NCBI GenBank assembly: GCA_013288545.1 | Contig: JABDBR010000002.1 | Coordinates: 1 to 64,000 of the forward strand | Length of the DNA: 64,000 nucleotides | Direction: 5' to 3' | Source: Nitrososphaerota archaeon | GTDB taxonomy: Archaea; Thermoproteota; Nitrososphaeria; Nitrososphaerales; Nitrosopumilaceae | Shown: positions 1 through 64,000 of the stretch, piece by piece | How positions within the stretch are numbered: position 1 is the first letter of the stretch | How the letters are laid out: each line of letters opens with the position of its first letter | The notes under the pieces: model-generated | The model's database searches: none | Seen by the model: the letters and a program-made list of their open reading frames with translations, nothing else | Told to the model about the DNA's origin: nothing | Position numbers and translations under genes: made by a program

Positions 1-31
1 ATGAACTGATTTGATTATTAGATATCTTGTG

Positions 32-373
32 TCAGGATAACCAAATGTAGTTGTAATCAAGTCTACTGATTTTGCATAGCGATATGTTATTTCTAAAAGC
101 GAATAATTCTCTAAGTGACAAATCAACTGTAAACGGGATTTTTATTAACGAAGAAATATTTCCGGGTTTTATTGAAATCATTGGTTCTCTAGAGAAAATA
201 TGAGGAGGTAAATCATTCTCTGCTTCAAACCTACAAGATATCTTGATGATTTCTAATACATGCTTCGAGTCGTTCTTAATTTCTACTCTAAATTCAGCTT
301 TTTCTAAATACGTAATGTTAGAGTGTGGGTCTATCCAACAGCCAGCTATTGAGAGTTCTTGTTTTGCACTCAT
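32..373 (-). CDS. Hypothetical beta-rich protein at the end of the Ubl operon
   Basis: This 113-residue protein of unknown family starts 48 bases after the stop of the JAB-E1 gene, on the same strand, so it is probably the last gene of that operon. Its sequence alternates short hydrophobic and polar stretches (for example AEFRVEIKNDS and SSLIKIPFTVD), which suggests a compact beta-sandwich. No signal peptide or membrane segment is visible. A role as substrate, adaptor or target-recognition subunit of the conjugation system would be a guess from position alone. The ATG at 373 is the only reasonable start. Confidence 0.6.
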   Translation of the reverse strand: MSAKQELSIAGCWIDPHSNITYLEKAEFRVEIKNDSKHVLEIIKISCRFEAENDLPPHIFSREPMISIKPGNISSLIKIPFTVDLSLRELFAFRNNISLCKISRLDYNYIWLS

Positions 374-421
374 ATTTCTATCACTTCATTCAAAATTTTA
401 CCAACCAATTTTTTATACAAA

Positions 422-1774
422 CTAATTCACGATCCTTCGCTTGTCTGTCATACCTCTTCTTTTTTGGCAAATACAATTAGCTTTAACAGGCGAATTTGTA
501 TTGATCATGAAACCATCTTTTAGCTCAATTTGTGTGAGACTGTCGTAATCAGTTCCAAACACTCCTAGAAGACCCAAAAGCTTGTTCAGGGCCATGCTGG
601 AAGCCATGGTTGTCATCGTTATGATACTTGGTTGTTTTTCTATGTCTTCGTAATATCCTTCTTTCGTAAGTGTATTTTTTTCTTTTTCTGATAAAGATTC
701 TTGCATGATCACTTTTCCATCAAGTGTTCCGGTACACCAAAGACATGCAGTATCAGGTGTAACCACTTGCACTTTCATTATTGCCTGATTGATTGATTCG
801 TCTTTGTTCATGAGAATTCTGCAACCTACGTCGATAAGCGGCACACAATATTGCACCGATATGTCGTTAAGTATGGACCTGCTTGAGAGATTATCAGTAC
901 ATGCAAAGATTACATCGGAATCAATTAGTACCGATACTATGTCATCTTTTATGACATCTGTCTTAAATGCTTCCACTTTTGTTTTCGAAAAGCTCTCGAT
1001 GTATTTTTTCAATACGTCCACTTTTGGTTTTCCAATATCACTTTCCTTTGATCCATAAACTCTAGATACGTTTGTCTTGTCTAGAATGTCTCTGTCCACC
1101 AGACGTATTTTTTTGATCCCCATTCTAGCAAGTTGTACTGCTAGAGGTGACCCTGTTCCACCTGCCCCAACTATGGTCACTGTTAGTTCTTGTAATTTTT
1201 TCTGGTTTTGTTTTCCAAGTACCCTCACTTGACGATCAAACTTAGAATCTACCACATATGGTCTTGAGTCAAAACCCACTCCTGGAAATTCTGACATGAT
1301 CTTTCCTACTATTTTAATGCTAGAAACCGGCTGTATTTTGCCTCCGTTGAATACAACTCCACATATTCCATGTCTGCTGAAGACAAAACTACCAAGTGGT
1401 ATGTCTACCAGTATTTGAGAGAGATTGGCAAAGATTCGCTTGTTGGATTTTTCATCTATCGGACTAAATCCTGAGGGATGTGAAAAGTTAGGATGTGTGT
1501 GCACAAATATCAAACTAGAGTTATTTGTATCTGCTCTGACAACGGACTCATTTATGAAAGATGAGCTTGGCTCTAACGAATGTTCACCGCTTCTATTCCA
1601 AGAATCATCTTTTGGTTTTAGCACATCGTTTACTAGAATCACAAGTCTTCCTCCTTTTGTCTTGTAAGAGGTTGCCAAAATGAAGCATCCATTCTCGCTT
1701 GGCGCATTACTAAACAAAAACTTGTTCAAATCTTCAAATAGATTTTTAGGAAAAATAACTTGCCACATTTTCAA
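422..1774 (-). CDS. JAB deubiquitinase-E1 (ThiF) fusion protein
   Basis: The 450-residue protein joins two enzymes of ubiquitin-like (Ubl) chemistry. Residues 1-160 are a JAB/JAMM isopeptidase: Glu27 in a PSENG segment, the VHTHP motif with His92 and His94, and Ser104-x-x-Asp107 form the zinc site expected to cut a Ubl from its target. Residues 175-440 are a ThiF/E1-type adenylating domain with the nucleotide loop GAGGTG (203-208), VDRD (227-230) and zinc cysteine pairs CLWC (344-347) and CIC (434-436). It should activate the Ubl encoded two genes upstream. The stretch between the first zinc pair and the following helix, where MoeB-type E1s carry their thioester cysteine, has none. The gene overlaps the E2-like gene by 4 bases. 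JAB-E1 fusions in such operons are known in bacteria, where related systems act against phage. Confidence 0.9.
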   Translation of the reverse strand: MKMWQVIFPKNLFEDLNKFLFSNAPSENGCFILATSYKTKGGRLVILVNDVLKPKDDSWNRSGEHSLEPSSSFINESVVRADTNNSSLIFVHTHPNFSHPSGFSPIDEKSNKRIFANLSQILVDIPLGSFVFSRHGICGVVFNGGKIQPVSSIKIVGKIMSEFPGVGFDSRPYVVDSKFDRQVRVLGKQNQKKLQELTVTIVGAGGTGSPLAVQLARMGIKKIRLVDRDILDKTNVSRVYGSKESDIGKPKVDVLKKYIESFSKTKVEAFKTDVIKDDIVSVLIDSDVIFACTDNLSSRSILNDISVQYCVPLIDVGCRILMNKDESINQAIMKVQVVTPDTACLWCTGTLDGKVIMQESLSEKEKNTLTKEGYYEDIEKQPSIITMTTMASSMALNKLLGLLGVFGTDYDSLTQIELKDGFMINTNSPVKANCICQKRRGMTDKRRIVN

Positions 1775-2160
1775 TCTCCTTTTAGTAATCTTTGCTGAAC
1801 ATACGACATGAAACTAGTAACACTGTCTTCCGATGGATTCCATGGTTTGCTATTATATGGATGATAGCTGAATCGTCTCCAACTTTTTCCTAAATGGTTT
1901 TCAAAAGTATCTGCTGCCTTTGGTTGACCATTATTCTTTAGCGTAAGTTTTGGGTCTACCCAGAACATATCAAATCCAGCATTGGGATAATACGGTGTAG
2001 TAAAAATTAGCAAATCAACTTTTTCTATATTATAAATTCCGGAAGGCAGTTGGTAGTCTTTGAAGACAATGCATATCTTTGGACTTTCCTCTACAATGTC
2101 ATAGGTATACCCTTGTTCTTTGAGGATCTCGAGATCCTGTATTAGCTCATCAGGTATCAT
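1771..2160 (-). CDS. Prokaryotic E2-like protein (Prok-E2_E type)
   Basis: The 129-residue protein resembles the prokaryotic E2 family E found beside ThiF, JAB and multiubiquitin genes. A TTPYYPNAGFDMFWVDP segment (54-70) matches the beta strands and proline-rich turn before the active site of the UBC fold. The carboxyl part has the W..FSYH....W.P..D pattern (94-112) that I associate with this family. Its only cysteine is Cys30, far before the usual catalytic position, so classical thioester transfer is unlikely unless Cys30 serves. It overlaps both neighbours by 4 bases (ATGA), implying coupled translation between the Ubl and the E1. Its partner role is inferred from family and context. Confidence 0.8.
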   Translation of the reverse strand: MIPDELIQDLEILKEQGYTYDIVEESPKICIVFKDYQLPSGIYNIEKVDLLIFTTPYYPNAGFDMFWVDPKLTLKNNGQPKAADTFENHLGKSWRRFSYHPYNSKPWNPSEDSVTSFMSYVQQRLLKGD

Positions 2161-2402
2161 CCGTATGGCACACTCTTCAGTATTGCATTGAAGTGAAGAC
2201 CATTCTCGATCTTAACCGACTGATCTGGCTCAATCTTCTGGCTATTCTGACCATGAATTAGAAACAAATCGTACTGGTTTGGATCAAAGCCTGCTTTTTC
2301 AAGGATCTGCCTGCCGGTAAGGGAATCTTCGGAAACGTGAATCTGCTTCTTGTTTACGAAGATTATTTTCTCATGTTCTTTGGTTTTGGATTCTGACTCC
2401 AT
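2157..2402 (-). CDS. Ubiquitin-like modifier (multiubiquitin-type domain)
   Basis: This 81-residue protein is the first gene of the conjugation operon. After a charged 12-residue start, residues 13-78 fit a single beta-grasp domain of the multiubiquitin family: IIFVNKKQI, a TGRQILEKAG helix, YDLFLIHGQ, and VKIENGLHFNAI. It ends in PYG, so a C-terminal glycine is already exposed and no processing seems needed before activation. There is one domain, not the tandem copies seen in some relatives. The gene is divergent from a CARF-like regulator with 93 bases between the likely start codons. Attachment to a protein or other target is expected from family knowledge; the target cannot be read from sequence. 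Confidence 0.82.
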   Translation of the reverse strand: MESESKTKEHEKIIFVNKKQIHVSEDSLTGRQILEKAGFDPNQYDLFLIHGQNSQKIEPDQSVKIENGLHFNAILKSVPYG

Positions 2403-2443
2403 CTAAATCGCTTAATGGTATATTCATGACTATAATATTTAAT

Positions 2444-2455
2444 CTTGTTTACAAG
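2444..2455. promoter_or_regulatory. Inverted repeat between Ubl operon and CARF-like gene
   Basis: CTTGT-TT-ACAAG is a perfect inverted repeat in the short divergent region shared by the Ubl operon and the CARF-like gene. It sits about 40 bases before each start codon, where a winged-helix regulator could control both. Operator function is an inference. Confidence 0.3.
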
Positions 2456-2495
2456 AATAAGGTTAATAAAGTTAAGAAACTTAGTAAAATTGACA

Positions 2496-3239
2496 ATGTC
2501 AGGAAATCTGAGAATACACATAGCACCGGTAGGCTTTGAATTTCTAAGGGTAACTGAGCCATTAATCAGAATGCAGGCAGACAAAGTATATTTGGTAACT
2601 TATCAGGAGGATGACAACGCTACAAGGTTTTTTACAAAAATAAGGAAAGAACTTTTACAAAAATACAGGCATATCAAAGTTGAAGAAGTCTTTATCGATA
2701 TTTGGGATCTTTACGAGTGCATTCAAAAATTTAGAGAAATCATTCTTTCTGAAAAGGGAAACCATGTCTACATCAACGTCTCCACTGGGACAAAGATTAC
2801 TGCAATTGCTGGAATGCTTTCATGTATGTTATGGGATGCAGCACCGTATTATGCACCAGTGAGATACCCTTCATCTAAAGAAATTGAAATTCCAACAGAA
2901 CAAGTTTTAGATCCAGAGTCATTGCCAGTTTATGGTATCAGAAAACCTACCAATGAAGAGATGCTAGTTTTATCATTATTGAATTCAGCTGGAGGTAAAA
3001 TAAGAAAGTCGAAATTGATTGAAAAGTTGGAAGATGAAGAAATAATTAAAATTAAAGACGAGACTGTAAGAGAATTAAGTGATGCGGCTAAACACAGCCA
3101 GCTTCGAGCAATTCTAGATCCTATGGAAAACAAATGGAAGTTTGTTGAAGTGGAAGCAAGTGGACGACGAAGTGAAGTATCTATTACAAAAAAAGGAGCA
3201 ACTGCATTGAAAATTTTTGGTGTAGAAAATTCTCAGTAA
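2496..3239 (+). CDS. CARF-like/winged-helix regulator (HFX_2341 / DUF6293-like)
   Basis: From the ATG at 2496 the protein has 247 residues. The longer frame from 2445 would run into the promoter area and adds an unlikely sequence. Residues 4-140 form a Rossmann-type sensor of the CARF superfamily: the HIAPVGFE strand-turn (8-15), the KVYLVTY strand (30-36) and the conserved VYINVSTGTK motif (91-100), which binds cyclic oligoadenylate or related ligands in family members. Residues 150-245 are a winged helix (NEEMLVLSLL and a wing ending in SITKKGATAL). It most resembles the archaeal HFX_2341-type regulators. No CRISPR array or cas gene is visible here. The divergent position suggests that it controls the Ubl operon; its ligand is unknown. 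Confidence 0.78.
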   Translation: MSGNLRIHIAPVGFEFLRVTEPLIRMQADKVYLVTYQEDDNATRFFTKIRKELLQKYRHIKVEEVFIDIWDLYECIQKFREIILSEKGNHVYINVSTGTKITAIAGMLSCMLWDAAPYYAPVRYPSSKEIEIPTEQVLDPESLPVYGIRKPTNEEMLVLSLLNSAGGKIRKSKLIEKLEDEEIIKIKDETVRELSDAAKHSQLRAILDPMENKWKFVEVEASGRRSEVSITKKGATALKIFGVENSQ

Positions 3240-3335
3240 TATCACAGTTGTTATGTATAGATACTTTTCTATGGTTTAAAAGATCATTAGAAACACTATA
3301 TTACATGGGAATCAAGAAAAAGATGATTTAATTAT

Positions 3336-4121
3336 TTAGTAAAATGAAGTGTAAAGACCTTCTGTCTCAGTATATGCGTATTTCAAACCACTATTACTTA
3401 CCATAGTAGAAGGTTTTTCTGATTCATGTAAAGTAAGTATTTCATCCAGAGTAGTAACTGGATGCATCTTTCCTGTTCGTTGGAATTTTGTAGTGGCATG
3501 AAGATAATCATACCTTATCAAGAATCCCGTATGACAAAGATAGTCGGTTAGTGCCTTTAGAGGTTGTCTATTTTGCACAATTTCTTTAGGTAAAATCTCT
3601 TGCAAGTATTCCTTTGAAAAAAACCCTTTTTTTATTTTGAAATCAACTTCTTTCAAAAATCTTGAAACAAGCGAATCTGGATTGTATACACTGCCTAGTT
3701 TCATTGTCCTCTTCTTTCCATTTCTAACAAGAATGCAAACTACGTCATTCTCATCTTTCTTACTAGTACAGAAAACATATTGTGCAACACCGCCCTTAAC
3801 CAAATGTTCTCCTTGAGTAATTAGAAATGGTTTGTTGTACTTTTTTGGAATAAGATCTTCCAAAGGAGTTAGAGACGGATCTTGAATTCGTATTGAACTG
3901 ACCTCGTTTAATACAACTGGGATCATTAATTTTGGAATGCTGATTATCCAACCATTAGTAGTAAAATCTTCGTTTAGTAGACCTTTTGACTGTAAATTAG
4001 AAATACCTTTGAGAACTTCATTACGTAATCTGTTAGGAAAACCATCAACTAATTTTTTCTTCTCCTTAGCACATTGATTCTTGAGAAGAATGGAACCGAT
4101 GAGTTTCTCAATACCGTTCAT
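3336..4121 (-). CDS. Hypothetical protein with two possible winged-helix segments
   Basis: I do not recognise this 261-residue protein. The amino end (about 25-65) reads like a helix-turn-helix with a wing: LRNEVLKGISNLQSKGLLNED followed by GWIISIPK. A second such segment (about 170-225) contains YLQEILPKEIV, LKALTDYLCHTGFLIRYDYL and the HATTKFQRTGK hairpin. The middle is basic and beta-rich. It is divergent from the HTH gene at 4.27 kb and convergent with the CARF-like gene. A DNA-binding or defence-accessory role is possible but rests only on these helices and the location. The ATG at 4121 follows a short leader region. Confidence 0.6.
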   Translation of the reverse strand: MNGIEKLIGSILLKNQCAKEKKKLVDGFPNRLRNEVLKGISNLQSKGLLNEDFTTNGWIISIPKLMIPVVLNEVSSIRIQDPSLTPLEDLIPKKYNKPFLITQGEHLVKGGVAQYVFCTSKKDENDVVCILVRNGKKRTMKLGSVYNPDSLVSRFLKEVDFKIKKGFFSKEYLQEILPKEIVQNRQPLKALTDYLCHTGFLIRYDYLHATTKFQRTGKMHPVTTLDEILTLHESEKPSTMVSNSGLKYAYTETEGLYTSFY

Positions 4122-4185
4122 AGGATCCCCTGTATACTAGACTGCTATATAAAATGTCAGTTTTGGCGTGATATACTATACTTTA

Positions 4186-4202
4186 TGTCTTTTTTTAAGA
4201 CA
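4186..4202. promoter_or_regulatory. TGTCTT-N5-AAGACA inverted repeat
   Basis: A perfect 6-bp inverted repeat around five T residues lies in the 146-base divergent region, about 65 bases before each start codon. It is followed by a TTATTTAAAG stretch that could serve as a TATA-like box for the rightward HTH gene. It is a plausible autoregulatory operator. Confidence 0.35.
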
Positions 4203-4267
4203 AAAAGACCTTATTTAAAGGTAATTTTGGCATAATAATAAATAGGTGATCTACTAAAGTGGTTCGA

Positions 4268-4663
4268 ATGAGTCAAGAAAGCGAAAGCTACTCAGGAATT
4301 CTTACAAAAATATTCCCAACTCCAGCATCCCCACGAATTTTGGACTTTTTCCTAGATCATAGAGATCTGGATTATTCTATATCTGAAATTGCCGAAAAAT
4401 CTAGTCTTTCAATAAGGACAATCGTTAGAGAATTACCAAAACTTGAATCTGTAGGCCTAATTTCTAGAAACAGGAAAATAGGAAAGGCAGTATTATTCAG
4501 GTTGAATACTGAGCTTAAGGCAATAGAATTACTTTCAGAATTCACATTAAGAATCTCACAACTTCCATCATTCCATGAACCTCAGAGAAAACAAGATTAT
4601 CAGGTGATAATGGAGGAGATACCTACGGGCAATTCTATTTTGACAGTAGATAATAAAAATTAG
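4268..4663 (+). CDS. Winged-helix (ArsR-like) transcriptional regulator
   Basis: The 131-residue protein (from ATG 4268; GTG 4259 would add three residues) carries a winged helix-turn-helix at about 20-85. It contains RILDFFLDHRD, YSISEIAEKSSLSIRTIV, LPKLESVGLISR and the wing NRKIGKAVLFRLN. This is the archaeal ArsR/MarR-like HTH used in small dimeric repressors. No metal-binding cysteines are present, so a metal sensor is unlikely. It is divergent from the unknown 261-residue gene and convergent with the Shedu gene. Control of one of these defence genes is likely but unproven. Confidence 0.75.
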   Translation: MSQESESYSGILTKIFPTPASPRILDFFLDHRDLDYSISEIAEKSSLSIRTIVRELPKLESVGLISRNRKIGKAVLFRLNTELKAIELLSEFTLRISQLPSFHEPQRKQDYQVIMEEIPTGNSILTVDNKN

Positions 4664-4694
4664 AAATAAAATAATTCTTTTAGATTCAAGGTTA

Positions 4695-6158
4695 TCATAC
4701 TTCGATGTTAGATTCTTCATATTTTTTCCAAAAGTCAAGTGTAGATTCTGCTTTTTCTATGATCTGATCATATGTCAGTATGTCTACATTATGAAAAGCT
4801 TCATTCAGTAATCTAAGTCTAGTTTTCTGAGTCTCGGATAGATCTGTAGCTGCCAAGGAACCAATAATTGCAATTCCTTTAGAATATGTTCCTCTCATTT
4901 GATTTTCTATAGAATAATCAACGGCTTGATTTATTCCATCATAAACTTTTTTTGAGAACGTTCCATCATTATTAAATATAGCATCATTAGCTTCCTCTAG
5001 TTCTATAATTACACATTTATCCAAACCATCCAAGCGTTGTATTACAAAATCAGCATGTTTTTTTCCAATGTTTGTCTTTCCAGTTCGTTTTCCACTTGAA
5101 TCAATATCAGATGCAATATCTTTACCAAAATATTCAATTCCTAAAAGCCAGTAATTTTTGGTTAAAAATTTGTGTATATCTTTTTCATCTTTGGTGGAAG
5201 TATCAGTATGTTCTTTGATTTTCTTTTTAAATTCTTTTAAACTCTTTTCAAGTTTTATGTAGCGGTCATACATTTTTGCCATTTCAGGCATCTTTTTTGC
5301 GATCTTGTTTTGTTCTAGGATTGAAAGATTAGCCAAATTTTGAATAAATTTCTTAGATACTTTTGACTTTAGAATGGAATTGAGTAGTGTATTTACTTCT
5401 TTTTCACCTAGTTTATCGACTATTTCTAAAAACAGTTTTAGTTGAATTTCGGGAGATTCTGGCTTTAATTCTACATATTTTTTTATTATTTCCGTACCTA
5501 ATTTTGAGCTCTCAAAACTCTTCTTGAGTTCTTCACGTTGTGGCTCATCCATATTCTCAAATTCTTTTATCATGAACTCAATTATCTTGTAACGAGAGTT
5601 TCGTAACTCGTCAGATAGAATACTTGGTTTCTCTTTTTTGAAGAATGCCACGGGAACTTTTTTAGCAAATTCGCTAGTGATTTTTCTAGAATATTTTGTT
5701 ACTCTTAGGTTTCTAAGGATAGGATTAAGTTCATCCGAATAAGATTGGAAAGTATCAAGATTAAGGAAGTATACCGTAAGAGTGTCTGTGTGCATGATAT
5801 AGAATGGTTCCGAATCTTTTCGCTTGAAGAATACAACATCAAATTTATCTAAATCTCCATGTATTTTTTTTAGATGAAGTAATAGATGAGGTAATTTTGC
5901 AAACCCTACCTTTGTCCATCTTTCTTTTTGTTCTTTAGTAGGATGGAATGCAAAAAATAATGTCTTCTTCTTTAATTCATCATAATAATTCCAATGTTCT
6001 CCCACTCGAAAAAAGTCCGTAATGATGATATCATCAGGAACTAAATCTTTACCAGATGCTAATTTGTAATTTTGAATTATATCCTTTACTTTGTTAACTA
6101 AGTTATCAGTGGGAATTACATCAGACGCATTAGATTTTTTTGAAATTTCTTCTGACAA
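4695..6158 (-). CDS. sduA: Shedu-type antiviral nuclease SduA (DUF4263)
   Basis: The 487-residue protein has a Shedu nuclease domain at about 325-480. EKDIHKFLTKNYWLLG is the typical family entry. KHADFVI (Asp370) and CVIIELEEA (Glu386) give the PD-(D/E)XK strands, and QAVDYSIEN (411-419) is the family helix. The third acidic/basic position is Glu388 (ELE) where many PD-(D/E)XK nucleases have Lys (ELK). The amino-terminal 320 residues are a separate sensing part rich in helices and Lys/Glu, unlike anything I recognise. Shedu is a single-gene defence system that cuts phage or plasmid DNA. It stands alone here, between an HTH gene and the restriction locus, with repeated sites upstream. Confidence 0.85.
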   Translation of the reverse strand: MSEEISKKSNASDVIPTDNLVNKVKDIIQNYKLASGKDLVPDDIIITDFFRVGEHWNYYDELKKKTLFFAFHPTKEQKERWTKVGFAKLPHLLLHLKKIHGDLDKFDVVFFKRKDSEPFYIMHTDTLTVYFLNLDTFQSYSDELNPILRNLRVTKYSRKITSEFAKKVPVAFFKKEKPSILSDELRNSRYKIIEFMIKEFENMDEPQREELKKSFESSKLGTEIIKKYVELKPESPEIQLKLFLEIVDKLGEKEVNTLLNSILKSKVSKKFIQNLANLSILEQNKIAKKMPEMAKMYDRYIKLEKSLKEFKKKIKEHTDTSTKDEKDIHKFLTKNYWLLGIEYFGKDIASDIDSSGKRTGKTNIGKKHADFVIQRLDGLDKCVIIELEEANDAIFNNDGTFSKKVYDGINQAVDYSIENQMRGTYSKGIAIIGSLAATDLSETQKTRLRLLNEAFHNVDILTYDQIIEKAESTLDFWKKYEESNIEV

Positions 6159-6203
6159 CTAGAATTGTATACTATTTCCGATCTAAAAAGGATCTGATCA
6201 GTT

Positions 6204-6239
6204 TATCACGATAAATGTATGAAATGATCGTATCACGAT
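6204..6239. promoter_or_regulatory. Tandem TATCACGAT sites upstream of the Shedu gene
   Basis: TATCACGAT occurs at 6204-6212 and again at 6231-6239, 27 bases apart; the second is inside the inverted repeat GATCGT-ATC-ACGATC (6227-6241). They lie 45-80 bases before the Shedu start codon, so they may be operator sites for its regulation. A similar TTATCACGATCA occurs near 13195 inside a small reading frame. Confidence 0.35.
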
Positions 6240-6350
6240 CAAAATTATTATTAATGATTTCAAAGATTTACTGAATAAAAATTCTTAGTGTAGATCTTTT
6301 CTCTATTCCTAATAAAATTATAAAATCTGATCGACTTACAATTGATTTAG

Positions 6351-6536
6351 CTAGTTAGTACCTGAGTTTATTCGACATTGCTGTAGTTTTTTAAATAATT
6401 TGTCTTCTCTTCGCTGTTTTCTACTAATTTTTTTCACATGCATATTCTGTGTAGTAGATTCTGAATTTCCAATATCAGTCTCATCAACATCATCGATATA
6501 TGAAAAATGATCTTTTATAGATAATACGATGGTCAT
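6351..6536 (-). CDS. Possible small protein, 61 residues
   Basis: A frame of 61 codons lies between the Shedu gene and the metalloprotease gene, in the same direction as both. The product has an acidic first half (DDVDETDIGNSES) and a basic second half (KKISRKQRREDKLFKKLQQ) that may be a nucleic-acid-binding helix. I do not recognise it. No ribosome binding site is obvious. The rest of 6159-6600 holds only AT-rich sequence and the repeated sites listed separately. Confidence 0.3.
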   Translation of the reverse strand: MTIVLSIKDHFSYIDDVDETDIGNSESTTQNMHVKKISRKQRREDKLFKKLQQCRINSGTN

Positions 6537-6600
6537 GAGAAGATATTATCTTGAGAATTAAAGATATTTTTCATTTTTAATCCAATTTTGTGATATTAAA

Positions 6601-7158
6601 CTATTCAACAATTCTAGTACTGTTTACTTCCAACCACTTCCTATTTTCAATATAATTAGGCATGAATTTTCGTACTAACTCCCAAAATCGATGAGAGTGA
6701 TTTCTTATCTTCAGATGACATATCTCATGCAAAATAACATAGTCTATTGCACCTTTTGGAGCCTTGAGAAGATGTTCATTTAAGTTGATCACGTTATCTT
6801 TTGAGGCACTTCCCCATCTAGTTCGCATCTTTTTGATAGTTACTTTACTAGGAGTAATTCCTACTTTTCCAGCATAAGAATTAACCTGTTTTAGCAAGAA
6901 CTTCTTTGTGTATTTCTTTGGGATGTAATTGACATCTATTCTTTTTTTGAATTCTAATTGTTTTTTAAATATCCATGAAGCTTTACTTTCAACTATTTTT
7001 TTTATTTCAGAATTTTTCTTTGTAACAGGAGTTCGTACTATAACTTCTTCACCATCTACCATAATTTGTGATGTCTTTCTTCTTTTACTCTTGATAACAG
7101 AATATTCTATTACCGAGTTGCCGAAACTAATCTTTCTTACCGTATTTGTATCTAGCAA
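6601..7158 (-). CDS. YgjP-like (DUF45) zinc metalloprotease
   Basis: The 185-residue protein carries the HEICH zinc motif (HExxH) followed by HLKIRNHSHRFW and a basic amino-terminal beta region (KSKRRKTSQIMVDGEE), the layout of the YgjP/DUF45 family related to WSS1/SprT-type proteases. Catalytic residues are the two His and the Glu of HEICH; a downstream His (HSHRFW) is the likely third ligand. The gene overlaps the 3' end of hsdR by 32 bases on the same strand, so it should be translated with the restriction locus. DUF45 genes are often found in type I restriction operons. Its substrate is unknown. Confidence 0.85.
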   Translation of the reverse strand: MLDTNTVRKISFGNSVIEYSVIKSKRRKTSQIMVDGEEVIVRTPVTKKNSEIKKIVESKASWIFKKQLEFKKRIDVNYIPKKYTKKFLLKQVNSYAGKVGITPSKVTIKKMRTRWGSASKDNVINLNEHLLKAPKGAIDYVILHEICHLKIRNHSHRFWELVRKFMPNYIENRKWLEVNSTRIVE

Positions 7159-10120
7159 TTTTAATTACCTCTTTTGCAAGTTTTTCTCTTTGGTCTTTAG
7201 AAAATATCGTAGGATCAAGGTTATCATATACTGCAAGATAGATGTCATTCTCTGTTGTAGGTTTCTCCCACCATTCCACAATAGAAGTTATTTTCTTTAC
7301 TTTGGGTGTTATTTTATTAGCATGTTCCTTGTTTGATTCTTTATCTTTGTGTTCTTTTTCAAATAACAAAAACATTGCAAGCTCAAAATCGTCTTTAATT
7401 CCTGTTTCTTCCTGTAGTTTTTCAGGACCTGAGATTGCAGCATTGTAAATCATTCCAAGCGAGTTAAAGTATGTAGCTGCATCAACTCTTCTTTCTTTTT
7501 CTTCTTCAATGAGTTTTTCTAATCTTTCCTTTAATTCTTCATAGTATGCTGGATTGTTTGGTGATAGTTCTCGTATAACCTGCATTGCCTTGTTTTTAAC
7601 AAGTGCAGTTTTTGCTTTATCCTTGAATTTTGACGCAAATGCAAGAAAGTTCTCATAGGTAATTTCTCTTGGCTCCATCAATTCACGAATACCTAATGAA
7701 CGAATGTGGTCATCAATAATCTGCTGGACTTTTCTACCATATTCACTCATGTTTGGCCTATCTCCATAGTAGGCAGTTCGTATCATAGCCCTAATTTTAC
7801 AGCCAAATCGAAAGTCTTTCTCGTATGGTTCTGCCTCTTTCTCGGGTAATACGGCATCTAGGGCTTTTGCAAACATCTTAAAGGCATACTCAAAGTTCTC
7901 TTGTTCGTCAACAGGCTCAAACTTTAAAACAATCTCAGAATTGTCTTTCTCGTCTAAACCCTGAATTATATCCAAAAATTCTTTGTGTCTGTTATCAAGA
8001 TCAACTAGATCATCTTCAAGAGAATCAAGTACTCCTTGTACATCTTGCTCTTCAAAGATCTTCAATGCCTTTTGTAGATTCTTTGTAATTCCGATATAAT
8101 CAACAATCACGCCATAGGTCTTTTTTGCATCATACAATCTGTTTACTCTTGCCATTGCCTGTAGTAATGCATGCTCTTTCAAGGGCTTGTCAAGATACAT
8201 CACTTGAGCAATCGGAACATCATATCCTACAAGCAACATATCTACAACAATCAAAAGTTTTATCGGATCTTCTCGTGATTTGAAATCTTCAGCTTTTACT
8301 AATCTCTGTTCAGGATCAAGATAATATTCACTCCAACTTGTACCATCTTTTCCTTTTTCATCTGATTCAGATGTCATGATAATTCTAGTTGCAGGTCCTC
8401 CCATCTTTTTCAATTCCCTATGGTAAATTACTGCGGCATCTCGTGAGCTTGCTACAATTATTCCCTTGTATTCATTAGGTTCAATGTGTGTAGTATAATG
8501 ATTGATTATGTCTTTACAGATTTCACGAATTCTTGCTGGTGCTTCAGCTATCTTTGCTTTTGTTGCATATTTTCTTTTCAGCTCAGCTTGTTGTTCTTTT
8601 GGTAATTTACCAAATAGTCTTTTGAAAATTTCATCTAGTGTACCTCCTCCTTCTACAAAAAGCTCTGGAAGTCTTTCATCATGTTTTACTTTTAATGTAG
8701 CACCGTCTTGCTTTGATTCCTCAAACGAATACTTGTCAATTAATGGACCGAATTTTTTGTATGTACTTCTACTTTTTTTATCAATAGGAGTACCTGAAAA
8801 GGCAAAAAAGGCGGCATTAGGCATAGCTTTACGCATGTGGCTTGCAGTAAACTTGTACTGAGAACGATGTGCCTCATCTACAAGCACGAATATCCTCTCT
8901 TTAGTAGAAACAAAATCCTTGGGTTTTCCAAACTTTTGGAGGTTTACCATTATTGTTTTGCCTTTTACATTGGTCAATAGCTTGGCCAATTCCTTCCTAT
9001 TTGTGGGCTTTTCTGGATCTGGAAAACCACATGCCTTGAAGGTATCATGAATTTGCTTGTTTAATTGGCGTCTATCTGTAATTACAACTATTGGTGGATT
9101 TCCAAATTTGTAAATTAATTGAGTTGCAAACCATATCATAGAAATAGATTTTCCTGATCCTGGAGTATGCCAAATAACACCACCCTTACTTTTGATGTCA
9201 GTACTTTTTCGTACTCTGTCTACAGCTTTTGTTACAACACGATATTGTTGATGTTTTGCAATCTTTTTTACTTTCTTTCCTTCTTCAGATTCATAAATTA
9301 CAAAGTTTTTTAGCATATCCATCAATGTTGATTTGTTTAACATTTCAGCAAGAAGAATATCTTGTGCAGATGGAGTTCTCCCTGCTAGTTTTTCAACTTC
9401 TTCTAAATTTTTAGGATAGGCACTAGACCATTTTGCGTATGTGTTTGGTCCTGCTGCAACAGTTCCACATTTTGCTGCAATATCACAAGTTGCAATTATT
9501 GCATGATTGTAAAAGAATAATTTCTGATGACCAAGACTTGTGTCTTGATATGGTTCTAAATTTTCTTCCCAAGCTTCTTTCATGAAATCATGAGAAGATG
9601 GTTTTTTGCATTCTATTATTACAAGTGGTATTCCATTTACAAAAACAAGAATATCAACTTCAATTTGTGTTCTATATCCAAAATGCTTGAATTGATTTGT
9701 AACTATGAATTCATTATCTTCAGGATTTTCAAAATCAAAGAATTTTACAGTGATATTTTCAATTCCCTTTTCTGTATATTGTTTTACCGTGATTGGTTGA
9801 GCTATAGCATCTTCAGTAGAGCGTCCAATGAGCTTTATTCGTATTTTTTCATTGGCATCAACCGAGTCTTCTGAGGCTAGAAAACTGTCCTCATGGATTT
9901 GCCTTATGGCATCCTTAACTCCGTCATCATCTATCTTATTGAGGCGTTTTAGTGCCGCTTTTAGCCTTGGATATAGCAAAACTTGCCTATGATCTGGTCT
10001 TTCAGATTCCTTGTTTATCTCGTCATTTCTAAGATATGTGTACCCTAGGGCATGAATTAGCTTTAAAGCTGGAAGTTCAACTTCTCGTCCTTCCTCGTTA
10101 TCTTCTATCTTAAAATTCAG
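7127..10120 (-). CDS. hsdR: Type I restriction enzyme, R subunit (HsdR)
   Basis: HsdR is the motor and nuclease of the type I restriction complex. The PD-(D/E)XK nuclease is near the amino end (TQIEVDILVFVNG with Asp, then IIECKKPSS), followed by a superfamily 2 helicase with Walker A HTPGSGKS, DEAH in LVDEAHRSQ and the SGTPI motif. From the TTG at 9979 it has 950 residues, but the frame stays open upstream and encodes a typical HsdR beginning (NFKIEDNEEGREVELPALK, then GYTYLRND). The only start-like codon there is CTG at 10120, preceded four bases away by AGGGTGA, a good archaeal ribosome binding site. I therefore place the start there (997 residues), overlapping the end of hsdS. A non-AUG start or a start-destroying mutation are both possible. 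Confidence 0.88.
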   Translation of the reverse strand: MNFKIEDNEEGREVELPALKLIHALGYTYLRNDEINKESERPDHRQVLLYPRLKAALKRLNKIDDDGVKDAIRQIHEDSFLASEDSVDANEKIRIKLIGRSTEDAIAQPITVKQYTEKGIENITVKFFDFENPEDNEFIVTNQFKHFGYRTQIEVDILVFVNGIPLVIIECKKPSSHDFMKEAWEENLEPYQDTSLGHQKLFFYNHAIIATCDIAAKCGTVAAGPNTYAKWSSAYPKNLEEVEKLAGRTPSAQDILLAEMLNKSTLMDMLKNFVIYESEEGKKVKKIAKHQQYRVVTKAVDRVRKSTDIKSKGGVIWHTPGSGKSISMIWFATQLIYKFGNPPIVVITDRRQLNKQIHDTFKACGFPDPEKPTNRKELAKLLTNVKGKTIMVNLQKFGKPKDFVSTKERIFVLVDEAHRSQYKFTASHMRKAMPNAAFFAFSGTPIDKKSRSTYKKFGPLIDKYSFEESKQDGATLKVKHDERLPELFVEGGGTLDEIFKRLFGKLPKEQQAELKRKYATKAKIAEAPARIREICKDIINHYTTHIEPNEYKGIIVASSRDAAVIYHRELKKMGGPATRIIMTSESDEKGKDGTSWSEYYLDPEQRLVKAEDFKSREDPIKLLIVVDMLLVGYDVPIAQVMYLDKPLKEHALLQAMARVNRLYDAKKTYGVIVDYIGITKNLQKALKIFEEQDVQGVLDSLEDDLVDLDNRHKEFLDIIQGLDEKDNSEIVLKFEPVDEQENFEYAFKMFAKALDAVLPEKEAEPYEKDFRFGCKIRAMIRTAYYGDRPNMSEYGRKVQQIIDDHIRSLGIRELMEPREITYENFLAFASKFKDKAKTALVKNKAMQVIRELSPNNPAYYEELKERLEKLIEEEKERRVDAATYFNSLGMIYNAAISGPEKLQEETGIKDDFELAMFLLFEKEHKDKESNKEHANKITPKVKKITSIVEWWEKPTTENDIYLAVYDNLDPTIFSKDQREKLAKEVIKIARYKYGKKD

Positions 10121-11454
10121 ACTTTCACCCTTATCTGACCTGTTAGAAGCTTTTGCATTAATCCTTTCTTGAGATTTTCAAGATTGGATTTATATTGTTG
10201 TTGGAATTGAATTTTTGAATCAGCGTTTACAAGTATCTGAACGATTATTTTTTGTTCCGTAATTGGAGGAATTGGCATTTTTATGAACTTTAGAACATCT
10301 TCAGAAAGGTTTTGTTGCTTTGTGCCTTGAGCTACGTTAAACACAATCTTTTCTCCAAAATTCAGATAATAATAGAAGAGATATTTTGGATCTACTTTCT
10401 CAGATGGATTCAAAACCATACATGCCTGATTTACGGCTGCGTTAATACCAAGAATTCCACACTTTCCTCTGGTACCTGCAGCTTCAAGACCATAAAGTGC
10501 AATAACAAAAGTACCTTTTGGAAAAATTTTCAATCTTGTTTTTTGTACTGCATCTTCTGTTATCTTCTCTAATGTATTAGTAATTTCTCCCCTGTTTAGA
10601 TCAGTACTAGTTATCCAAGGTATTTTACCGTGAAAATATTCAGGGTTTTCACGGCGTGGCGTACTTCCAGATTTGAATGAAATAAATTCATCAAAACGTA
10701 ACACGTCCCAATTTTCAGGGAATTCTTCTATTTTACCAAACAGAAATTTGGTCTTCTTGAATTTATTATGTCCTATTCCCTTAGTCAACAATTTCTGTGT
10801 CACACCTTTGTTGAATCTTTGAGTTTGTTCTATCTCCTTTCGTGTTAGTTGTACTAATGAATCAATATTTGAGAGAATTGAAGATATTTTTTTTTGTTCC
10901 CATAGTGGAGGACATGGAAATCGTAAATCTCTTATCTGTTCTAAATTAACTCTGGGTCTTGTTGTTCCCATTCTTTCTTTATCATATTGTTTTCCACAAA
11001 TATTTGAATTAAGAACATATTCCACATATTTTGAATCGGCTTTGTTTGATGATGTTCTAATTCTTACTACGTCCGCAACTACGATCCCAGACGAGAAGTT
11101 CTCTGGAATTCTACATGTCTTACCAATAGGATCACCCAATTTGGCAAGAATTAGATCATTAGGTTGGTAGGAATGATAACTAAGTTCTTCTGCTTTTTTC
11201 TTACTAACATATTTAATATTTTTATCTTTGAATTGACTTCTCTCGATATTCTGAAGTCTAATTATAGGAACTCCCGAAGATTTGTAATCGCTTACTTTTA
11301 GATTAGAACCAAAGGGTCCTGCAACTATATCATTATCTTTTTCAGCTAAATTTGATAATTTTCTAAATTCCCATTCTTCTGGAATTTCTTCATATTTACC
11401 GAAAAATGATTTTACTAGTTTGTAACCTTGTTTTGCTTTTTGTATTTGCATCAT
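10117..11454 (-). CDS. hsdS: Type I restriction enzyme, specificity subunit (HsdS)
   Basis: HsdS selects the split target sequence through two target recognition domains. The 445 residues show the expected double layout. The first domain begins near 25 (PEEWEFRKLSNLAE), followed by a central helix (PPLWEQKKISSILSNID) about 180-215. The second begins near 245 (PENWDVLRFDEFISFKSG), followed by the second helix (PPITEQKIIVQILVNADSK). Both helices end in the usual QKLLTKG or QKLLTGQ. The gene abuts hsdM with no gap and its last codons overlap the start of hsdR. Two ATG codons are adjacent (11454 and 11451); either could start it. Confidence 0.93.
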   Translation of the reverse strand: MMQIQKAKQGYKLVKSFFGKYEEIPEEWEFRKLSNLAEKDNDIVAGPFGSNLKVSDYKSSGVPIIRLQNIERSQFKDKNIKYVSKKKAEELSYHSYQPNDLILAKLGDPIGKTCRIPENFSSGIVVADVVRIRTSSNKADSKYVEYVLNSNICGKQYDKERMGTTRPRVNLEQIRDLRFPCPPLWEQKKISSILSNIDSLVQLTRKEIEQTQRFNKGVTQKLLTKGIGHNKFKKTKFLFGKIEEFPENWDVLRFDEFISFKSGSTPRRENPEYFHGKIPWITSTDLNRGEITNTLEKITEDAVQKTRLKIFPKGTFVIALYGLEAAGTRGKCGILGINAAVNQACMVLNPSEKVDPKYLFYYYLNFGEKIVFNVAQGTKQQNLSEDVLKFIKMPIPPITEQKIIVQILVNADSKIQFQQQYKSNLENLKKGLMQKLLTGQIRVKV

Positions 11455-13044
11455 CTAAACCTTAAAACCAAGTTCTTTTAAATCAGATTTTACTTTAATC
11501 TCAAGAGATTCTTTTTCTTTTTCTAATTTTTGAATCTCATTTATTGTTGATTGAATATCGATCTCTTCTTCTAGTTCTGAAATGTCTACATATCTTGGTA
11601 CATTGAGATTAAACTCGTTTTCTTTTATTTCATCTAAATCTGCAACATGAGAATATTTTTCAATATCTTTGAAACCTTTGAATGCAGAAACAATTTTGTC
11701 TATGTCTTTTTCTCTAAGCTTGTTACGAACTTTGCCTTCTTCATAATCATCTTTTCCAGCAGCGTAAATAAAGAGAATCTTGTTTTTTCTGTTCTCAGGT
11801 TTGTTTTTGTTTAGAACAAGAATGCATCCTGGAATTCCTGTTCCAAAGAATAATGCTACAGGAAGTGCAATTACTGCCTCAATAACATCGCCTTGCAGAT
11901 GTTCCTTTTCATTACCTAGAATCATATTTTTACGAATCTTTTGCTCTTCTCCACCTCTGAATAGCACCCCTTGAGAGCAAACTATAGCGGCCTGACCAGT
12001 CTTGTTTAGACTTGCAAGCATATGTAATATGAAAGCAAAATCTGCTTTGTCTTTTGCAGGAGCTATTCCATATCTGAATCTGTTATAAGGATCCTTTTCA
12101 GCACTCTCATTTTCCCAATCTTCACTAAATGGGAAATTTGCAAGAACTCTATCATATTCCATCAATTTACCACCAGTTACAAATTTTGGTTTTTGTAAAA
12201 CATCACCCCATTCTATTCTAAAATCAGGAACGCCATGAATTACCATATTCATTTTACAAATGTTTACGGTGTCAGGATTACTATCTTGACCATTTAAGGT
12301 CATGTTCTTTAGAATTTCTTTTATTTTATCTCCAGTCTTTCCTTGTTTATGTAATTGTTCTTCAGCAAATTTTCTTGAATGTATTAGCATACCACCTGAA
12401 CCACAAGTAGGATCACAAATTCTATGATTGTATTGTGGCTCTGTTATGTGAACAAGTAATCTTACTACTTGTCTTGGAGTGTAAAATTGACCACCTTTCT
12501 TCTTGGTTTCATCTGCAAACATTTCTAGAAGCTGTTCATATGCATCACCAAAGACATCTTCATTTTCTAAATCTGAAGTACGCAGTCTTTTTTCTCCAAA
12601 TTTAGCAATTAATTTTCTAAGACTAGTATCAGGATATTTTTCTTTTACATTAAATTCAGAATATGTCATGGTGCCACCAAGCTTTTCTTGGTTTGCCTCT
12701 TCGATCTTTTTACATACCGAGATTATCTTTGGCCCAATATCTTCAGAAGCTTTTTCTAAAACAGACCACCTTGCATCCTCTGGAATAAAGAAATCATGGC
12801 GTCGTGGATTTCCATACGCCTCGTCCTTGTCTAGATTCTGCTCTTTCATTATTTTTTCGGCATTTTCTTCAAAAACGTCATTTAGTCTTTTGAGGAAAAG
12901 TAGAGTAAGTACAGGTTTACTGTTTTCACTTGCGTTTAGGGATTTTCTTAGAATATCAGCGGTAGATAAGAGGTGAGTCTTTAGATCTGCAAAAGTTATT
13001 TTTTGATTAGGCATAAGATGATACATCAGATTTTTTTTAGACAC
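11455..13044 (-). CDS. hsdM: Type I DNA methyltransferase, M subunit (HsdM)
   Basis: HsdM makes N6-methyladenine at the host copy of the recognition site, using S-adenosylmethionine. The 529-residue protein has an amino-terminal helical domain (LLSTADILRKSLNASE), the SAM-binding motif DPTCGSGG (211-218) preceded by GGQFYTPRQVV, and the catalytic motif as NFPF (303-306), where most family members have NPPF or NPPY. It is the first gene of hsdM-hsdS-hsdR-YgjP. The ATG at 13044 is followed by another at 13014 (MPNQKITFADL), which may be the true start. About 540 bases separate it from the ATPase gene upstream. Confidence 0.94.
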   Translation of the reverse strand: MSKKNLMYHLMPNQKITFADLKTHLLSTADILRKSLNASENSKPVLTLLFLKRLNDVFEENAEKIMKEQNLDKDEAYGNPRRHDFFIPEDARWSVLEKASEDIGPKIISVCKKIEEANQEKLGGTMTYSEFNVKEKYPDTSLRKLIAKFGEKRLRTSDLENEDVFGDAYEQLLEMFADETKKKGGQFYTPRQVVRLLVHITEPQYNHRICDPTCGSGGMLIHSRKFAEEQLHKQGKTGDKIKEILKNMTLNGQDSNPDTVNICKMNMVIHGVPDFRIEWGDVLQKPKFVTGGKLMEYDRVLANFPFSEDWENESAEKDPYNRFRYGIAPAKDKADFAFILHMLASLNKTGQAAIVCSQGVLFRGGEEQKIRKNMILGNEKEHLQGDVIEAVIALPVALFFGTGIPGCILVLNKNKPENRKNKILFIYAAGKDDYEEGKVRNKLREKDIDKIVSAFKGFKDIEKYSHVADLDEIKENEFNLNVPRYVDISELEEEIDIQSTINEIQKLEKEKESLEIKVKSDLKELGFKV

Positions 13045-13110
13045 TATTATTGTTTTATAATTTTTTTATACTGAAGTCTTAATCTATTAAGACACAATCC
13101 ATTTTTGTCT

Positions 13111-13260
13111 TTATTTCAGACTATCTTTTGAATAATTTACTACTATCTCACGTAAAATTTCAACCGTTATAGGTATAGTCTGATCATAGGGATTATCACG
13201 ATCATCAATTACGCCTTCCAATTCATCATTCAAATTCTCTGTCTCTTCCAATAGGTACAT
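13111..13260 (-). CDS. Possible small acidic protein, 49 residues
   Basis: A short frame upstream of hsdM and in the same direction encodes an acidic helix-forming peptide. It starts MYLLEETENLNDELEG, continues through VIDDRDNPYD and ends in VNYSKDSLK. In-frame GTG and TTG codons just before the ATG could add a few residues. I do not recognise it. The rest of 13261-13586 has no gene I can support. It contains two short hairpins, CCTGAA-AA-TTCAGG (about 13517) and CGTACC...GGTACG (about 13533). Confidence 0.3.
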   Translation of the reverse strand: MYLLEETENLNDELEGVIDDRDNPYDQTIPITVEILREIVVNYSKDSLK

Positions 13261-13586
13261 CAAAGACACGCGTGTTTGTTGCAATTACTGTACTTTTGTT
13301 ATCAGTTTTTTGTATCGAGATTTTGATTGTCATAAAGATAGACATTCCATTGGTAATTATGTAATAACCATCCAAAGATTATAGATCTTTCTACAAAATG
13401 TTTTGTTACATTGTACGTTGTTTTTCTTGTGTTACAAGTTTCAACCATTTTCTTAATTTATTTATAACATGTGAAGAAATTTGTAGCATCTTATCATGAA
13501 TTATTCAGAATATCATTCCTGAAAATTCAGGTCGTACCATACTCGTAGGGTACGGGAAGAGCGAGAAAATACTAGAAAGAATTACT

Positions 13587-14741
13587 TCATACCCAGTAAC
13601 TGTTAAAAAAATCTCGAATTATCTTGTCTGTTATACTGTACTTGCCACTAGTCTTTTGAACCAAGTCATACTCTATCAATCTAGTCAGAAACTTGGGCAG
13701 GCCTGTCATTTTAAGAGATGCGTCCTTTGCAATATCAGACACTATTTTTTCTCCTGTAGACAGCGAGACAAGTATCTTCCAGTATGCAGTACTCTTGTAA
13801 TCAGAGCCCAGGTCTTCTGTTACAATATAATTGACATAGATGTACAGTGCTCCGGTAGTACTTGTAAGCAACTCTTGGTATGTGTCTGTCAACGACTCCC
13901 CCTTTTTGTATGCATGTGCAAGCATTACAAGATAAAATGGATGTCCTCCAACAAGATCAAATGCTCGCTCGGCATCTTGCTTGCTTGCAGCAGGCTGAGA
14001 CTTTAGAAATAATTCCACTGCATAGTTTTTTGCCAGTTCCTTGATCTCTAGTATGATAAAATGACCAAAGAGTGGACTGCCCCCTTCTGCCAGAATATTT
14101 CTTAGATAGTGTATTCTTGAACCGCTTACTATGAAGGAGACATTCTTTCTGCGCTCAAGGACAGCTCGAGTGACATCGAGAATATTTTTTAGATCAGAAT
14201 ATTTTTTGTATTCTACAATGTGCTGGAATTCATCTATTATGATTACGACTTTACGACCAGAAGCTTCTGATATCTTGTTTGCATACTCAAAGACATCTGT
14301 TAACGCCTTGCGATAGTCTTCATCCCTATCTTTGACGTACGGATCTATTGCTATTGTTGGACTGCCATGTTCATCAATTCCTGCGATAAATCTTGCACGG
14401 ACTCGCTTTATTTCACCTAGCTGTGTTAATGCAGATTTTACCTTGGATGCAATCTTTGACGTGGTAGGTAATGCATTGTAATAGGCCTGTGTCAGTTCCT
14501 CAGTTAATTTCTCGGCAAGGTCAACTGGCGAATACCGATATTCTCCAAGGTCAATGTATACTGTGATAAGTTTCTCATCCAGCTGACGCCTTACCTCTCC
14601 TAGTATGGTTGACTTTCCAATCCTTCTATGCCCTATCAAAGCATAGTTCACATTGGCTTTTGTATCAAGCATGGTGTTTACTATTTTTCCTACTTCCTCT
14701 TTTCTGTCTACAACATCTTCAGGTGGCTTACCTACTATCAT
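13587..14741 (-). CDS. Archaeal P-loop ATPase (PF01637-like) with winged-helix tail
   Basis: The 384-residue protein is a STAND/AAA-type ATPase of the archaeal family. The amino end reads VDRKEEVGKIV, as in ORC/STAND proteins. Walker A is GHRRIGKST (37-45), Walker B is VVIIIDEFQH (165-174) and the sensor region is FIVSGSRIHYL (about 203-213). The carboxyl 80 residues look like a winged helix (SDIAKDASLKMTGLPKFL, then YDLVQKTSGKYSI). Such ATPases occur in mobile elements and in toxin-like or defence roles; the function here is unknown. Four 16-bp iterons lie against its start codon, so autoregulation is plausible. The gene is probably monocistronic. Confidence 0.85.
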   Translation of the reverse strand: MIVGKPPEDVVDRKEEVGKIVNTMLDTKANVNYALIGHRRIGKSTILGEVRRQLDEKLITVYIDLGEYRYSPVDLAEKLTEELTQAYYNALPTTSKIASKVKSALTQLGEIKRVRARFIAGIDEHGSPTIAIDPYVKDRDEDYRKALTDVFEYANKISEASGRKVVIIIDEFQHIVEYKKYSDLKNILDVTRAVLERRKNVSFIVSGSRIHYLRNILAEGGSPLFGHFIILEIKELAKNYAVELFLKSQPAASKQDAERAFDLVGGHPFYLVMLAHAYKKGESLTDTYQELLTSTTGALYIYVNYIVTEDLGSDYKSTAYWKILVSLSTGEKIVSDIAKDASLKMTGLPKFLTRLIEYDLVQKTSGKYSITDKIIRDFFNSYWV

Positions 14742-14803
14742 ATGCTATATAGAATATATGCTATGTAGTATATATGCTTATCAGAATATATGCTAAACAG
14801 CAT
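14740..14803. repeat. Four 16-bp iterons (ATATGCT units)
   Basis: ATATGCT recurs at 14740, 14756, 14772 and 14788 with an exact 16-base period; the remaining 9 bases of each unit are similar (mostly ending AGNAT). The first unit overlaps the start codon of the ATPase gene. Such an array suits an autoregulatory operator or a replication-origin iteron set; the sequence alone does not decide. The rest of 14804-15069 holds hairpin repeat copy A. Confidence 0.7.
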
Positions 14804-14903
14804 ATAGTTTGGCAAGACTGGGATATTCACGGATTCTGAGGTAGCTGCCAAGGCAGACGCGTAGAGTACAAAACAGTGGTTTTTGATAAATGGAAACAAA
14901 ATT

Positions 14904-15020
14904 ACTTTCATCATACCGCAAAATTTTTGGCGGTAAAATGAAAGTGTAAAATTTAGTTGAAAATGAGTGGATGTGCTGTTAAAGTACATGGCTGAAAGAA
15001 TTTGAAAGGAAATGATCATT
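14904..15020 (+). repeat. Structured hairpin repeat, copy A
   Basis: The outer stem ACTTTCAT (14904) pairs with ATGAAAGT (14938), and the inner stem TACCGC pairs with GCGGTA around an AAAATTTTT core. The tail AAAATTTAGTTGAAAATG, then ATGT...ACAT and GGCTGAAAGAATTTG, matches copy B. It ends about 50 bases before the MTV-type gene at 15070. Stem sequences differ from the other copies while pairing is kept, which points to a folded RNA or single-stranded DNA. Confidence 0.7.
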
Positions 15021-15069
15021 ATTAGAAAATAACCACATAAATTTATCTCGGGAAATTGTCTAAAAATTC

Positions 15070-15303
15070 ATGACAGTAACTAACGCTGTTAAAGGCTTGA
15101 AAAATATCATACGACTCAGAGAGGAGTTGATTAAAGATCTTGATACCATGACAAAAGATTCGAAAGATGAGTGCATGACAGGAATGATAGAGGCTCTCAG
15201 TGATTTCATGACAAGAGACATTGGTTCCTTTGAAGGGATACTGGGAGAGATTCAAAGTAAAAATATTACAAAAGTGTCTCATAATAGTAAGAAAAGGAAG
15301 TAG
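15070..15303 (+). CDS. Small MTVxxAI-type protein, 77 residues
   Basis: The 77-residue protein is not of a family I can name. It starts MTVTNAVKGLKNIIRL and has a long helical pattern ending in MTRDIGSFEGILGEIQ, with a Lys-rich tail. The proteins at 17418 and 17730 share the MTVxxAI start, and that at 17418 also has a matching D-I-x-x-[FL]-x-x-I helix, so these look like paralogs. It lacks the extra carboxyl domains of the other two. Structured repeat copy A lies directly upstream, probably in its leader or promoter. The ATG at 15070 is the first in frame. Confidence 0.6.
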   Translation: MTVTNAVKGLKNIIRLREELIKDLDTMTKDSKDECMTGMIEALSDFMTRDIGSFEGILGEIQSKNITKVSHNSKKRK

Positions 15304-15340
15304 ATTTTGTGCGTGCCTTATACTTTGATTGTATTATAGT

Positions 15341-15526
15341 ATGAAAAAAATTTGTGAAGTAAAGCCACTGTTGTTTGATGGCTATCTAGTACTAGCATTG
15401 AGTAAAGAATGGCTTGATGTCTTTGGTGAGATGCCAACATTTGAGGCAAGCCTTGATGATGATGGAAAATTACATTTGATAAGTACAAAATCGGCTTACA
15501 AGAAAAAACTGAAGAGTAAAAAGTAG
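15341..15526 (+). CDS. Small AbrB-like protein
   Basis: From the ATG at 15341 the product has 61 residues (a TTG at 15329 would add four). The segment GYLVLALSKEWLDVFGE followed by FEASLDDDGKLHLIS resembles the swapped-hairpin fold of SpoVT/AbrB-type DNA-binding or antitoxin proteins, in which a strand, a short helix and a D-x-D-G-x-L strand recur. The tail is Lys-rich. It follows the 77-residue gene by 37 bases and may be in the same transcript. The match is from pattern only, so the family is uncertain. Confidence 0.5.
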   Translation: MKKICEVKPLLFDGYLVLALSKEWLDVFGEMPTFEASLDDDGKLHLISTKSAYKKKLKSKK

Positions 15527-15579
15527 ATTGAAGAGTTTACACTTTTGGCATAGTTGACAAAATTGATTCAATAAACTAT

Positions 15580-16128
15580 TTGAAAACGACTAAAAATTTA
15601 CGAAAGGTTATTGAATCACTACTTGATAGTTCATCAATGCAGCTTCGTGTAAAACCCTCGATCTTTATCCCATTAGAACCCATGTCTTTAGAAGATGTAT
15701 TATTAGAACAATATGAAAATTTTGACATCTATTGGTATCACTGGCCCATGGATGGAATATTTCCTGGTGGAGATTATGAACCTGTTATCGTGGTTTATTC
15801 CACAGATTCAAAAATTTGTTATTTGATTGTTAGAAGAGGCTGGGAGTACAAATTCAATTCTGTGGATGAACTTGAACAACCAATTGAAGTCATATTTGAA
15901 ACACTATTTCATCATCCATTTCCTAGAACAAAATTTGACTCTCTGTATAATTTTAGAAAAGCATTTCTCTCCGAGAAAGACTATGATCCTAAAATAATAC
16001 AACCCAGCGAAATATCAGAAAAATTTCGAACTGGAAAAGATCATCCTACTGGACGCGGTCGCGCTTATGAGGATCCTGCTGTTATCGCACAGCGCATATT
16101 TGAGGACGAGTGTAAAAGTAACAAGTAA
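15580..16128 (+). CDS. Hypothetical protein, 182 residues
   Basis: I do not recognise this protein. It appears globular and cytosolic, with an aromatic cluster (NFDIYWYHWPMDGIFPGGDYEP), a beta segment (VIVVYSTDSKICYLIVRRGWEY), a His-rich turn (FHHPFPRTKFDSLYNFRKAF) and a Gly/Arg turn (TGRGRAYEDPAVIAQ) near the end. The TTG at 15580 is taken as start because the frame is coherent from there; the next ATG (15637) would remove a likely helix. It lies in a run of rightward small genes in the mobile region. Confidence 0.6.
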   Translation: MKTTKNLRKVIESLLDSSSMQLRVKPSIFIPLEPMSLEDVLLEQYENFDIYWYHWPMDGIFPGGDYEPVIVVYSTDSKICYLIVRRGWEYKFNSVDELEQPIEVIFETLFHHPFPRTKFDSLYNFRKAFLSEKDYDPKIIQPSEISEKFRTGKDHPTGRGRAYEDPAVIAQRIFEDECKSNK

Positions 16129-16210
16129 ATATTATGATATATATTAAAAGATATATCTACTTTTATATATAAATATATAATAATAAATACAACGGTACTG
16201 AATATTAGTT

Positions 16211-16690
16211 ATGATGAAAGTGGACGACGATAAAAAACAGATACTAGTCAAACTCTCACCTAGAGAAACTGAGGTTCTAAAAGAAATCGATTATCTAGCA
16301 AAACAAAGCATTCTACCAAGCAATAAAACAGAAATTTTCAAAAGAGGCTTGCATATAGTACGATACCTTTCTGAAGTTAACGAACGACCGCTACTTGAGA
16401 TACTTCTAGACAAATTAAGCTATGTAACAAAAAATCCAAGTGCCAGCGGTCTTGATGTTACACTGTCTCTATCAACTGCAATCTTGGCAGTCATGATAGC
16501 AAAACATGGCGTGTTAGGATCAGAAGCATTTGAAACGGTCCCCCTTACACTAAAACTGTTCCAGGGTGTTGATCTAAGTAAGGTGGATCAAAAACAGAGC
16601 ATGGAAACTTTGAGGGGACTAACCACAAGTGTGGATACTATCTTCCTTAAACATCAATTGGACAAGTCTGTAAAACCAATTCCGATGTGA
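16211..16690 (+). CDS. Hypothetical helical protein, 159 residues
   Basis: The product is unknown to me. The amino end (MMKVDDDKKQILVKLSPRE) followed by helices reads like a ribbon-helix-helix or other small DNA-binding start: ILVKLSPRETEVLKEIDYLAKQ, then NKTEIFKRGLHIVRYLSE. This is similar to ribbon-helix-helix regulators with an attached helical domain (about 60-159). A Ser/Leu-rich stretch (DVTLSLSTAILAVMIAKHG) may be a buried helix. It is followed 7 bases later by another unknown gene, so the two are probably cotranscribed. Confidence 0.6.
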   Translation: MMKVDDDKKQILVKLSPRETEVLKEIDYLAKQSILPSNKTEIFKRGLHIVRYLSEVNERPLLEILLDKLSYVTKNPSASGLDVTLSLSTAILAVMIAKHGVLGSEAFETVPLTLKLFQGVDLSKVDQKQSMETLRGLTTSVDTIFLKHQLDKSVKPIPM

Positions 16691-16697
16691 AAATGAT

Positions 16698-17144
16698 ATG
16701 CGTAAAAAGAATATGCTCAAAAAATTTTGGCCTTCTTTAACTAAGAAGAATATTCTTGTAAAAAAGAGAAGATCTAAAACGATTAGAGGATCTAAGGTGG
16801 TAAGAAAAAATAAGGTATTTTATCCATATCAATACAGATTACCTGTTTCAACAAAGAGAAAGGATCTGACTGATTTTGACAAAGGTCGTCAATTTGCACG
16901 TCTAGGTTTGTCTACATATAATTCACAGACAAATAATGCTCCTGGTTACATTGGAAATACTAGAATCCATCATGGAGAAATAGGTACTGTGTCATTGATA
17001 CTGGGATTTTTATCTAATAGTACATGGCTTGCTGGAATGGGAATGGAATTAATGATTGATGATATACATGATGTAAATGAATGGTTTACATTTAAACAGA
17101 CTCCATCTCTTGGCAATTCATTAAATTCTAATGTAGTTTTTTAA
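16698..17144 (+). CDS. Hypothetical basic protein, 148 residues
   Basis: The first 45 residues are extremely basic (LTKKNILVKKRRSKTIRG and further Lys/Arg), suggesting nucleic-acid binding or a disordered tail. The rest is a compact region with DFDKGRQFARLGLSTYNS, then GTVSLILGFLSNSTWLAG, a hydrophobic stretch that could be a short membrane-associated helix. I cannot assign a family. It is the last of the rightward small genes before repeat copy B. Confidence 0.5.
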   Translation: MRKKNMLKKFWPSLTKKNILVKKRRSKTIRGSKVVRKNKVFYPYQYRLPVSTKRKDLTDFDKGRQFARLGLSTYNSQTNNAPGYIGNTRIHHGEIGTVSLILGFLSNSTWLAGMGMELMIDDIHDVNEWFTFKQTPSLGNSLNSNVVF

Positions 17145-17185
17145 GAAAATTATTTTAGATCTTCAGGACTCGAAGGGTTGAAACA

Positions 17186-17300
17186 GGTTCCATCATGAGT
17201 GAGAATTTTCTCCCTTGAAATGGTACCCAGAATTTAGTCAAAATGAAATGAGTTTACTGTTGCAAAAGTACATGATTGAAAGAATCTGAGTGACAGGTCA
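17186..17300 (+). repeat. Structured hairpin repeat, copy B
   Basis: GGTTCCAT (17186) pairs with ATGGTACC (17220) with one mismatch. The inner hairpin is GAGAATTTTCTC (17201-17212), again centred on AATT. The tail AATTTAGTCAAAATGAAATG, then AAAGTACATGATTGAAAG, matches copy A closely. It lies about 120 bases before the MTV-type gene at 17418. The rest of 17145-17417 shows no gene. Confidence 0.65.
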
Positions 17301-17417
17301 TTACTAGAATGACAAGTAACTAGAATCAGGCATGATTGTAATATAATATAACATTGCAAGAAAAGAAAGATTATAGAGTTACCAGCAATTTGTGTAGAAC
17401 CGTTTTGAATATGATAC

Positions 17418-17714
17418 ATGACGGTAAAGAAGGCCATTTCACACATTGATCTTTTGATTCAAGACAAGCAGGATCTCAAAATGAAAATGATAGGCCCAGT
17501 ACTGCCACTACCTATTCCTGGTGACCTTGTAAACAGATTCGATAGAGCAATGGGAAGCATGTTAGAGACAGACATTGAATGGTTACAGTCAATCAAAAGG
17601 CAGCTTCTGCCAGAACAGCACAGGACGAAGATAGTTTGCAGGCATCCAAAGAAAGACCATGATGTTGATCCCAATGGGCAAAAATATTGCACGGGGTGCA
17701 ATGCGAATCTGTAA
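17418..17714 (+). CDS. MTVxxAI-type protein with zinc-binding tail
   Basis: This 98-residue protein shares the amino terminus MTVKKAISHIDLLI and the helix ETDIEWLQSIKRQL with its neighbours at 15070 and 17730. Its tail adds a probable zinc ribbon: CRHPKKDHD, then YCTGCNANL (Cys, His and CxxC). Its function is unknown; a nucleic-acid- or protein-binding adaptor would fit a helical module with interchangeable tails. It is 15 bases upstream of the next member of the same family and probably cotranscribed. Structured repeat copy B precedes it. Confidence 0.6.
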   Translation: MTVKKAISHIDLLIQDKQDLKMKMIGPVLPLPIPGDLVNRFDRAMGSMLETDIEWLQSIKRQLLPEQHRTKIVCRHPKKDHDVDPNGQKYCTGCNANL

Positions 17715-17729
17715 AGGGAAGGGAGAATC

Positions 17730-18161
17730 GTGACAGTCAAGAAAGCCATCGAACTAATTGAACAAAATAATAGGCATCATCTAGAAGGTATCGAACTTTA
17801 CAATGAGGTTCTAAAAAAATACGAGGAACCAGGCAAGACAGGTCCTCAGCCCAGTGAACTCATGAAAATGATGCGAGAGATATTCCTAGGCTTGATGACA
17901 ATGATCAAAAATACAAAGGAGATCCAGATACAGTTCAACAGCGGCATAGTCAAGTTGCTGACAGAGAAAAAGGAACTGGTGGTGCAGGACAAAGTGAATG
18001 GCAGGAGAAATCAGGTGAGAAAACTATTGTCAGAAGGCTACAAGCAAAAGGAAATTGCACAAAAAGTAGGTAGTAGTCTGTCAACGGTGGAAAAAGACAT
18101 TAGAGAAATAAGAAAAGAAATAATGAGCGAGGCTCAAAAAGACAAAATAGATACAAGATAA
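17730..18161 (+). CDS. MTVxxAI-type protein with helix-turn-helix tail
   Basis: The 143-residue protein starts at GTG 17730 with MTVKKAIELIEQNN, like the two related genes. Residues 95-135 form a helix-turn-helix (VRKLLSEGYKQKEIAQKVG, then SSLSTVEKDIREI) of the LuxR/sigma-like type, so it should bind DNA. The middle is helical (ELMKMMREIFLGLMTMIKN). The family thus pairs a common amino-terminal helical module with different carboxyl domains. It may regulate the element; no target is evident. The 270 bases after it hold no gene beyond a 24-codon frame near 18231 that I do not support. Confidence 0.65.
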   Translation: MTVKKAIELIEQNNRHHLEGIELYNEVLKKYEEPGKTGPQPSELMKMMREIFLGLMTMIKNTKEIQIQFNSGIVKLLTEKKELVVQDKVNGRRNQVRKLLSEGYKQKEIAQKVGSSLSTVEKDIREIRKEIMSEAQKDKIDTR

Positions 18162-18431
18162 CTAGGAATTATAGTAACACTGGAACAGAAGTACTAGAAA
18201 AAATACTGATCAGGAAAGTTTGTAAAAAGAAAATGTCGTTAGACAGTCTAAATAGTTTAAAACAAAAAAGAAAATCAGCTATAAAAGATATGGGCAACAA
18301 AAACTGATGACTATATTTTTGATGTGATTTTTACGAACGAGATATTCTTCTTACCACGATTCGTATTTTGTATAAAAGAAATATCAACATCTTTCTTCCT
18401 TATCTCGCTGCCAGGAAGTTTATACTATTTT

Positions 18432-18590
18432 TCAAACTGATTTTTTCTTACTATCCATCACACTTTTGTGTAGGACCTCTATCAATTCTTCAGGGGTGTT
18501 AAACAGTTTGCCCTTGCTTTTTCGTGCTTGTTCAACGTCCTTAATTTCTTCCATAGAAAGTGGAGGTGAATTGATTTTTACTTGTGGCAT
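18432..18590 (-). CDS. Possible small antitoxin-like protein, 52 residues
   Basis: A 52-codon leftward frame starts MPQVKINSPPLSMEEIKD and continues KGKLFNTPEELIEVLHKS with a Lys-rich end. The NTPEELIEVLHKS helix is of the kind found in small antitoxins or regulators, but no toxin gene adjoins it. Codon usage looks protein-like. No clear ribosome binding site is seen, so support is moderate to low. Confidence 0.4.
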   Translation of the reverse strand: MPQVKINSPPLSMEEIKDVEQARKSKGKLFNTPEELIEVLHKSVMDSKKKSV

Positions 18591-19176
18591 GTATTTTAGA
18601 GGTCTTTTCTCTAATTAATCTAACCATGTTTCATGCTGCAATTCACACCTTTCTTTGTTCGTGAATCTCAAGGATCAAAGAGTTGGTAGTGATGTCATAC
18701 ATCTTGTTTTAAAAAAATTAGTTGGTATGGAAAATCCATGTTATTCTATTGTATCATAATAGAAGATTTTGCTGCAAGCAGATATTTTTGTTAATTGGCG
18801 TTTACCCAAAAAGATGGGCAATTTAACATTACAGAATTCCGTAATAATCACATGTCAAATCAGTGCAGAGTTGTGTTGTTTGTTGTATGTGGATTAAAAA
18901 ATGAAAAGAGATTCTAGAATTGGTGGCTATGTTGCCAAATGACATATGCGGAGTTTTTGTTGTGTAAGCTGGTGTTGCTTGCGCATAAAATGTATTTTAT
19001 TTATAAGGAGTTACAAACTGGACCGTCTTGTTCATGTCCAAGATGAACATCTTTGGGGCAACATGAATTGCCAAGTTTTTTCTCAAATATTACAGAATTC
19101 TGTAATGTTTTTTCTGACCCAAAAAACAAGGTACACTGTAAACCAAAGTCAAGTTGTTACAAAAATTGTAAGAATC
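18591..19176. other. Gene-free stretch with hairpins and an inverted repeat pair
   Basis: No coding region that I can support lies here. The stretch holds several perfect hairpins: TTCTATT...AATAGAA near 18753, CTGCAAGCAG near 18771 and TGTTCAT...ATGAACA near 19029. It also holds a 22-bp palindromic repeat pair at its core, listed separately. It may be a decayed or non-autonomous element, or a non-coding RNA. Confidence 0.45.
18825..19109. repeat. Pair of 22-bp palindromic repeats bounding 285 bp
   Basis: The 22-mer at 18825-18846 and the reverse complement of 19088-19109 agree at 21 of 22 positions (AACATTACAGAATTC, then C or T, then GTAATA). Each arm is itself near-palindromic around GAATTC. 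An inner pair, ATGTTGCC near 18929 and GGCAACAT near 19057, is also inverted. This could be a MITE-like element or a paired protein-binding site. A partial copy (ACATTACAGAATTAC) occurs near 30531. Confidence 0.45.
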
Positions 19177-19401
19177 CTATTGCATTAATTCTATCATATC
19201 TTTAGAACGGATGATAGCTTTTGAAGCTTCTTTTGGCATGGATTTTGGAAACAAAATCTCAAAGCCTACGACGTGACCCTTGTCATCCAAATCGACAAAC
19301 CTGTCTTCTCCCAAGGATATTGTCTCCTTGATGTGTTTTTTACTTGGAGCCACTCTCACGTACAGTGCATTTGCTTCCTTATCGTATTTTACTGAAGCCA
19401 T
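19177..19401 (-). CDS. DUF2283 protein, probable antitoxin partner
   Basis: The 74-residue protein matches the small DUF2283 family: YDKEANALYVRVAPSKK, the TISLGEDRFVDLDDKGHVVGFEI core with its D-x-D-x-G turn, and a short carboxyl helix. Such proteins are commonly paired with a DUF4258 protein, as here; the two genes overlap by 23 bases on the same strand with the DUF4258 gene first. The pair looks like a type II toxin-antitoxin module, with this protein as probable antitoxin. The role is inferred from pairing. Confidence 0.8.
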   Translation of the reverse strand: MASVKYDKEANALYVRVAPSKKHIKETISLGEDRFVDLDDKGHVVGFEILFPKSMPKEASKAIIRSKDMIELMQ

Positions 19402-19618
19402 TTCTTTGTAATCCTCCTGCTGTCTGCCACATGACTGATATTATTGAAACTCGTGTATTAAACTTGCTATGAACAACCATCAAATATGCTGGCTGATTTG
19501 TAAGTGGATGGTTAACTAGTGCAAAGCTCTTGTAATTTTCTCTTCTTTCATCATAAATTGTTTCAACAGTGTTGTTGATAACAAATGCAACATCTTTTTC
19601 ACTGATGTCTCTTTCCAA
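19379..19618 (-). CDS. DUF4258-like toxin, start codon unclear
   Basis: From the TTG at 19618 this is a 79-residue protein with the DUF4258 core: ISEKDVAFVINNTVETIYDE, then PAYLMVVHSKFNTRVSIISV, then a tail. The frame stays open upstream and encodes FQVKWTRHAKQRALERD, the typical beginning of the family with its conserved HA..R, but no ATG, GTG or TTG precedes it before the stop near 19685. The amino end thus seems to have lost its start, or uses ATT. With the internal TTG the conserved His and Arg would be absent and the toxin perhaps inactive. Confidence 0.6.
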   Translation of the reverse strand: MERDISEKDVAFVINNTVETIYDERRENYKSFALVNHPLTNQPAYLMVVHSKFNTRVSIISVMWQTAGGLQRNGFSKIR

Positions 19619-19733
19619 TGCCCTTTGTTTTGCATGTCTTGTCCACTTAACTTGGAATGGTAAATCGTTGCTGGTGTGAATTATAATTACTTAAGGGTTT
19701 TTGAGAGCTAGTGCGATTTTTACAGGTTAAATT

Positions 19734-20070
19734 ACTTCCATCTTAGAGCAGAAATTTCTGCCTTGTGATGGAAGTACAAGATTAGTTGAAACAAACGTGT
19801 TTTACTGCTTTACAGGCATATTCATCTATTGACTTTGTGTTTAGAACAAGTTTCATTATAGGGAAGAATTTTCTTCCTTGGAATGAAACTGCAAGATTAG
19901 TTGAAACAAACGTGTTTTACTGCTTTAAAGACGCGTCACCTATTGATTTTGTATTTGGAACAAGTTTCATCATACCATCAAAATTTTGACGGTATAATGG
20001 AACTAAAATTTAGTCAGGACAAACGTGTTTTACTGCTTTAAAGACACGTCATCTAGTCAAACTGTAGACA
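19734..20070 (+). repeat. Tandem structured hairpin repeats, copies C, D and E
   Basis: Three units recur every 114-115 bases. Outer stems are ACTTCCAT/ATGGAAGT (19734/19768), AGTTTCATT/AATGAAACT (19849/19882) and AGTTTCAT/ATGGAACT (19963/19997). The inner palindromes are GCAGAAATTTCTGC, GGAAGAATTTTCTTCC and TCAAAATTTTGA. All are followed by the nearly identical tail ACAAACGTGTTTTACTGCTT. In D and E the tail can form a second stem ACGTGT/ACRCGT. No reading frame of protein character spans them; together with 19619-19733 they explain the gene-free stretch up to 20178. Confidence 0.8.
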
Positions 20071-20178
20071 ACTAGACTTTAGCCTTTTTTCGGACAATCA
20101 ATAAAAATGATTTACCCCCAAATTATGCTTGGGAATATGGCGCTGACCTGTTTAAAAATTTCACCAATGTACAATAAC

Positions 20179-20295
20179 ATGAGTGAGATAATATCGGTAC
20201 CAAGAGAAACAATCCTCAAGCTTAAAGAAAAAATGGATCTGGTACAAAAAAGGATAGAAAAACTAGAAAGGTTGATACAAGCAAAAAACTCCTAG
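20179..20295 (+). CDS. Possible small coiled-coil protein, 38 residues
   Basis: From the ATG at 20179 a 38-residue product starts MSEIISVPRETILKLKEK and continues as one amphipathic helix with heptad spacing (MDLVQKRIEKLERLIQAK), a likely coiled coil. The frame extends upstream but that part is not protein-like. Its stop overlaps the integrase stop in convergent orientation. It could be a small regulator of the recombinase; this is only positional. Confidence 0.45.
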   Translation: MSEIISVPRETILKLKEKMDLVQKRIEKLERLIQAKNS

Positions 20296-21539
20296 CCTTT
20301 CTTTTTATCAATTATATCGGTAAACATCTCTTTTAGTTCTGCATATTCTTGCTTAAGCGCCACTAAATCCTTGGAATATTTATTTTCCAATTTTAGTTCT
20401 TCATGTCTTCTTGTTTGTAGGATTTGGGCCAATTTCTTTGATAGTATGTTACCGCATTTGATACAATGTGACTTGTCAGAGCTATTTCTTTCCTTACAAG
20501 ACGGGCAAATCTTTGAGAACAGAATTGATTCCGAGTCATCCTGTTTCTTGAGTCCGTGTAGTTTCAAGATGGCATCTTTTTGGTCACTAGCTGCCAGGTG
20601 TTCGTATCTTACCAACATGTGACTTGAGTTACCCCAATTTCCATAGACTTTGGCTATATTGCCAAGCTTCTTTGAATACATTGTAAGTGATGTGTGTCTG
20701 AAAAGATATGGCCATACATGTTTTTTTATTCCAGATATCTTTTGTGCATTTTTTAAAAGATTGAAAAATTGCGGGTACCTTATGACACCAGAATCATTAT
20801 CGTGATACCAGAGAAAAGCATCAGGGTCATCACCCTTGGGGTGTTCTGCCAACCACTCTGTTATAGGGATAAAACTAGTAATTAGTGTCAGTGTCTTTGG
20901 TCCCGTTTTACCAGTAGTCGATACTTCCAAACAATCAGTCTCAAACTTTAACCCATTAATTTTTATGTTAATCAACTCGCCTGGCCTGTAAGCCCCTTCA
21001 AACAAAGTAAAAATCATGGCGATGTTTCTTTTCACGTATTTACCACCAATCTGTTTTACAGCCTGGATTAACTTGAGAATTTCCTCATCAGTGAGTAGAT
21101 CGTTTGCTTGAATCTTTTCATATCTGTCCTTGAATGATCCAGGTGTAATCCACGACACGTTAGGATCATAGTCTTTACCTTTTGTTTTATCCGCAATCTC
21201 GTCATGCACTGCGTAATGATACAATCTCTTCAGGGCAGTCAGGGTGTCCTTCTTGACTGAATTTTCATAATCTGTGTCAGCTATTATTTTGTGTATGAAT
21301 TCAATTTCTTTTTTTGTCCATTCGTTTATTTTTTTATCATCTTTGATTTTTAAGATCCGCTGGATACATTCACCATAGTTAGATATTCTTCCATGTGATT
21401 TGTTCTCAAGTCTCAACCTATCCAGAAAAGCGCAAGCAGTGTCGGCGTTTTCAGGTAAAAATTTTTTGTGAAAGGCAGCCTTGGCGTATTCGATCCTGGC
21501 TCGGCTATTATGGATGTCAAGCTTTATGGTTTTGTTCAT
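20292..21539 (-). CDS. Tyrosine recombinase (integrase) of an archaeal element
   Basis: The 415-residue protein is a tyrosine site-specific recombinase. Residues 1-130 are the helical DNA-binding domain (FLDRLRLENKSHGRISNYGE). The catalytic part shows the first Arg in EGAYRPGEL (Arg185), the second in YLFRHTSLT (Arg281, with His282) and the tyrosine in LVRYEHL (Tyr312). The usual H of HxxR is Tyr here. A zinc-ribbon (CPSCKE, then CIKCG, about 350-372) and a coiled-coil end extend it. It sits 70 bases from the 3' end of a tRNA-Ser gene, the usual position of an integrase left by insertion into a tRNA. Confidence 0.93.
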   Translation of the reverse strand: MNKTIKLDIHNSRARIEYAKAAFHKKFLPENADTACAFLDRLRLENKSHGRISNYGECIQRILKIKDDKKINEWTKKEIEFIHKIIADTDYENSVKKDTLTALKRLYHYAVHDEIADKTKGKDYDPNVSWITPGSFKDRYEKIQANDLLTDEEILKLIQAVKQIGGKYVKRNIAMIFTLFEGAYRPGELINIKINGLKFETDCLEVSTTGKTGPKTLTLITSFIPITEWLAEHPKGDDPDAFLWYHDNDSGVIRYPQFFNLLKNAQKISGIKKHVWPYLFRHTSLTMYSKKLGNIAKVYGNWGNSSHMLVRYEHLAASDQKDAILKLHGLKKQDDSESILFSKICPSCKERNSSDKSHCIKCGNILSKKLAQILQTRRHEELKLENKYSKDLVALKQEYAELKEMFTDIIDKKKG

Positions 21540-21608
21540 ATCGTCATAATATGGCCTAGTTTAAAAACGGGAAAATTGTTCATTGTGGGATTTCATTGAT
21601 AAGAATAA

Positions 21609-21692
21609 CGCAGAGAGAGGGATTTGAACCCCCGCGTGCTTGCGCACATAGGCTCTCAAGGCCCACGCCATGCCGGGCTAGGCGACCTCTGC
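21609..21692 (-). tRNA. tRNA-Ser (UGA)
   Basis: An 84-base class II tRNA. The acceptor GCAGAGG pairs with TCTCTGC, the discriminator is G, the anticodon loop CTTGAGA gives UGA between stems TGGGC and GCCTA, and the long variable arm is GTGCGCAAGCAC. The T-loop is TTCAAAT. CCA is not encoded. Its 3' end faces the integrase, so it is the probable attachment site of the element to the left. Confidence 0.95.
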
Positions 21693-21803
21693 AAGTTTTT
21701 TTTGTAAGGACTTGTTAAAATTTGTTTAAGATCATCGTTTTTTAGAACTCTGAACATTCCATGTAGGAATGGATAATAAGAAAAAGAAAAGGGACGAAAA
21801 ATT

Positions 21804-22358
<555 letters not shown>

Positions 22359-22378
22359 TTATTTAAACCTAGACAAAA

Positions 22379-22825
22379 CTAAGTAAATTTTGCAATCTCT
22401 TTTTCATGTATGTCTTGATTTAACTGATCAACCTTGATTGCTTTAGTAGGACAAACTTCAACACACGCCATACACCAAATACAATCGGCTTCTTTCACAG
22501 GATTTGCTTTGTCAGTGTAATCTTTTCTATCATTTCTACCTGTTTCACCAGGATTTTTGTACCATTCAAAAACTTTGACAGGACAGCTTAACAAACAGAC
22601 TCCATCAGCAATACACGAATCCCAGTCTACAGCTACAAATGTACCATGTACACCTATGGGTTTTATCTCTTCACCAGTAGCCACAGAATCAGATTTTACT
22701 TTAGGATCTGATGCTGCTTCAGCAAGACGCCCAGGACCCCAAACCAAATGATAATTTTCACTTAATGGATCTTTGAATTTTTCAATCACATGATGATTTG
22801 TAGGGAAGTTAGGGTCTATAGGCAC
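22379..22825 (-). CDS. Zinc-containing 7Fe ferredoxin (paralog)
   Basis: The 148-residue protein is a paralog of the downstream ferredoxin with the same layout: an amino region with His residues (HHVIEKF and ENYHLVWGPGRL), the first cluster motif CIADGVCLLSCP and the second [12 protein letters not shown]. It lacks the insertion and His tail of its partner. The genes are probably cotranscribed; duplication with divergence is the likely origin. The start at 22825 fits the family's MPIDPNFP-like beginning. Confidence 0.92.
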   Translation of the reverse strand: MPIDPNFPTNHHVIEKFKDPLSENYHLVWGPGRLAEAASDPKVKSDSVATGEEIKPIGVHGTFVAVDWDSCIADGVCLLSCPVKVFEWYKNPGETGRNDRKDYTDKANPVKEADCIWCMACVEVCPTKAIKVDQLNQDIHEKEIAKFT

Positions 22826-22901
22826 AGTATCCGAGATTGTTGTTACTTATTTAAAGTATATACAAGATAAATTCATATCTTTCACAAATCGTCCTAGTTT
22901 A

Positions 22902-23573
22902 TTGGGAATTTTCAAATATGATGTATATCGCAATCCTAACGTAGGCATTTATGCTAAGTGTAACGACAAGTTTGTTTTCATACCGAATGGATTTGCTCCA
23001 ACAAAGGCAAAAAACCTTGCAGAATTTTTAAAAACCGATTATGTCTTTACGTCAGTTGCAAACACAAGATTACTTGGACCGCTGATGGTGGTAAATAACA
23101 GTGGACTTTTGCTTCCACGCAATTGTCATGAAGAAGAGATATCACACTTGAAAAAATCAACCGGTCTTAATGTTGACATACTTGATACAAAGCACACTGC
23201 AATAGGAAATCTAATTTGTACAAATGACAAAGGAGCAGTAATGTCTCCGCTTATTCCAACAGAATATGTCAAGAAAGTTGAAGATGTATTACGAGTAGAT
23301 GTCATAAGAAAAAGAATTGCAGGATATCATCAAACTGGTGCAATGACAGTAGCAAATTCCAAAGGTGGAGTCATTCATCCATCCACAGAGGAAGAAGACA
23401 TTAAAACAATATCGAAGGTATTAGGTGTAGGGTTAGAGCCTGCAACCATCAACGGTGGATCTCCTTATCTTTGTTCAGGCATGTTAGCAAATAACAATGC
23501 AATAGTTGTTGGAGGTATCACGAATGGCCCTGAGCTTGTAATGTTAACCAAGGCCTTTAGAGTTGAAGACTAG
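22902..23573 (+). CDS. eif6: Translation initiation factor aIF6
   Basis: aIF6 binds the large ribosomal subunit and prevents premature joining to the small subunit. The 223-residue protein shows the family's fivefold repeated alpha-beta fold with its landmarks: NPNVGIYAKCND near the start, RLLGPLMVVNNSGLLLPR, TAIGNLICTNDKGAVMSPL, MTVANSKGGVIHP and LVMLTKAFRV at the end. Length equals the usual archaeal one. The frame starts with TTG at 22902, the only plausible start. It ends convergently with hisS with a 17-base overlap. Confidence 0.96.
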   Translation: MGIFKYDVYRNPNVGIYAKCNDKFVFIPNGFAPTKAKNLAEFLKTDYVFTSVANTRLLGPLMVVNNSGLLLPRNCHEEEISHLKKSTGLNVDILDTKHTAIGNLICTNDKGAVMSPLIPTEYVKKVEDVLRVDVIRKRIAGYHQTGAMTVANSKGGVIHPSTEEEDIKTISKVLGVGLEPATINGGSPYLCSGMLANNNAIVVGGITNGPELVMLTKAFRVED

Positions 23574-24837
23574 ATTCTACATCACTTAACATAACATCTA
23601 TCCTTACCTGTTTTTCAGAACCATTTTCCATATTTCGAATTATAACGCAATTATCATCATATTCCTTGGGTGCAACTATTATGACGCGTTTGGAGTTAGA
23701 AGCAATTTCCATCTGTTTTTTCAGGGATTTTCCAGATAGATCCACATCAGTAGGTATGTATTTTAGACGAAGTTGAGAGGCAATACCAATTGCAATTTTT
23801 TGCATATCATCATTAACAAAAACTACTGATATTCTAGCATCTTTAATCTGTAGATCTACCTTTTGTTTTTCTAGCAATAGTACAATTCGTTCTACTCCCC
23901 CAGCAGCACCAGTAGCACCAAGATCATTTCTTTCAAAGGCTTTTGTCAGTGTATCATATCTTCCACCACCTACAAGTGCACCAACATCAGAGCCTCTTTC
24001 AAATACTTCAAAGACTATTCCAGAATAGTAATCAAGACCTCTAACTATGCCAAAATTTATTCTGACATTGTGCACACCTCGATTTTTTAAAGTATCAAAC
24101 AATTGTACAATTTTATCCCAATTCTTTATTTTACTAGTATCAATTTCTTTTTCTATTTCTTCAGGGAGTCCCTTGATCTCGGCAAATTTTAGAATTTGTT
24201 CTAATTCTGGTACAGAGTATCCTTTTTCTCGATATTCTGTAATTATGTCTTGTTTCTTCTTTTTTTGAATCTTATCAACAGCCCTTAGAATATCACTAAT
24301 TACATCTGATGAGTCAGATTTGAAAACATCTTTAACATATGTCTCAACAAGTTCTCTATCACATACATCAATTACAATATTTTCAAGTCCAAGTCTAGTG
24401 AAAAATTTAGATGTAAAATCAATTATTTCTGCATCAGACTCAATATTTGGCGTTCCATAGATTTCTATGTCCCACTGATGGAAGAATCGATATCTACCTT
24501 TTTGCGGTTCATCATAACGCCATACACCGCCAAACGTTGAAATCTTTGAAGGCAATCGCATTGATTTTTGAGATGTAGCAAAGCGTGTAAGACCTATTGT
24601 AAAATCAAAACGCAATGCCACTTCACGATCTCCTTTGTCAGTAAAATAATAGATCTCATTTTTTATTGATGGACCGCTTTTTGTTTCTATTACAGATAAT
24701 AACTCAATTGGAGATGGTTCCATGAATTGAAAACCAAATAAATTTGATGTTTCAATAAATTTTTGACGAACATATTCAATTGCAGAAGATTCCTTGGGTT
24801 CAATATCTCGCATACCGCGTGGTAAATCCAATTTCAA
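23557..24837 (-). CDS. hisS: Histidyl-tRNA synthetase
   Basis: HisS charges tRNA-His. The 426-residue protein shows class II motifs: LPRGMRDIEP at the start, motif 2 in FGGVWRYDEPQKGRYRFFHQ, histidine-binding GLDYYSGIVFEVF and motif 3 GGGRYDTLTKAF. The carboxyl anticodon-binding domain contains LRLKYIPTDVDLSGKSLKKQ. Length is normal. It is divergent from archease with a short AT-rich promoter region between them. Confidence 0.97.
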   Translation of the reverse strand: MKLDLPRGMRDIEPKESSAIEYVRQKFIETSNLFGFQFMEPSPIELLSVIETKSGPSIKNEIYYFTDKGDREVALRFDFTIGLTRFATSQKSMRLPSKISTFGGVWRYDEPQKGRYRFFHQWDIEIYGTPNIESDAEIIDFTSKFFTRLGLENIVIDVCDRELVETYVKDVFKSDSSDVISDILRAVDKIQKKKKQDIITEYREKGYSVPELEQILKFAEIKGLPEEIEKEIDTSKIKNWDKIVQLFDTLKNRGVHNVRINFGIVRGLDYYSGIVFEVFERGSDVGALVGGGRYDTLTKAFERNDLGATGAAGGVERIVLLLEKQKVDLQIKDARISVVFVNDDMQKIAIGIASQLRLKYIPTDVDLSGKSLKKQMEIASNSKRVIIVAPKEYDDNCVIIRNMENGSEKQVRIDVMLSDVESSLQL

Positions 24838-24922
24838 AACTCATTCTTTTTCCAATGCATTTAGACTTTCTGATTATCAAATCATGGTTAGAATAAATAG
24901 TGTACTTTGGACCTAGCAATCC

Positions 24923-25339
24923 ATGGCTTACCGAGATCTAGATCATATGACAGATGCATTCATCGAAGTAACTGGAGGTACGATAGATGAAGCTTTTGAG
25001 AATGCAGGCATATCAGTAGTAGACACAATTGTTGATATCAAGTCAGTTGAAAATAAAGAAGATAGAAAAATAGAAATTCATGCAGGCGACTTGAAGAACT
25101 TACTATATAGCTGGCTTGAGGAAATGATCATTCTTACAATAACAGATGGATTTGTAGGAAAAACATTCAATGTCAAAATAGCAAAGAATGGTACATACCA
25201 TCTCTTGGCACAAGTCAGCGGAGAAGAAATTAATTTTGAAAAACATCACTTCAAAATGGAAATCAAATCACCGACGTATCATCTCATGGAGATCAAAGAT
25301 GAAAAGCCAGTTTTGATGCGGTTTCTTCTTGATCTTTAG
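24923..25339 (+). CDS. Archease, cofactor of RNA ligase RtcB
   Basis: Archease helps the RNA ligase RtcB become guanylated during tRNA splicing. The 138-residue protein has the family's marks: DHMTDAFIEVTGGTIDEAFENA near the start, the loop with conserved acidic residues EIHAGDLKNLLYSWLEEMI, and the end NFEKHHFKMEIKSPTYH. The Asp near the amino end and the acidic pair DLKNLLYSWLEE are typical metal-binding positions. It is followed 40 bases later by a thioredoxin gene. Confidence 0.94.
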   Translation: MAYRDLDHMTDAFIEVTGGTIDEAFENAGISVVDTIVDIKSVENKEDRKIEIHAGDLKNLLYSWLEEMIILTITDGFVGKTFNVKIAKNGTYHLLAQVSGEEINFEKHHFKMEIKSPTYHLMEIKDEKPVLMRFLLDL

Positions 25340-25379
25340 GCTAAATTATTAAATAGCTTTTATCTACAACTAATCAAGT

Positions 25380-25760
25380 TTGGTAGACGAAGAATTAGAA
25401 AAAATTATGAAAAAGAAGATGGAAGAAATGAAATCATACAAGGAACCAGAAATTCTTGAACTTGTTGATTCTAATTTTGATAAAGCCATAGTAGGTGATA
25501 CTCCAGTGATTGTAGATTTTTGGGCTACATGGTGTGGTCCATGTCAGTTTATGTCTCCAATTTTTGAGAAAATGGCGAAAAAATACAAGACCATTAGATT
25601 TGCACGGGTAAATGTAGATAATGCGCCAGGCATATCTCAGAGATACGGGGTTTATTCAATTCCGACATTTATTGTATTTAACAACGGAGAACCTGTTGAC
25701 AAGGCAATGGGAGCAGTAGGAGAACCTGGATTAAACATGCTTGCACAAAAATATGCCTAG
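25380..25760 (+). CDS. trxA: Thioredoxin
   Basis: The 126-residue protein has the active site WATWCGPC, the strand PVIVDFWATW, FARVNVDN and the cis-proline loop YSIPTFIVF, so it is a cytosolic disulfide reductase. A 30-residue charged helix precedes the core (ELEKIMKKKMEEMKSYKEP), as in several archaeal thioredoxins. TTG at 25380 is the start. It overlaps the last bases of the convergent aIF5B gene. Confidence 0.96.
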   Translation: MVDEELEKIMKKKMEEMKSYKEPEILELVDSNFDKAIVGDTPVIVDFWATWCGPCQFMSPIFEKMAKKYKTIRFARVNVDNAPGISQRYGVYSIPTFIVFNNGEPVDKAMGAVGEPGLNMLAQKYA

Positions 25761-27541
25761 TAAGCGTAAAGTGGATTAACTTTTCTCTGAATTTCTATTA
25801 TTTCGCGGAGGACTTGAAATTCTTCAGGGCTTAGTTTATGGGAAAATGTTTTGAGTAACAATTTTGCTTCTGGAGAAGGTGGAAAAGAATAGAGAATATC
25901 TTCTTCAGATATTTGTCTGCCTATTGTTACATTTTGAATTGAGACAGCTACCTCCTTACCTTTTTTTGCAACATTAACACTCTTACCGTTCTCCTGGATT
26001 TGATGAACTACTCCAATTTTTCTGCCATCAGAATTCATGACAGATACTTTTTGCTGTAACACACCTGCATTCACTAGTACTCCAAAAACTGCGGGGTTGT
26101 TCTGCCTAAACACGAACCCTTTGAGAAATGTGAATTTGCATATGGGTGTAAGCTCTTGAAAAATTGCATTCTCTTCATTTGCAGTATCATCTTGAACCCA
26201 ATTGACATAGTTATCAATCAAGCTGTAAATTACTTGATCATGGAAGATTTTGATGTGACTGGCTTCTGCTTCATCTTGAGCATCTTGCAGAATCTTTACG
26301 TTAAATGCTATTATCACGCCCAAATGTCTATCACGTTCTTTTATTGCTAGTGCTTCCATAACGTCTCGTCGTGTTACTGGTCCGATATCTGCGGTTGATA
26401 CAGATATGTTTTGTTTTTTCAACATGTCAGTTAAAGCTTCTAATGAACCAATTGTATCACATTTTAGAATTACTCCTTTTGTATCAGTCTTGATAAATAC
26501 TGATTTCATTTCAGACTCGATCAACTTCTTGAATTCATCAATCTTTGATTCATCAGTAGTTACATAAACAGGACTTCCAGGAAGTGCACCCTCTAGATCT
26601 GGTGATGCAATCTTGATACCTGCTGCTGCGATTACCTCGTTTACAGGTCTGAATTTATCCCTAGGATCACGCATCTCATCAAGAGGTTTTGGCAGAAGTA
26701 TTGCTTTGGGTTTTGTAACTATTACAGAATCTCTCTTGGCAACTAGAATAAAGTCACTTTTTTTCAAAGTGCCATCAATTAAGATAATGTTTGCAGTCAT
26801 CCCAAGTCCAATCTCTTCTTTGACCTCAAGAACTATACCTCGTGTCTGTTTTTCAGTCTGGTCTAATTTTTTTTGCATATATTGCTGTGTTAGTCCAACC
26901 AAAACTGCTAATAATTCAGGCATGCCTTCTCCACTTCTTGCACTGACTGGAACTATTGCTACTTCTTTTAAGAAATCCTTTACTCTGTAAAATGCCTCTG
27001 AATTGTATCCTAGAACCGACAATGTTCCCACTACATTATACAGTAATTCATCAAGAGCGGTTTGCACAAATGGGTCTTGTTCTTTGACAGACTGTGAAAT
27101 GGATTTTGTCGTAGGATTTTTTTTCCAACCAGAAATCATATCCACTTTATTCAATGCAATTACAAACGGAACTTTTCTGCTCTGCAGAATTTTTAGACTT
27201 TCATTAGTTTGGGGTTGGAATCCTCGGTTTACATCTACAACTAAAATAGCAATATCTGCAGCAGAGCCACCCCTTGCTCTAAGATTTGTAAATATTTCAT
27301 GCCCCGGAGTATCAATAACAAGTAAACCAGGAATTTCTTGATTTTCTCCACCCATTTTTGCAAAAAGAGGTCCACAGACTTTCTTTAATGTGTCAGTAGG
27401 AAGAAAACTTGCACCTATGTGTTGAGTAATTCCACCAGCCTCTCTTGCTTGTACACCTGTACCTCTTATCTTGTCTAACAGTGATGTTTTACCAGAGTCT
27501 ACATGACCCAGAACTGCGACTATGGGCTGTCGTATGTGCAA
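25757..27541 (-). CDS. infB: Translation initiation factor aIF5B (IF-2-like)
   Basis: This 594-residue GTPase joins the ribosomal subunits at the end of initiation. Motifs are G1 GHVDSGKTS, G2 region AGGITQHIGA, G3 DTPGHE, G4 NKVD and G5 SARSGEG. Domains II to IV follow, including KSDFILVAKRD and the carboxyl helix region. It is the last gene of the L7Ae-S28e-L24e-Ndk cluster, six bases after Ndk, an arrangement common in archaea. Confidence 0.96.
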   Translation of the reverse strand: MHIRQPIVAVLGHVDSGKTSLLDKIRGTGVQAREAGGITQHIGASFLPTDTLKKVCGPLFAKMGGENQEIPGLLVIDTPGHEIFTNLRARGGSAADIAILVVDVNRGFQPQTNESLKILQSRKVPFVIALNKVDMISGWKKNPTTKSISQSVKEQDPFVQTALDELLYNVVGTLSVLGYNSEAFYRVKDFLKEVAIVPVSARSGEGMPELLAVLVGLTQQYMQKKLDQTEKQTRGIVLEVKEEIGLGMTANIILIDGTLKKSDFILVAKRDSVIVTKPKAILLPKPLDEMRDPRDKFRPVNEVIAAAGIKIASPDLEGALPGSPVYVTTDESKIDEFKKLIESEMKSVFIKTDTKGVILKCDTIGSLEALTDMLKKQNISVSTADIGPVTRRDVMEALAIKERDRHLGVIIAFNVKILQDAQDEAEASHIKIFHDQVIYSLIDNYVNWVQDDTANEENAIFQELTPICKFTFLKGFVFRQNNPAVFGVLVNAGVLQQKVSVMNSDGRKIGVVHQIQENGKSVNVAKKGKEVAVSIQNVTIGRQISEEDILYSFPPSPEAKLLLKTFSHKLSPEEFQVLREIIEIQRKVNPLYAY

Positions 27542-27547
27542 CTACTT

Positions 27548-27949
27548 TCACTTGAATACCACAGCTATTTCTTTTTCAAAACTTTCCTTAGAATCAGAAG
27601 CATGAATGATGTTATCAGATATGCCTAGTCCAAAGTCTCCCCTTATTGTTCCGGGAGCAGCATCAAATGACTTGGTTGAACCTATCATCAATCTAGTTGT
27701 TGCAATTGCATTATTTCCTTCTACAATAGCTGCAACTACATTTCCCGATGTGATAAAAGAAACTAATTCTCCAAAAAACGGTTTTGTGTTATGTGCAGAA
27801 TAGAATTCTTCTGCCATTTGTTTTGTAAAGGTAAACATTTTCAATTTCAAAATGTTAAACCCCCTGTGTTCAAATCTAGAGATAATATCGCCTACTAATT
27901 TTCTTCCTACACCGTCAGGTTTTACAATGAATAGTGTCTGCTCAGTCAT
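27548..27949 (-). CDS. ndk: Nucleoside diphosphate kinase
   Basis: Ndk moves the terminal phosphate from ATP to other nucleoside diphosphates. The 133-residue protein begins [14 protein letters not shown] and has the [10 protein letters not shown] helix and [19 protein letters not shown]. The phosphohistidine is in NIIHASDS. The size is normal for the family. It sits between L24e and aIF5B with gaps of one and six bases, implying one transcript. Confidence 0.97.
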
Positions 27950-27950
27950 T

Positions 27951-28154
27951 TTACTTTTTGACCTTTATTCCGCCCTTGACATATTTATTAGTCCACTTGA
28001 GTCTTCTTGGATCACGTTTTAGGACTAGCATGTTCTTTTTGCATTTTGAAGAACAAAACCAAAACACCGAACCATCATTTTTTACAAGCATGGTACCTGA
28101 ACCTTTTGCTACAGGTCTATTACAAAAACTACAAGGCTTGACTAGAACACTCAA
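27951..28154 (-). CDS. rpl24e: Ribosomal protein eL24
   Basis: The 67-residue protein shows the L24e zinc finger: [17 protein letters not shown] followed by [20 protein letters not shown]. The start VLVKPCSFC fits family members. It is part of the archaeal L7Ae-S28e-L24e cluster, six bases after S28e and one base before Ndk. Confidence 0.96.
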
Positions 28155-28160
28155 TTTTTA

Positions 28161-28367
28161 TCACTTTATTTTTCTCGCTTCACGTTCGGTCTCTCGTAAT
28201 ATGAGAATGTCTGACATTCTAACAGAACCTTTTACATTTCTTGTTAGAATTCTTCCCCTATCTTTACCATCCAATATCTTTACTCTAACTTGTATAACTT
28301 CACCAGCAATTCCAGTCCTTCCCACTATTTGTATAACTTCGGCAGAGGTAGGAACTTCAGTACTCAT
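28161..28367 (-). CDS. rps28e: Ribosomal protein eS28
   Basis: The 68-residue protein is S28e of the small subunit: [20 protein letters not shown], then [19 protein letters not shown] and a REAR end. It overlaps L7Ae by four bases (ATGA), implying translational coupling. Length is normal. Confidence 0.96.
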
Positions 28368-28759
28368 TTGCTAACTTGACCGCCTTTTATCTGCGACAAG
28401 GATGCCACAATTTGGTCTACTATATGTTGAGCATCGCCAGAATCTAATATCGCAGCAGCAGCAGAGGTAACATCAATTCCCAAAGACTTTCCTAATTCTT
28501 GTCTACTTGGAACAAAGCCATATGGGATTCCATGCTCCTCACACAGTATAGGAAGGTGAGCAACTACCTCTGGTGGTTCTACATCTTCTGCAATAATCAC
28601 CAGTTTACTTATTCCCCTTTCAATTGCTTTTGTAACTTCGTTGGTACCTTTCTTTACTTTGCCACTTTGATGTGCGACTCTTACAGCCTCATAGATTGGG
28701 CTAACCAAGTCAGTGGGCACCTGAAACTTTACGTAATAAGCCTTAGCCAGATGTATCAC
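28364..28759 (-). CDS. rpl7ae: Ribosomal protein eL8 (L7Ae)
   Basis: L7Ae binds kink-turns in rRNA and in box C/D and H/ACA guide RNAs and RNase P. The 131-residue protein has [32 protein letters not shown] and [19 protein letters not shown], the RNA-contact segments. The first residues ([15 protein letters not shown]) may include a few extra codons before the family's usual start. It is the first gene of its cluster. Confidence 0.96.
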
Positions 28760-28810
28760 CCATTGGGATCATTTCCATTCTTTCTGTCGTTTCAATTGGT
28801 TTTAAAAGTG

Positions 28811-30157
28811 TTATCTGTCAAGTGCAGTCTTTACCTTTTTCAGGTATTTTGCAAAAATATCATCCAATTTAGATTGGGAGGAGGATTCGGCATAGATTCT
28901 AGCTATTGGCTCAGTACCACTCAATCTTACCATAATCCAGCTTGAATCATCTAATGATAATTTGATTCCATCAGTAAGATCTTTTTTGTAAGGTTCCACT
29001 TTTAGAATTTTCATTATTTTTTTAAAATCATCTTTTGAGCATTCTATTTTTCCTTTCGTAGTAAAAGATGGAGGTAACAAATTCATTTCTTTGGATAAAG
29101 AATTTTTGCTGTTTGCTAAAAGATCAAGTAATATGGCCATGGTCATAGAACCATCTCTAACTTGATTATGTTTACCATACATGAATCCACCATTTTCTTC
29201 AAAACCAATAATTGCATTTTCTTTTACCATTTTACGAGAAACTTCAACACTACCTACCCTAGTTCGTAGAACTTTAGATTCAGAATTTGCAGCTATTTTT
29301 TCTATTACAGATGTAGAATTAACTGATGTAACTATCTTTGACTTTGAATATTTCTTTAGAATGTACTTTGATAAGAGTAATGCAGATCTATCACCTGTAA
29401 GAATTTTTCCAAATTCATCACAAAAAATACTTCTATCGCCATCTCCATCAAATGCTATTCCAAAATCAGATCTTGATTTGATGACCATGTTTGAAAGTTT
29501 GTCTAAATTTTGAGGGGTTGGTTCTGATCCCCGTCCTGGAAAAGTGCCATCTATTTTTTCATTTATTAGGATTGTCTCACATCCAAGATCTTTACATAAC
29601 CTAGGGGCAGTTACTGCCTGAGCGCCGTTACCAAGATCTAACACGATCCTGAGATTTCGTGATTTGATTTTGCGTGTGTTAACTCGGTCCTTGACTCCAG
29701 AAATGTACGTGTCAATAGATGTGGATTCTTTTGTAATTGAACCAAATTTATTTGAAATTTTCCATTTTTTCTTGAAGTAAAATTCCTCCACCAGGAGTTC
29801 GTCTTCTCTTGATATTTCAATTCCATCTCTTGCAATGACCTTCATTCCATTATATTGTGGAGGATTGTGTGATGCAGTTATCATAATTCCTCCAGTATAA
29901 CCAAGTTGTCGTGTGGCAAACTGCAAACAAGGCGTAGGAACTATTCCACATACTACAGAATCTAAACCTGCTGAGCTCAGCGCAGCTGTTACTATTTTTG
30001 ATATAATTATACTTGATTCTCTTCCATCATAACCTACTAAGATGGGTCCTTTTTTGAAAAAACTTGCAATTGATAGAGTAATTTTTGAGATAAAGTCAAG
30101 GGTAAGATCCTCTCCAAATACCCCTCGAACCCCATTAGTCCCAAATAACTTTGCCAT
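28811..30157 (-). CDS. Phosphoglucosamine mutase / phosphomannomutase
   Basis: This alpha-D-phosphohexomutase interconverts 1- and 6-phosphosugars for cell-surface or nucleotide-sugar synthesis. Taking ATG 30157 (MAKLFGTNGVRG) it has 448 residues. The phosphoserine loop is TASHNPPQYNG, the metal site is DGDGDR, the sugar loop is GFEENGGFMYG and the phosphate loop is RLSGTEPIARIY. The GTNGVRG start favours the GlmM-like archaeal group; whether it prefers glucosamine or mannose phosphates cannot be settled here. The gene is divergent from a tRNA-Leu. Confidence 0.93.
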   Translation of the reverse strand: MAKLFGTNGVRGVFGEDLTLDFISKITLSIASFFKKGPILVGYDGRESSIIISKIVTAALSSAGLDSVVCGIVPTPCLQFATRQLGYTGGIMITASHNPPQYNGMKVIARDGIEISREDELLVEEFYFKKKWKISNKFGSITKESTSIDTYISGVKDRVNTRKIKSRNLRIVLDLGNGAQAVTAPRLCKDLGCETILINEKIDGTFPGRGSEPTPQNLDKLSNMVIKSRSDFGIAFDGDGDRSIFCDEFGKILTGDRSALLLSKYILKKYSKSKIVTSVNSTSVIEKIAANSESKVLRTRVGSVEVSRKMVKENAIIGFEENGGFMYGKHNQVRDGSMTMAILLDLLANSKNSLSKEMNLLPPSFTTKGKIECSKDDFKKIMKILKVEPYKKDLTDGIKLSLDDSSWIMVRLSGTEPIARIYAESSSQSKLDDIFAKYLKKVKTALDR

Positions 30158-30204
30158 ACCGACCATCAACAATAGATAAATTTGTCTTAAAAGTCATGGT
30201 GCAT

Positions 30205-30289
30205 GCGGGAGTTGCCAAGCCTGGTCAAAGGCGCAGGGCTTAGGACCCTGTCTTTTAGGAGTTCGTGGGTTCAAATCCCACCTCCCGCA
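30205..30289 (+). tRNA. tRNA-Leu (UAG)
   Basis: An 85-base class II tRNA. GCGGGAG pairs with CTCCCGC, the discriminator is A, and the anticodon stem is CAGGG/CCCTG with loop CTTAGGA (UAG). The variable arm is TCTTTTAGGAG and the T-loop is TTCAAAT. CCA is not encoded, and no intron is seen. Confidence 0.95.
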
Positions 30290-30290
30290 C

Positions 30291-30479
30291 CTATTGAACT
30301 ATACAAAGCTGCATTTCTTTGTGATTACGAAAATGAACACTACAAAAATTATTTGAACATTCATAGCAATGCCAATCACCTATAGTAGAACACACTTTGC
30401 AAATTTTTACAGGGTTGTTATGATCATAACTATTTCCCCTATTATGTGACCTGTGAGAACTTTTTTGTTTATCCATCAT
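30291..30479 (-). CDS. Small zinc-finger protein, 62 residues
   Basis: The 62-residue product carries CKVCSTIGDWHCYECSNNFC followed by SVHFRNH, giving two CxxC-type pairs and His residues in the spacing of a small binuclear or B-box-like zinc finger. The amino end is Ser/His/Asn-rich. I know of no function; small zinc fingers of this kind occur in thaumarchaea. The stop touches the 3' end of the tRNA-Leu gene on the other strand. The cysteine pattern supports that this is a real gene. Confidence 0.6.
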   Translation of the reverse strand: MMDKQKSSHRSHNRGNSYDHNNPVKICKVCSTIGDWHCYECSNNFCSVHFRNHKEMQLCIVQ

Positions 30480-30635
30480 TCTTCCTCATTTAAGTTAAAA
30501 TTTGAAAAACTTCTATCTCTCATTCAACAACACATTACAGAATTACAATATCTAGTTGGACTAGCATTCTTACAATACGTCATATTCCAAAAGGCTATTT
30601 AAGTATTAATAAGTGGAGTATGTCTAACAATTAGA

Positions 30636-31493
30636 ATGGATAAGACAATTGTAGAACTGGTTGTGGTTGGAAATGACCATGAAGGTGTAGTAGCAGGCTT
30701 TACTAATTTCATTTTTCAAAATAACGGAAACATAGAGAAGATTAATCAAAATGTTGTAAAGGGACTTTTTGGAATGTACTTGGAAGCATCTTTTGTAAAG
30801 AAACTTGACGTAAACAAATTCAGTAAAGAGGCAGAGAATTTGGCAAAAAATCTCAAGATGGAAGTCAATATCCACTATGAAGTATCAAAAAGAAAGAAAG
30901 TGGCAATACTTGTAACAAAAGAACCCCATTGTCTAGAAGCTATACTTGATGCAAGAACAAAGGGTAAGCTCAAAGGAGAGATCGTAGTATTGATAGGCAC
31001 AGAAAACACCTTATCATCTTTGGCAAAAAAGGCAAATATTCCATTTATCCTAGTAGATGAAAAAGATCAGTCGAAAGCAGAAGAAAAAATAATTTCTGTC
31101 ATAAAAAAATTTAATGTTGATCTAATAGTACTTGCAAGATACATGCGTATACTTTCTCCCAATTTTGTATGGAGATATCCTAATAGAGTTATCAACATAC
31201 ATCCATCACTATTACCTGCATTTCCTGGTGCCTTTGCTTATGTTCAAGCATATGAACGAGGCGCAAAAATTGTAGGTTGTACCGCACATTATGTAACTGA
31301 GGATTTAGATCAAGGTCCCATAATTTTCCAAGATGCATTTACAATAGATGAGAATGAAACTTTAGAGTCTTTGAAAAAGAAAGGACAGAGATTAGAAGCT
31401 AGTACATTACTAGAAGCTGTAAAAATGCATCTTGATGGAAGATTAGAGGTATATTGGGGCAAGGTACATGTTAAACCCAAGAGATCTAGATGA
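30636..31493 (+). CDS. purU: ACT-formyltransferase (PurU / PurN-like)
   Basis: The 285-residue protein has an ACT domain (1-80, VELVVVGNDHEGVVAGFTNF) followed by a formyl-transferase domain: VAILVTKEPHCLEAILD, then LARYMRILSP, the catalytic segment NIHPSLLPAFPGA (Asn, His) and VTEDLDQGPII (Asp). This is the layout of formyltetrahydrofolate deformylase PurU, which frees formate from 10-formyl-THF. A PurN-like glycinamide ribonucleotide formyltransferase role is an alternative because the domains are related. It overlaps the next gene by four bases, so the two are coupled. Confidence 0.88.
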   Translation: MDKTIVELVVVGNDHEGVVAGFTNFIFQNNGNIEKINQNVVKGLFGMYLEASFVKKLDVNKFSKEAENLAKNLKMEVNIHYEVSKRKKVAILVTKEPHCLEAILDARTKGKLKGEIVVLIGTENTLSSLAKKANIPFILVDEKDQSKAEEKIISVIKKFNVDLIVLARYMRILSPNFVWRYPNRVINIHPSLLPAFPGAFAYVQAYERGAKIVGCTAHYVTEDLDQGPIIFQDAFTIDENETLESLKKKGQRLEASTLLEAVKMHLDGRLEVYWGKVHVKPKRSR

Positions 31494-32203
31494 TAGTAAG
31501 AGACCTTGTAAATACAGATATTCTCAAACTAACAAAGAGAAGATCAGTCGCATTAATTCCAGTCGGATCAATTGAACAGCACGGTCCCCATCTTCCTGTA
31601 TCCACTGATTCGGACATAGTTTCATACATAGCAAGACAAGTCTCAGAAAAAAATGGATTTTTGTTATTACCTACGCTTCAATATGGTGTTTCTTTTGAGC
31701 ATCATCCATTTTTTAACTTGAGTGTATCAAGCCCTACTTTAGAAAAGATTCTAGTTGAGTTATGTGTTTCATTATCAAAAAACCATGTTGACAGGGTCAT
31801 TATACTCAATGGACACCATGGAAATCTAGACGCGTTAAAAAAACTATCAGGTAGAGTTTCCAAGAAAATAGGCGTCAGACAACATATCATTGTTTATTCA
31901 TACTGGCATTTTATGAAGAGAGTGTTTGATCATGCGGGATTTGTTGAAACATCAATCATGTTAGCAATATCTGATAAAGTGTTGATGAATAAGGCTGAAA
32001 AAGGACTGATTCCTGACAGTTTGTCAAAGAGTAAATTGAATCGATTAAGCAAGAAGGCAAACAAGTCGTTTATTTCAGTAACAAAAAATGGTGTCTGGGG
32101 AGATCCAACTAGAGCTACACGAAAGGACGGAAAGGCGATTTTGAATGAAATAATCTCAAATTTGGTAAAAGAGAGTCAAACTTGCCTTACTGGAATAGGT
32201 TGA
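31490..32203 (+). CDS. Creatininase-family amidohydrolase (ArfB-like)
   Basis: The 237-residue protein is of the creatininase family: VALIPVGSIEQHGPHLPVST with the metal-binding Glu and His, YGVSFEHHPF, then ILNGHHGN. In archaea one branch (ArfB) removes the formyl group in the FAPy step of riboflavin and F420 synthesis; thaumarchaea make F420, so this is the best guess. It is translationally coupled to the PurU-like gene, and both act on formyl groups. The exact substrate is an inference. Confidence 0.85.
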   Translation: MIVRDLVNTDILKLTKRRSVALIPVGSIEQHGPHLPVSTDSDIVSYIARQVSEKNGFLLLPTLQYGVSFEHHPFFNLSVSSPTLEKILVELCVSLSKNHVDRVIILNGHHGNLDALKKLSGRVSKKIGVRQHIIVYSYWHFMKRVFDHAGFVETSIMLAISDKVLMNKAEKGLIPDSLSKSKLNRLSKKANKSFISVTKNGVWGDPTRATRKDGKAILNEIISNLVKESQTCLTGIG

Positions 32204-32263
32204 AAGTTTCACCAATGAAATTTTAATATATACCCTCCATAGAGTGTGTAATAAGTGAAATAA

Positions 32264-32494
32264 ATGTCAGTAGATATGGCAGTAAAAGTACTTGATGAAA
32301 GCCTAAACAAGGTTGTGCTTATCAAGCTGAAAGGCGGCAAAGTGATAAGAGGCAACCTTCATGGTTTTGACCAACACATGAACCTGCTACTTGAATCTTC
32401 AGAAGAGATTCCTTCTGAAGGAGAGACAAAAAGCCTTGGAACCATAGTTGTCAGAGGAGACAACGTAGTTATCATATCTCCTCCACCAAAGTGA
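32264..32494 (+). CDS. Sm-like (LSm) RNA-binding protein
   Basis: The 76-residue protein has the Sm1 motif ([21 protein letters not shown] with [10 protein letters not shown]) and the Sm2 motif ([13 protein letters not shown]). Archaeal Sm proteins form heptameric rings on U-rich RNA. Gene order LSm-L37e is common in archaea. Preceding TATA-like sequence (TTTTAATATATAC) suggests its own promoter. Confidence 0.95.
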
Positions 32495-32501
32495 GTGTAT
32501 T

Positions 32502-32669
32502 ATGACTAAGGGTACCACCTCAATGGGAGGCTATACAAGGAAACACGTACATATCAGATGTAGAAGATGTGGAAAAAATGCTTACCATGTACGACACAAA
32601 CGATGTGCTAGCTGTGGTTTTCCTGAGGCTAAAATAAGAAAGTACACCTGGATCAAATGGTATACCTAA
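32502..32669 (+). CDS. rpl37e: Ribosomal protein eL37
   Basis: This 55-residue protein is easy to miss because of its size. It starts [20 protein letters not shown] and has the L37e zinc ribbon ([16 protein letters not shown], then [15 protein letters not shown]). It follows LSm by 7 bases, and its stop touches the next start codon. Four cysteines in CxxC pairs bind zinc. Confidence 0.95.
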
Positions 32670-33608
32670 ATGGAAGAAATAGCGCTAGTTTTTAGCTCTC
32701 TGGCAGGCGCATGCACCGCGGTTGCATTAGACAAAGTTCCAAAAATAAAACGCAATAAACAAACTCCAACTATTAATTCTGCAATTACAAATCAATTACA
32801 TTCACTAAGAATGGAAAAGGAAATACTATCAAAAACTATTACAAGACTTCACCAACAAGAGTCAGACGTTACAATAATTCAAAAAGACAAGCTCTTGCTT
32901 CGTTATCAGCATCAGCTTGGAACAGTCATTACCAAGATTGAAAAACTTGAGATTGCAAGCAAGTATCCAGATCTAGGCCCAGTTGGTGATAGTTTGATTT
33001 CACTAATGGATAATAGATTATCGCAGTTAGATCAGAGATTACACGAGATTTCTTCAAAGATCACAGTAAATACGATCACTCAATCCAAACAATCTGAAAG
33101 ACCGATTGAAACAATATTAGAAAATCCCCAAGTCAAGAAGATAGAACCTAAAATAGAGAATCAAAAAGAAAAGATCGAGATTCAAGAGGAGAGAATAGTA
33201 AAGCCAGAGTGGTTACCCCCAATGGAGATTCCAACATATGAAAAACATAGAACAGTAGAACTGAGCACCCTAACAGAGATCACAAATAAGATTCCACAGT
33301 TCCCAGCTGAATTCATTAGGCCTGTACAAATTGAACCACAGATTTCTCAAAAAATCATAGAACCGATAACAGTTGAAAAACCAATACTAGTATTACCTCA
33401 ACCCATTACACAAAATGTAACAGAAGAGATCTTACCAGAATTACCGAAACCAGAACTTGTACAAGAACCAGAAAGAAAGATTCAGCTTCCAACAGCAATC
33501 AAAATACCTGAAGAAGAGAAATTAGAAGATGATGACAAAGATTTGGATAAAATAAAAAGCGAAATAATGAAGGCATTATCAAAACTAGAACAAGTAGAGG
33601 TAGAATAA
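32670..33608 (+). CDS. Hypothetical Glu/Pro-rich protein with coiled coil
   Basis: I know no family for this 312-residue protein. Residues 1-30 are moderately hydrophobic (LVFSSLAGACTAVALDKVP). Residues 45-130 form a coiled coil (LRMEKEILSKTITRLHQQE), and the rest is low-complexity, Pro/Glu/Ile/Gln-rich (VEKPILVLPQPITQNV). The carboxyl end is acidic with KIKSEIMKALSKLEQVEVE. It sits between L37e and RpiA with no gap on either side, so it is expressed in that operon. A scaffolding function is possible. Confidence 0.75.
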   Translation: MEEIALVFSSLAGACTAVALDKVPKIKRNKQTPTINSAITNQLHSLRMEKEILSKTITRLHQQESDVTIIQKDKLLLRYQHQLGTVITKIEKLEIASKYPDLGPVGDSLISLMDNRLSQLDQRLHEISSKITVNTITQSKQSERPIETILENPQVKKIEPKIENQKEKIEIQEERIVKPEWLPPMEIPTYEKHRTVELSTLTEITNKIPQFPAEFIRPVQIEPQISQKIIEPITVEKPILVLPQPITQNVTEEILPELPKPELVQEPERKIQLPTAIKIPEEEKLEDDDKDLDKIKSEIMKALSKLEQVEVE

Positions 33609-34283
33609 TTGACAGTGGATGATGCCATTGAGGCATTATCACCACAGGCGTTAAAGATGGTCAAGAACAATTTTGTCATAGGTCTTGGAAGTGGAAGAGC
33701 TGCAACATCCATAGTGAAGCTATTATCATCATACATTAAAAAGAACAAATTTTCTGTCAAAGCAATACCTACATCTTTACAGATCAAGATGGAAGCAGAA
33801 AGAGGAGGAATTCCAATAATAGAGGCAGACCAGATTAATCATATTGATCTAGTCTTTGATGGTGCAGACCAAATAGATACAAAAGGAAATATGGTAAAAG
33901 GTGGGGGAGGGGCCCTCTTGCGAGAAAAAATCCTGATAAGCATTGCAAATAAAGTTGTAATAATTGCTGACGAATCAAAATTTGTCAAAAAACTTGATCG
34001 AAGTGTTCCCGTAGAAGTTTATCCATTTGCAAGAAATACAGCTGATATGCAAATAAGAAAATATGGTGGAAAGCCACACATTAGACTACTAGAGCGCGGT
34101 TATCCATTTGTAACCGAGAATGGAAATATCATATTGGATTGCGACTTTGGTCAAATACAAAATCCCAAAGAACTTGCAACAAAGATAATAGAGATTCCCG
34201 GTGTCATAGAGGTAGGAATATTTCCAAAACCAGACATTATTTACAAGGCAAAAAAAAATGGCAAGTATGAAATCATACGATAA
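33609..34283 (+). CDS. rpiA: Ribose-5-phosphate isomerase A
   Basis: RpiA interconverts ribulose- and ribose-5-phosphate for nucleotide and histidine synthesis. The 224-residue protein shows NNFVIGLGSGRAATSIV, DLVFDGADQID, the GGGGALLREK loop and ADESKFVKKL, followed by VPVEVYPFA. The TTG at 33609 directly follows the stop of the upstream gene. Length is typical. Confidence 0.96.
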   Translation: MTVDDAIEALSPQALKMVKNNFVIGLGSGRAATSIVKLLSSYIKKNKFSVKAIPTSLQIKMEAERGGIPIIEADQINHIDLVFDGADQIDTKGNMVKGGGGALLREKILISIANKVVIIADESKFVKKLDRSVPVEVYPFARNTADMQIRKYGGKPHIRLLERGYPFVTENGNIILDCDFGQIQNPKELATKIIEIPGVIEVGIFPKPDIIYKAKKNGKYEIIR

Positions 34284-34292
34284 CATCAGGAT

Positions 34293-35213
34293 GTGAATTA
34301 CACTATGAAATGTGATCGTTGTGAAAATATGGTTGTTTACTCTCGAAAATATTCTGGGGAAAATCTTTGTTCTAGATGTTTTTCGAATTCAATTGTAAAC
34401 AAAACTACAAGAACGATATCAAAGTACAACATGATAAAACCTGGTGATGTCGTAGGAGTTGCAGTATCAGGCGGAAAAGATTCTCTTTCTTTGTTACAAG
34501 CATTAAAAGAAATTTCTCAGGATCATAACTTTACGCTAAAAGCGATTACAGTGGATGAAGGAATTCCAGGATATAGGGATGAGGCTCTAAAAATTGTGGA
34601 GGATTTTTGTAAAAAAATGGATGTAGAGCACAAGGTGTATCAATATAGTTCTCTTTTCGGTACAACTTTAGAACAAACCTTAGAGGTTAGAGGTGACGAA
34701 AAAGTTTCATCTTGCTCCATATGTGGGATATTAAGAAGAAGAGCAATTGATTTTGGTGCCATTGACCTCAAAGTTGACGTAATTGCAACAGGTCATAACT
34801 TGGATGACATGTTACAGACTTTTATAATAAACCTCATTTCAGGAGACACAAAAAAAATTGGCTGGATGGATCCTGATACTTCTGAAAATAAGACACGAAA
34901 GATAAAGCCATTTTGTGAGATTTATGAAAATGAGATTGTATTTTATGCATTTACAAATGAAATTCCATTTCAATCAGAAGAATGTCCCCATATGAACGAG
35001 GGAATCCGAACTGAGATTCGTAATTTTCTAAATTCCTTAGAAAAAACACATAGTGGTATCAAAAATAACATGTACAAATCAATTCTAAAGATCTCCACTA
35101 CCCTCAAAAATTCTAACAATTCAGAATGGAGGACTTGCTCAAAATGCGGAAATGAGTGCACCGGAGAGATATGCTCCGTCTGCAATACATTGACTAATCT
35201 TCGATTAAACTAA
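34293..35213 (+). CDS. tRNA 2-thiolation PP-loop protein (NcsA/TtuA-like)
   Basis: The 306-residue protein activates uridine in tRNA with ATP for sulfur insertion. The PP-loop is VAVSGGKDSLSLLQAL. A first zinc pair is CDRCENM...CSRCF, the catalytic cysteine region is SSCSICGILRRRAID with GHNLDDMLQTF, and the final zinc module is CSKCGNECTGEICSVC. This cysteine layout is that of Ncs6/NcsA or TtuA rather than of TilS. The sulfur donor could be a MoaD-like Ubl, such as the one fused to E1 at 49.1-50.4 kb. Gap to RpiA is 9 bases. Confidence 0.9.
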   Translation: MNYTMKCDRCENMVVYSRKYSGENLCSRCFSNSIVNKTTRTISKYNMIKPGDVVGVAVSGGKDSLSLLQALKEISQDHNFTLKAITVDEGIPGYRDEALKIVEDFCKKMDVEHKVYQYSSLFGTTLEQTLEVRGDEKVSSCSICGILRRRAIDFGAIDLKVDVIATGHNLDDMLQTFIINLISGDTKKIGWMDPDTSENKTRKIKPFCEIYENEIVFYAFTNEIPFQSEECPHMNEGIRTEIRNFLNSLEKTHSGIKNNMYKSILKISTTLKNSNNSEWRTCSKCGNECTGEICSVCNTLTNLRLN

Positions 35214-35252
35214 CCCTAATGCACATAAAGAACTTGTAATTACAATAAATTT

Positions 35253-35569
35253 GGTAGTAGGTAGGGTTGGGGCGCTAGCCGTGCCCTGTCTCTGAAACCG
35301 GCTATATGCAGAGACCAGTAACTGCTGGATAAATCTCTAGATAGACGGTACTCGCTTGACTTGCGGATATGAAATCACGCCGAAGCGGGTGGATACAGGA
35401 CTGAGGTTGTCCGAAGGGATAACTCTCAAGTTCTAACTGCCGAAAGGGATGAGGTCCGGGAGGGAGCAATCCTAAGGTAGAGCATCCACGCTGCTTCGTC
35501 TACGTGGCGGATCTTGCTTGACTTGAGATGAGACCGCTTGTCTAGACTGGAACTAGCGGATCTACTACC
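35253..35569 (+). ncRNA. Signal recognition particle RNA (7S)
   Basis: A roughly 317-base RNA. The ends GGTAGTAG and CTACTACC pair. The Alu part carries GGGGCGCTAGCCGTGCCC, and the S domain carries the diagnostic helix 8 loop GGTCCGGGAGGGAGCAATCC (35453-35472). The archaeal type has a long helix 5. The boundaries are set by the closing stem and may be off by a few bases. Confidence 0.93.
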
Positions 35570-35599
35570 TTAATATTCTTAAATTAGACTAGGAACAAC

Positions 35600-35929
35600 A
35601 TGGAAGGATTAATCTCTGGAAAGAAGAGAACTTATGATGAATTCAGATCAAGCATACCCTCCAGTGTAGTAACACTGTTTGATGAACTCCGCAGTTATTG
35701 CTTGACACTTGGAAGAAATGTAATTGAAGATGTTCGTATGCACAGAGTTGTATTTGCAAAATCAATTACATTTAGAAGTTTTGCAGACATTGAACCTCAA
35801 CGAGACTTTGTCACAATAAAGATCAAAAGAGATAGAAAAGAGCCAGAAAAAGAAATACAAGTAAAAGTAAACGATAATCTTGATGAGATCAAAAAACTTC
35901 TTTTGGATGCATATACTAGCATCCATTAA
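35600..35929 (+). CDS. DUF5655-like hypothetical protein
   Basis: The 109-residue protein resembles the DUF5655 group: VVTLFDELRSYCLTLGRNVIEDV, then a Phe-rich centre (AKSITFRSFADIEPQRDF) and a VTIKIKRD strand. Its biochemical role is unknown. It starts 31 bases after the SRP RNA on the same strand and ends convergently with acylphosphatase. Confidence 0.7.
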   Translation: MEGLISGKKRTYDEFRSSIPSSVVTLFDELRSYCLTLGRNVIEDVRMHRVVFAKSITFRSFADIEPQRDFVTIKIKRDRKEPEKEIQVKVNDNLDEIKKLLLDAYTSIH

Positions 35930-36204
35930 TAACGAATTTCAAAATCAGAAAATTCTCCAACATAATTTTCCTCAGTAATTTTTAATTCTGTTACAACTGC
36001 ACCAGCAGAACCAAAGCGAGCCCATTCTACTACCGCATCTACGCTTGAATCATTTCCTTCCAGAGTTGCTTCTACGTTATCATCCGGAAGATTTCTTACC
36101 CATCCTAAAACATTATTTTTTTCAGCTGTTTCCATCATTCCTTGACGAAAGTAAACACCTTGGACTCGTCCTGTTATCAAAAGATGAACTCTCTTTGAAT
36201 CCAT
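35926..36204 (-). CDS. Acylphosphatase
   Basis: The 92-residue protein hydrolyses acyl phosphates such as carbamoyl phosphate. VHLLITGRVQGVYFRQG holds the phosphate-binding loop and its catalytic Arg; the conserved Asn of the family is in NVLGWVRNLPDDNVEATLEG. The size is standard. It is convergent with the DUF5655-like gene and overlaps it by four bases. Confidence 0.95.
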   Translation of the reverse strand: MDSKRVHLLITGRVQGVYFRQGMMETAEKNNVLGWVRNLPDDNVEATLEGNDSSVDAVVEWARFGSAGAVVTELKITEENYVGEFSDFEIRY

Positions 36205-36245
36205 GGTGTTTTTATTTTTTAAAACTACTAATTAGTCTTGAGAGA

Positions 36246-36977
36246 TTATTCGCGCTCTTTCATTCTGGATCGGCCAGTCTTTCTAGCTGCGATGCTTCCA
36301 ACCTTACGTCCAGGTGGAGCGTTTCGTGATACGGTAGAGCTTCTTCCAACATGTTGATGTCTTCCACCACCGTGTGGGTGTACATATACAGCTTGAGCAA
36401 CACCTCTGACTATTGGATATTTGTGTCCCTTGGAACGTTTTCTTCTCCATGCAGGTCCAGCTCTCATAAATGGCCTATCACCAACACCGCCTCCAGCAAG
36501 AACTCCTATCATGGCTCTGTTCTGTGGATTAAGGGTCGTAAATTTTCCAGATGGTAGTTTTATTGTTACACCTTCAGAACTATGTGAAAATACTGTTGCA
36601 TATGTACCAGCAGATTTTACTATTGCTCCCCCATCACCAAAATGTTTCTCGACATTACATACTATAGTACCATCAGGAATGTTTTGAACACTAATTACGT
36701 TACCTGGAGAAATATTAGATTTTAGACCAAATTGAAATTTAGAACCAATTTTGGTACCAAGAACAGATGGAACAAAAGACTGTAAACCAGTTTCAAATTG
36801 GACTTTAGCAAGAGGAGCATCTCTTCCGGTTTCATGAACAATATCTATCACTTTAGCTTCATGTTGTTCTGCCAATGGGAATCGAGGATATTTGGCTGGG
36901 AGTAACTTTCCAGTAGACGCAGCACGGAACTGCATTCCTCCTCTACCTCGTCTTCTTACTAGTGGTCGCTTACCCAA
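36246..36977 (-). CDS. rpl2: Ribosomal protein uL2
   Basis: L2 sits near the peptidyl transferase centre. The 243-residue protein begins MGKRPLVRRRGRGGMQFRAA, has YPRFPLAEQHEAKVIDIVHE and the conserved carboxyl segment RGVAQAVYVHPHGGGRHQH, including the His essential in peptide bond formation. It stands outside any ribosomal protein operon here and is divergent from the CDC48 gene. Confidence 0.97.
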   Translation of the reverse strand: MGKRPLVRRRGRGGMQFRAASTGKLLPAKYPRFPLAEQHEAKVIDIVHETGRDAPLAKVQFETGLQSFVPSVLGTKIGSKFQFGLKSNISPGNVISVQNIPDGTIVCNVEKHFGDGGAIVKSAGTYATVFSHSSEGVTIKLPSGKFTTLNPQNRAMIGVLAGGGVGDRPFMRAGPAWRRKRSKGHKYPIVRGVAQAVYVHPHGGGRHQHVGRSSTVSRNAPPGRKVGSIAARKTGRSRMKERE

Positions 36978-37078
36978 AGTACCCGTTTTGGTTTATCCTG
37001 TAAATTTTAATCTTCTGGTCCTTTGTTTCGGATCAAAGACGACAAAGGTATAAAAATTAGTTTGAGGGTGCTAAAACT

Positions 37079-39280
37079 GTGAGCCAGAACACACTCTCCC
37101 TTAAGGTACTTGAGGCTTATACTCGTGATGTCGGGAGAGGAGTGGCACGTATTGATTATGATTCTATGGATTCACTTGGGGCGTCTACAGGCGATGTTAT
37201 TGAAATTAAGGGAAAAAGAAGGACTGTAGCCAAGTGTTTACCACTCTATCCTTCTGACGAGGGAAAGGGGATTATCAGGGTAGATGGATTGGTTCGAAAT
37301 AACGCAGGTATTGCAATTGGTGATACTGTTGCGGTAAGAAAGATCAAGGCAGTAGCTGCTGAAAAAGTAGTTGTTGCCCCATTAGAGGCAATACCACCAA
37401 TCGATGAGAGATATCTTGCAGATGCATTAGAAAGTGTGCCATTGATAAAAGGAGACAATGTAATGGTACCTTATTTTGGTGGAAGACTAACTTTTCAAGT
37501 CATTGGTGTTACACCTGCAGCTGACGCCGTACTTGTCACACAAAAAACAGTGTTCCACATTGCAGAAAAAGGAGAGACTCTTCGCGGTGTACCTCAGGTA
37601 ACCTATGAAGATATTGGAGGATTAACTGATGAAATTAAGAAAGTTCGTGAAATGATAGAACTTCCTCTAAGACATCCAGAAATTTTTGAAAAGCTTGGAA
37701 TTGAAGCTCCAAAAGGAGTATTATTGTATGGACCTCCTGGAACTGGAAAAACATTGTTAGCAAAAGCTGTTGCAAATGAGAGCAATGCTCATTTCATTAG
37801 CATATCAGGACCAGAGATAATGAGCAAGTTTTACGGTGAAAGTGAAGCTAGATTAAGAGAAATTTTCAAGGAAGCAAAAGAGAAATCTCCATCCATCATA
37901 TTTATTGACGAAATTGATTCGATAGCTCCAAAAAGAGAAGAGGTGACTGGAGAGGTAGAAAGAAGAGTAGTTTCCCAATTACTTTCCCTAATGGATGGTC
38001 TTGAAGCTAGAGGAAAGGTAATTGTAATAGCTGCAACCAATAGACCAAACGCAATTGATCCAGCTCTTAGAAGACCTGGAAGATTTGATAGAGAAATTGA
38101 GATCAAAGTACCAGACAAGAAGGGTAGAAAAGATATTTTACTAATACATACAAGAAACATGCCTCTCAGTGATGACGTTAATTCTGATAAAATTGCAGCA
38201 ATAAGCCACGGTTATGTCGGCGCTGATTTAGAATATCTATGCAAAGAAGCTGCAATGAAATGTCTTAGAAGACTACTTCCAGAACTTAACATGGAAGATG
38301 AGAAACTTCCACCAGAGACACTTGATAAACTAGTAGTCAATGGTGATGATTTCCAGAATGCAATAAGAGAGGTTACACCATCAGGAATGCGTGAAGTATT
38401 TATTGAAAATCCCGATGTAAGTTGGGACGAAGTTGGCGGACTTGAAAGTGTTAAGCGTGAACTACAAGAGGCTGTAGAATGGCCAATGAAATATCCCACC
38501 CTATATTCAAAGCTAGGACACAGAATGCCAAGAGGAATATTGTTACACGGTCCTAGTGGAACCGGTAAAACTCTGATGGCAAAAGCTGTTGCAACTGAAA
38601 GTGAAGCCAATTTTATTTCCGTAAGAGGACCAGAATTACTCTCAAAGTGGGTAGGCGAATCAGAACGTGGAATAAGGGAAATATTCAGACGAGCAAGACA
38701 GGCATCGCCTTGTGTGATATTTTTTGATGAGATTGACTCTATTGCCCCAATACGTGGAGTAGGAGGTGAAACAGCGGTGACAGAGAGAGTAGTAAGTCAG
38801 CTTTTAACTGAATTAGACGGAATAGAAAGTTTGCATGGAGTTGTTGTGCTTGCTGCAACCAACAGAGCTGACATGATAGATACAGCGTTGCTCAGACCAG
38901 GTAGATTTGACAAGATAATACTTGTTCCGTTACCAGACAAGGAAGGAAGGAAGAAGATTTTGGAGATAAATACAAAGGAAATTCCAGTGATAAGAGAATC
39001 CATGGTAAATAGCATAAAGAATCCAGATTATGTAGACATTGACAAGATCGCAGAGGCAACTGATGGAATGAGTGGTGCAGACGTAGCATCAATAGCAAAT
39101 ACTGCAGTATCACTTGTAATACATGAATTTCTTGACAAGTATCCTGATCAAAAAGAAGCTGAGAAACAGGCTACAGAGGCAAAGGTTACCATGAGACATT
39201 TTGAAGAGGCTGTAAGAAAAGTAAAGACACAAAAGGAATTAAAGATAGGCGAAAAGGTCGCAGTTCCATACTATAGGTAA
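37079..39280 (+). CDS. cdc48: CDC48/VCP-like AAA ATPase
   Basis: The 733-residue protein unfolds tagged or aggregated proteins as a hexamer. The amino domain (1-180, [20 protein letters not shown]) is followed by two AAA modules: Walker [15 protein letters not shown] and [16 protein letters not shown], then [14 protein letters not shown] and [12 protein letters not shown]. Both second-region motifs (RRPGRFD and RPGRFD) are intact. The start is GTG at 37079. A carboxyl tail with a PYYR end recalls the HbYX-like end of archaeal VAT proteins that contact the proteasome. Confidence 0.97.
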
Positions 39281-39312
39281 TTTTAATAAAATAACTTTTC
39301 TAATCCTAGTAA

Positions 39313-40599
39313 ATGTCACAATTTGGATACAAGGGTAAAGGACTAGAATTTCTTACAAGTAATAAGATAGAGATAGGAAGCCAGGTAAAGATTCATGCTG
39401 ATTTGATTTATTCTGGAGTCATAATGCCAAGATATGAACACAGTGATGACCATCATATCGTTTTAAAACTAAAAAGTGGATACAACATAGGATTAGAACT
39501 TGATAAGATAAAAAAAATAGAGATAGAGGCAGCACCCACAATAAAAAAAGAAATCATTCATAATAATTCAAAACCAAATACAAAACTTCCAAAAATTCTC
39601 CTATTATCAACAGGTGGGACAATTGCGAGTAGGATAGACTATAGAACTGGTGCGGTCACCCCCGCCCTTACTGCTGCAGAGCTTAATGCAAGTGTTCCAG
39701 AACTTTCAATTATCGCCAACATAGATACCGAAGTACTTTTCTCAGAATATTCTGAAAATTTACTTCCAGAGCATTGGATAAAGATTGCAGAGAAACTTGA
39801 TTCTTATTCCACATCAGAGTATGATGGAATCATAGTAGCTCATGGTACAGATACTATGCAATATACAGCATCGGCATTAGCATTTTCCCTTGCAGGATTT
39901 CCAAAACCAGTTGCTCTAGTAGGTTCCCAGAGATCATCAGATAGACCATCCTCAGATGCAGCATTGAATTTAATTGCGGCAACAAGATTTTTGACAGAAG
40001 TACATTCTCCCGGAATTTTTGTAATAATGCATAATAATTCAAGTGATGATGAAATTGCCTGCAACTGGGCAACGCGTGTAAGAAAAAACCATACCAGTAG
40101 ACGAGATGCGTTCAAGACAATAGGAGGTCCTCCAGCATACATCGTAAAGACAAATAGTATTGAAAAAGATAAGCTGTTCGATATCCCTAAAAGAGAATAC
40201 GTGCCAAAGATCAAGTTTGATAGTCGTGTCCTGTTGTTGAAATATTATCCAGGGTTTGATTCCAAGGTTATTGATTACGCCATAGATTCTGGATATAGAG
40301 GAATAGTCATAGAGGGAACTGGACTTGGACATGTAGGCAAGACAATGTACGGAGCAATTGAAAAGGCAAAGAAAAAGGGATTATTCGTTGGAATGACATC
40401 TCAGTGTATTGATGGAATTGTAAGAATGACAGTATATGACAGCGGAAGAGATCTCTTGAATCTAGGAGTCATACCACTTGGAAATACGATACCCGAGACA
40501 GCTCTTGTGAAAACAATGTGGGCGTTAGCTAATTCCAAAGATGTTGATGAAATGACAAAACTAATGAAAGAAAACATCGCGCTTGAATTTTCAGACTAA
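39313..40599 (+). CDS. gatD: Glu-tRNA(Gln) amidotransferase subunit D
   Basis: GatD is the archaeal asparaginase-like subunit that frees ammonia from glutamine or asparagine for making Gln-tRNA(Gln). The 428-residue protein has an amino-terminal GatD domain (1-80) and an asparaginase fold: STGGTIASRID, the AHGTDTMQYTA motif with Thr-Asp, and GSQRSSDRPSSDAALN. It is followed 32 bases later by GatE, its partner. Confidence 0.97.
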   Translation: MSQFGYKGKGLEFLTSNKIEIGSQVKIHADLIYSGVIMPRYEHSDDHHIVLKLKSGYNIGLELDKIKKIEIEAAPTIKKEIIHNNSKPNTKLPKILLLSTGGTIASRIDYRTGAVTPALTAAELNASVPELSIIANIDTEVLFSEYSENLLPEHWIKIAEKLDSYSTSEYDGIIVAHGTDTMQYTASALAFSLAGFPKPVALVGSQRSSDRPSSDAALNLIAATRFLTEVHSPGIFVIMHNNSSDDEIACNWATRVRKNHTSRRDAFKTIGGPPAYIVKTNSIEKDKLFDIPKREYVPKIKFDSRVLLLKYYPGFDSKVIDYAIDSGYRGIVIEGTGLGHVGKTMYGAIEKAKKKGLFVGMTSQCIDGIVRMTVYDSGRDLLNLGVIPLGNTIPETALVKTMWALANSKDVDEMTKLMKENIALEFSD

Positions 40600-40631
40600 G
40601 CTTTAAAACAAGTATAGGAATAAAATTACAA

Positions 40632-42539
40632 GTGTCTGAAATACAAATTGACAAAATAGGACTACTCGTAGGATTAGAAATTCATCAACAGCTTGCAACT
40701 GGAGCCAAGTTGTTTTGCAGATGCAAACCTATCGAATCAGATGAATATACAATTAAATTTTCACGCAAATTAAGGATAACAAGTAGTGAATTAGGAGAGT
40801 TTGATCCTAGCGCTATTTTTGAGAAAAGTAAAGAAAAGACAATTTTGTATTCCAGAAATCCAGAGAGTAGTTGTTTAGTAGAACAAGATGATGAACCTCC
40901 ACATGATCTTGATCATAATGCAAAAGAAACTGTTTTGATAATGTCATCTGCATTAAAATCAAATATTTTCAATGAAATCTATGTTATGAGAAAACTTGTA
41001 ATTGATGGTTCCAATACCTCAGGTTTTCAGAGAACCATGTTAGTGTCTACGGGTGGTAGTCTAGAAGTCAACGGCAAGAAGATAGGAGTTCAAAGCATTT
41101 GTCTTGAAGAAGATGCTGCAAAACTACTCCAGGATTCAAAAGAGACAAGAGAATACAGTTTAGACAGATTAGGAATACCACTAGTGGAAATAGCATTAGA
41201 TCCAGTTTCTGGTACACCTCAAGAGATCAAGGATATAGCATTAACCTTAGGTCGAATGTTACGTGCAACAAAAAGAGTAGGAAGAGGGATTGGATCAATT
41301 AGACAGGATGTCAACGTATCAATAGAAGGGGGTGGAGCAGTGATAGAAGTAAAGGGCGTACAGAAATTAGATCAATTAGAGAAAGTTATAGAATATGAGG
41401 CAAAAAGACAACATGGACTCAAAATCATTTCAGAGAAACTAAGGACATTGAAAACAGAAAAAATAGTCGTGGATCATGATATAAAAAATGTATCAGACAT
41501 TTTCAAAAGCTGTAAATCAAAAATCATTCAAAAGTCTCTTTCAGAAGGTTCTTCAATAAAGGCAATGAAAATCAAAGGATTTGCAGGAATGTTTGGATGG
41601 GAACCATATCCAGGAATAAGACTAGGAAAACAATTAGGTGAGCTGGTAAGATTCTTTGGATTAGGCGGCTTGTTTCATTCTGATGAACTACCAAACTATG
41701 GTATCGAAGAGCCAGAAATTCAACAAATAAGAAATATGTTAAACACAGGATCTAATGATGCTTTTATCATAGTGGCTGGAAATGAAAAAAAACTTGATAC
41801 AGTCATAGAGTCCATCATAAAACGAATTGAGGATGCAAAAAATGGAATACCTGCAGAGACAAGAGCTGCTACAATTACAGGTGAGACAGTATTTCTACGA
41901 CCAAGACCTGGTTCTTCCAGAATGTATCCTGAAACAGACATACCCCCAATTATTGTAAACAATACTGAGATAGAGCAGGCAAAAAATAAGATTCCAAAAT
42001 CATGGGAAGAGAATCTCTTAGCATTACAAAAACAATATGAGTTAAATCAACAGCTTTCTGCGCAGATATTTGATTCAGAGTATCTAGATCTGTTTGAGAC
42101 AATATGTAAAGACAAGAAAGTCTCTCCTAATTTTGTAGCCTCAACTCTTTGTGGTACAATTACAAATTTGGAGCGACGAGGAATGGATTCAGGATTACTA
42201 AAAACTGCAGATATTTTAGAAGCCTTTGATTTAGTAACTGAAGGAAAGATAGCAAAAGAATCACTTGAGATGATATTTGAGAGTATCATGAGTAGAAAAT
42301 CAAAAACTATTTCGGAGGCCATCAAGTCTAATGCGTTGAATACCATAGAAGATGTGGAACTACATAAAATACTAGATGAATTGATAGAGTCTAATCTTAA
42401 AATCATCAAGGAACAAGGATTAAGATCAATGGGACCGCTGATGGGTTTGGCCATGAAAACACTACGAGGAAAAGTAGATGGTCAAAAACTAAATCAACTA
42501 TTGGAAAACAAGATAAAGATCAAGATAGACGGAAAATAA
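40632..42539 (+). CDS. gatE: Glu-tRNA(Gln) amidotransferase subunit E
   Basis: GatE binds misacylated Glu-tRNA(Gln) and transfers the amide using ammonia from GatD. The 635-residue protein has GLLVGLEIHQQLATGAKLFC at the start, the SFPAT-like centre, GETVFLRPRPGSSRMYPETD and the carboxyl YqeY-like domain (about 490-630). Start is GTG at 40632. The pair marks archaeal Gln-tRNA synthesis by transamidation, consistent with no glutaminyl-tRNA synthetase in the window. Confidence 0.97.
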   Translation: MSEIQIDKIGLLVGLEIHQQLATGAKLFCRCKPIESDEYTIKFSRKLRITSSELGEFDPSAIFEKSKEKTILYSRNPESSCLVEQDDEPPHDLDHNAKETVLIMSSALKSNIFNEIYVMRKLVIDGSNTSGFQRTMLVSTGGSLEVNGKKIGVQSICLEEDAAKLLQDSKETREYSLDRLGIPLVEIALDPVSGTPQEIKDIALTLGRMLRATKRVGRGIGSIRQDVNVSIEGGGAVIEVKGVQKLDQLEKVIEYEAKRQHGLKIISEKLRTLKTEKIVVDHDIKNVSDIFKSCKSKIIQKSLSEGSSIKAMKIKGFAGMFGWEPYPGIRLGKQLGELVRFFGLGGLFHSDELPNYGIEEPEIQQIRNMLNTGSNDAFIIVAGNEKKLDTVIESIIKRIEDAKNGIPAETRAATITGETVFLRPRPGSSRMYPETDIPPIIVNNTEIEQAKNKIPKSWEENLLALQKQYELNQQLSAQIFDSEYLDLFETICKDKKVSPNFVASTLCGTITNLERRGMDSGLLKTADILEAFDLVTEGKIAKESLEMIFESIMSRKSKTISEAIKSNALNTIEDVELHKILDELIESNLKIIKEQGLRSMGPLMGLAMKTLRGKVDGQKLNQLLENKIKIKIDGK

Positions 42540-42547
42540 ACAAAAGG

Positions 42548-42632
42548 TGCGGGAGGTGGGATTTGAACCCACGAACTCCTAAGAGATAAGGTTCTGAGCC
42601 TTACGCCGTTGACCAGGCTAGGCGACCCCCGC
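42548..42632 (-). tRNA. tRNA-Leu (CAG)
   Basis: An 85-base class II tRNA. GCGGGGG pairs with CTCCCGC (one G-U), the discriminator is A, and the anticodon stem is TAAGG/CCTTA with loop CTCAGAA (CAG). The variable arm TCTCTTAGGAG resembles that of the tRNA-Leu at 30.2 kb. CCA is not encoded. Confidence 0.94.
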
Positions 42633-42698
42633 AATAACGTGAGAATTAAAATCCTACAATAAGTGTCTTTTTTATAGACACAAAATCTCATTTGAAAA

Positions 42699-43259
42699 TT
42701 ATTTACTCACATTAGTCATTTTATCAATTATAGAGATAGCATTGTGTAGTTCATGAATCCTTGTTGCCCTGTTATCTTCAAATGACTCATTCCAGGGTTG
42801 TGAATAAAGTATCACAGACTTTCCTTCTTCAAGCATGCTTTTTGCATTAAGAGGAGAATCATCAATAAAGACATCATAATCTAGTTGTGATTTTTCTATC
42901 CCTTCTAATACACCAACATAATTTTTGAAATTTATTTTATGTAATTTGAGCCAGTTTTTTACATCATTATGTGTAGATTCTTCTCTTGCGGTGACGATAT
43001 CAACAGTACCAAGACTTGACAATTTAGCAATAGTAGACGCAATATTGTTTTCAGTTGGAGGAATATCTTCCCACGATTTCCAGCAAATTGAAAGCTCGTT
43101 GTAAAAATCAAATTTATCTATTCCGTGATTTTTCCAAAAATCCCATTCAGATATCTGAGATTTTAATATCGTTGGTCTTATTTTGTTGTTATATGATATC
43201 CAAGATGCTATAACATCTGCTAGAACCCCATCCACATCAAGCGCTATCTTCAATGTCAT
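42699..43259 (-). CDS. 5'-nucleotidase-like HAD hydrolase
   Basis: The 186-residue protein has HAD motif I ALDVDGVLADV, motif II VDIVTAREES and motif IV VFIDDSPLNAKSM. These match the NT5C/5'-nucleotidase deoxy branch, so a role in dephosphorylating pyrimidine or other nucleotides is likely. The gene overlaps dnaJ by one base and probably shares the chaperone transcript, a link whose purpose is unclear. Confidence 0.85.
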   Translation of the reverse strand: MTLKIALDVDGVLADVIASWISYNNKIRPTILKSQISEWDFWKNHGIDKFDFYNELSICWKSWEDIPPTENNIASTIAKLSSLGTVDIVTAREESTHNDVKNWLKLHKINFKNYVGVLEGIEKSQLDYDVFIDDSPLNAKSMLEEGKSVILYSQPWNESFEDNRATRIHELHNAISIIDKMTNVSK

Positions 43260-44368
43260 TAACTCCCGTTAAAACTATCTTTTAGTTCTTCAAGTAATTT
43301 ACGTTGGTGTTTGTCTACCTTAGTTGGTATATTGATAACAAGTCTAACATACTCATCTCCTCTACCTCTTCCGCTCTGTCGAGGGAGTCCTTTTCCTTTT
43401 AGTTTAACTATGGTATTTGGTTGACTTCCTGATTCTACTTCAAGTTTTTCTTGTCCCTCTAGTGTTTCAACTAGAATATTTTTTCCTAATGCTGCATCAA
43501 TCATAGAAATATTCACATCATAGAAAACATCAGCACCATCTCTCTTGAATCTATCATGTGGTTTTACTCTAATTCTAACGATCAGATCACCATTTGCTCC
43601 ATTTTGAATGGATTCTCCCTCATCTGGAATTCTATATTCTCCATCTTCTACTCCAGGCGGAATTTCAAATGAAAATTTCTTTGTCGCCTTTTGTTTTCCA
43701 ACTCCCTTGCATTTTGAACATGGTCTTTCTATGATCTTACCTTGACCTCTACAGGTATTACATGGTTGTACAGTTACAAATGTAGAAAATCCACTGCTAC
43801 GTGATGTCCTGACTTGACCGTGTCCATTACATACAGAACATGTTCTCATAGATGTACCAGGAGTACAGCCTGATCCGTTACAGGCATCACAATTTATTAG
43901 TCTAGGCAGGTCAATTTCTTCTTTTTTTCCCTTGAAGGCTTCTTCCAATGTCAATGTAGTTTCATACATAAGATCAGAACCCCTTGATCTTCCTGATCCT
44001 CCAAAATCAAATCCTCCGAATCGAAATCCTCCACCACCTCTACCAAAGATAGATTCGAAAATAGAATCAAAACCACCTCCTCCAAAAATATCTTCAAAGT
44101 TGGCTCGTGAGCCCTGAAATATATCATCAGTACTATATTTTCCATCAACGCCTGCGTGGCCATACGTATCATAGATTTTACGTTTTTCCGAGTCAGATAA
44201 TACCGCATAGGCTTCCGAAATCTCCTTAAAATGTTCGGCTGCATCTGGTGACTTGTTTTTATCAGGATGAAATTTCAGAGCAAGTTTTCGATATTGTAAT
44301 TTTATTTCATCTTGTGCAGATGCCTTTGAGACCCCCAAAACCTCATAATAATCACGTTTAGCACTCAT
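43259..44368 (-). CDS. dnaJ: Chaperone DnaJ
   Basis: DnaJ stimulates DnaK and delivers substrate. The 369-residue protein has the J domain with HPD in [14 protein letters not shown], a Gly/Phe region ([16 protein letters not shown]) and a zinc module with four CxxCxGxG-like repeats ([32 protein letters not shown]), then the substrate-binding domain ([12 protein letters not shown]). Start ATG at 44368. It is the third gene of grpE-dnaK-dnaJ. Confidence 0.97.
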
Positions 44369-44402
44369 AATAATTCAATTAGATTATTCCCTTGTATAAA
44401 GA

Positions 44403-46256
44403 TCAGTTCGGTGAATTGCTTGCATCTTGTCCAGTGGCACTAGGCCCACTTTGTCCGGTTGCCTCGGGTCCACCTTGTCCAGTTGCTCCAGGTGGAGGTG
44501 TAGCGTTTTTGTAAAGTTCTGTGCTAATATCGTTTATCAGTTTTGTTAACAGATCAAGTTTTGGTTTTATCTCTTCAATTCCTTTATCAAGAACATCTTT
44601 TAGCTCTTTCATTGCGTTGCTTACTTGAACGCCTTGTTCTTGTGATATCTTGTCCTTTTGTTCACTGATCAGCCTTTCTGCTGCATAGATAGATTGTTGT
44701 GCTTCATTTTTGATCAAAACTTCTTCTTTTTTCTTTTTGTCCTGTTCAGCGAAAAGTTCAGCATCCTTTGTCATCTTTTCTATATCAGATTTGGCAAGTT
44801 TTGTACTTGCAGTAATAGTTATTTTTGCTTCTTTTTGTGTTGCTAGATCTTTTGCTGCCACATTTAGTATACCGTTTGCATCAATATCGAACTTGACTTC
44901 AATTTGTGGAATACCTCTTGGTGCAGGAAGGATTCCTGATAGATTAAAGCTTCCAAGGGATACATTATCTGCAGCCATTGGTCTTTCTCCTTGCACTACA
45001 TGTATGGTTACAGCAGTTTGATTATCTGCTGCAGTTGTGAAAACTTTACTCTTAGAAGTAGGAATTGTGGTATTTCTGTCAATTATGGGTTCTCGTAATC
45101 CCCCAAGTACTTCTAAACCAAGAGTAAGAGGAGTTACATCTAAGAGCACAATATCGCTTGTAACTTCGCCACCAATGATTCCTGCTTGAACAGCTGCTCC
45201 CAACGCAACTGCTTCCATTGGATCTATTCCTGCTTCAGGTTCTTTTCCCATCAAATTAGCTACAAATTTTTTGACTAGAGGAATTCGAGTAGGACCTCCA
45301 ACTAGAATGATTTTACTAATATCAGCAGGAGTAAGCTTTGCATCTTCCATAGATTTTGTAACAGAAGGTCTGCATCTTTCCACTATGGGGTTTATGAGTT
45401 CCTCAAATTTTGCTCTAGTTATTTTTAATTCAAGATTTTTTGGCCCCGAAGATTGGTCATATGATATGAATGGTAGGTTGATATCGGTTTCAAATATTGA
45501 AGAGAGTTCGATCTTTGCTTTTTCAGCAGCTTCTCTTACTCGTACCATAGCTGCATTATCTTTAGAAATATCAACGCCAGATGTTTTTCTGAAACTGTCA
45601 ACAACATAATCAATCAGAACTTTATCCATGTCTGTACCACCAAGCTGTGTGTCTCCAGAAGTGCTCATAACTTCAAAAACACCACCACCCATTTCCATTA
45701 TAGTTACATCTAGTGTACCTCCACCCAAATCAAACACCATGATTTTCATATCTTGTTTTAGTTTGTCTAAACCAAAGGCAAGTGCAGCAGCAGTAGGCTC
45801 ATTTATTATTCGTACAACATCAAGACCTGCAATCTGTCCAGCGTCTTTGGTTGCTTGTCTTTGATTATCATTGAAATAGGCAGGTACTGTGATTACTGCT
45901 TTTTCTACCTTCTCGCCAATAAATGCCTCAGCATCTCGTTTTATCTTTTGTAAGATAAATGCAGAGATTTGTTGAGGTTTGTACTCTTTATCATAGATTT
46001 TAAAAAAGTGATCTGTTCCCATCTTTCTCTTTGCCGCTACTACTGTACCCTCAGGATTAGTTACCGCCTGTCTCCTAGCTGGTTCACCAACTATGAGTTG
46101 ACCATCTTTTGTGAGTCCAACAACAGAAGGAAACGCTTTTCCTCCTACTGTAGTTCCCTCAGATGCAGGAATAAGAGTAGGTTTTCCGCCCAGCATAACA
46201 GCAGCAGCAGAATTACTAGTTCCCAAATCAATACCGATAATTTTAGCCATTTGCAT
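44403..46256 (-). CDS. dnaK: Chaperone DnaK (Hsp70)
   Basis: The 617-residue protein is a bacterial-type Hsp70. It has the ATPase start [17 protein letters not shown], phosphate loop [14 protein letters not shown], adenosine motif [11 protein letters not shown], linker ASVLLD-like [14 protein letters not shown] and a substrate domain. The final part is a Gly/Pro/Thr-rich tail ([15 protein letters not shown]). A GTG or ATG may start it; [12 protein letters not shown] suggests the second ATG. Overlaps the 3' end of grpE by 14 bases. In archaea the Hsp70 operon is thought to be of bacterial origin. Confidence 0.97.
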
Positions 46257-46821
46257 TCATCTCTTTGATATCTCTCTTAGATATTTCCACTAAGCTTGGT
46301 CTAATAACTCTGTCCTTCAAAATATATCCTTTACGAAGTTCTGTAGTAATTGTGTCATCATCCAACGTTGAATCTTCTTTTACATATATTGCTTCATGCA
46401 ATTTAGGGTCAAAGATCTCACCAACTGCTTCAATAGGTTTCACTCCAAATTCTATTAGAAATGTATCCATATTTTTTAAAATAGCATCCAGACCCTTGGT
46501 ATTTGTATCTTGTTTTGACAAAGCATCTCTTGCACGGATAAAATCATCATATATTCCAAGGAATTTTAGAATAATTCCATCTGTGATTGAGTTTACACGA
46601 TTCTGAATATCAATTTCTGATCTTTTTTTGAGATTTTCAAAATCTGCAAGTAAGTATTGAATTTTTTTTTCATAGGAGGAGACTTTATCTTTTTCTTGTT
46701 CTAACTGAATTTCCATTGTCTCAACAAGTTTCTGTTCAGATTTCATTTCATCATCAGTTTTGTTATGATGCTCTTGAGTTTCTGCCAAATCATTTTGAGG
46801 TACGTCATGCATGTCAGACAA
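46243..46821 (-). CDS. grpE: Nucleotide exchange factor GrpE
   Basis: The 192-residue protein has the long amino-terminal helix (about 30-95, coiled coil), [19 protein letters not shown] and the beta domain [20 protein letters not shown]. It exchanges ADP for ATP on DnaK. It is the first gene of the chaperone operon; about 30 bases separate it from the next gene upstream. Confidence 0.95.
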
Positions 46822-46851
46822 TTCTATATTATTTTTAAAACATTACCCTTA

Positions 46852-47985
46852 TTATAATATCTCACAAAGAGGATTCGTTTTAATTACAATAACATCAGAA
46901 TCTTTTCCATTTTTGGTTATTTTATCATAATCAAATTTTGAACATGCTACTATGATGGTTGTTTTGTCGCTATGAAAAATATCTAATTCAGGTCCTTGAT
47001 GTATCTCAACATCACCTATGTAATCACGTAATTTTGTGACAAGAGAATTTAGCATATCCACTTTATCCCCTCTCATTTCATATGAATCCTGAGTCCACAC
47101 TAAAACTACCTTTGTTCTGCTTGCCTTTAGTTCATTTTTCTTTAATGTAGAACGAATTTCGTCAATTAATCTCTTAACATAACCCTCAATTCCCTTTATG
47201 CTGCCATTTACTAGATACATCATGGTACCTGCCCCTTCCACAGACGTACCAAGTGATCGTAAATCATAGAGTCCATTTGTCATGTCATCAAGAAATAGAT
47301 CATTGTATTCGGTCAGAACTAGATCATTTCTTGTCTGCAAGTCTTGTGCAAACTTGGAAACTTCTAGAACACTAGATAAACTTGCAAATTGAGTTAGAAT
47401 TTTAATTGCATGTAAAATTTCAGCTGAAGATATAGATACAAACTTTTTTCCTTTTTTATCAGATTCTAACAATTTGGAAAGCTTGTCATCATCTTTTACA
47501 TTAAATGAACCAATAATTTCTGGAGTGTTATTTTTTGAAAGTGGATAATAAAAATATGATATACTTTTACCCATCTCAAGACCGGAAACATGTTCAAGTA
47601 GAGAAATGGTTTCATTATTTCCACCGATGCCGGTTGGAAGATTGTAAATTACCGATCCACCTTTCTTTATCGATGATGTGGCATCTTTGAACTTTGAATG
47701 AATTTCCATTTTAGCTTCTTGGCCTGTCTTTCTTATACGTGGAGCAAAGAAAAGATACTCGGCATGAGATATTGCAACATCTATTGGTTCAACACCCAAA
47801 AGTGGTTCATCTTCTTTTAATGACGTCACATTAGGGTATGTCTTGGCAATCTCTGCTTTGAGAGAAATTGCCATATGTGCAGATTCATCAACAATGAAGA
47901 CATCAGCTCCTTTTATTGCCATTTGGCAAGCAATCGAATATCCTTCCGTACTTAAGCCATAAACAACAATTTTTGTTGCAACCAA
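46852..47985 (-). CDS. Rossmann-fold dehydrogenase-like protein
   Basis: The 377-residue protein has an amino-terminal NAD(P)-binding signature (TKIVVYGLSTEGYSIACQMA, then ADVFIVDES), then EYLFFAPRIRKTG and a helical middle. It resembles the UDP-sugar dehydrogenase or hydroxyisobutyrate dehydrogenase superfamily but I cannot name the substrate. It is directly upstream of grpE on the same strand and is divergent from the DUF354 gene. Confidence 0.7.
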   Translation of the reverse strand: MVATKIVVYGLSTEGYSIACQMAIKGADVFIVDESAHMAISLKAEIAKTYPNVTSLKEDEPLLGVEPIDVAISHAEYLFFAPRIRKTGQEAKMEIHSKFKDATSSIKKGGSVIYNLPTGIGGNNETISLLEHVSGLEMGKSISYFYYPLSKNNTPEIIGSFNVKDDDKLSKLLESDKKGKKFVSISSAEILHAIKILTQFASLSSVLEVSKFAQDLQTRNDLVLTEYNDLFLDDMTNGLYDLRSLGTSVEGAGTMMYLVNGSIKGIEGYVKRLIDEIRSTLKKNELKASRTKVVLVWTQDSYEMRGDKVDMLNSLVTKLRDYIGDVEIHQGPELDIFHSDKTTIIVACSKFDYDKITKNGKDSDVIVIKTNPLCEIL

Positions 47986-48050
47986 ACCATCCGGACTATG
48001 AGTACGGGCTAAGAAAAACTTTTTCCACCCTCAGATTATATCAAAAATGT

Positions 48051-49073
48051 TTGAAAATCTGGTTTGACATTCTGACGCCTAAACAACTGCTTTTCTTTGC
48101 TCCAATGGTAAGCAAATTGAGTAAAAATCACAAAATACTATGTACTTCAAGAAATTATCGTGAAGTTGTTGAATTATCCAAGATAAAAAACATAAATCTC
48201 AGATTAATTGGAAAACACGGAGGTTCTACCAAAGAGGGAAAACTTCACTCAGGCATACAAAGAATGAATCACCTCTTGGATGAGATAGTAAAGTTTGCTC
48301 CGGATTTGACCGTTAGTTTCTGTTCTCCAGAGGCTTCACGAATTTCATATGGAATAGGCATTAAGCACATAGCATTTTCAGACTCTCCCCATGCAGAGGC
48401 AGTAATGAGACTTTCAGTTCCGTTAGTACAAAAACTTCTCATTCCCTGGGTCATACCCAAGAATGAGTTTGTCAAATATGGAATTTCAAAAAAGAATATC
48501 ATTCATTACAAAGCTATTGATGCTTCTGTAATAGTAAAAGAAAAATCAAGAATTGAAAGAATAGATGTTGATAGAAGCAAGAAGACAATTGTAATTAGGC
48601 CAGAAGAGTCAGAAGCTGCATATATTTTAGGAAAGACTGAAAGCGATAACATAATTTATGAAACAAGTAAGGAAGACAAGTCTTACAACATCATAGTATT
48701 GGCAAGATACGCTTTGCAAAAAAATAGACTCAAAGAGAAATTTGGTAAAAAAGTCATTGTTATGGATAAAGTTGTAGATGGAAAATCGCTTCTTAACATC
48801 ACAGATCTTTTCATTGGTTCAGGAGGTACCATGACTGCAGAATCTGCATTAATGGGAATTCCAACTATATCATATGACGCAGCACCAAACTATATTGAGA
48901 AATATCTTGTACGCATAGGACTTGTAAAGAGAGAGACAAATCCAAAGAAAATTTCTATCTTGATCAAAAAAATGTTAAATGAGAACAAAGCGAATAGAAA
49001 AAAAGCAAAGACAATTCTAAATTCAATGGAAGATCCATACATAAAGTTAGTTGAAGTGATAAAGAAAATATAG
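48051..49073 (+). CDS. DUF354 protein (glycosyltransferase-like)
   Basis: I place the start at TTG 48051 because MKIWFDILTPKQLLFF is the typical DUF354 beginning; the longer frame from 47916 would overlap the divergent gene. The 340 residues include FCSPEASRISYGIGIKHIAFSD-like segments and SGGTMTAESALMGIPTISYD, the pattern of a GT-B-fold UDP-sugar epimerase or glycosyltransferase domain. It may act in cell-surface glycan synthesis. The stop is 17 bases from the convergent MoaD-E1 gene. Confidence 0.8.
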   Translation: MKIWFDILTPKQLLFFAPMVSKLSKNHKILCTSRNYREVVELSKIKNINLRLIGKHGGSTKEGKLHSGIQRMNHLLDEIVKFAPDLTVSFCSPEASRISYGIGIKHIAFSDSPHAEAVMRLSVPLVQKLLIPWVIPKNEFVKYGISKKNIIHYKAIDASVIVKEKSRIERIDVDRSKKTIVIRPEESEAAYILGKTESDNIIYETSKEDKSYNIIVLARYALQKNRLKEKFGKKVIVMDKVVDGKSLLNITDLFIGSGGTMTAESALMGIPTISYDAAPNYIEKYLVRIGLVKRETNPKKISILIKKMLNENKANRKKAKTILNSMEDPYIKLVEVIKKI

Positions 49074-49090
49074 ATTTCAGAAAAAATTGT

Positions 49091-50407
49091 TTATGCGTTA
49101 ACTAATTTTTTATATAGTGCAATAGCAGATGTTTCATCTTTTTCGCCTACAATCACAGCTGAGCCACGTTTCAGGAAACTAACGTAGATATCATTAGAAG
49201 AAATTGATAACCCAAGCTCACCTTGATTTTGCACTTTGAAACCTTTCTCCGATGCCATGTTAGTTATCTTTGGAACATCAATCTCAATCATTGTTGTAGG
49301 AGTAATAGAAAAGGTACGCTTCCCCCTATTGCGTCCACATAGTTCTTCTATGATAAGTTCTTGAGTTGGTAATTCCTCACGCTTACCTGAACCACATTCT
49401 GGACATTCATCGACCTTGCTGAAAATTGTTGTATTGAAATCTAGATTATCAAGATCAATGTAGAGTAACTTATTTGCCAAAGTTGGAGTTCTTCCTATGA
49501 GGACTTTCACTGCTTCTGCAACCTCAATTCCTCCAACAATAGAGAGTATTGACGGATGAACTCCTTCGGTACTACATGTGGGCATTGAATTTTCATCCAG
49601 TGATGGAAATATGCAATGATAACATGCGGTTTGATGTGGCAGTATTGTGAATACTTGTCCTGAAACTCCCACTGCTGCTCCTGTCACAAATGGAATATTT
49701 TTTTTGATGCAAGCTTTGTTAAGAGAATATCTAGCGTTAACACTATCAAGTGCATCAATTACAACATCACATCCTTCTACTACATCTAATGCAGTATAGT
49801 CATTTACAGAAACAGGTAATGCCTCAATTATTACGTCAGAGTTCATTTTTTTTAGTTTTCTTGCTGCGACTTCAACTTTGACTTGGCCAACATCAGATTC
49901 ATCAAACATTGTTTGTCTATGCAGATTTGACAATTCTATTACATCCCTATCAACAATTCTTATTGTGCCTATTCCCATAGCAACCAATCGTGTTACTATA
50001 GGATTACCGAGTCCGCCTACTCCAACAACACATGCTTTTGACTTTTTCAGCTTGAGCTGACCTTCATAGCCAATTTCTTCCAACATCACTTGTCTTGAAT
50101 ATTTTTCAAGGTCTCTACTTGAAAGCTCAGAGCCACCTGCTACTGCTGGCAACACGTAAATCTCATCCCCGTCTTTTAGTGTAGTTTCCATACCTCCAGA
50201 AAATCGCATATTTTTTCCATTTACGTATATGTTGATAAGTGATCTAGGAGAACCATCAGGATTAAGAACTCGTCTTTTGAATTCATCACCTAGTTGTTCT
50301 GTAATTTTAGCAAACGCTTCAGAAAGGGTAGATGCTACCAAGTCTACTTTTTTTTCTCCGCCACCTTTGTTTAACACAGAAGGAATTGTAAATTTGATAT
50401 TTGCCAT
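49091..50407 (-). CDS. MoaD/SAMP-like Ubl fused to E1-like adenylyltransferase
   Basis: The 438-residue protein joins a beta-grasp sulfur carrier to its activating enzyme. Residues 1-92 look like MoaD/SAMP (INIYVNGKNMRFSGGMETTL, then DGDEIYVLPAVAGG) and end in Gly91-Gly92, but the chain continues instead of stopping. Residues 95-345 are a MoeB/ThiF E1: VGVGGLGNPIVTRLV, VDRDVIELSNLHRQ, zinc pairs CYHC (262-265) and CPEC (335-338), and the thioester cysteine in PTCSTEGV (Cys278). A third domain of about 90 residues follows. It would supply sulfur for molybdopterin, thiamine or tRNA thiolation. It lies 1 base from thrC. Confidence 0.88.
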   Translation of the reverse strand: MANIKFTIPSVLNKGGGEKKVDLVASTLSEAFAKITEQLGDEFKRRVLNPDGSPRSLINIYVNGKNMRFSGGMETTLKDGDEIYVLPAVAGGSELSSRDLEKYSRQVMLEEIGYEGQLKLKKSKACVVGVGGLGNPIVTRLVAMGIGTIRIVDRDVIELSNLHRQTMFDESDVGQVKVEVAARKLKKMNSDVIIEALPVSVNDYTALDVVEGCDVVIDALDSVNARYSLNKACIKKNIPFVTGAAVGVSGQVFTILPHQTACYHCIFPSLDENSMPTCSTEGVHPSILSIVGGIEVAEAVKVLIGRTPTLANKLLYIDLDNLDFNTTIFSKVDECPECGSGKREELPTQELIIEELCGRNRGKRTFSITPTTMIEIDVPKITNMASEKGFKVQNQGELGLSISSNDIYVSFLKRGSAVIVGEKDETSAIALYKKLVNA

Positions 50408-51625
50408 TTATCTCACCAATGCCAAGATTTTACCAACATCAGCCTGCATTACTTGGGGCTTTGGGAGTACTTCCATCATAACTTCTGTTGTCTTTAGTCC
50501 ATTACCAGTAACATAACATACAGTAAGATCATTCTTGTCAATTTTTCCTTCATCTACCATTTTCTTCAATACGGCTACAGCAACACCACCTGCTGGCTCT
50601 GTAAATATACCCTCAGTTTTGGCTAGTAACAATATAGCATCCAAAATTTCCTTGTTGTTTGATTCTTCAGCAAAACCATTGTATTGTTTTAGACGTCGCA
50701 ATACATACTGGCCATCACCAGGATCACCTATCGCTAAACTTTTAGCTATTGTATCTGGTATTTCCACAGGAGTTACTTCTGAAAGATTTTTCTTAAAAGC
50801 ATCAACAATTGGCGCACATCCATGAGGCTGAGCTGCAATCATGTGCATGTTAGAGACTTTATTGATTAGTGAAACATGTTCCAACTCTTCAAATCCCTTA
50901 CAAATAGCATTTAACATAGCTCCACTGCCAACTGGCACAATAAGTTGGTCTGGTACTTTCCATTCAAGTTGTTCTGCCACCTCATAAGCTAGTGTTTTGG
51001 ATCCCTCAACATAGTAAGAACGCATGTTTATGTTTACTATTCCTATTCCTTTGCTGTCACCTATCTGTGCAGCAATTCTATTTGCATCATCATATGTTCC
51101 ATCAACGGAAATAAAATTAGCACCATAAGAGAGAGCTTGTGTTATTTTTGCATGTTCAATGTCACTTGGTGCAAATATGTAACAAGGAAAGTCACCTTTT
51201 GCAGCATGAGCTGCAGTAGCTGATGCAAGATTACCTGTTGATGCGCATCCTACAGCAGATAAGCCAAATTCTTTTGCTTTTGACACAGCTACACCTGCAG
51301 GTCTGTCTTTAAATGAAAATGTGGGATTTACAGAATCATTTTTTACATATAGATTATTCAGGCCTAGTGCTTTACCTAATTTTTCTGCTTTAATCAACGG
51401 AGTCATTCCAGCGCCTATACTAACTATATTGGATTTTGATTCAATTGGTAAAAGTTCATGATATCGCCAATAGGTGTGTTCTCTATTTGAGAAAGTATTC
51501 TTGTTTACAGATGGAAAATCATAACATACATCAAGAGGACCAAAACATTCTTCACAAATATACTTGAATGTGGGCGCATATTCTTTCTTGCACTCCCTAC
51601 ATTGTAGAAACTTTATTTTTCCCAA
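50408..51625 (-). CDS. thrC: Threonine synthase
   Basis: The 405-residue protein is a PLP enzyme that turns O-phosphohomoserine into threonine. The zinc ribbon CRECKKEY...CEECFGP starts it, as in archaeal ThrC; the PLP lysine is in SFKDRPAGVA, and the Gly-rich loop is GSGAMLNAI. The end (PAGGVAVAVLKKMV) is typical. It is coupled to the MoaD-E1 gene, perhaps by chance of operon. A palindrome lies in its upstream region. Confidence 0.96.
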   Translation of the reverse strand: MGKIKFLQCRECKKEYAPTFKYICEECFGPLDVCYDFPSVNKNTFSNREHTYWRYHELLPIESKSNIVSIGAGMTPLIKAEKLGKALGLNNLYVKNDSVNPTFSFKDRPAGVAVSKAKEFGLSAVGCASTGNLASATAAHAAKGDFPCYIFAPSDIEHAKITQALSYGANFISVDGTYDDANRIAAQIGDSKGIGIVNINMRSYYVEGSKTLAYEVAEQLEWKVPDQLIVPVGSGAMLNAICKGFEELEHVSLINKVSNMHMIAAQPHGCAPIVDAFKKNLSEVTPVEIPDTIAKSLAIGDPGDGQYVLRRLKQYNGFAEESNNKEILDAILLLAKTEGIFTEPAGGVAVAVLKKMVDEGKIDKNDLTVCYVTGNGLKTTEVMMEVLPKPQVMQADVGKILALVR

Positions 51626-51673
51626 GACAATTCTGACTTTACAAAATAGTACATAAAAAATCCTAATATGAAT

Positions 51674-51713
51674 TTAAGTGACACTTAATTTATAAACCAA
51701 TAAGATTAAGTGA
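51674..51713. promoter_or_regulatory. TTAAGTG-A-CACTTAA palindrome and half site
   Basis: A perfect 15-bp palindrome (51674-51688) and a nearby direct half site TTAAGTGA (51706-51713) lie about 50-85 bases upstream of thrC, in the 234-base divergent region shared with the 51.86 kb gene. They could be a regulator binding site for amino-acid control; this is inference. Confidence 0.4.
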
Positions 51714-51859
51714 AAATTAATATAAATTCAGTGATAATTTTAAAAAAGATCTATTAGTAGAAGAGGTCACAACTTGGAAATTTCGTAAATTAAGAGATTT
51801 TATGAATTTTTTACAATTAGAAGAAATATTAATGATAGCATCAAAATGAAACTCGAAAA

Positions 51860-52363
51860 TTGAAAATAAAAGAGAGATCAAAAAAGAAGAAACATACAGG
51901 AAAAATAATCGGATTAATCATAATAGCAGGCATAGTTGCAGCTGCAGCTTATTCGTATTATCATCAAAAAGAATTAGAATCACAACAATGGAAATGGGTT
52001 ATTTCAGGCCCATTTTCAATTAATAAAAATCAGTACAAACTTGGAGAGAATATTTTCATGATAGTAAGCGGGTTACAACCAACAGAAGTAGGAGAAATTG
52101 ACATCGTAGATCCAAAGGGAGATACTTTTAGCAAAATACCATTTAATGGAACTATGAAATCTAGCTTTAAACAGTTCTTCAAACCTGATACCGAGAGAAA
52201 ACTAGCATTATGTAATGCTACAGATCTTGTAGGTCATTGGAATATAGTATTCAAAGGAGTTCCTTACAAATCCATACCATTTGAAATCATAAACGAGTAT
52301 ATTCCAGGAGAAGAAAGGGGTTCAGGCTTGGCACCTGTACCTAAAGGATTAGATCCGTGCTAG
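51860..52363 (+). CDS. Membrane-anchored hypothetical protein, 167 residues
   Basis: After a Lys-rich start (KIKERSKKKKHTGK) one transmembrane segment (IIGLIIIAGIVAAAAYSYY) anchors the protein; the rest should lie outside, with an Ig-like beta pattern (YKLGENIFMIVSGLQPTE). A single Cys pair (Cys in LALCNATD and at the end) may form a disulfide. The function is unknown; thaumarchaea have many such small surface proteins. The start is TTG at 51860. It is convergent with hisI with two bases between the stops. Confidence 0.7.
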   Translation: MKIKERSKKKKHTGKIIGLIIIAGIVAAAAYSYYHQKELESQQWKWVISGPFSINKNQYKLGENIFMIVSGLQPTEVGEIDIVDPKGDTFSKIPFNGTMKSSFKQFFKPDTERKLALCNATDLVGHWNIVFKGVPYKSIPFEIINEYIPGEERGSGLAPVPKGLDPC

Positions 52364-52365
52364 AG

Positions 52366-52695
52366 TTATTTTTCTAGAACATTGTGGAAGCACATTCTTT
52401 CTCCAGTATGACATGCAGGTCCGCTTGGTTCAACTAGATATACAACTGCATCAGAATCACAATCTATCAAGATTTTCTTAACCTTTTGTACATTACCAGA
52501 CTCTTCTCCTTTCATCCATAATTTGTTTCGTGATCTACTCCAAAACCATGAGTTACCAGTTTTTTGTGTGAGTTCAAGAGATTCTTTATTTGCATATGCA
52601 AGAGTTAGAACTTCTTTAGAGTGAATATCCTGAACAATTACGGGTACAAGACCATCACTTTTCGCAAAATCAATATCTTCTATCTTTTTATTCAT
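52366..52695 (-). CDS. hisI: Phosphoribosyl-AMP cyclohydrolase
   Basis: HisI opens the ring of phosphoribosyl-AMP, the third step of histidine synthesis. The 109-residue protein has [39 protein letters not shown] and TGERMCFH, with the metal-binding Asp-x-Asp-x-Asp and His. Only the cyclohydrolase is present; no HisE domain follows. It is the last gene of the operon, 36 bases from hisF. Confidence 0.95.
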
Positions 52696-52731
52696 TATAA
52701 CATCCTTTTACTTGAGAGCCCTATTTTTCTG

Positions 52732-53535
52732 TTATAGTCGAACGGGGACTCCGTTTTCTTTGAGATATTCTTTCACTCTATCCACAGAGTGAGTTTTATA
52801 ATGAAATATTGATGCAGCCAGTGCAGCATCCACATTAGTTTGTAAGAATACATCAAGCATATGTTTGGGTTTACCACATCCTCCTGATGCTACTACAGGT
52901 ATATTCACAGCATTCACTATTTCTTTGATTAGCTGGATATCGTACCCCTCCTTTGTCCCGTCCATATCTATGCTTGTCAATAGGATCTCACCTGCACCAC
53001 GTCTTTCAACTTCTTTTGCCCACTCTATGGCATCAAGATTTGTAGGAGTTTTTCCACCATAAATGTAAACTTCAAACCAAAACTTTTTTGAATCAGATGT
53101 AAAGATACGTCTATCTTCTTTTATTTCATAATTACGTCTTACATCCATAGCTATTACCACGCATTGTTTACCAAAGATTCCCATCAATTTTGTTATTATT
53201 TCTGGATTCTTTACGGCACCTGTGTTAATAGCAACCTTGTCAGCACCACTAAGAAGAATATCTCTTGCATCTTGCAAAGTCTTAACACCTCCACCTACAG
53301 TAAATGGGATATCAATAACTTGTGCAACTTTTTGAACAAGACTTTTGATTGTTTCCCTTTGTTGTTCAGAAGCTGTAATATCAAGAAAAACTAGCTCATC
53401 AGCTCCCTCTTGACTATATTTTTCTGCAAGTAAAACAGGATCTCCTGCATCTTTTATTGATTTAAAATGCATTCCCTTTACTACTCTTCCATTATCTACA
53501 TCAAGACATGGGATTACTCTCTTGGTTAAAGTCAT
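52732..53535 (-). CDS. hisF: Imidazole glycerol phosphate synthase, HisF
   Basis: HisF joins ammonia from HisH to the ribulosyl intermediate, giving imidazole glycerol phosphate and AICAR. The 267-residue barrel has [27 protein letters not shown] and the second phosphate site [12 protein letters not shown]. Its start overlaps the hisA stop by four bases. Length is standard. Confidence 0.97.
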
Positions 53536-54248
53536 GCCAGAGTCTTAACCTCCTCTATTGATATTTTTCCATCATATAATGCCTTACCAAGAATCACACC
53601 AGCTGCACCACATTTTTTTACATTTACAATATCTTCTAGACTAGAGATTCCTCCGCTTGCAATTACATTTACATTTTTTATACTACATGATTTTTGTAAA
53701 GAATCAAGATCTGGGCCATGTAATGTTCCATCTCTTTCTACGGTAGTTATAAGAAACTGAGAATATCCAAGCCTTACAAAATTTTCAATTCCCTCGACAA
53801 GTTCTATGCCAGTACTTTCTTTCCATCCATTTATCACGATTTTGCCATTCATCTGATCTGTAGATATCACAATCCTTTCTTTTCCAAATTTCTGTGAGAC
53901 TTCTTCCAAGATTTTTTTATTTTTAAAAGCAATAGTTCCAAGAACCACTTTGGAAGAAAATTGTAATGCGTCTTCTATTATTTCCTTTGTGCGTAGTCCA
54001 CCAGCAGCCTCAACAGGTATAGAAACTGATTCTGCAATTTTTTTAATTATTTGAAGATTTGAGCCTGTTCCAAGCGTAGCATCCAAGTCTACCACATGAA
54101 GCATGTCTGCGCCTGCTTTTTCCCATTTTTTTGCCATTCCAATAGGATCAGAACTGTATACGGTCTTGTCTTTGGGATCTCCTTTTACTAGACGCACTAC
54201 TTTACTGTCCATGATATCAATAGCAGGAATTACTTTCACTTTTTGCAC
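53532..54248 (-). CDS. hisA: ProFAR isomerase HisA
   Basis: HisA opens the ribose of ProFAR by an Amadori-type rearrangement. The 238-residue barrel has [17 protein letters not shown] with catalytic Asp, [22 protein letters not shown] and [13 protein letters not shown] with the second Asp. Overlap of 13 bases with hisH and 4 with hisF shows tight coupling. Confidence 0.97.
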
Positions 54249-54841
54249 ACTCGTAAAAAGTTCTTAATCATTATAGAGCCAACTTTGCCAGATTTCTCAG
54301 GATGAAATTGTGTTCCAAATAACGTTTGATTCTCAATTACAGCAGGTACACTTATCCCATAATCAGAATCTGCCTTGATGATATCATCATTTTTTGGCTT
54401 TACCCTATAGGAATGAACAAAGTAAACCCATGAACCTTCCTTTACTCCCTCTAATAATACACTTGATTGTTTTATCTGAAGATCATTCCAGCCCATATGT
54501 GGAATCTTGAATTTATTTGGCAGAAGAATTACTTCGCCATCTAAAATTCCCAATCCTCCCAACTTTCCTTCTTCACTTTTCTCAAAGAACATCTCCATTC
54601 CTAAACATATACCCAATACAGGAATCTGATTCTTTACCAAATCATGGAATGCGACTTTTGAAGTATCAAGACTCTTTATAGCAGGATCAAAGTTTCCCAC
54701 CCCAGGCAAAAGTAACCCAGAATAGTTTTTTATTTTTTTCAGGTCAGTGATGATATCTACTTCTGCTTCATTTTTTTCTAATGATGATTTGAGACTGAAT
54801 ATGTTTCCTGCCCCATAATCAAATATTGCCACCTTGACCAT
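54236..54841 (-). CDS. hisH: Imidazole glycerol phosphate synthase, HisH
   Basis: HisH is the glutaminase subunit. The 201-residue protein has FDYGAGNIFSLKSSLEKN, the catalytic Cys in GICLGMEMFF and the His-Glu pair in FGTQFHPEKSGKVG. It overlaps hisB by one base and hisA by 13. It feeds ammonia into HisF. Confidence 0.97.
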   Translation of the reverse strand: MVKVAIFDYGAGNIFSLKSSLEKNEAEVDIITDLKKIKNYSGLLLPGVGNFDPAIKSLDTSKVAFHDLVKNQIPVLGICLGMEMFFEKSEEGKLGGLGILDGEVILLPNKFKIPHMGWNDLQIKQSSVLLEGVKEGSWVYFVHSYRVKPKNDDIIKADSDYGISVPAVIENQTLFGTQFHPEKSGKVGSIMIKNFLRVCKK

Positions 54842-55464
54842 TACATAGCACCCTTTGTACTTGGTATTCCTTTCTGTTTACTATCATAACCTGCTGCGGT
54901 TCTCCAAGCTACTGCAAATGCCTTTATCGCTGCTTCAATTTTGTGATGATCGTTTTCCCCATATTTTACAGACACGTGCATGCAGATGTTTAGATTCTGA
55001 GCCAGTGATCGGAAAAAGTGTTCAAGATCCTCTTTTGAAATTTCTTCTATTTGATTTCTCTTGATAGACAAGTCGATTCTTTGGTATTGTCTTTTGATAA
55101 GATCTAGTGATGCCTCTGCAAGAGATTCATCCATTGGTACTGAAGCATAACCAAACCTTACAATTCCAATTCGGTTACCCAGAGATTGGTCCATTGCATT
55201 TCCAAGGGCTATAGCTGCATCTTCTATCAAGTGATGATCGATTCCATCCATCGATTTTGCGTTCAATTTCAGGTCTAACATTGCATGTTTGGATAATGAT
55301 GTAATGAGGTGATCAAGAAATGGTAAACCTGTTTTAACAGAAATTTTTCCAGTTCCATCCAGATTTACCTCAACTATCACCTCGGTTTCCTTAGTTTTCC
55401 TATTGATGTGTGCTTTTCTAGATTTCATTAAAATCCCCGAGTAGAGAAGGGGCTTATGCCTCAA
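54841..55464 (-). CDS. hisB: Imidazoleglycerol-phosphate dehydratase
   Basis: HisB removes water from imidazole glycerol phosphate using two Mn ions. The 207-residue protein shows [36 protein letters not shown] and a second HH pair in [17 protein letters not shown]. It is the dehydratase alone, without a phosphatase domain; the HAD phosphatase upstream may fill this gap. The first 12 residues before [12 protein letters not shown] may not be translated: ATG 55428 is the usual family start. Confidence 0.95.
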
Positions 55465-56440
55465 CTAGATTTAATGTCTTCGGAATTAGATCTATCGATT
55501 TGACTATAATATCCGCATTGTTGCTCTCAAATAGAGATTTTTTTGCTCCAGGGTCCTTGCTAGTGCCATAGACACCACAAAATATTGTCGATAAACCAGA
55601 TTCATTGACCTTGCGTGCCATGATATAGTCTTCCATAGAGTCACCCACATATAGTGAGTTATTTCCATTCATACCTTTTATCGTAGATATGAGGGATTGA
55701 GGATTAGGTTTTGCCATTTCACGTGGTTCGTCCTCAAGAAATTTGGAATTGTTCAGATCAAATTCATTGAATAGATCTTTTAAAGAGTATTTTGCAGACA
55801 AATTTCCTCTACCGGTCACAATAGCAATTTTCTTGTCAAATTTCTCATGTAGTTTCCGTACAAGATCTTGATTTAAAATCACAATATCATTTTCAATTAA
55901 TCCAGGACCATCAAAAAACTGTGGTTTTTTCTTGTAGAGCTGCAAATATAACTCAGAACCATAAAACATTTCATCAAATATTGAAGAGAGCGGGTTTTGA
56001 AATTTTTTACCTGGATATGCTAGTTTTTTTCTGATATCAGAAATATCAACATTGAGGGTGTTCAGATATTTCTCAACTGAGTTTATTCCAGTTTGATCTG
56101 TATTTTCAATTACTTGGAGGATAAATTTAGAGAAGGGTTCATTTCTTTTCTTTGCCGCAACAATGCCAAGTATTAATGCGTATGTAACATCAATCTCATC
56201 ATTAAAACCTCCACTAGCCTTGAAACTTTCTATTAGTTTTGTTGTCACTAGACCAGATTCATTTACTTGGGCCATTTTTTTTATAATGAAATCCACAGTT
56301 TTTTTTATAGCCAGATCATATGAGTTGGACACATCTATTAGAACTCCATCACAGTCAAACACTATAGAATCCAGTTTTCTTATCTTCTCAATTTTTGTTA
56401 GATCGATTATGATCCCATCATCTATTTCCTTTAAAGTCAA
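55454..56440 (-). CDS. HAD hydrolase, candidate histidinol-phosphatase
   Basis: The 328-residue protein is an HAD subfamily IA phosphatase: motif [14 protein letters not shown] (Asp29, Asp31), motif [15 protein letters not shown], motif III around KPNPQSLI and motif [15 protein letters not shown]. An unusually long helical cap (about 40-180) sets it apart. It lies between hisC and hisB, overlapping both (4 and 11 bases), and no other phosphatase is in the operon. Dephosphorylation of histidinol phosphate is therefore the likely role; this is inference from position. Confidence 0.8.
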
Positions 56441-57507
56441 TTCAGTAAATCCCGTATGGCAGTAAGGAATCTAGAATTCATATCTTGTGAACCTACTGTG
56501 ACCCGTAGACAGCCATCATGAGAGCCAATCTTACCAAGATTTTTTATCGATATACCTTGTTCGATGAGCGCTTTGTAAATTCTTTGTCCAGAGCCGCCAG
56601 CTGCAAAGAGAACAAAATTTGCTTTAGAGTCAAACACCTCAAATATCTTCATTTGTTGAAGATTTGCAATAATTCGTGAACGCTCTGTTTTGACTAGATT
56701 TGCAACATCTGCAAAATATTTTGATTGTTGCAAGGCCATTATACCAACCTCTATTGCCAAAGTATTCAACGGATAAGGATATTGAATTACTCTTGTGAAG
56801 GTATCAATTATTTTTTCATTAGCTACGAAATATCCTACCCGTAGTCCAGCCAGCCCAAATGATTTTGACAGTGTCCTGAGTACGATTAGATTATTGACTT
56901 TCTTTGCCAGTTCTATAATAGAATAATCAGAAAATTCCACATATGCTTCATCTATGATTACAATACCCTTGAATTCTCGAATTAGTCTTTCAAGATCTTT
57001 TTTCTGAAATTGGAATCCAGTTGGGTTATTTGGCGTATCAAGGTAAAGAATATTGGATTTCTTAGAATTTGACAAAAACTTTTCCAGATTAAGTGTCATA
57101 TTTTTATCAAATGGAATTTTTATTGTAGGAATAGAATATAGTTTACATCGTTCTTCAAAGAACCCAAAGGTTGGATCCGATGTCAGAATTTTAGTATCTT
57201 TAGAGGTAAAATTACTCAAAAAAAGATCAATTATTTGATCAGATCCATTTCCAACACCAATCATTTCTTTTGGCATTCCAATGTATTTTGAGATATTTTG
57301 AACTAATCTTTCTGTTCCACCTAATGGATATTCCCGTACATCCATGTTTTCTCTTGCTTTGTTGATCATGTTTTCAAGGAATTCCTGAGATACCGCATAA
57401 TTTTCATTTGAGTCAAGTTTTATCACATTAGAGTGTTTTTCAGGTTTCTTGTAACCGGTAAGTTTAGAATATTTTTCCAACTCTTTTTCAAACCAGTCTT
57501 TTCTCAT
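56437..57507 (-). CDS. hisC: Histidinol-phosphate aminotransferase
   Basis: HisC moves an amino group from glutamate to imidazole acetol phosphate with PLP. The 356-residue protein has KLDSNENYAVSQEF at the start, YLDTPNNPTGFQF, the aspartate in IIDEAYVEF and the PLP lysine in LRTLSKSFGLAGLRVGY. Overlaps of four bases with hisD and the HAD gene show a continuous operon. Confidence 0.96.
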   Translation of the reverse strand: MRKDWFEKELEKYSKLTGYKKPEKHSNVIKLDSNENYAVSQEFLENMINKARENMDVREYPLGGTERLVQNISKYIGMPKEMIGVGNGSDQIIDLFLSNFTSKDTKILTSDPTFGFFEERCKLYSIPTIKIPFDKNMTLNLEKFLSNSKKSNILYLDTPNNPTGFQFQKKDLERLIREFKGIVIIDEAYVEFSDYSIIELAKKVNNLIVLRTLSKSFGLAGLRVGYFVANEKIIDTFTRVIQYPYPLNTLAIEVGIMALQQSKYFADVANLVKTERSRIIANLQQMKIFEVFDSKANFVLFAAGGSGQRIYKALIEQGISIKNLGKIGSHDGCLRVTVGSQDMNSRFLTAIRDLLN

Positions 57508-58778
57508 GACAATCTTCCTCTTACTGCTTCATAGTGATTTGGCAAGCCCTCTGCTTCTGCCAAGGCTTGCATGTACTTTGAGATTTTTTTCAAGGCAAGT
57601 TCAGATGACTCTACTTGAGTTTGTATCTTCATGTAATCTAATACACCCAGTGAGCCACGAGTTCTTCCAAATCTATTAGTTGGAAGTATGTGATTTGATC
57701 CTAGAAGGTAATCACTGGCGGATGATGGTGTATTCTTACCTATCAGTATCAACCCGGCTGATTTTATTTTCTTTGCCAGTTGTTGTGGTCTCTTTGTAAT
57801 TATTTCAAGGTGTTCAGGTGCAAGTTTGTTTGCAAAATCTATCATTTGTTGTTCAGTATTACAAATAGTAATAAATCCATTTTTTCGTAAGCTCTCTTCT
57901 ACAATAGTAGATCTCTTTATTATTTTGATTTTTTGCTGTAATGATTCTAATACCATGTTTTTCAATTTTGAAGAGTTTGTAATTAGACAACACATAGTAT
58001 CAGGACTGTGCTCTGCCTGAGAAATTAGATCAAGTGCAACAAGTTCTGCATCTGCAGTGGAGTCTGCAATTATGGCAAGCTCTGTAGGACCTGCAACCAT
58101 ATCAATTGAAACTATTTCACTTAGTAACAATTTTGCGAGGGTTACAAATGCACCTCCCGGGCCAACTATCTTGTCTACAGATGGGATTGATTCAGTACCA
58201 TATGCCAGGGCTGCAATGGCCTGGGCACCCCCTATCCTATAGAATTCATCCACACCGCAAATGTCCGCAGCTACAAGTGTCAGCGGATCTATCTTACCTT
58301 TTTTATCAGGAGGAGATACTGCTATTATTTTTTTGACACCGGCAACTTTTGCTGGAACAACAGACATGACAACTGTACTAGGATACCTTGCCTTCCCCCC
58401 AGGAATATAACAGCCTACAATATCAATTGGCAAAAATGCTTTTTTTATCACAACACCGTCCAATGTTACAGATATATTTTGTAGTTTTTTTCGTACAGCA
58501 ATTTCAGATTTCTCTAATCTTGTTTTTGCAAGTTTGATTCCATTGATTTGGTCTTTTCCAACCTTTGAATATGCTGATTTGATTTCTTGTCTGGTAATTT
58601 TTAGTGAACGAATTTGTACTCCGCTAAATTTTGTTTCATATTCCCTGAGAGCATCATCTTTTCGTTTTTGTACATCAGATATGATGGATAGTACTTTTTG
58701 TCTTATGTCATTGCTTGTTTTTGGTCTCACAGATTCTATAATAGAATCCATGTCTTGGGCATCGATGATTCGCATCAA
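57504..58778 (-). CDS. hisD: Histidinol dehydrogenase
   Basis: HisD carries out the last two oxidations to histidine, with NAD and a zinc ion. The 424-residue protein has YIPGGKARYPSTVVMSVVPA, IDMVAGPTELAIIADSTAD with the zinc-ligand helix QAEHSPDTMCCL, and APEHLEI with the catalytic Glu-His. The end (EGLPNHYEAVRGRL) is typical. It overlaps hisG by four bases. Confidence 0.97.
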   Translation of the reverse strand: MMRIIDAQDMDSIIESVRPKTSNDIRQKVLSIISDVQKRKDDALREYETKFSGVQIRSLKITRQEIKSAYSKVGKDQINGIKLAKTRLEKSEIAVRKKLQNISVTLDGVVIKKAFLPIDIVGCYIPGGKARYPSTVVMSVVPAKVAGVKKIIAVSPPDKKGKIDPLTLVAADICGVDEFYRIGGAQAIAALAYGTESIPSVDKIVGPGGAFVTLAKLLLSEIVSIDMVAGPTELAIIADSTADAELVALDLISQAEHSPDTMCCLITNSSKLKNMVLESLQQKIKIIKRSTIVEESLRKNGFITICNTEQQMIDFANKLAPEHLEIITKRPQQLAKKIKSAGLILIGKNTPSSASDYLLGSNHILPTNRFGRTRGSLGVLDYMKIQTQVESSELALKKISKYMQALAEAEGLPNHYEAVRGRLS

Positions 58779-59752
58779 CTTTCCTCATCACGTTTTATCT
58801 CCTCAAGTGCAAGTATTTGTTTTGGTTCATGCACTACTAAACCTTGAGCAATCTTTCGTAATTTTGGAATCATTTTGTGGAATTCAGATTTTGGAATCAC
58901 AGTATTGATACCATACCATCCCTTTTCACTCAATGGACTTACTGTTGGACGTTTGAGAGAAGGTAAATCATGTAATAATTTATCAAGATTTTCTTCTTTT
59001 ACATTTAGGAACAAATGAAGGTATTTTTTTCCTTCAACTGCGCCTCTCAACATAGTCACTATATCATAAATTTTTTCTCGCTTTGATTTGTCTTTTAGTG
59101 ATGTTTTATTTGCTATTAGTACTGCAGAAGATTCCATCACAGTTTCAATTATTTTTAATTGGTTTTGTGTAAGAGTAGTACCAGTTTCTGTTACATCTAT
59201 GATAGCATCAACATCCTCTGGAGGTTTTGCTTCTGTAGCACCAAAGGAAAGAAAGATTTGGACGTTTTTGTTAGAACCTTGACTTAACCATGGTGTTACA
59301 ATGACGGGTTGCTTTGAACCATAGAGTTTTTTGTAGTTTTTACACTGCATTATGAATTTGGCTGTTGTGTTTAGATACTCAGAAGAAATTCTTAGTATTT
59401 TTTTCTTCTTTGCATAAGACAATATCATATCATCTAATGATTTGAAATTATAAGAGTCAGGTATTGCGATTACAAGTTTTATCTTACCATATTCTAAATC
59501 AAGAAGTATCTCTACATCAGAATTTGTTTCCTTGACCCAATCCCTTCCTGTTATGCCTACATCATACAGACCTGCAAACACCAAATTTGGAATTTCTTGA
59601 GGTCGTAGCATTTTGACTGAAATCTGTGGATCATCCAATATTACACGATAGGTTCTTTCTCTCCTAACTACTCGTGTCCATGATCTTTCAAGTATCTTAA
59701 AGGTCGCTTCTTCTATGCTTCCTTTTGGAACAGCAAATTTTACTAAAGCCAA
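58775..59752 (-). CDS. hisG: ATP phosphoribosyltransferase (long form)
   Basis: HisG makes phosphoribosyl-ATP, the committed step. The 325-residue protein is the long type with a carboxyl regulatory domain (about 225-300, LHLFLNVKEENLDKLL and TVSPLSEKGWYGINTV), which is inhibited by histidine; no HisZ is needed. The catalytic part has VGITGRDWV and the PRPP loop DVTETGTTLTQN. It is the first gene of the operon, 40 bases downstream of the HMG-CoA reductase gene. Confidence 0.95.
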   Translation of the reverse strand: MALVKFAVPKGSIEEATFKILERSWTRVVRRERTYRVILDDPQISVKMLRPQEIPNLVFAGLYDVGITGRDWVKETNSDVEILLDLEYGKIKLVIAIPDSYNFKSLDDMILSYAKKKKILRISSEYLNTTAKFIMQCKNYKKLYGSKQPVIVTPWLSQGSNKNVQIFLSFGATEAKPPEDVDAIIDVTETGTTLTQNQLKIIETVMESSAVLIANKTSLKDKSKREKIYDIVTMLRGAVEGKKYLHLFLNVKEENLDKLLHDLPSLKRPTVSPLSEKGWYGINTVIPKSEFHKMIPKLRKIAQGLVVHEPKQILALEEIKRDEES

Positions 59753-59792
59753 TGTAGTCCTAGAAAACTTCTTTGGATATATATTTAGTCGC

Positions 59793-61058
59793 CTAGAGAT
59801 TCTCTAGAATTTCCTTTGCCCTAGTTACCGAGATGTTTCCCTCCCTAGTCATTTGGTTTATCACATGTGCCATTTTTTCTTGTGGGACCCCTGCACTTAC
59901 GGCTATGTTTTGTGCATGAAGTTTCATGTGTCCTTTTTGTATGCCTTCTGAAGCCAATGCCCTTATGGCACTAAAGTTTTGTGCAAGACCTGTAGCTCCT
60001 ATAATACAAGATAATTCACGTGCAGACTTGACGCCTAGAATTTTCACACATGTCTTTATCATAGGATGGATGTTTACGATGCCACCAACAATTCCTACTG
60101 ACATTGGTACTTCAATTTCTCCAACTAGATTTCCATCTTTGTTCTTTTTCCATTTTGTAAGTGAAGTGTAATTACCATGTCTTGATGCGTATGCATGTGC
60201 AGCTGCTTCTATTGCTCTTGTATCTTGTCCAGTAGAATTTGCAACTGCTATAATTCCATTCATTATTCCTTTATTGTGAGTAACAGCTCTGTATGGATCA
60301 TTTGCTGCAAATTGATAAGCCAAAATTATGTTATTTACTACATCTTCTCCACCTAACTCCTCTTTGTCAAATACAGCTGTACCCTTCACCAATCTTTTTG
60401 TTGCATAATTAGATAATATTTTTAAAATTACTCGTCCTCCCGTTATTTTCTCAATTAATGGTGCAACTGCCTCACACATGGTGTTAGTTACATTAGCACC
60501 CATTGCATCACCTACATCTATTAAGATCTCAACAATAAGCATTGAGCCTGATTCTGTTGTGACTTCTTTACATGAGACTTCTTTTGCTCCTTTTCCCATT
60601 TTTGAGAGAGTTTTACTTTTGGAATTTGCTAGAACAAGAATTTCTTCTGATTTTTCCATTACATTAGAAATAACAGATTTTACATCTACATCAACAACTT
60701 GAACTTGGCCAACACTGTACGATTCATCAGCCACCATGGTAAAGCCTCCATGTTTTCTTGCAATCTTGGCTGCCTTTGATGCAGCAGCAATGACTGATGG
60801 TTCTTCTATAACCATTGGAATTAGATAGTCTCTTCCATTTATTTTGAAATTTGTTGCTATGCCAAGTGGATATGATACAGTTCCAATGGCATTTTCAACC
60901 ATATTGTTGGCTTGTTCAAAGTTGATGCCTCCTTCACTCTTTAGAATTTGAATATCTTCTTTTGAAAGATTTGAGAATGACTCTAATGCCTTTAGTTTTT
61001 CTTCCCTAGTCTTTTCGTGAAATTTTGGAATTGATGAATCGCTCAATTTACTTAACAA
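59793..61058 (-). CDS. hmgA: HMG-CoA reductase (class II type)
   Basis: The enzyme reduces HMG-CoA to mevalonate for archaeal lipid synthesis. The 421-residue protein matches class II, not class I: ENAIGTVSYPLGIATNFKI, then PMVIEEPSVIAAASKAAKIA with the catalytic Glu, and GDAMGANVTNTMCEA. The catalytic His segment is KLHAQNIAVSAG, with GHMKLHA before it. Class II enzymes often prefer NADH; the cofactor cannot be read with certainty. Start ATG at 61058 overlaps the sugar dehydrogenase end by 11 bases. Confidence 0.95.
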   Translation of the reverse strand: MLSKLSDSSIPKFHEKTREEKLKALESFSNLSKEDIQILKSEGGINFEQANNMVENAIGTVSYPLGIATNFKINGRDYLIPMVIEEPSVIAAASKAAKIARKHGGFTMVADESYSVGQVQVVDVDVKSVISNVMEKSEEILVLANSKSKTLSKMGKGAKEVSCKEVTTESGSMLIVEILIDVGDAMGANVTNTMCEAVAPLIEKITGGRVILKILSNYATKRLVKGTAVFDKEELGGEDVVNNIILAYQFAANDPYRAVTHNKGIMNGIIAVANSTGQDTRAIEAAAHAYASRHGNYTSLTKWKKNKDGNLVGEIEVPMSVGIVGGIVNIHPMIKTCVKILGVKSARELSCIIGATGLAQNFSAIRALASEGIQKGHMKLHAQNIAVSAGVPQEKMAHVINQMTREGNISVTRAKEILENL

Positions 61059-62142
61059 CCCTCAATAGTTTGTCGTCATTTTTGTCTGGAAATCCTTGTC
61101 CATCTGTGTTCCCTGTAAGTATGTACAGATAGTCATCAGGTCCTACTCCAACCTCACGAATTCTTCCCAAGCCATCCAATATGATCTTTTGTGATGTAAT
61201 ATTACCATTAGAAATAGGAAGTTGGTACAAGATATTACCACGTAGAGTAGCAAGTATCAGACTATTTTTGAAATCAAGACTTCCTGATCCATAATAAGCG
61301 ATTCCTGCAGGCTCTATGCTGATATTATAGCAATTAAGAGCAGATTGGTATTCCTTTGAACCGGAGCACTCTTGATTTGGCCAACCATAGTTTTTGTCTT
61401 CCTTGATGAGGTTTATTTCATCATTTTTTGTAGGTCCTTCTTCAGTCTCGTAGAGATTTCCTTGTTCATCCCATGTTAGACCTTGGGGATTTCTATGACC
61501 AAGCGAATATACCGGTGAATTTGGAACTGGATTGTCACTTGGAATAGAGCCATCATCATTTAATCGCAATATTTTTCCAGCAAGTGAGGCTAAATCCTGA
61601 GCAGCATTTTCATTGGTTGCATCACCTGTACCGATGTAGAGTTTTTTATCTGGACCAAATTTAATTACACCACCATCATCAAATTCTGCACCTGGAATTT
61701 TGTCCAGTATCACCTTTGCATCTACAATCTTATCATTAGATTCCGTAATTCGTAGTACTTTGTTCCACAGGTTGTCTCCCTCTTTGTATGTATAGTAAAT
61801 ATAGATGAAATGGTTTTTTACAAAATCTGGATGTGTTGTTATTCCAAGAAGACCTGCATCGGAAATATCAGCGACCCGAAAATCAGCAACCGACTCGTTG
61901 ACAAGCATACCATTATCTATGACTCGTACCTTTCCAATTTTTTCAGTAAAAAAGATTTTTCCATCACCAAATGTTAAAGCCCACGGTTTTTGCAAATGTG
62001 TTGCAACAATTTGTACTGCATCGGTTCCAGTGGAACTGGCATTGGGTTTTGGAATTACAATAGAACCTGATGGCGATGTGATAATCAATATCGAAGCTGC
62101 AATTGCAGCAATTATTGCCAATATTCTAGTTTTTTTATCCAC
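61048..62142 (-). CDS. PQQ-type sugar dehydrogenase (GSDH family), membrane-anchored
   Basis: The 364-residue protein has an amino-terminal hydrophobic segment (ILAIIAAIAASILIITS) that anchors or exports it, followed by a six-bladed beta-propeller of the glucose/sorbosone dehydrogenase family: LQKPWALTFGDGKIFFTEKIG, YSLGHRNPQGLTWDEQGNLY and EGPTKNDEINLI, the calcium and PQQ-binding segment. It may oxidise sugars at the cell surface, though the substrate and the presence of PQQ are unknown. It is upstream of and overlaps hmgA. Confidence 0.85.
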   Translation of the reverse strand: MDKKTRILAIIAAIAASILIITSPSGSIVIPKPNASSTGTDAVQIVATHLQKPWALTFGDGKIFFTEKIGKVRVIDNGMLVNESVADFRVADISDAGLLGITTHPDFVKNHFIYIYYTYKEGDNLWNKVLRITESNDKIVDAKVILDKIPGAEFDDGGVIKFGPDKKLYIGTGDATNENAAQDLASLAGKILRLNDDGSIPSDNPVPNSPVYSLGHRNPQGLTWDEQGNLYETEEGPTKNDEINLIKEDKNYGWPNQECSGSKEYQSALNCYNISIEPAGIAYYGSGSLDFKNSLILATLRGNILYQLPISNGNITSQKIILDGLGRIREVGVGPDDYLYILTGNTDGQGFPDKNDDKLLRVVK

Positions 62143-62225
62143 AGGACTGAGACTTTAGAAATCCTATTAATTATTTCTAAATTCTTTTAAAGAGTATATA
62201 TCACCCTTGAGGCTTTTCTTCACTT

Positions 62226-62330
62226 AGCGGGGTGGGGAAGTCAGACTAAGGGGCTAAGTCATCCCGGCGGGCTCATAATCAACACTGATGAGATACCCGC
62301 AAGTCAGTAGTTCAAATCTACTCCCCGCTA
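62226..62330 (+). tRNA. Initiator tRNA-Met (CAU) with intron and enlarged D-loop
   Basis: The ends AGCGGGG/CCCCGCT with discriminator A give an A1-U72 pair, and the anticodon stem GCGGG/CCCGC has three G-C pairs next to the loop, both marks of an archaeal initiator. The loop CTCATA...A is broken by 17 bases (62278-62294); CTCA (62272) pairs with TGAG (62289) between two 3-base bulges, a good bulge-helix-bulge splice site. The D-stem GGGA/TCCC encloses 23 bases instead of about 8-11, with a repeated AAGTCA, which may be a second intron. T-loop is TTCAAAT. No CCA is encoded. Confidence 0.88.
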
Positions 62331-62344
62331 TCTTCAAGACAACT

Positions 62345-63670
62345 TTAATTTGTTTTAGAAAACCATCTTTTCGAATTATTAAATTCCATCTTATTGTTAA
62401 TTTTGCCAGTTCTTTGCATAGGACGTGTCAAATGTCGGTGTGCAGAGACTGTCGGTAAGTAGAATTGTTTTTGAATTTGCCTTGGAATTTCTTGCTTGAC
62501 TTTAGCCAAGTCAGTATTTCCACATTTTGAGCATTGATAACCCTGATTTTTGCCCTTTGACTTCATGTGTTTGTTGCATTTCATACAGATGGGATTTACC
62601 ATGATTATGTGTTTTTGAAGGTCAAGTACCTCAAGAAATTCTACATTTAGAACTCGCTTGTGTTTTTTTGATGATTTTCTCACTCCTCCTCCAATTTTCA
62701 CCAAATCTCCTTCCATCAATTTTTCTGCAATAGTGGTAAGTCTAGTCGGTTTGTACACTGCACATTTCACTATGATTCCATTTTTTAATATGGAAAAAAA
62801 TACATGACCGCCCAGAATTATCTGGGGTTTTTCATATATTGTACCAGTGATATAACCAGAAGAAAATGGTTTTAGATCTGTGACATCAAGTTCATTTTGC
62901 AGGTGATCACTTGTACCTTGATTTGAGCGAAACACCATATAGCCAAAGAATTTTTCTTTAGATTTTACAAGAGAGGCTCCTTTTATTACAGCATCTGGAT
63001 CTTCTCCACGTACACCAAAGAATACTGGATCAGGACCATGAGGCGCAATTAGAATTCTCTTCTTTGATTCATCAAAACTGTTGAATGTTTTTGGAAACGT
63101 GAGTTGTTGCATTTTTTCTACACTATCTGTAGAAATTTCTCTTTTTTTTCTCAGATTTGCTTTATCTCTGTATGAAATTAATTCAAAAGTATGATCATGA
63201 AAATCATACCCTATTGCTCCTATTGCCCCTATCAGGCCTTGACCATTACCAAGATAGTATGTTTCAAGCCCGCTATCTTGGACGAATTTTTTTGCTTCGG
63301 TTCTACTCACTAGGCGATGTAATGCCATCCTTCCAAATTTAGCAAAATTTTCTGGAATATCTTTTTGTTCATAAAAAACCAACCCAGGGTTTGCACCATC
63401 TTTTACAGCAGAATATTTTTTTATGTATTTAACAATATTTTTTTTAATCAACTGAGGTTTTTTGGTCATAATTTTTAATGCTACTGCACCATTTCCTCTA
63501 GTTTTCCACGGTACGTTTGGATTAAACCTGATTAAATATGGATAATCAAGAAACTTTACTTTCTCTTTTTTTAAATATTCTACTATTTTATAGGCAAGAA
63601 AAGTAGTACACATTCCTTTTCTAGAGTCGGTATCATCAAAGCCAATATGAAGAATGGATGTTTCTTTCAT
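62345..63670 (-). CDS. tiaS: tRNA(Ile2) agmatinylcytidine synthetase TiaS
   Basis: TiaS puts agmatine on C34 of the AUA-decoding tRNA-Ile so that it reads AUA rather than AUG. The 441-residue protein has the amino-terminal HIGFDDTDSRKGMCTTFLA (metal-binding Asp), RFNPNVPWKTRGNGAVAL, an OB-fold region and a zinc ribbon (CMKCNKHMKSKGKNQGYQC with CSKCGN). The length is typical. It overlaps the RAM gene by four bases. It lies beside a CAU tRNA gene, though that one looks like the initiator. Confidence 0.95.
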   Translation of the reverse strand: MKETSILHIGFDDTDSRKGMCTTFLAYKIVEYLKKEKVKFLDYPYLIRFNPNVPWKTRGNGAVALKIMTKKPQLIKKNIVKYIKKYSAVKDGANPGLVFYEQKDIPENFAKFGRMALHRLVSRTEAKKFVQDSGLETYYLGNGQGLIGAIGAIGYDFHDHTFELISYRDKANLRKKREISTDSVEKMQQLTFPKTFNSFDESKKRILIAPHGPDPVFFGVRGEDPDAVIKGASLVKSKEKFFGYMVFRSNQGTSDHLQNELDVTDLKPFSSGYITGTIYEKPQIILGGHVFFSILKNGIIVKCAVYKPTRLTTIAEKLMEGDLVKIGGGVRKSSKKHKRVLNVEFLEVLDLQKHIIMVNPICMKCNKHMKSKGKNQGYQCSKCGNTDLAKVKQEIPRQIQKQFYLPTVSAHRHLTRPMQRTGKINNKMEFNNSKRWFSKTN

Positions 63671-63897
63671 TCGATTACAGTCATGGTAAGAGTAGAACGT
63701 ACATTTTTGAGTTGTCTTATGTTGTTTGAAATGGTTTTCTTTAGTGTCTCATTGTCTGGTGCCTCTACCTTTACCACCAGATCATATGCGCCATACAGCA
63801 CATAGACATATTTCACACTTGCCATGTTTTTTAGCTGGTTTAGAAGTTCATTTTCTGCTCCCAATTCAGCATTTATCAGAACAAAGGCAATAGGCAT
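63667..63897 (-). CDS. Lrp/AsnC ligand-binding (RAM) domain protein
   Basis: The 76-residue protein is a stand-alone RAM domain: AFVLINAELGAENELLNQLK, then VKYVYVLYGAYDLVVKVEAPD, with no DNA-binding part. Such proteins can bind amino acids or pair with Lrp-type regulators. It is translated with TiaS through an ATGA overlap, whose meaning is unclear. The remaining bases to the window end are AT-rich promoter sequence. Confidence 0.9.
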   Translation of the reverse strand: MPIAFVLINAELGAENELLNQLKNMASVKYVYVLYGAYDLVVKVEAPDNETLKKTISNNIRQLKNVRSTLTMTVIE

Positions 63898-64000
63898 TCA
63901 TTTGGTCTTAAAAAATGTACAATATTAAATATTGTGGCAGTTCGTTTGATTTAAATTAAAAAAACAATTGCTGATAACGATTGATAGTAATAGACGAAAG

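What the first reader, a model, noticed from the sequence alone, without database searches (positions are those of the whole stretch)
32..2402. Complete ubiquitin-like conjugation operon in an archaeal defence island
Seen: four leftward genes, the first three overlapping by 4 bases, encode a one-domain Ubl ending in Gly, a Prok-E2_E-like E2, a JAB-E1 fusion and a small unknown protein. Established: related bacterial operons (multiubiquitin/Prok-E2/ThiF-JAB, and the Bil systems) conjugate a Ubl and some act against phage. Inference: this is an archaeal relative in a defence context next to Shedu and type I RM.
Basis: partly seen in the sequence, partly recalled or inferred. Interest (0 to 1): 0.75.

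Follow-up and report, generated by a model that had tools for sequence, protein, structure and literature searches.

The report
Archaeal ubiquitin-like operon with TIR effector
An ammonia-oxidising archaeon carries a compact ubiquitin-like tagging operon of the recently described bacterial 'Bub' type; its last gene, which looked like a small unknown protein, is the cut-off front half of a TIR-domain protein (TIR is a common immune-effector domain), which suggests that this archaeal version pairs protein tagging with a TIR effector.

Summary
The three enzyme and modifier genes are real: a one-domain Ubl (Multi_ubiq), a Prok-E2_E E2 and a JAB-E1 fusion. Their closest solved relatives are Citrobacter BubB and BubCD, so this is a Bub (bacterial ubiquitination-like) operon in a Nitrosopumilaceae archaeon; it is not a Bil system. 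The E2 has no catalytic cysteine. An almost invariant Ser-x-His stands there, as in other Bub E2s.

The fourth gene is not a small unknown protein. The window starts at the contig end. Related operons (Nitrosotenuis, two other Nitrosopumilales, one Thermoplasmata) encode here a 265-326-aa beta-sandwich plus TIR protein with the catalytic Glu. The window holds its first half, broken by a frameshift, and then the contig stops. In 400 genomes of the class, full two-domain matches were found only in Bub-carrying genomes; none lay next to the bacterial Bub operons examined.

A divergent CARF-HTH gene, a paralogue distinct from the genus' core copy, and a conserved intergenic element accompany the closest operons. 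Shedu, type I RM and an integrase at tRNA-Ser support a defence-island setting. Antiviral function is untested, and Bub itself has no demonstrated phage phenotype. Verdict: new variant of a known kind.

The parts
2157..2402 (-). bubA-like gene: single-domain Ubl, 81 aa, C-terminal Gly (VPYG) already exposed
   Evidence: Multi_ubiq PF14452 1.7e-10; family profile hits solved multi-ubiquitin proteins 9d59 8.8e-6 and 8u38; VPYG end in window, L020, L024 and L021
1771..2160 (-). bubB-like gene: UBC-fold E2 without catalytic Cys; conserved S98-x-H100 ... W107-x-P109
   Evidence: Prok-E2_E 1.4e-29; Citrobacter BubB 9eae 2.4e-8, profile 2e-19; AlphaFold pLDDT 94.3, Foldseek 9eae_C TM 0.82; Ser in 26 of 27 homologues, Cys in one
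422..1774 (-). bubCD-like gene: N-terminal JAB/JAMM peptidase fused to E1 (ThiF); C-terminal CxxC + CxC probable zinc site. Start TTG 1774 or ATG 1768
   Evidence: ThiF 3.7e-39; best PDB match Citrobacter BubCD 3.1e-31 over residues 7-400; invariant JAMM and adenylation residues
1..373 (-). 5' half of a beta-sandwich + TIR effector gene, frame broken near 108-110 (net 8 nt shorter than relatives) and cut by the contig end; TIR half not in the assembly
   Evidence: tblastn of the L020 and L024 orthologues: frame -2 to base 110, frame -3 from 108 to 1; own-genome search finds only these two pieces; orthologues carry TIR_2 PF13676 above cut-off
2403..2495 (.). Divergent intergenic region with conserved element (GTTAATAAAGTTAA at 2462-2475), candidate operator/promoter
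   Evidence: Aligned with L020, L024 and partly L021; the motif alone is not rarer than chance in the window when mismatches are allowed
2496..3239 (+). Divergent CARF (HFX_2341_N/Csa3-like) + winged-helix regulator, paralogue distinct from the genus' core copy
   Evidence: PF19810 7.7e-32, PF22665 8.9e-15; conserved divergent neighbour in L020, L024, L021 (52-77% identity); core copy elsewhere in G000:C1

Best explanation
It is an archaeal Bub operon with its own effector. Shown: the JAB-E1 has an intact adenylation site and JAMM site, the E2 has a UBC fold without catalytic Cys, the Ubl ends in a free Gly, and in the related operons that could be read to the end in the window's lineage the next gene is usually a beta-sandwich protein carrying a TIR domain with the conserved catalytic Glu. 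Inferred: the E1 adenylates the Ubl C-terminus. The E2 then accepts it or hands it on without a cysteine thioester, the Ser that stands at the usual Cys site being the candidate acceptor. The Ubl is attached to one or more target proteins and the JAB domain takes it off again. The TIR protein is the output, an NAD+-consuming or signal-making enzyme whose beta-sandwich senses a partner and whose activity is set by Ubl attachment or by a tagged partner, much as type II CBASS uses an E1-E2 to prime its nucleotidyltransferase. The divergent CARF-winged-helix protein binds the shared intergenic element and controls expression. In this particular genome the effector gene is cut by the contig end and out of frame, so it may be broken here or misassembled.
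For: Pfam and PDB matches; fold of the E2; invariant catalytic residues. Sandwich-TIR gene directly after JAB-E1 in L020, L024, L025 and L035. In 400 genomes of the class, 9 have an E2 over the cut-off and every genome with a match covering both domains (or, for G000, the front half) is one of them. TIR_2 above cut-off, invariant Glu (L020 E216), model with sandwich 18-124 and TIR 142-271 and Foldseek match to TIR-APAZ/Ago and TIR-STING. Frame analysis. CARF synteny and shared intergenic element. Sporadic distribution: E1 in 5 of 151 relatives and in no other genome of the genus, as for mobile defence genes.
Against: No biochemical or phenotypic data. Bub has not been shown to protect against phage (PMC13373217). 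Three related archaeal Bub operons do without the TIR gene (L022, L026, L027) and bacterial ones use other accessory genes. That the Ubl acts on the TIR protein is only a neighbourhood argument. The TIR gene in the window is incomplete. Iyer et al. 2006 (PMC1779556) read the Cys-less E2 as catalytically inactive.
Confidence: 0.55

Rival explanations
1. The Bub core (Ubl, E2, JAB-E1) works alone on host or viral proteins; the TIR protein is a separate defence gene that merely travels beside it on the same islands.
For: Bub cores without TIR occur in archaea and bacteria. Other TIR genes also sit near these operons: a second TIR protein at L020:10576-11502 and a second sandwich-TIR at L024:191-967.
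Against: The sandwich-TIR gene follows JAB-E1 immediately and on the same strand in four distantly related operons, two phyla included, overlapping by 4 bases in L024 and L025 and directly abutting in L020, and no complete copy was found without Bub in 400 genomes of the class.
Confidence: 0.3
2. The operon is a stress or housekeeping protein-modification system and not an antiviral one.
For: The EMBO J 2026 authors leave this open for Bub, noting DNA-damage-responsive regulators and no demonstrated phage protection (PMC13373217).
Against: Patchy distribution, neighbours Shedu and type I RM, integrases nearby, TIR-domain effector.
Confidence: 0.25
3. The Cys-less E2 does not conjugate; the set serves sulfur transfer or is a non-covalent Ubl complex.
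For: No conserved Cys in the E2; Iyer et al. 2006 call this E2 inactive.
Against: Conserved S-x-H...W-x-P signature, Cys in place of the Ser in one homologue, a JAB isopeptidase domain kept intact, no rhodanese; the title of Ye et al. 2026 on this pathway states protein conjugation (reference seen; paper not readable here).
Confidence: 0.08
4. In this genome the system is decaying: the frame break in the TIR gene is a real mutation and only the Bub core is functional.
For: About 8 nt fewer than in relatives at a conserved xGTN segment, giving a stop after 113 codons.
Against: The break lies ~100 bases from the contig end of a MAG, where assembly errors are common; all upstream genes are intact.
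Confidence: 0.35

Closest known systems
Bub (bacterial ubiquitination-like) operons, e.g. Citrobacter BubB/BubCD (PDB 9eae, 9ea4; Ye et al. 2026, Gong et al. 2025, cited in PMC13373217)
   Same: Ubl, Cys-less Prok-E2_E E2 and N-terminal JAB fused to E1, in the same gene order; best PDB matches of both E2 and JAB-E1; E2 fold TM 0.82
   Different: Archaeal host; accessory genes phosphotransferase and DUF6527 (seen in plasmid Bub operons) replaced by a beta-sandwich-TIR gene; divergent CARF-HTH instead of CapW, CapHP or CapKS
PolyUbl / inactive E2 / JAB-E1 / metal-binding protein operons (Iyer et al. 2006 Genome Biology Table 1, polyUbl row, PMC1779556)
   Same: Same gene set and order of domains; E2 without Cys
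   Different: Listed only in bacteria in 2006; usually two to three Ubl domains (one solo case); fourth gene a treble-clef-like metal-binding protein and not TIR
Bil (bacterial ISG15-like) systems
   Same: Ubl, E1, E2 and JAB DUB encoded together; anti-phage (known from literature)
   Different: JAB-E1 here is a fusion whose best match is BubCD; the E2 matches only BubB and lacks the Cys
Type II CBASS Cap2/Cap3 (E1-E2 fusion and JAB)
   Same: E1/E2/JAB machinery that tunes an effector enzyme; conceptual model for the mechanism proposed
   Different: No E1-E2 fusion and no CD-NTase; a Ubl is present; PADLOC E1-E2 models match only the ThiF part
Caldiarchaeum / Asgard Ub-E1-E2-RING operons (PMC5654768)
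   Same: Archaeal Ubl conjugation operon with JAMM enzyme
   Different: Those have RING E3, a separate Rpn11 and eukaryote-like E2; here no RING, JAB fused to E1, Cys-less E2
TIR effectors of SPARTA (TIR-APAZ/Ago) and TIR-STING
   Same: TIR fold match (8i87_G, 9lmq_A)
   Different: Here TIR is fused to an N-terminal beta-sandwich and encoded in a Ubl-conjugation operon

Membership tests
Bub operon | JAB-E1 fusion most similar to BubCD | tested here: met
   phmmer 3.1e-31 over residues 7-400, next best eukaryotic E1 5e-15
Bub operon | Prok-E2_E/BubB-type E2 lacking the catalytic Cys | tested here: met
Bub operon | Multi_ubiq-type Ubl encoded upstream of E2 | tested here: met
   PF14452 1.7e-10, order Ubl-E2-JAB/E1
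Bub operon | Phosphotransferase and/or DUF6527 accessory genes of many bacterial members (probably not defining) | tested here: not met
   Present in L098, L099 (both), L038, L100, L101 (DUF6527); absent from the archaeal loci of the window's lineage
Bub operon | Covalent conjugation of the Ubl to proteins | not testable with these tools
   Needs biochemistry; Ye et al. 2026 not held in the library
Bub operon | Associated DNA-damage regulator (CapW, CapH+CapP, CapK+CapS) | tested here: not met
   Neighbour is CARF (HFX_2341_N + DUF6293_C); many bacterial Bub operons also lack the Cap regulators
TIR effector (fourth gene) | TIR domain match above curated cut-off in orthologues | tested here: met
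   TIR_2 28.5 and 30.5 bits, cut-off 28; fold match to TIR domains
TIR effector (fourth gene) | Catalytic Glu of NADase TIRs | tested here: met
   Invariant Glu (L020 E216) in the (R/K)E(V/M)xxA motif; assignment by position, no coordinates inspected
TIR effector (fourth gene) | TIR domain present in the window's own copy | tested here: inconclusive
   Contig ends inside the linker
Bil system | E2 with catalytic Cys and separate E1 and DUB genes | tested here: not met
   E2 Cys-less; JAB fused to E1
Anti-phage defence system | Protection against virus infection | not testable with these tools
   Only island context: Shedu, type I RM, integrase at tRNA-Ser

The most novel reading that the evidence does not exclude
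A three-layer archaeal immune circuit: Ubl attachment by a thioester-free E1/Cys-less E2 switches on a TIR enzyme whose nucleotide product is read by the adjacent CARF regulator, which in turn induces the operon, so that ubiquitin-like tagging, TIR signalling and CARF sensing are joined in one cassette of about 4 kb.
Probability: 0.1. Interest if true: 0.85.

Novelty: new variant of a known kind. Interest (0 to 1): 0.6.

Why it matters
Bub is the newest ubiquitin-like pathway and its biological role is open (PMC13373217). An archaeal branch with a dedicated TIR gene gives the pathway a concrete candidate output, makes 'what does Bub conjugation control?' directly testable, and links ubiquitin-like conjugation to TIR immune enzymes in one operon in ammonia-oxidising archaea. 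It also corrects a reading error: a supposed small unknown protein is half of an effector gene cut by a contig end.

Tried and rejected
Bil/CBASS membership: PADLOC E1-E2 models hit only the ThiF core and PDB best hits are BubB and BubCD. A 113-aa protein as a genuine small fourth component: rejected by frame analysis against orthologues. TIR half on another contig of the MAG: none found up to E=10. att repeat of the tRNA-Ser inside the contig: none beyond 10-11 bp chance matches. IMG/VR scan with the E1 profile gave only ThiF-core matches, no viral Bub operon. Sandwich-TIR on plasmids: no match at 1e-5. Phylum-wide E1 search: only G000 and G041 matched over the full JAB-E1; the other listed matches cover little more than the ThiF part. 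Phylum-wide sandwich-TIR search: only the window's own fragment at 1e-15. Rfam over 1-30000: only the tRNA. Papers on the Bub mechanism (Ye 2026, Gong 2025) are not held, so statements on Bub chemistry rest on sequence here.

Full report
WHAT IS THERE. The window begins at the first base of contig C2 of a 1.39-Mb, 85%-complete metagenome-assembled genome. Its relatives in the same family include a Candidatus Nitrosotenuis MAG and a Nitrosopumilus MAG, so the host is a Nitrosopumilaceae ammonia oxidiser. Three leftward genes encode a one-domain Ubl (2157-2402, Multi_ubiq 1.7e-10, ending VPYG), an E2 (1771-2160, Prok-E2_E 1.4e-29) and a JAB-E1 fusion (422-1774, ThiF 3.7e-39). The nearest solved proteins are Citrobacter BubB (2.4e-8; with the family profile 2e-19) and BubCD (3.1e-31), well ahead of eukaryotic E1s. 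The AlphaFold model of the E2 (pLDDT 94.3) matches BubB at TM 0.82 and more weakly Atg10 and Ube2G1. The Ubl was not folded; its assignment rests on profiles.

CATALYTIC RESIDUES. In eight JAB-E1 homologues the JAMM residues (E27, H92, H94, S104, D107) and the adenylation site (GxGGxGS, D227, R238, K251, D287) are invariant, and C344/C347/C434 (plus C436 in seven of the eight) look like a zinc site. The E2 has no conserved Cys. Ser and His of the motif F-S-x-H...W-x-P are conserved in 26 of 27 E2s, and the one exception (a Dehalococcoidia MAG, L040) has Cys exactly at the Ser position. Iyer et al. 2006 noted the same Cys-less E2 in bacterial polyUbl operons and took it for inactive (PMC1779556). 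The pattern here, one Cys swapped for the Ser, makes that Ser the likeliest acceptor or catalytic residue. This is inference.

THE FOURTH GENE. The reported 113-aa protein (32-373) has no Pfam match. In the closest operons the gene after JAB-E1 encodes 265-277 aa: an N-terminal beta-sandwich and a C-terminal TIR_2 domain (28.5 and 30.5 bits, cut-off 28). Aligned to these, the window reads the sandwich in one frame from 373 to 110 and in another frame from 108 to 1 (55/123 and 21/36 identities to L020), where the contig ends in the linker before TIR. Relative to its orthologues the window is about 8 nt short at the break. No further piece was found in the MAG up to E=10. Whether the break is real or an assembly error near a contig end cannot be decided here. 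The L020 orthologue folds as sandwich (18-124) plus TIR (142-271); the TIR part matches TIR-APAZ/Ago and TIR-STING structures, and the catalytic Glu is invariant (L020 E216).

HOW TIGHT IS THE TIR LINK. The gene order Ubl-E2-JAB/E1-sandwichTIR is found in L020 (Nitrosotenuis), L024 (JADFLH010000063), L025 (JAEHKV010000075) and a Thermoplasmata MAG, L035. In 400 genomes of the class, nine have the E2 above cut-off, and matches covering the whole sandwich-TIR protein (or its front half, for the window's genome) occur in four genomes, all of them Bub carriers. Drawing four of 400 at random into those nine has a probability near 1e-7 (my arithmetic; the window's genome was chosen for Bub, and without it the value is near 5e-6). 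L022, L026 and L027 carry Bub without it. In the bacterial loci examined (L033-L052) it was never next door, and it has no match on plasmids. Plasmid Bub operons carry phosphotransferase and/or DUF6527 genes in that place. So the sandwich-TIR gene is a recurrent component of one archaeal lineage of Bub, not of Bub at large.

REGULATOR AND SETTING. A divergent CARF-winged-helix gene (2496-3239) is conserved beside the operon in L020, L024 and L021 (52-77% identity). Nearly every genome of the genus has one core copy of this family, and the window's genome has the core copy plus this one. The 80-90-bp intergenic region shares TTAACTTTATTAAC-(C/T)TTATT in three of the four, with partial conservation in L021. 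Bacterial Bub operons use other regulators (CapW, CapH+CapP, CapK+CapS; PMC13373217). Shedu, type I RM and a YgjP-like peptidase follow within 13 kb, and an integrase gene abuts tRNA-Ser at 20.3-21.7 kb. L020 also has an integrase-like gene nearby (by reading the sequence). E1 hits occur in 5 of 151 relatives and in no other genome of the genus.

PHYLOGENY. In the E1 tree the window groups with Nitrosotenuis L030 (98/89) inside a four-row Nitrosopumilaceae clade (99/98). The sandwich-TIR carriers L036 and L035 branch near it in an eight-row group of weaker support (81/84) that also holds a Chloroflexota sequence. A second archaeal Bub lineage (G041, L045) lies apart among bacterial sequences. 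This suggests transfer between bacteria and archaea, not a single archaeal origin, and leaves direction open.

MECHANISM. Shown: intact adenylation and JAMM sites, UBC fold without Cys, Ubl with free terminal Gly, TIR effector gene in the orthologous position, a separate CARF paralogue. Inferred: thioester-free transfer through the E2 Ser, reversible tagging of a target, TIR output tuned by tagging, CARF control. I put the identity (archaeal Bub operon) at about 0.95, the fourth gene as a sandwich-TIR gene at about 0.95, and the claim that Ubl tagging tunes the TIR protein at about 0.4.

KNOWN OR NEW. Bub operons are known in bacteria (544 operons counted, PMC13373217). In 2010 no archaeal E2-like protein had been detected (PMC2948915), and the archaeal systems reported since, of the Caldiarchaeum/Asgard type, are RING-containing and different (PMC5654768). 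None of the papers I could read mentions an archaeal Bub operon or a TIR gene in one; the two primary Bub papers could not be read, so prior description there is not excluded. I therefore rate it a new variant of a known kind.

Noticed in passing
window:20292-21693: Tyrosine recombinase gene directly downstream of tRNA-Ser on the same strand; bases 1-21.5 kb look like the tRNA side of an integrated island whose far end lies beyond the contig (no att repeat found inside).
   Followed up: partly
L020:10576-11502: A second TIR protein (TIR_2 8.9e-16, followed by hydrophobic segments) lies just after the sandwich-TIR gene of the Nitrosotenuis Bub operon.
   Followed up: no
L024:191-967: A second, diverged sandwich-TIR protein (TIR_2 1.6e-13, CAP12-PCTIR 9.1e-8) on the same 5.9-kb contig as a Bub operon.
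   Followed up: no
L040:2-361: The E2 of a Dehalococcoidia Bub operon has Cys (FCWSP) where all other E2s have the conserved Ser: a natural test of Ser versus Cys chemistry.
   Followed up: no
L025:7779-8030: Ubl ending in ...FGW and, in L006, ...RGSQ: these need trimming after Gly, unlike the window's Ubl, and suggest a maturation role for JAB in those operons.
   Followed up: no
window:2462-2475: Conserved TTAAC-rich element between the divergent CARF and Ubl genes, shared by three genomes with 60-77% protein identity.
   Followed up: partly
window:6601-7158: YgjP-like metallopeptidase between Shedu and HsdR, overlapping the end of hsdR.
   Followed up: no
window:3336-4121: 261-aa protein without Pfam match between the CARF gene and Shedu; possibly another defence gene.
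   Followed up: no
L023:7699-9555: A much diverged E2 plus JAB-E1 pair in another Nitrosopumilaceae genome (G255), grouping with a Spirochaetaceae sequence on long branches.
   Followed up: no
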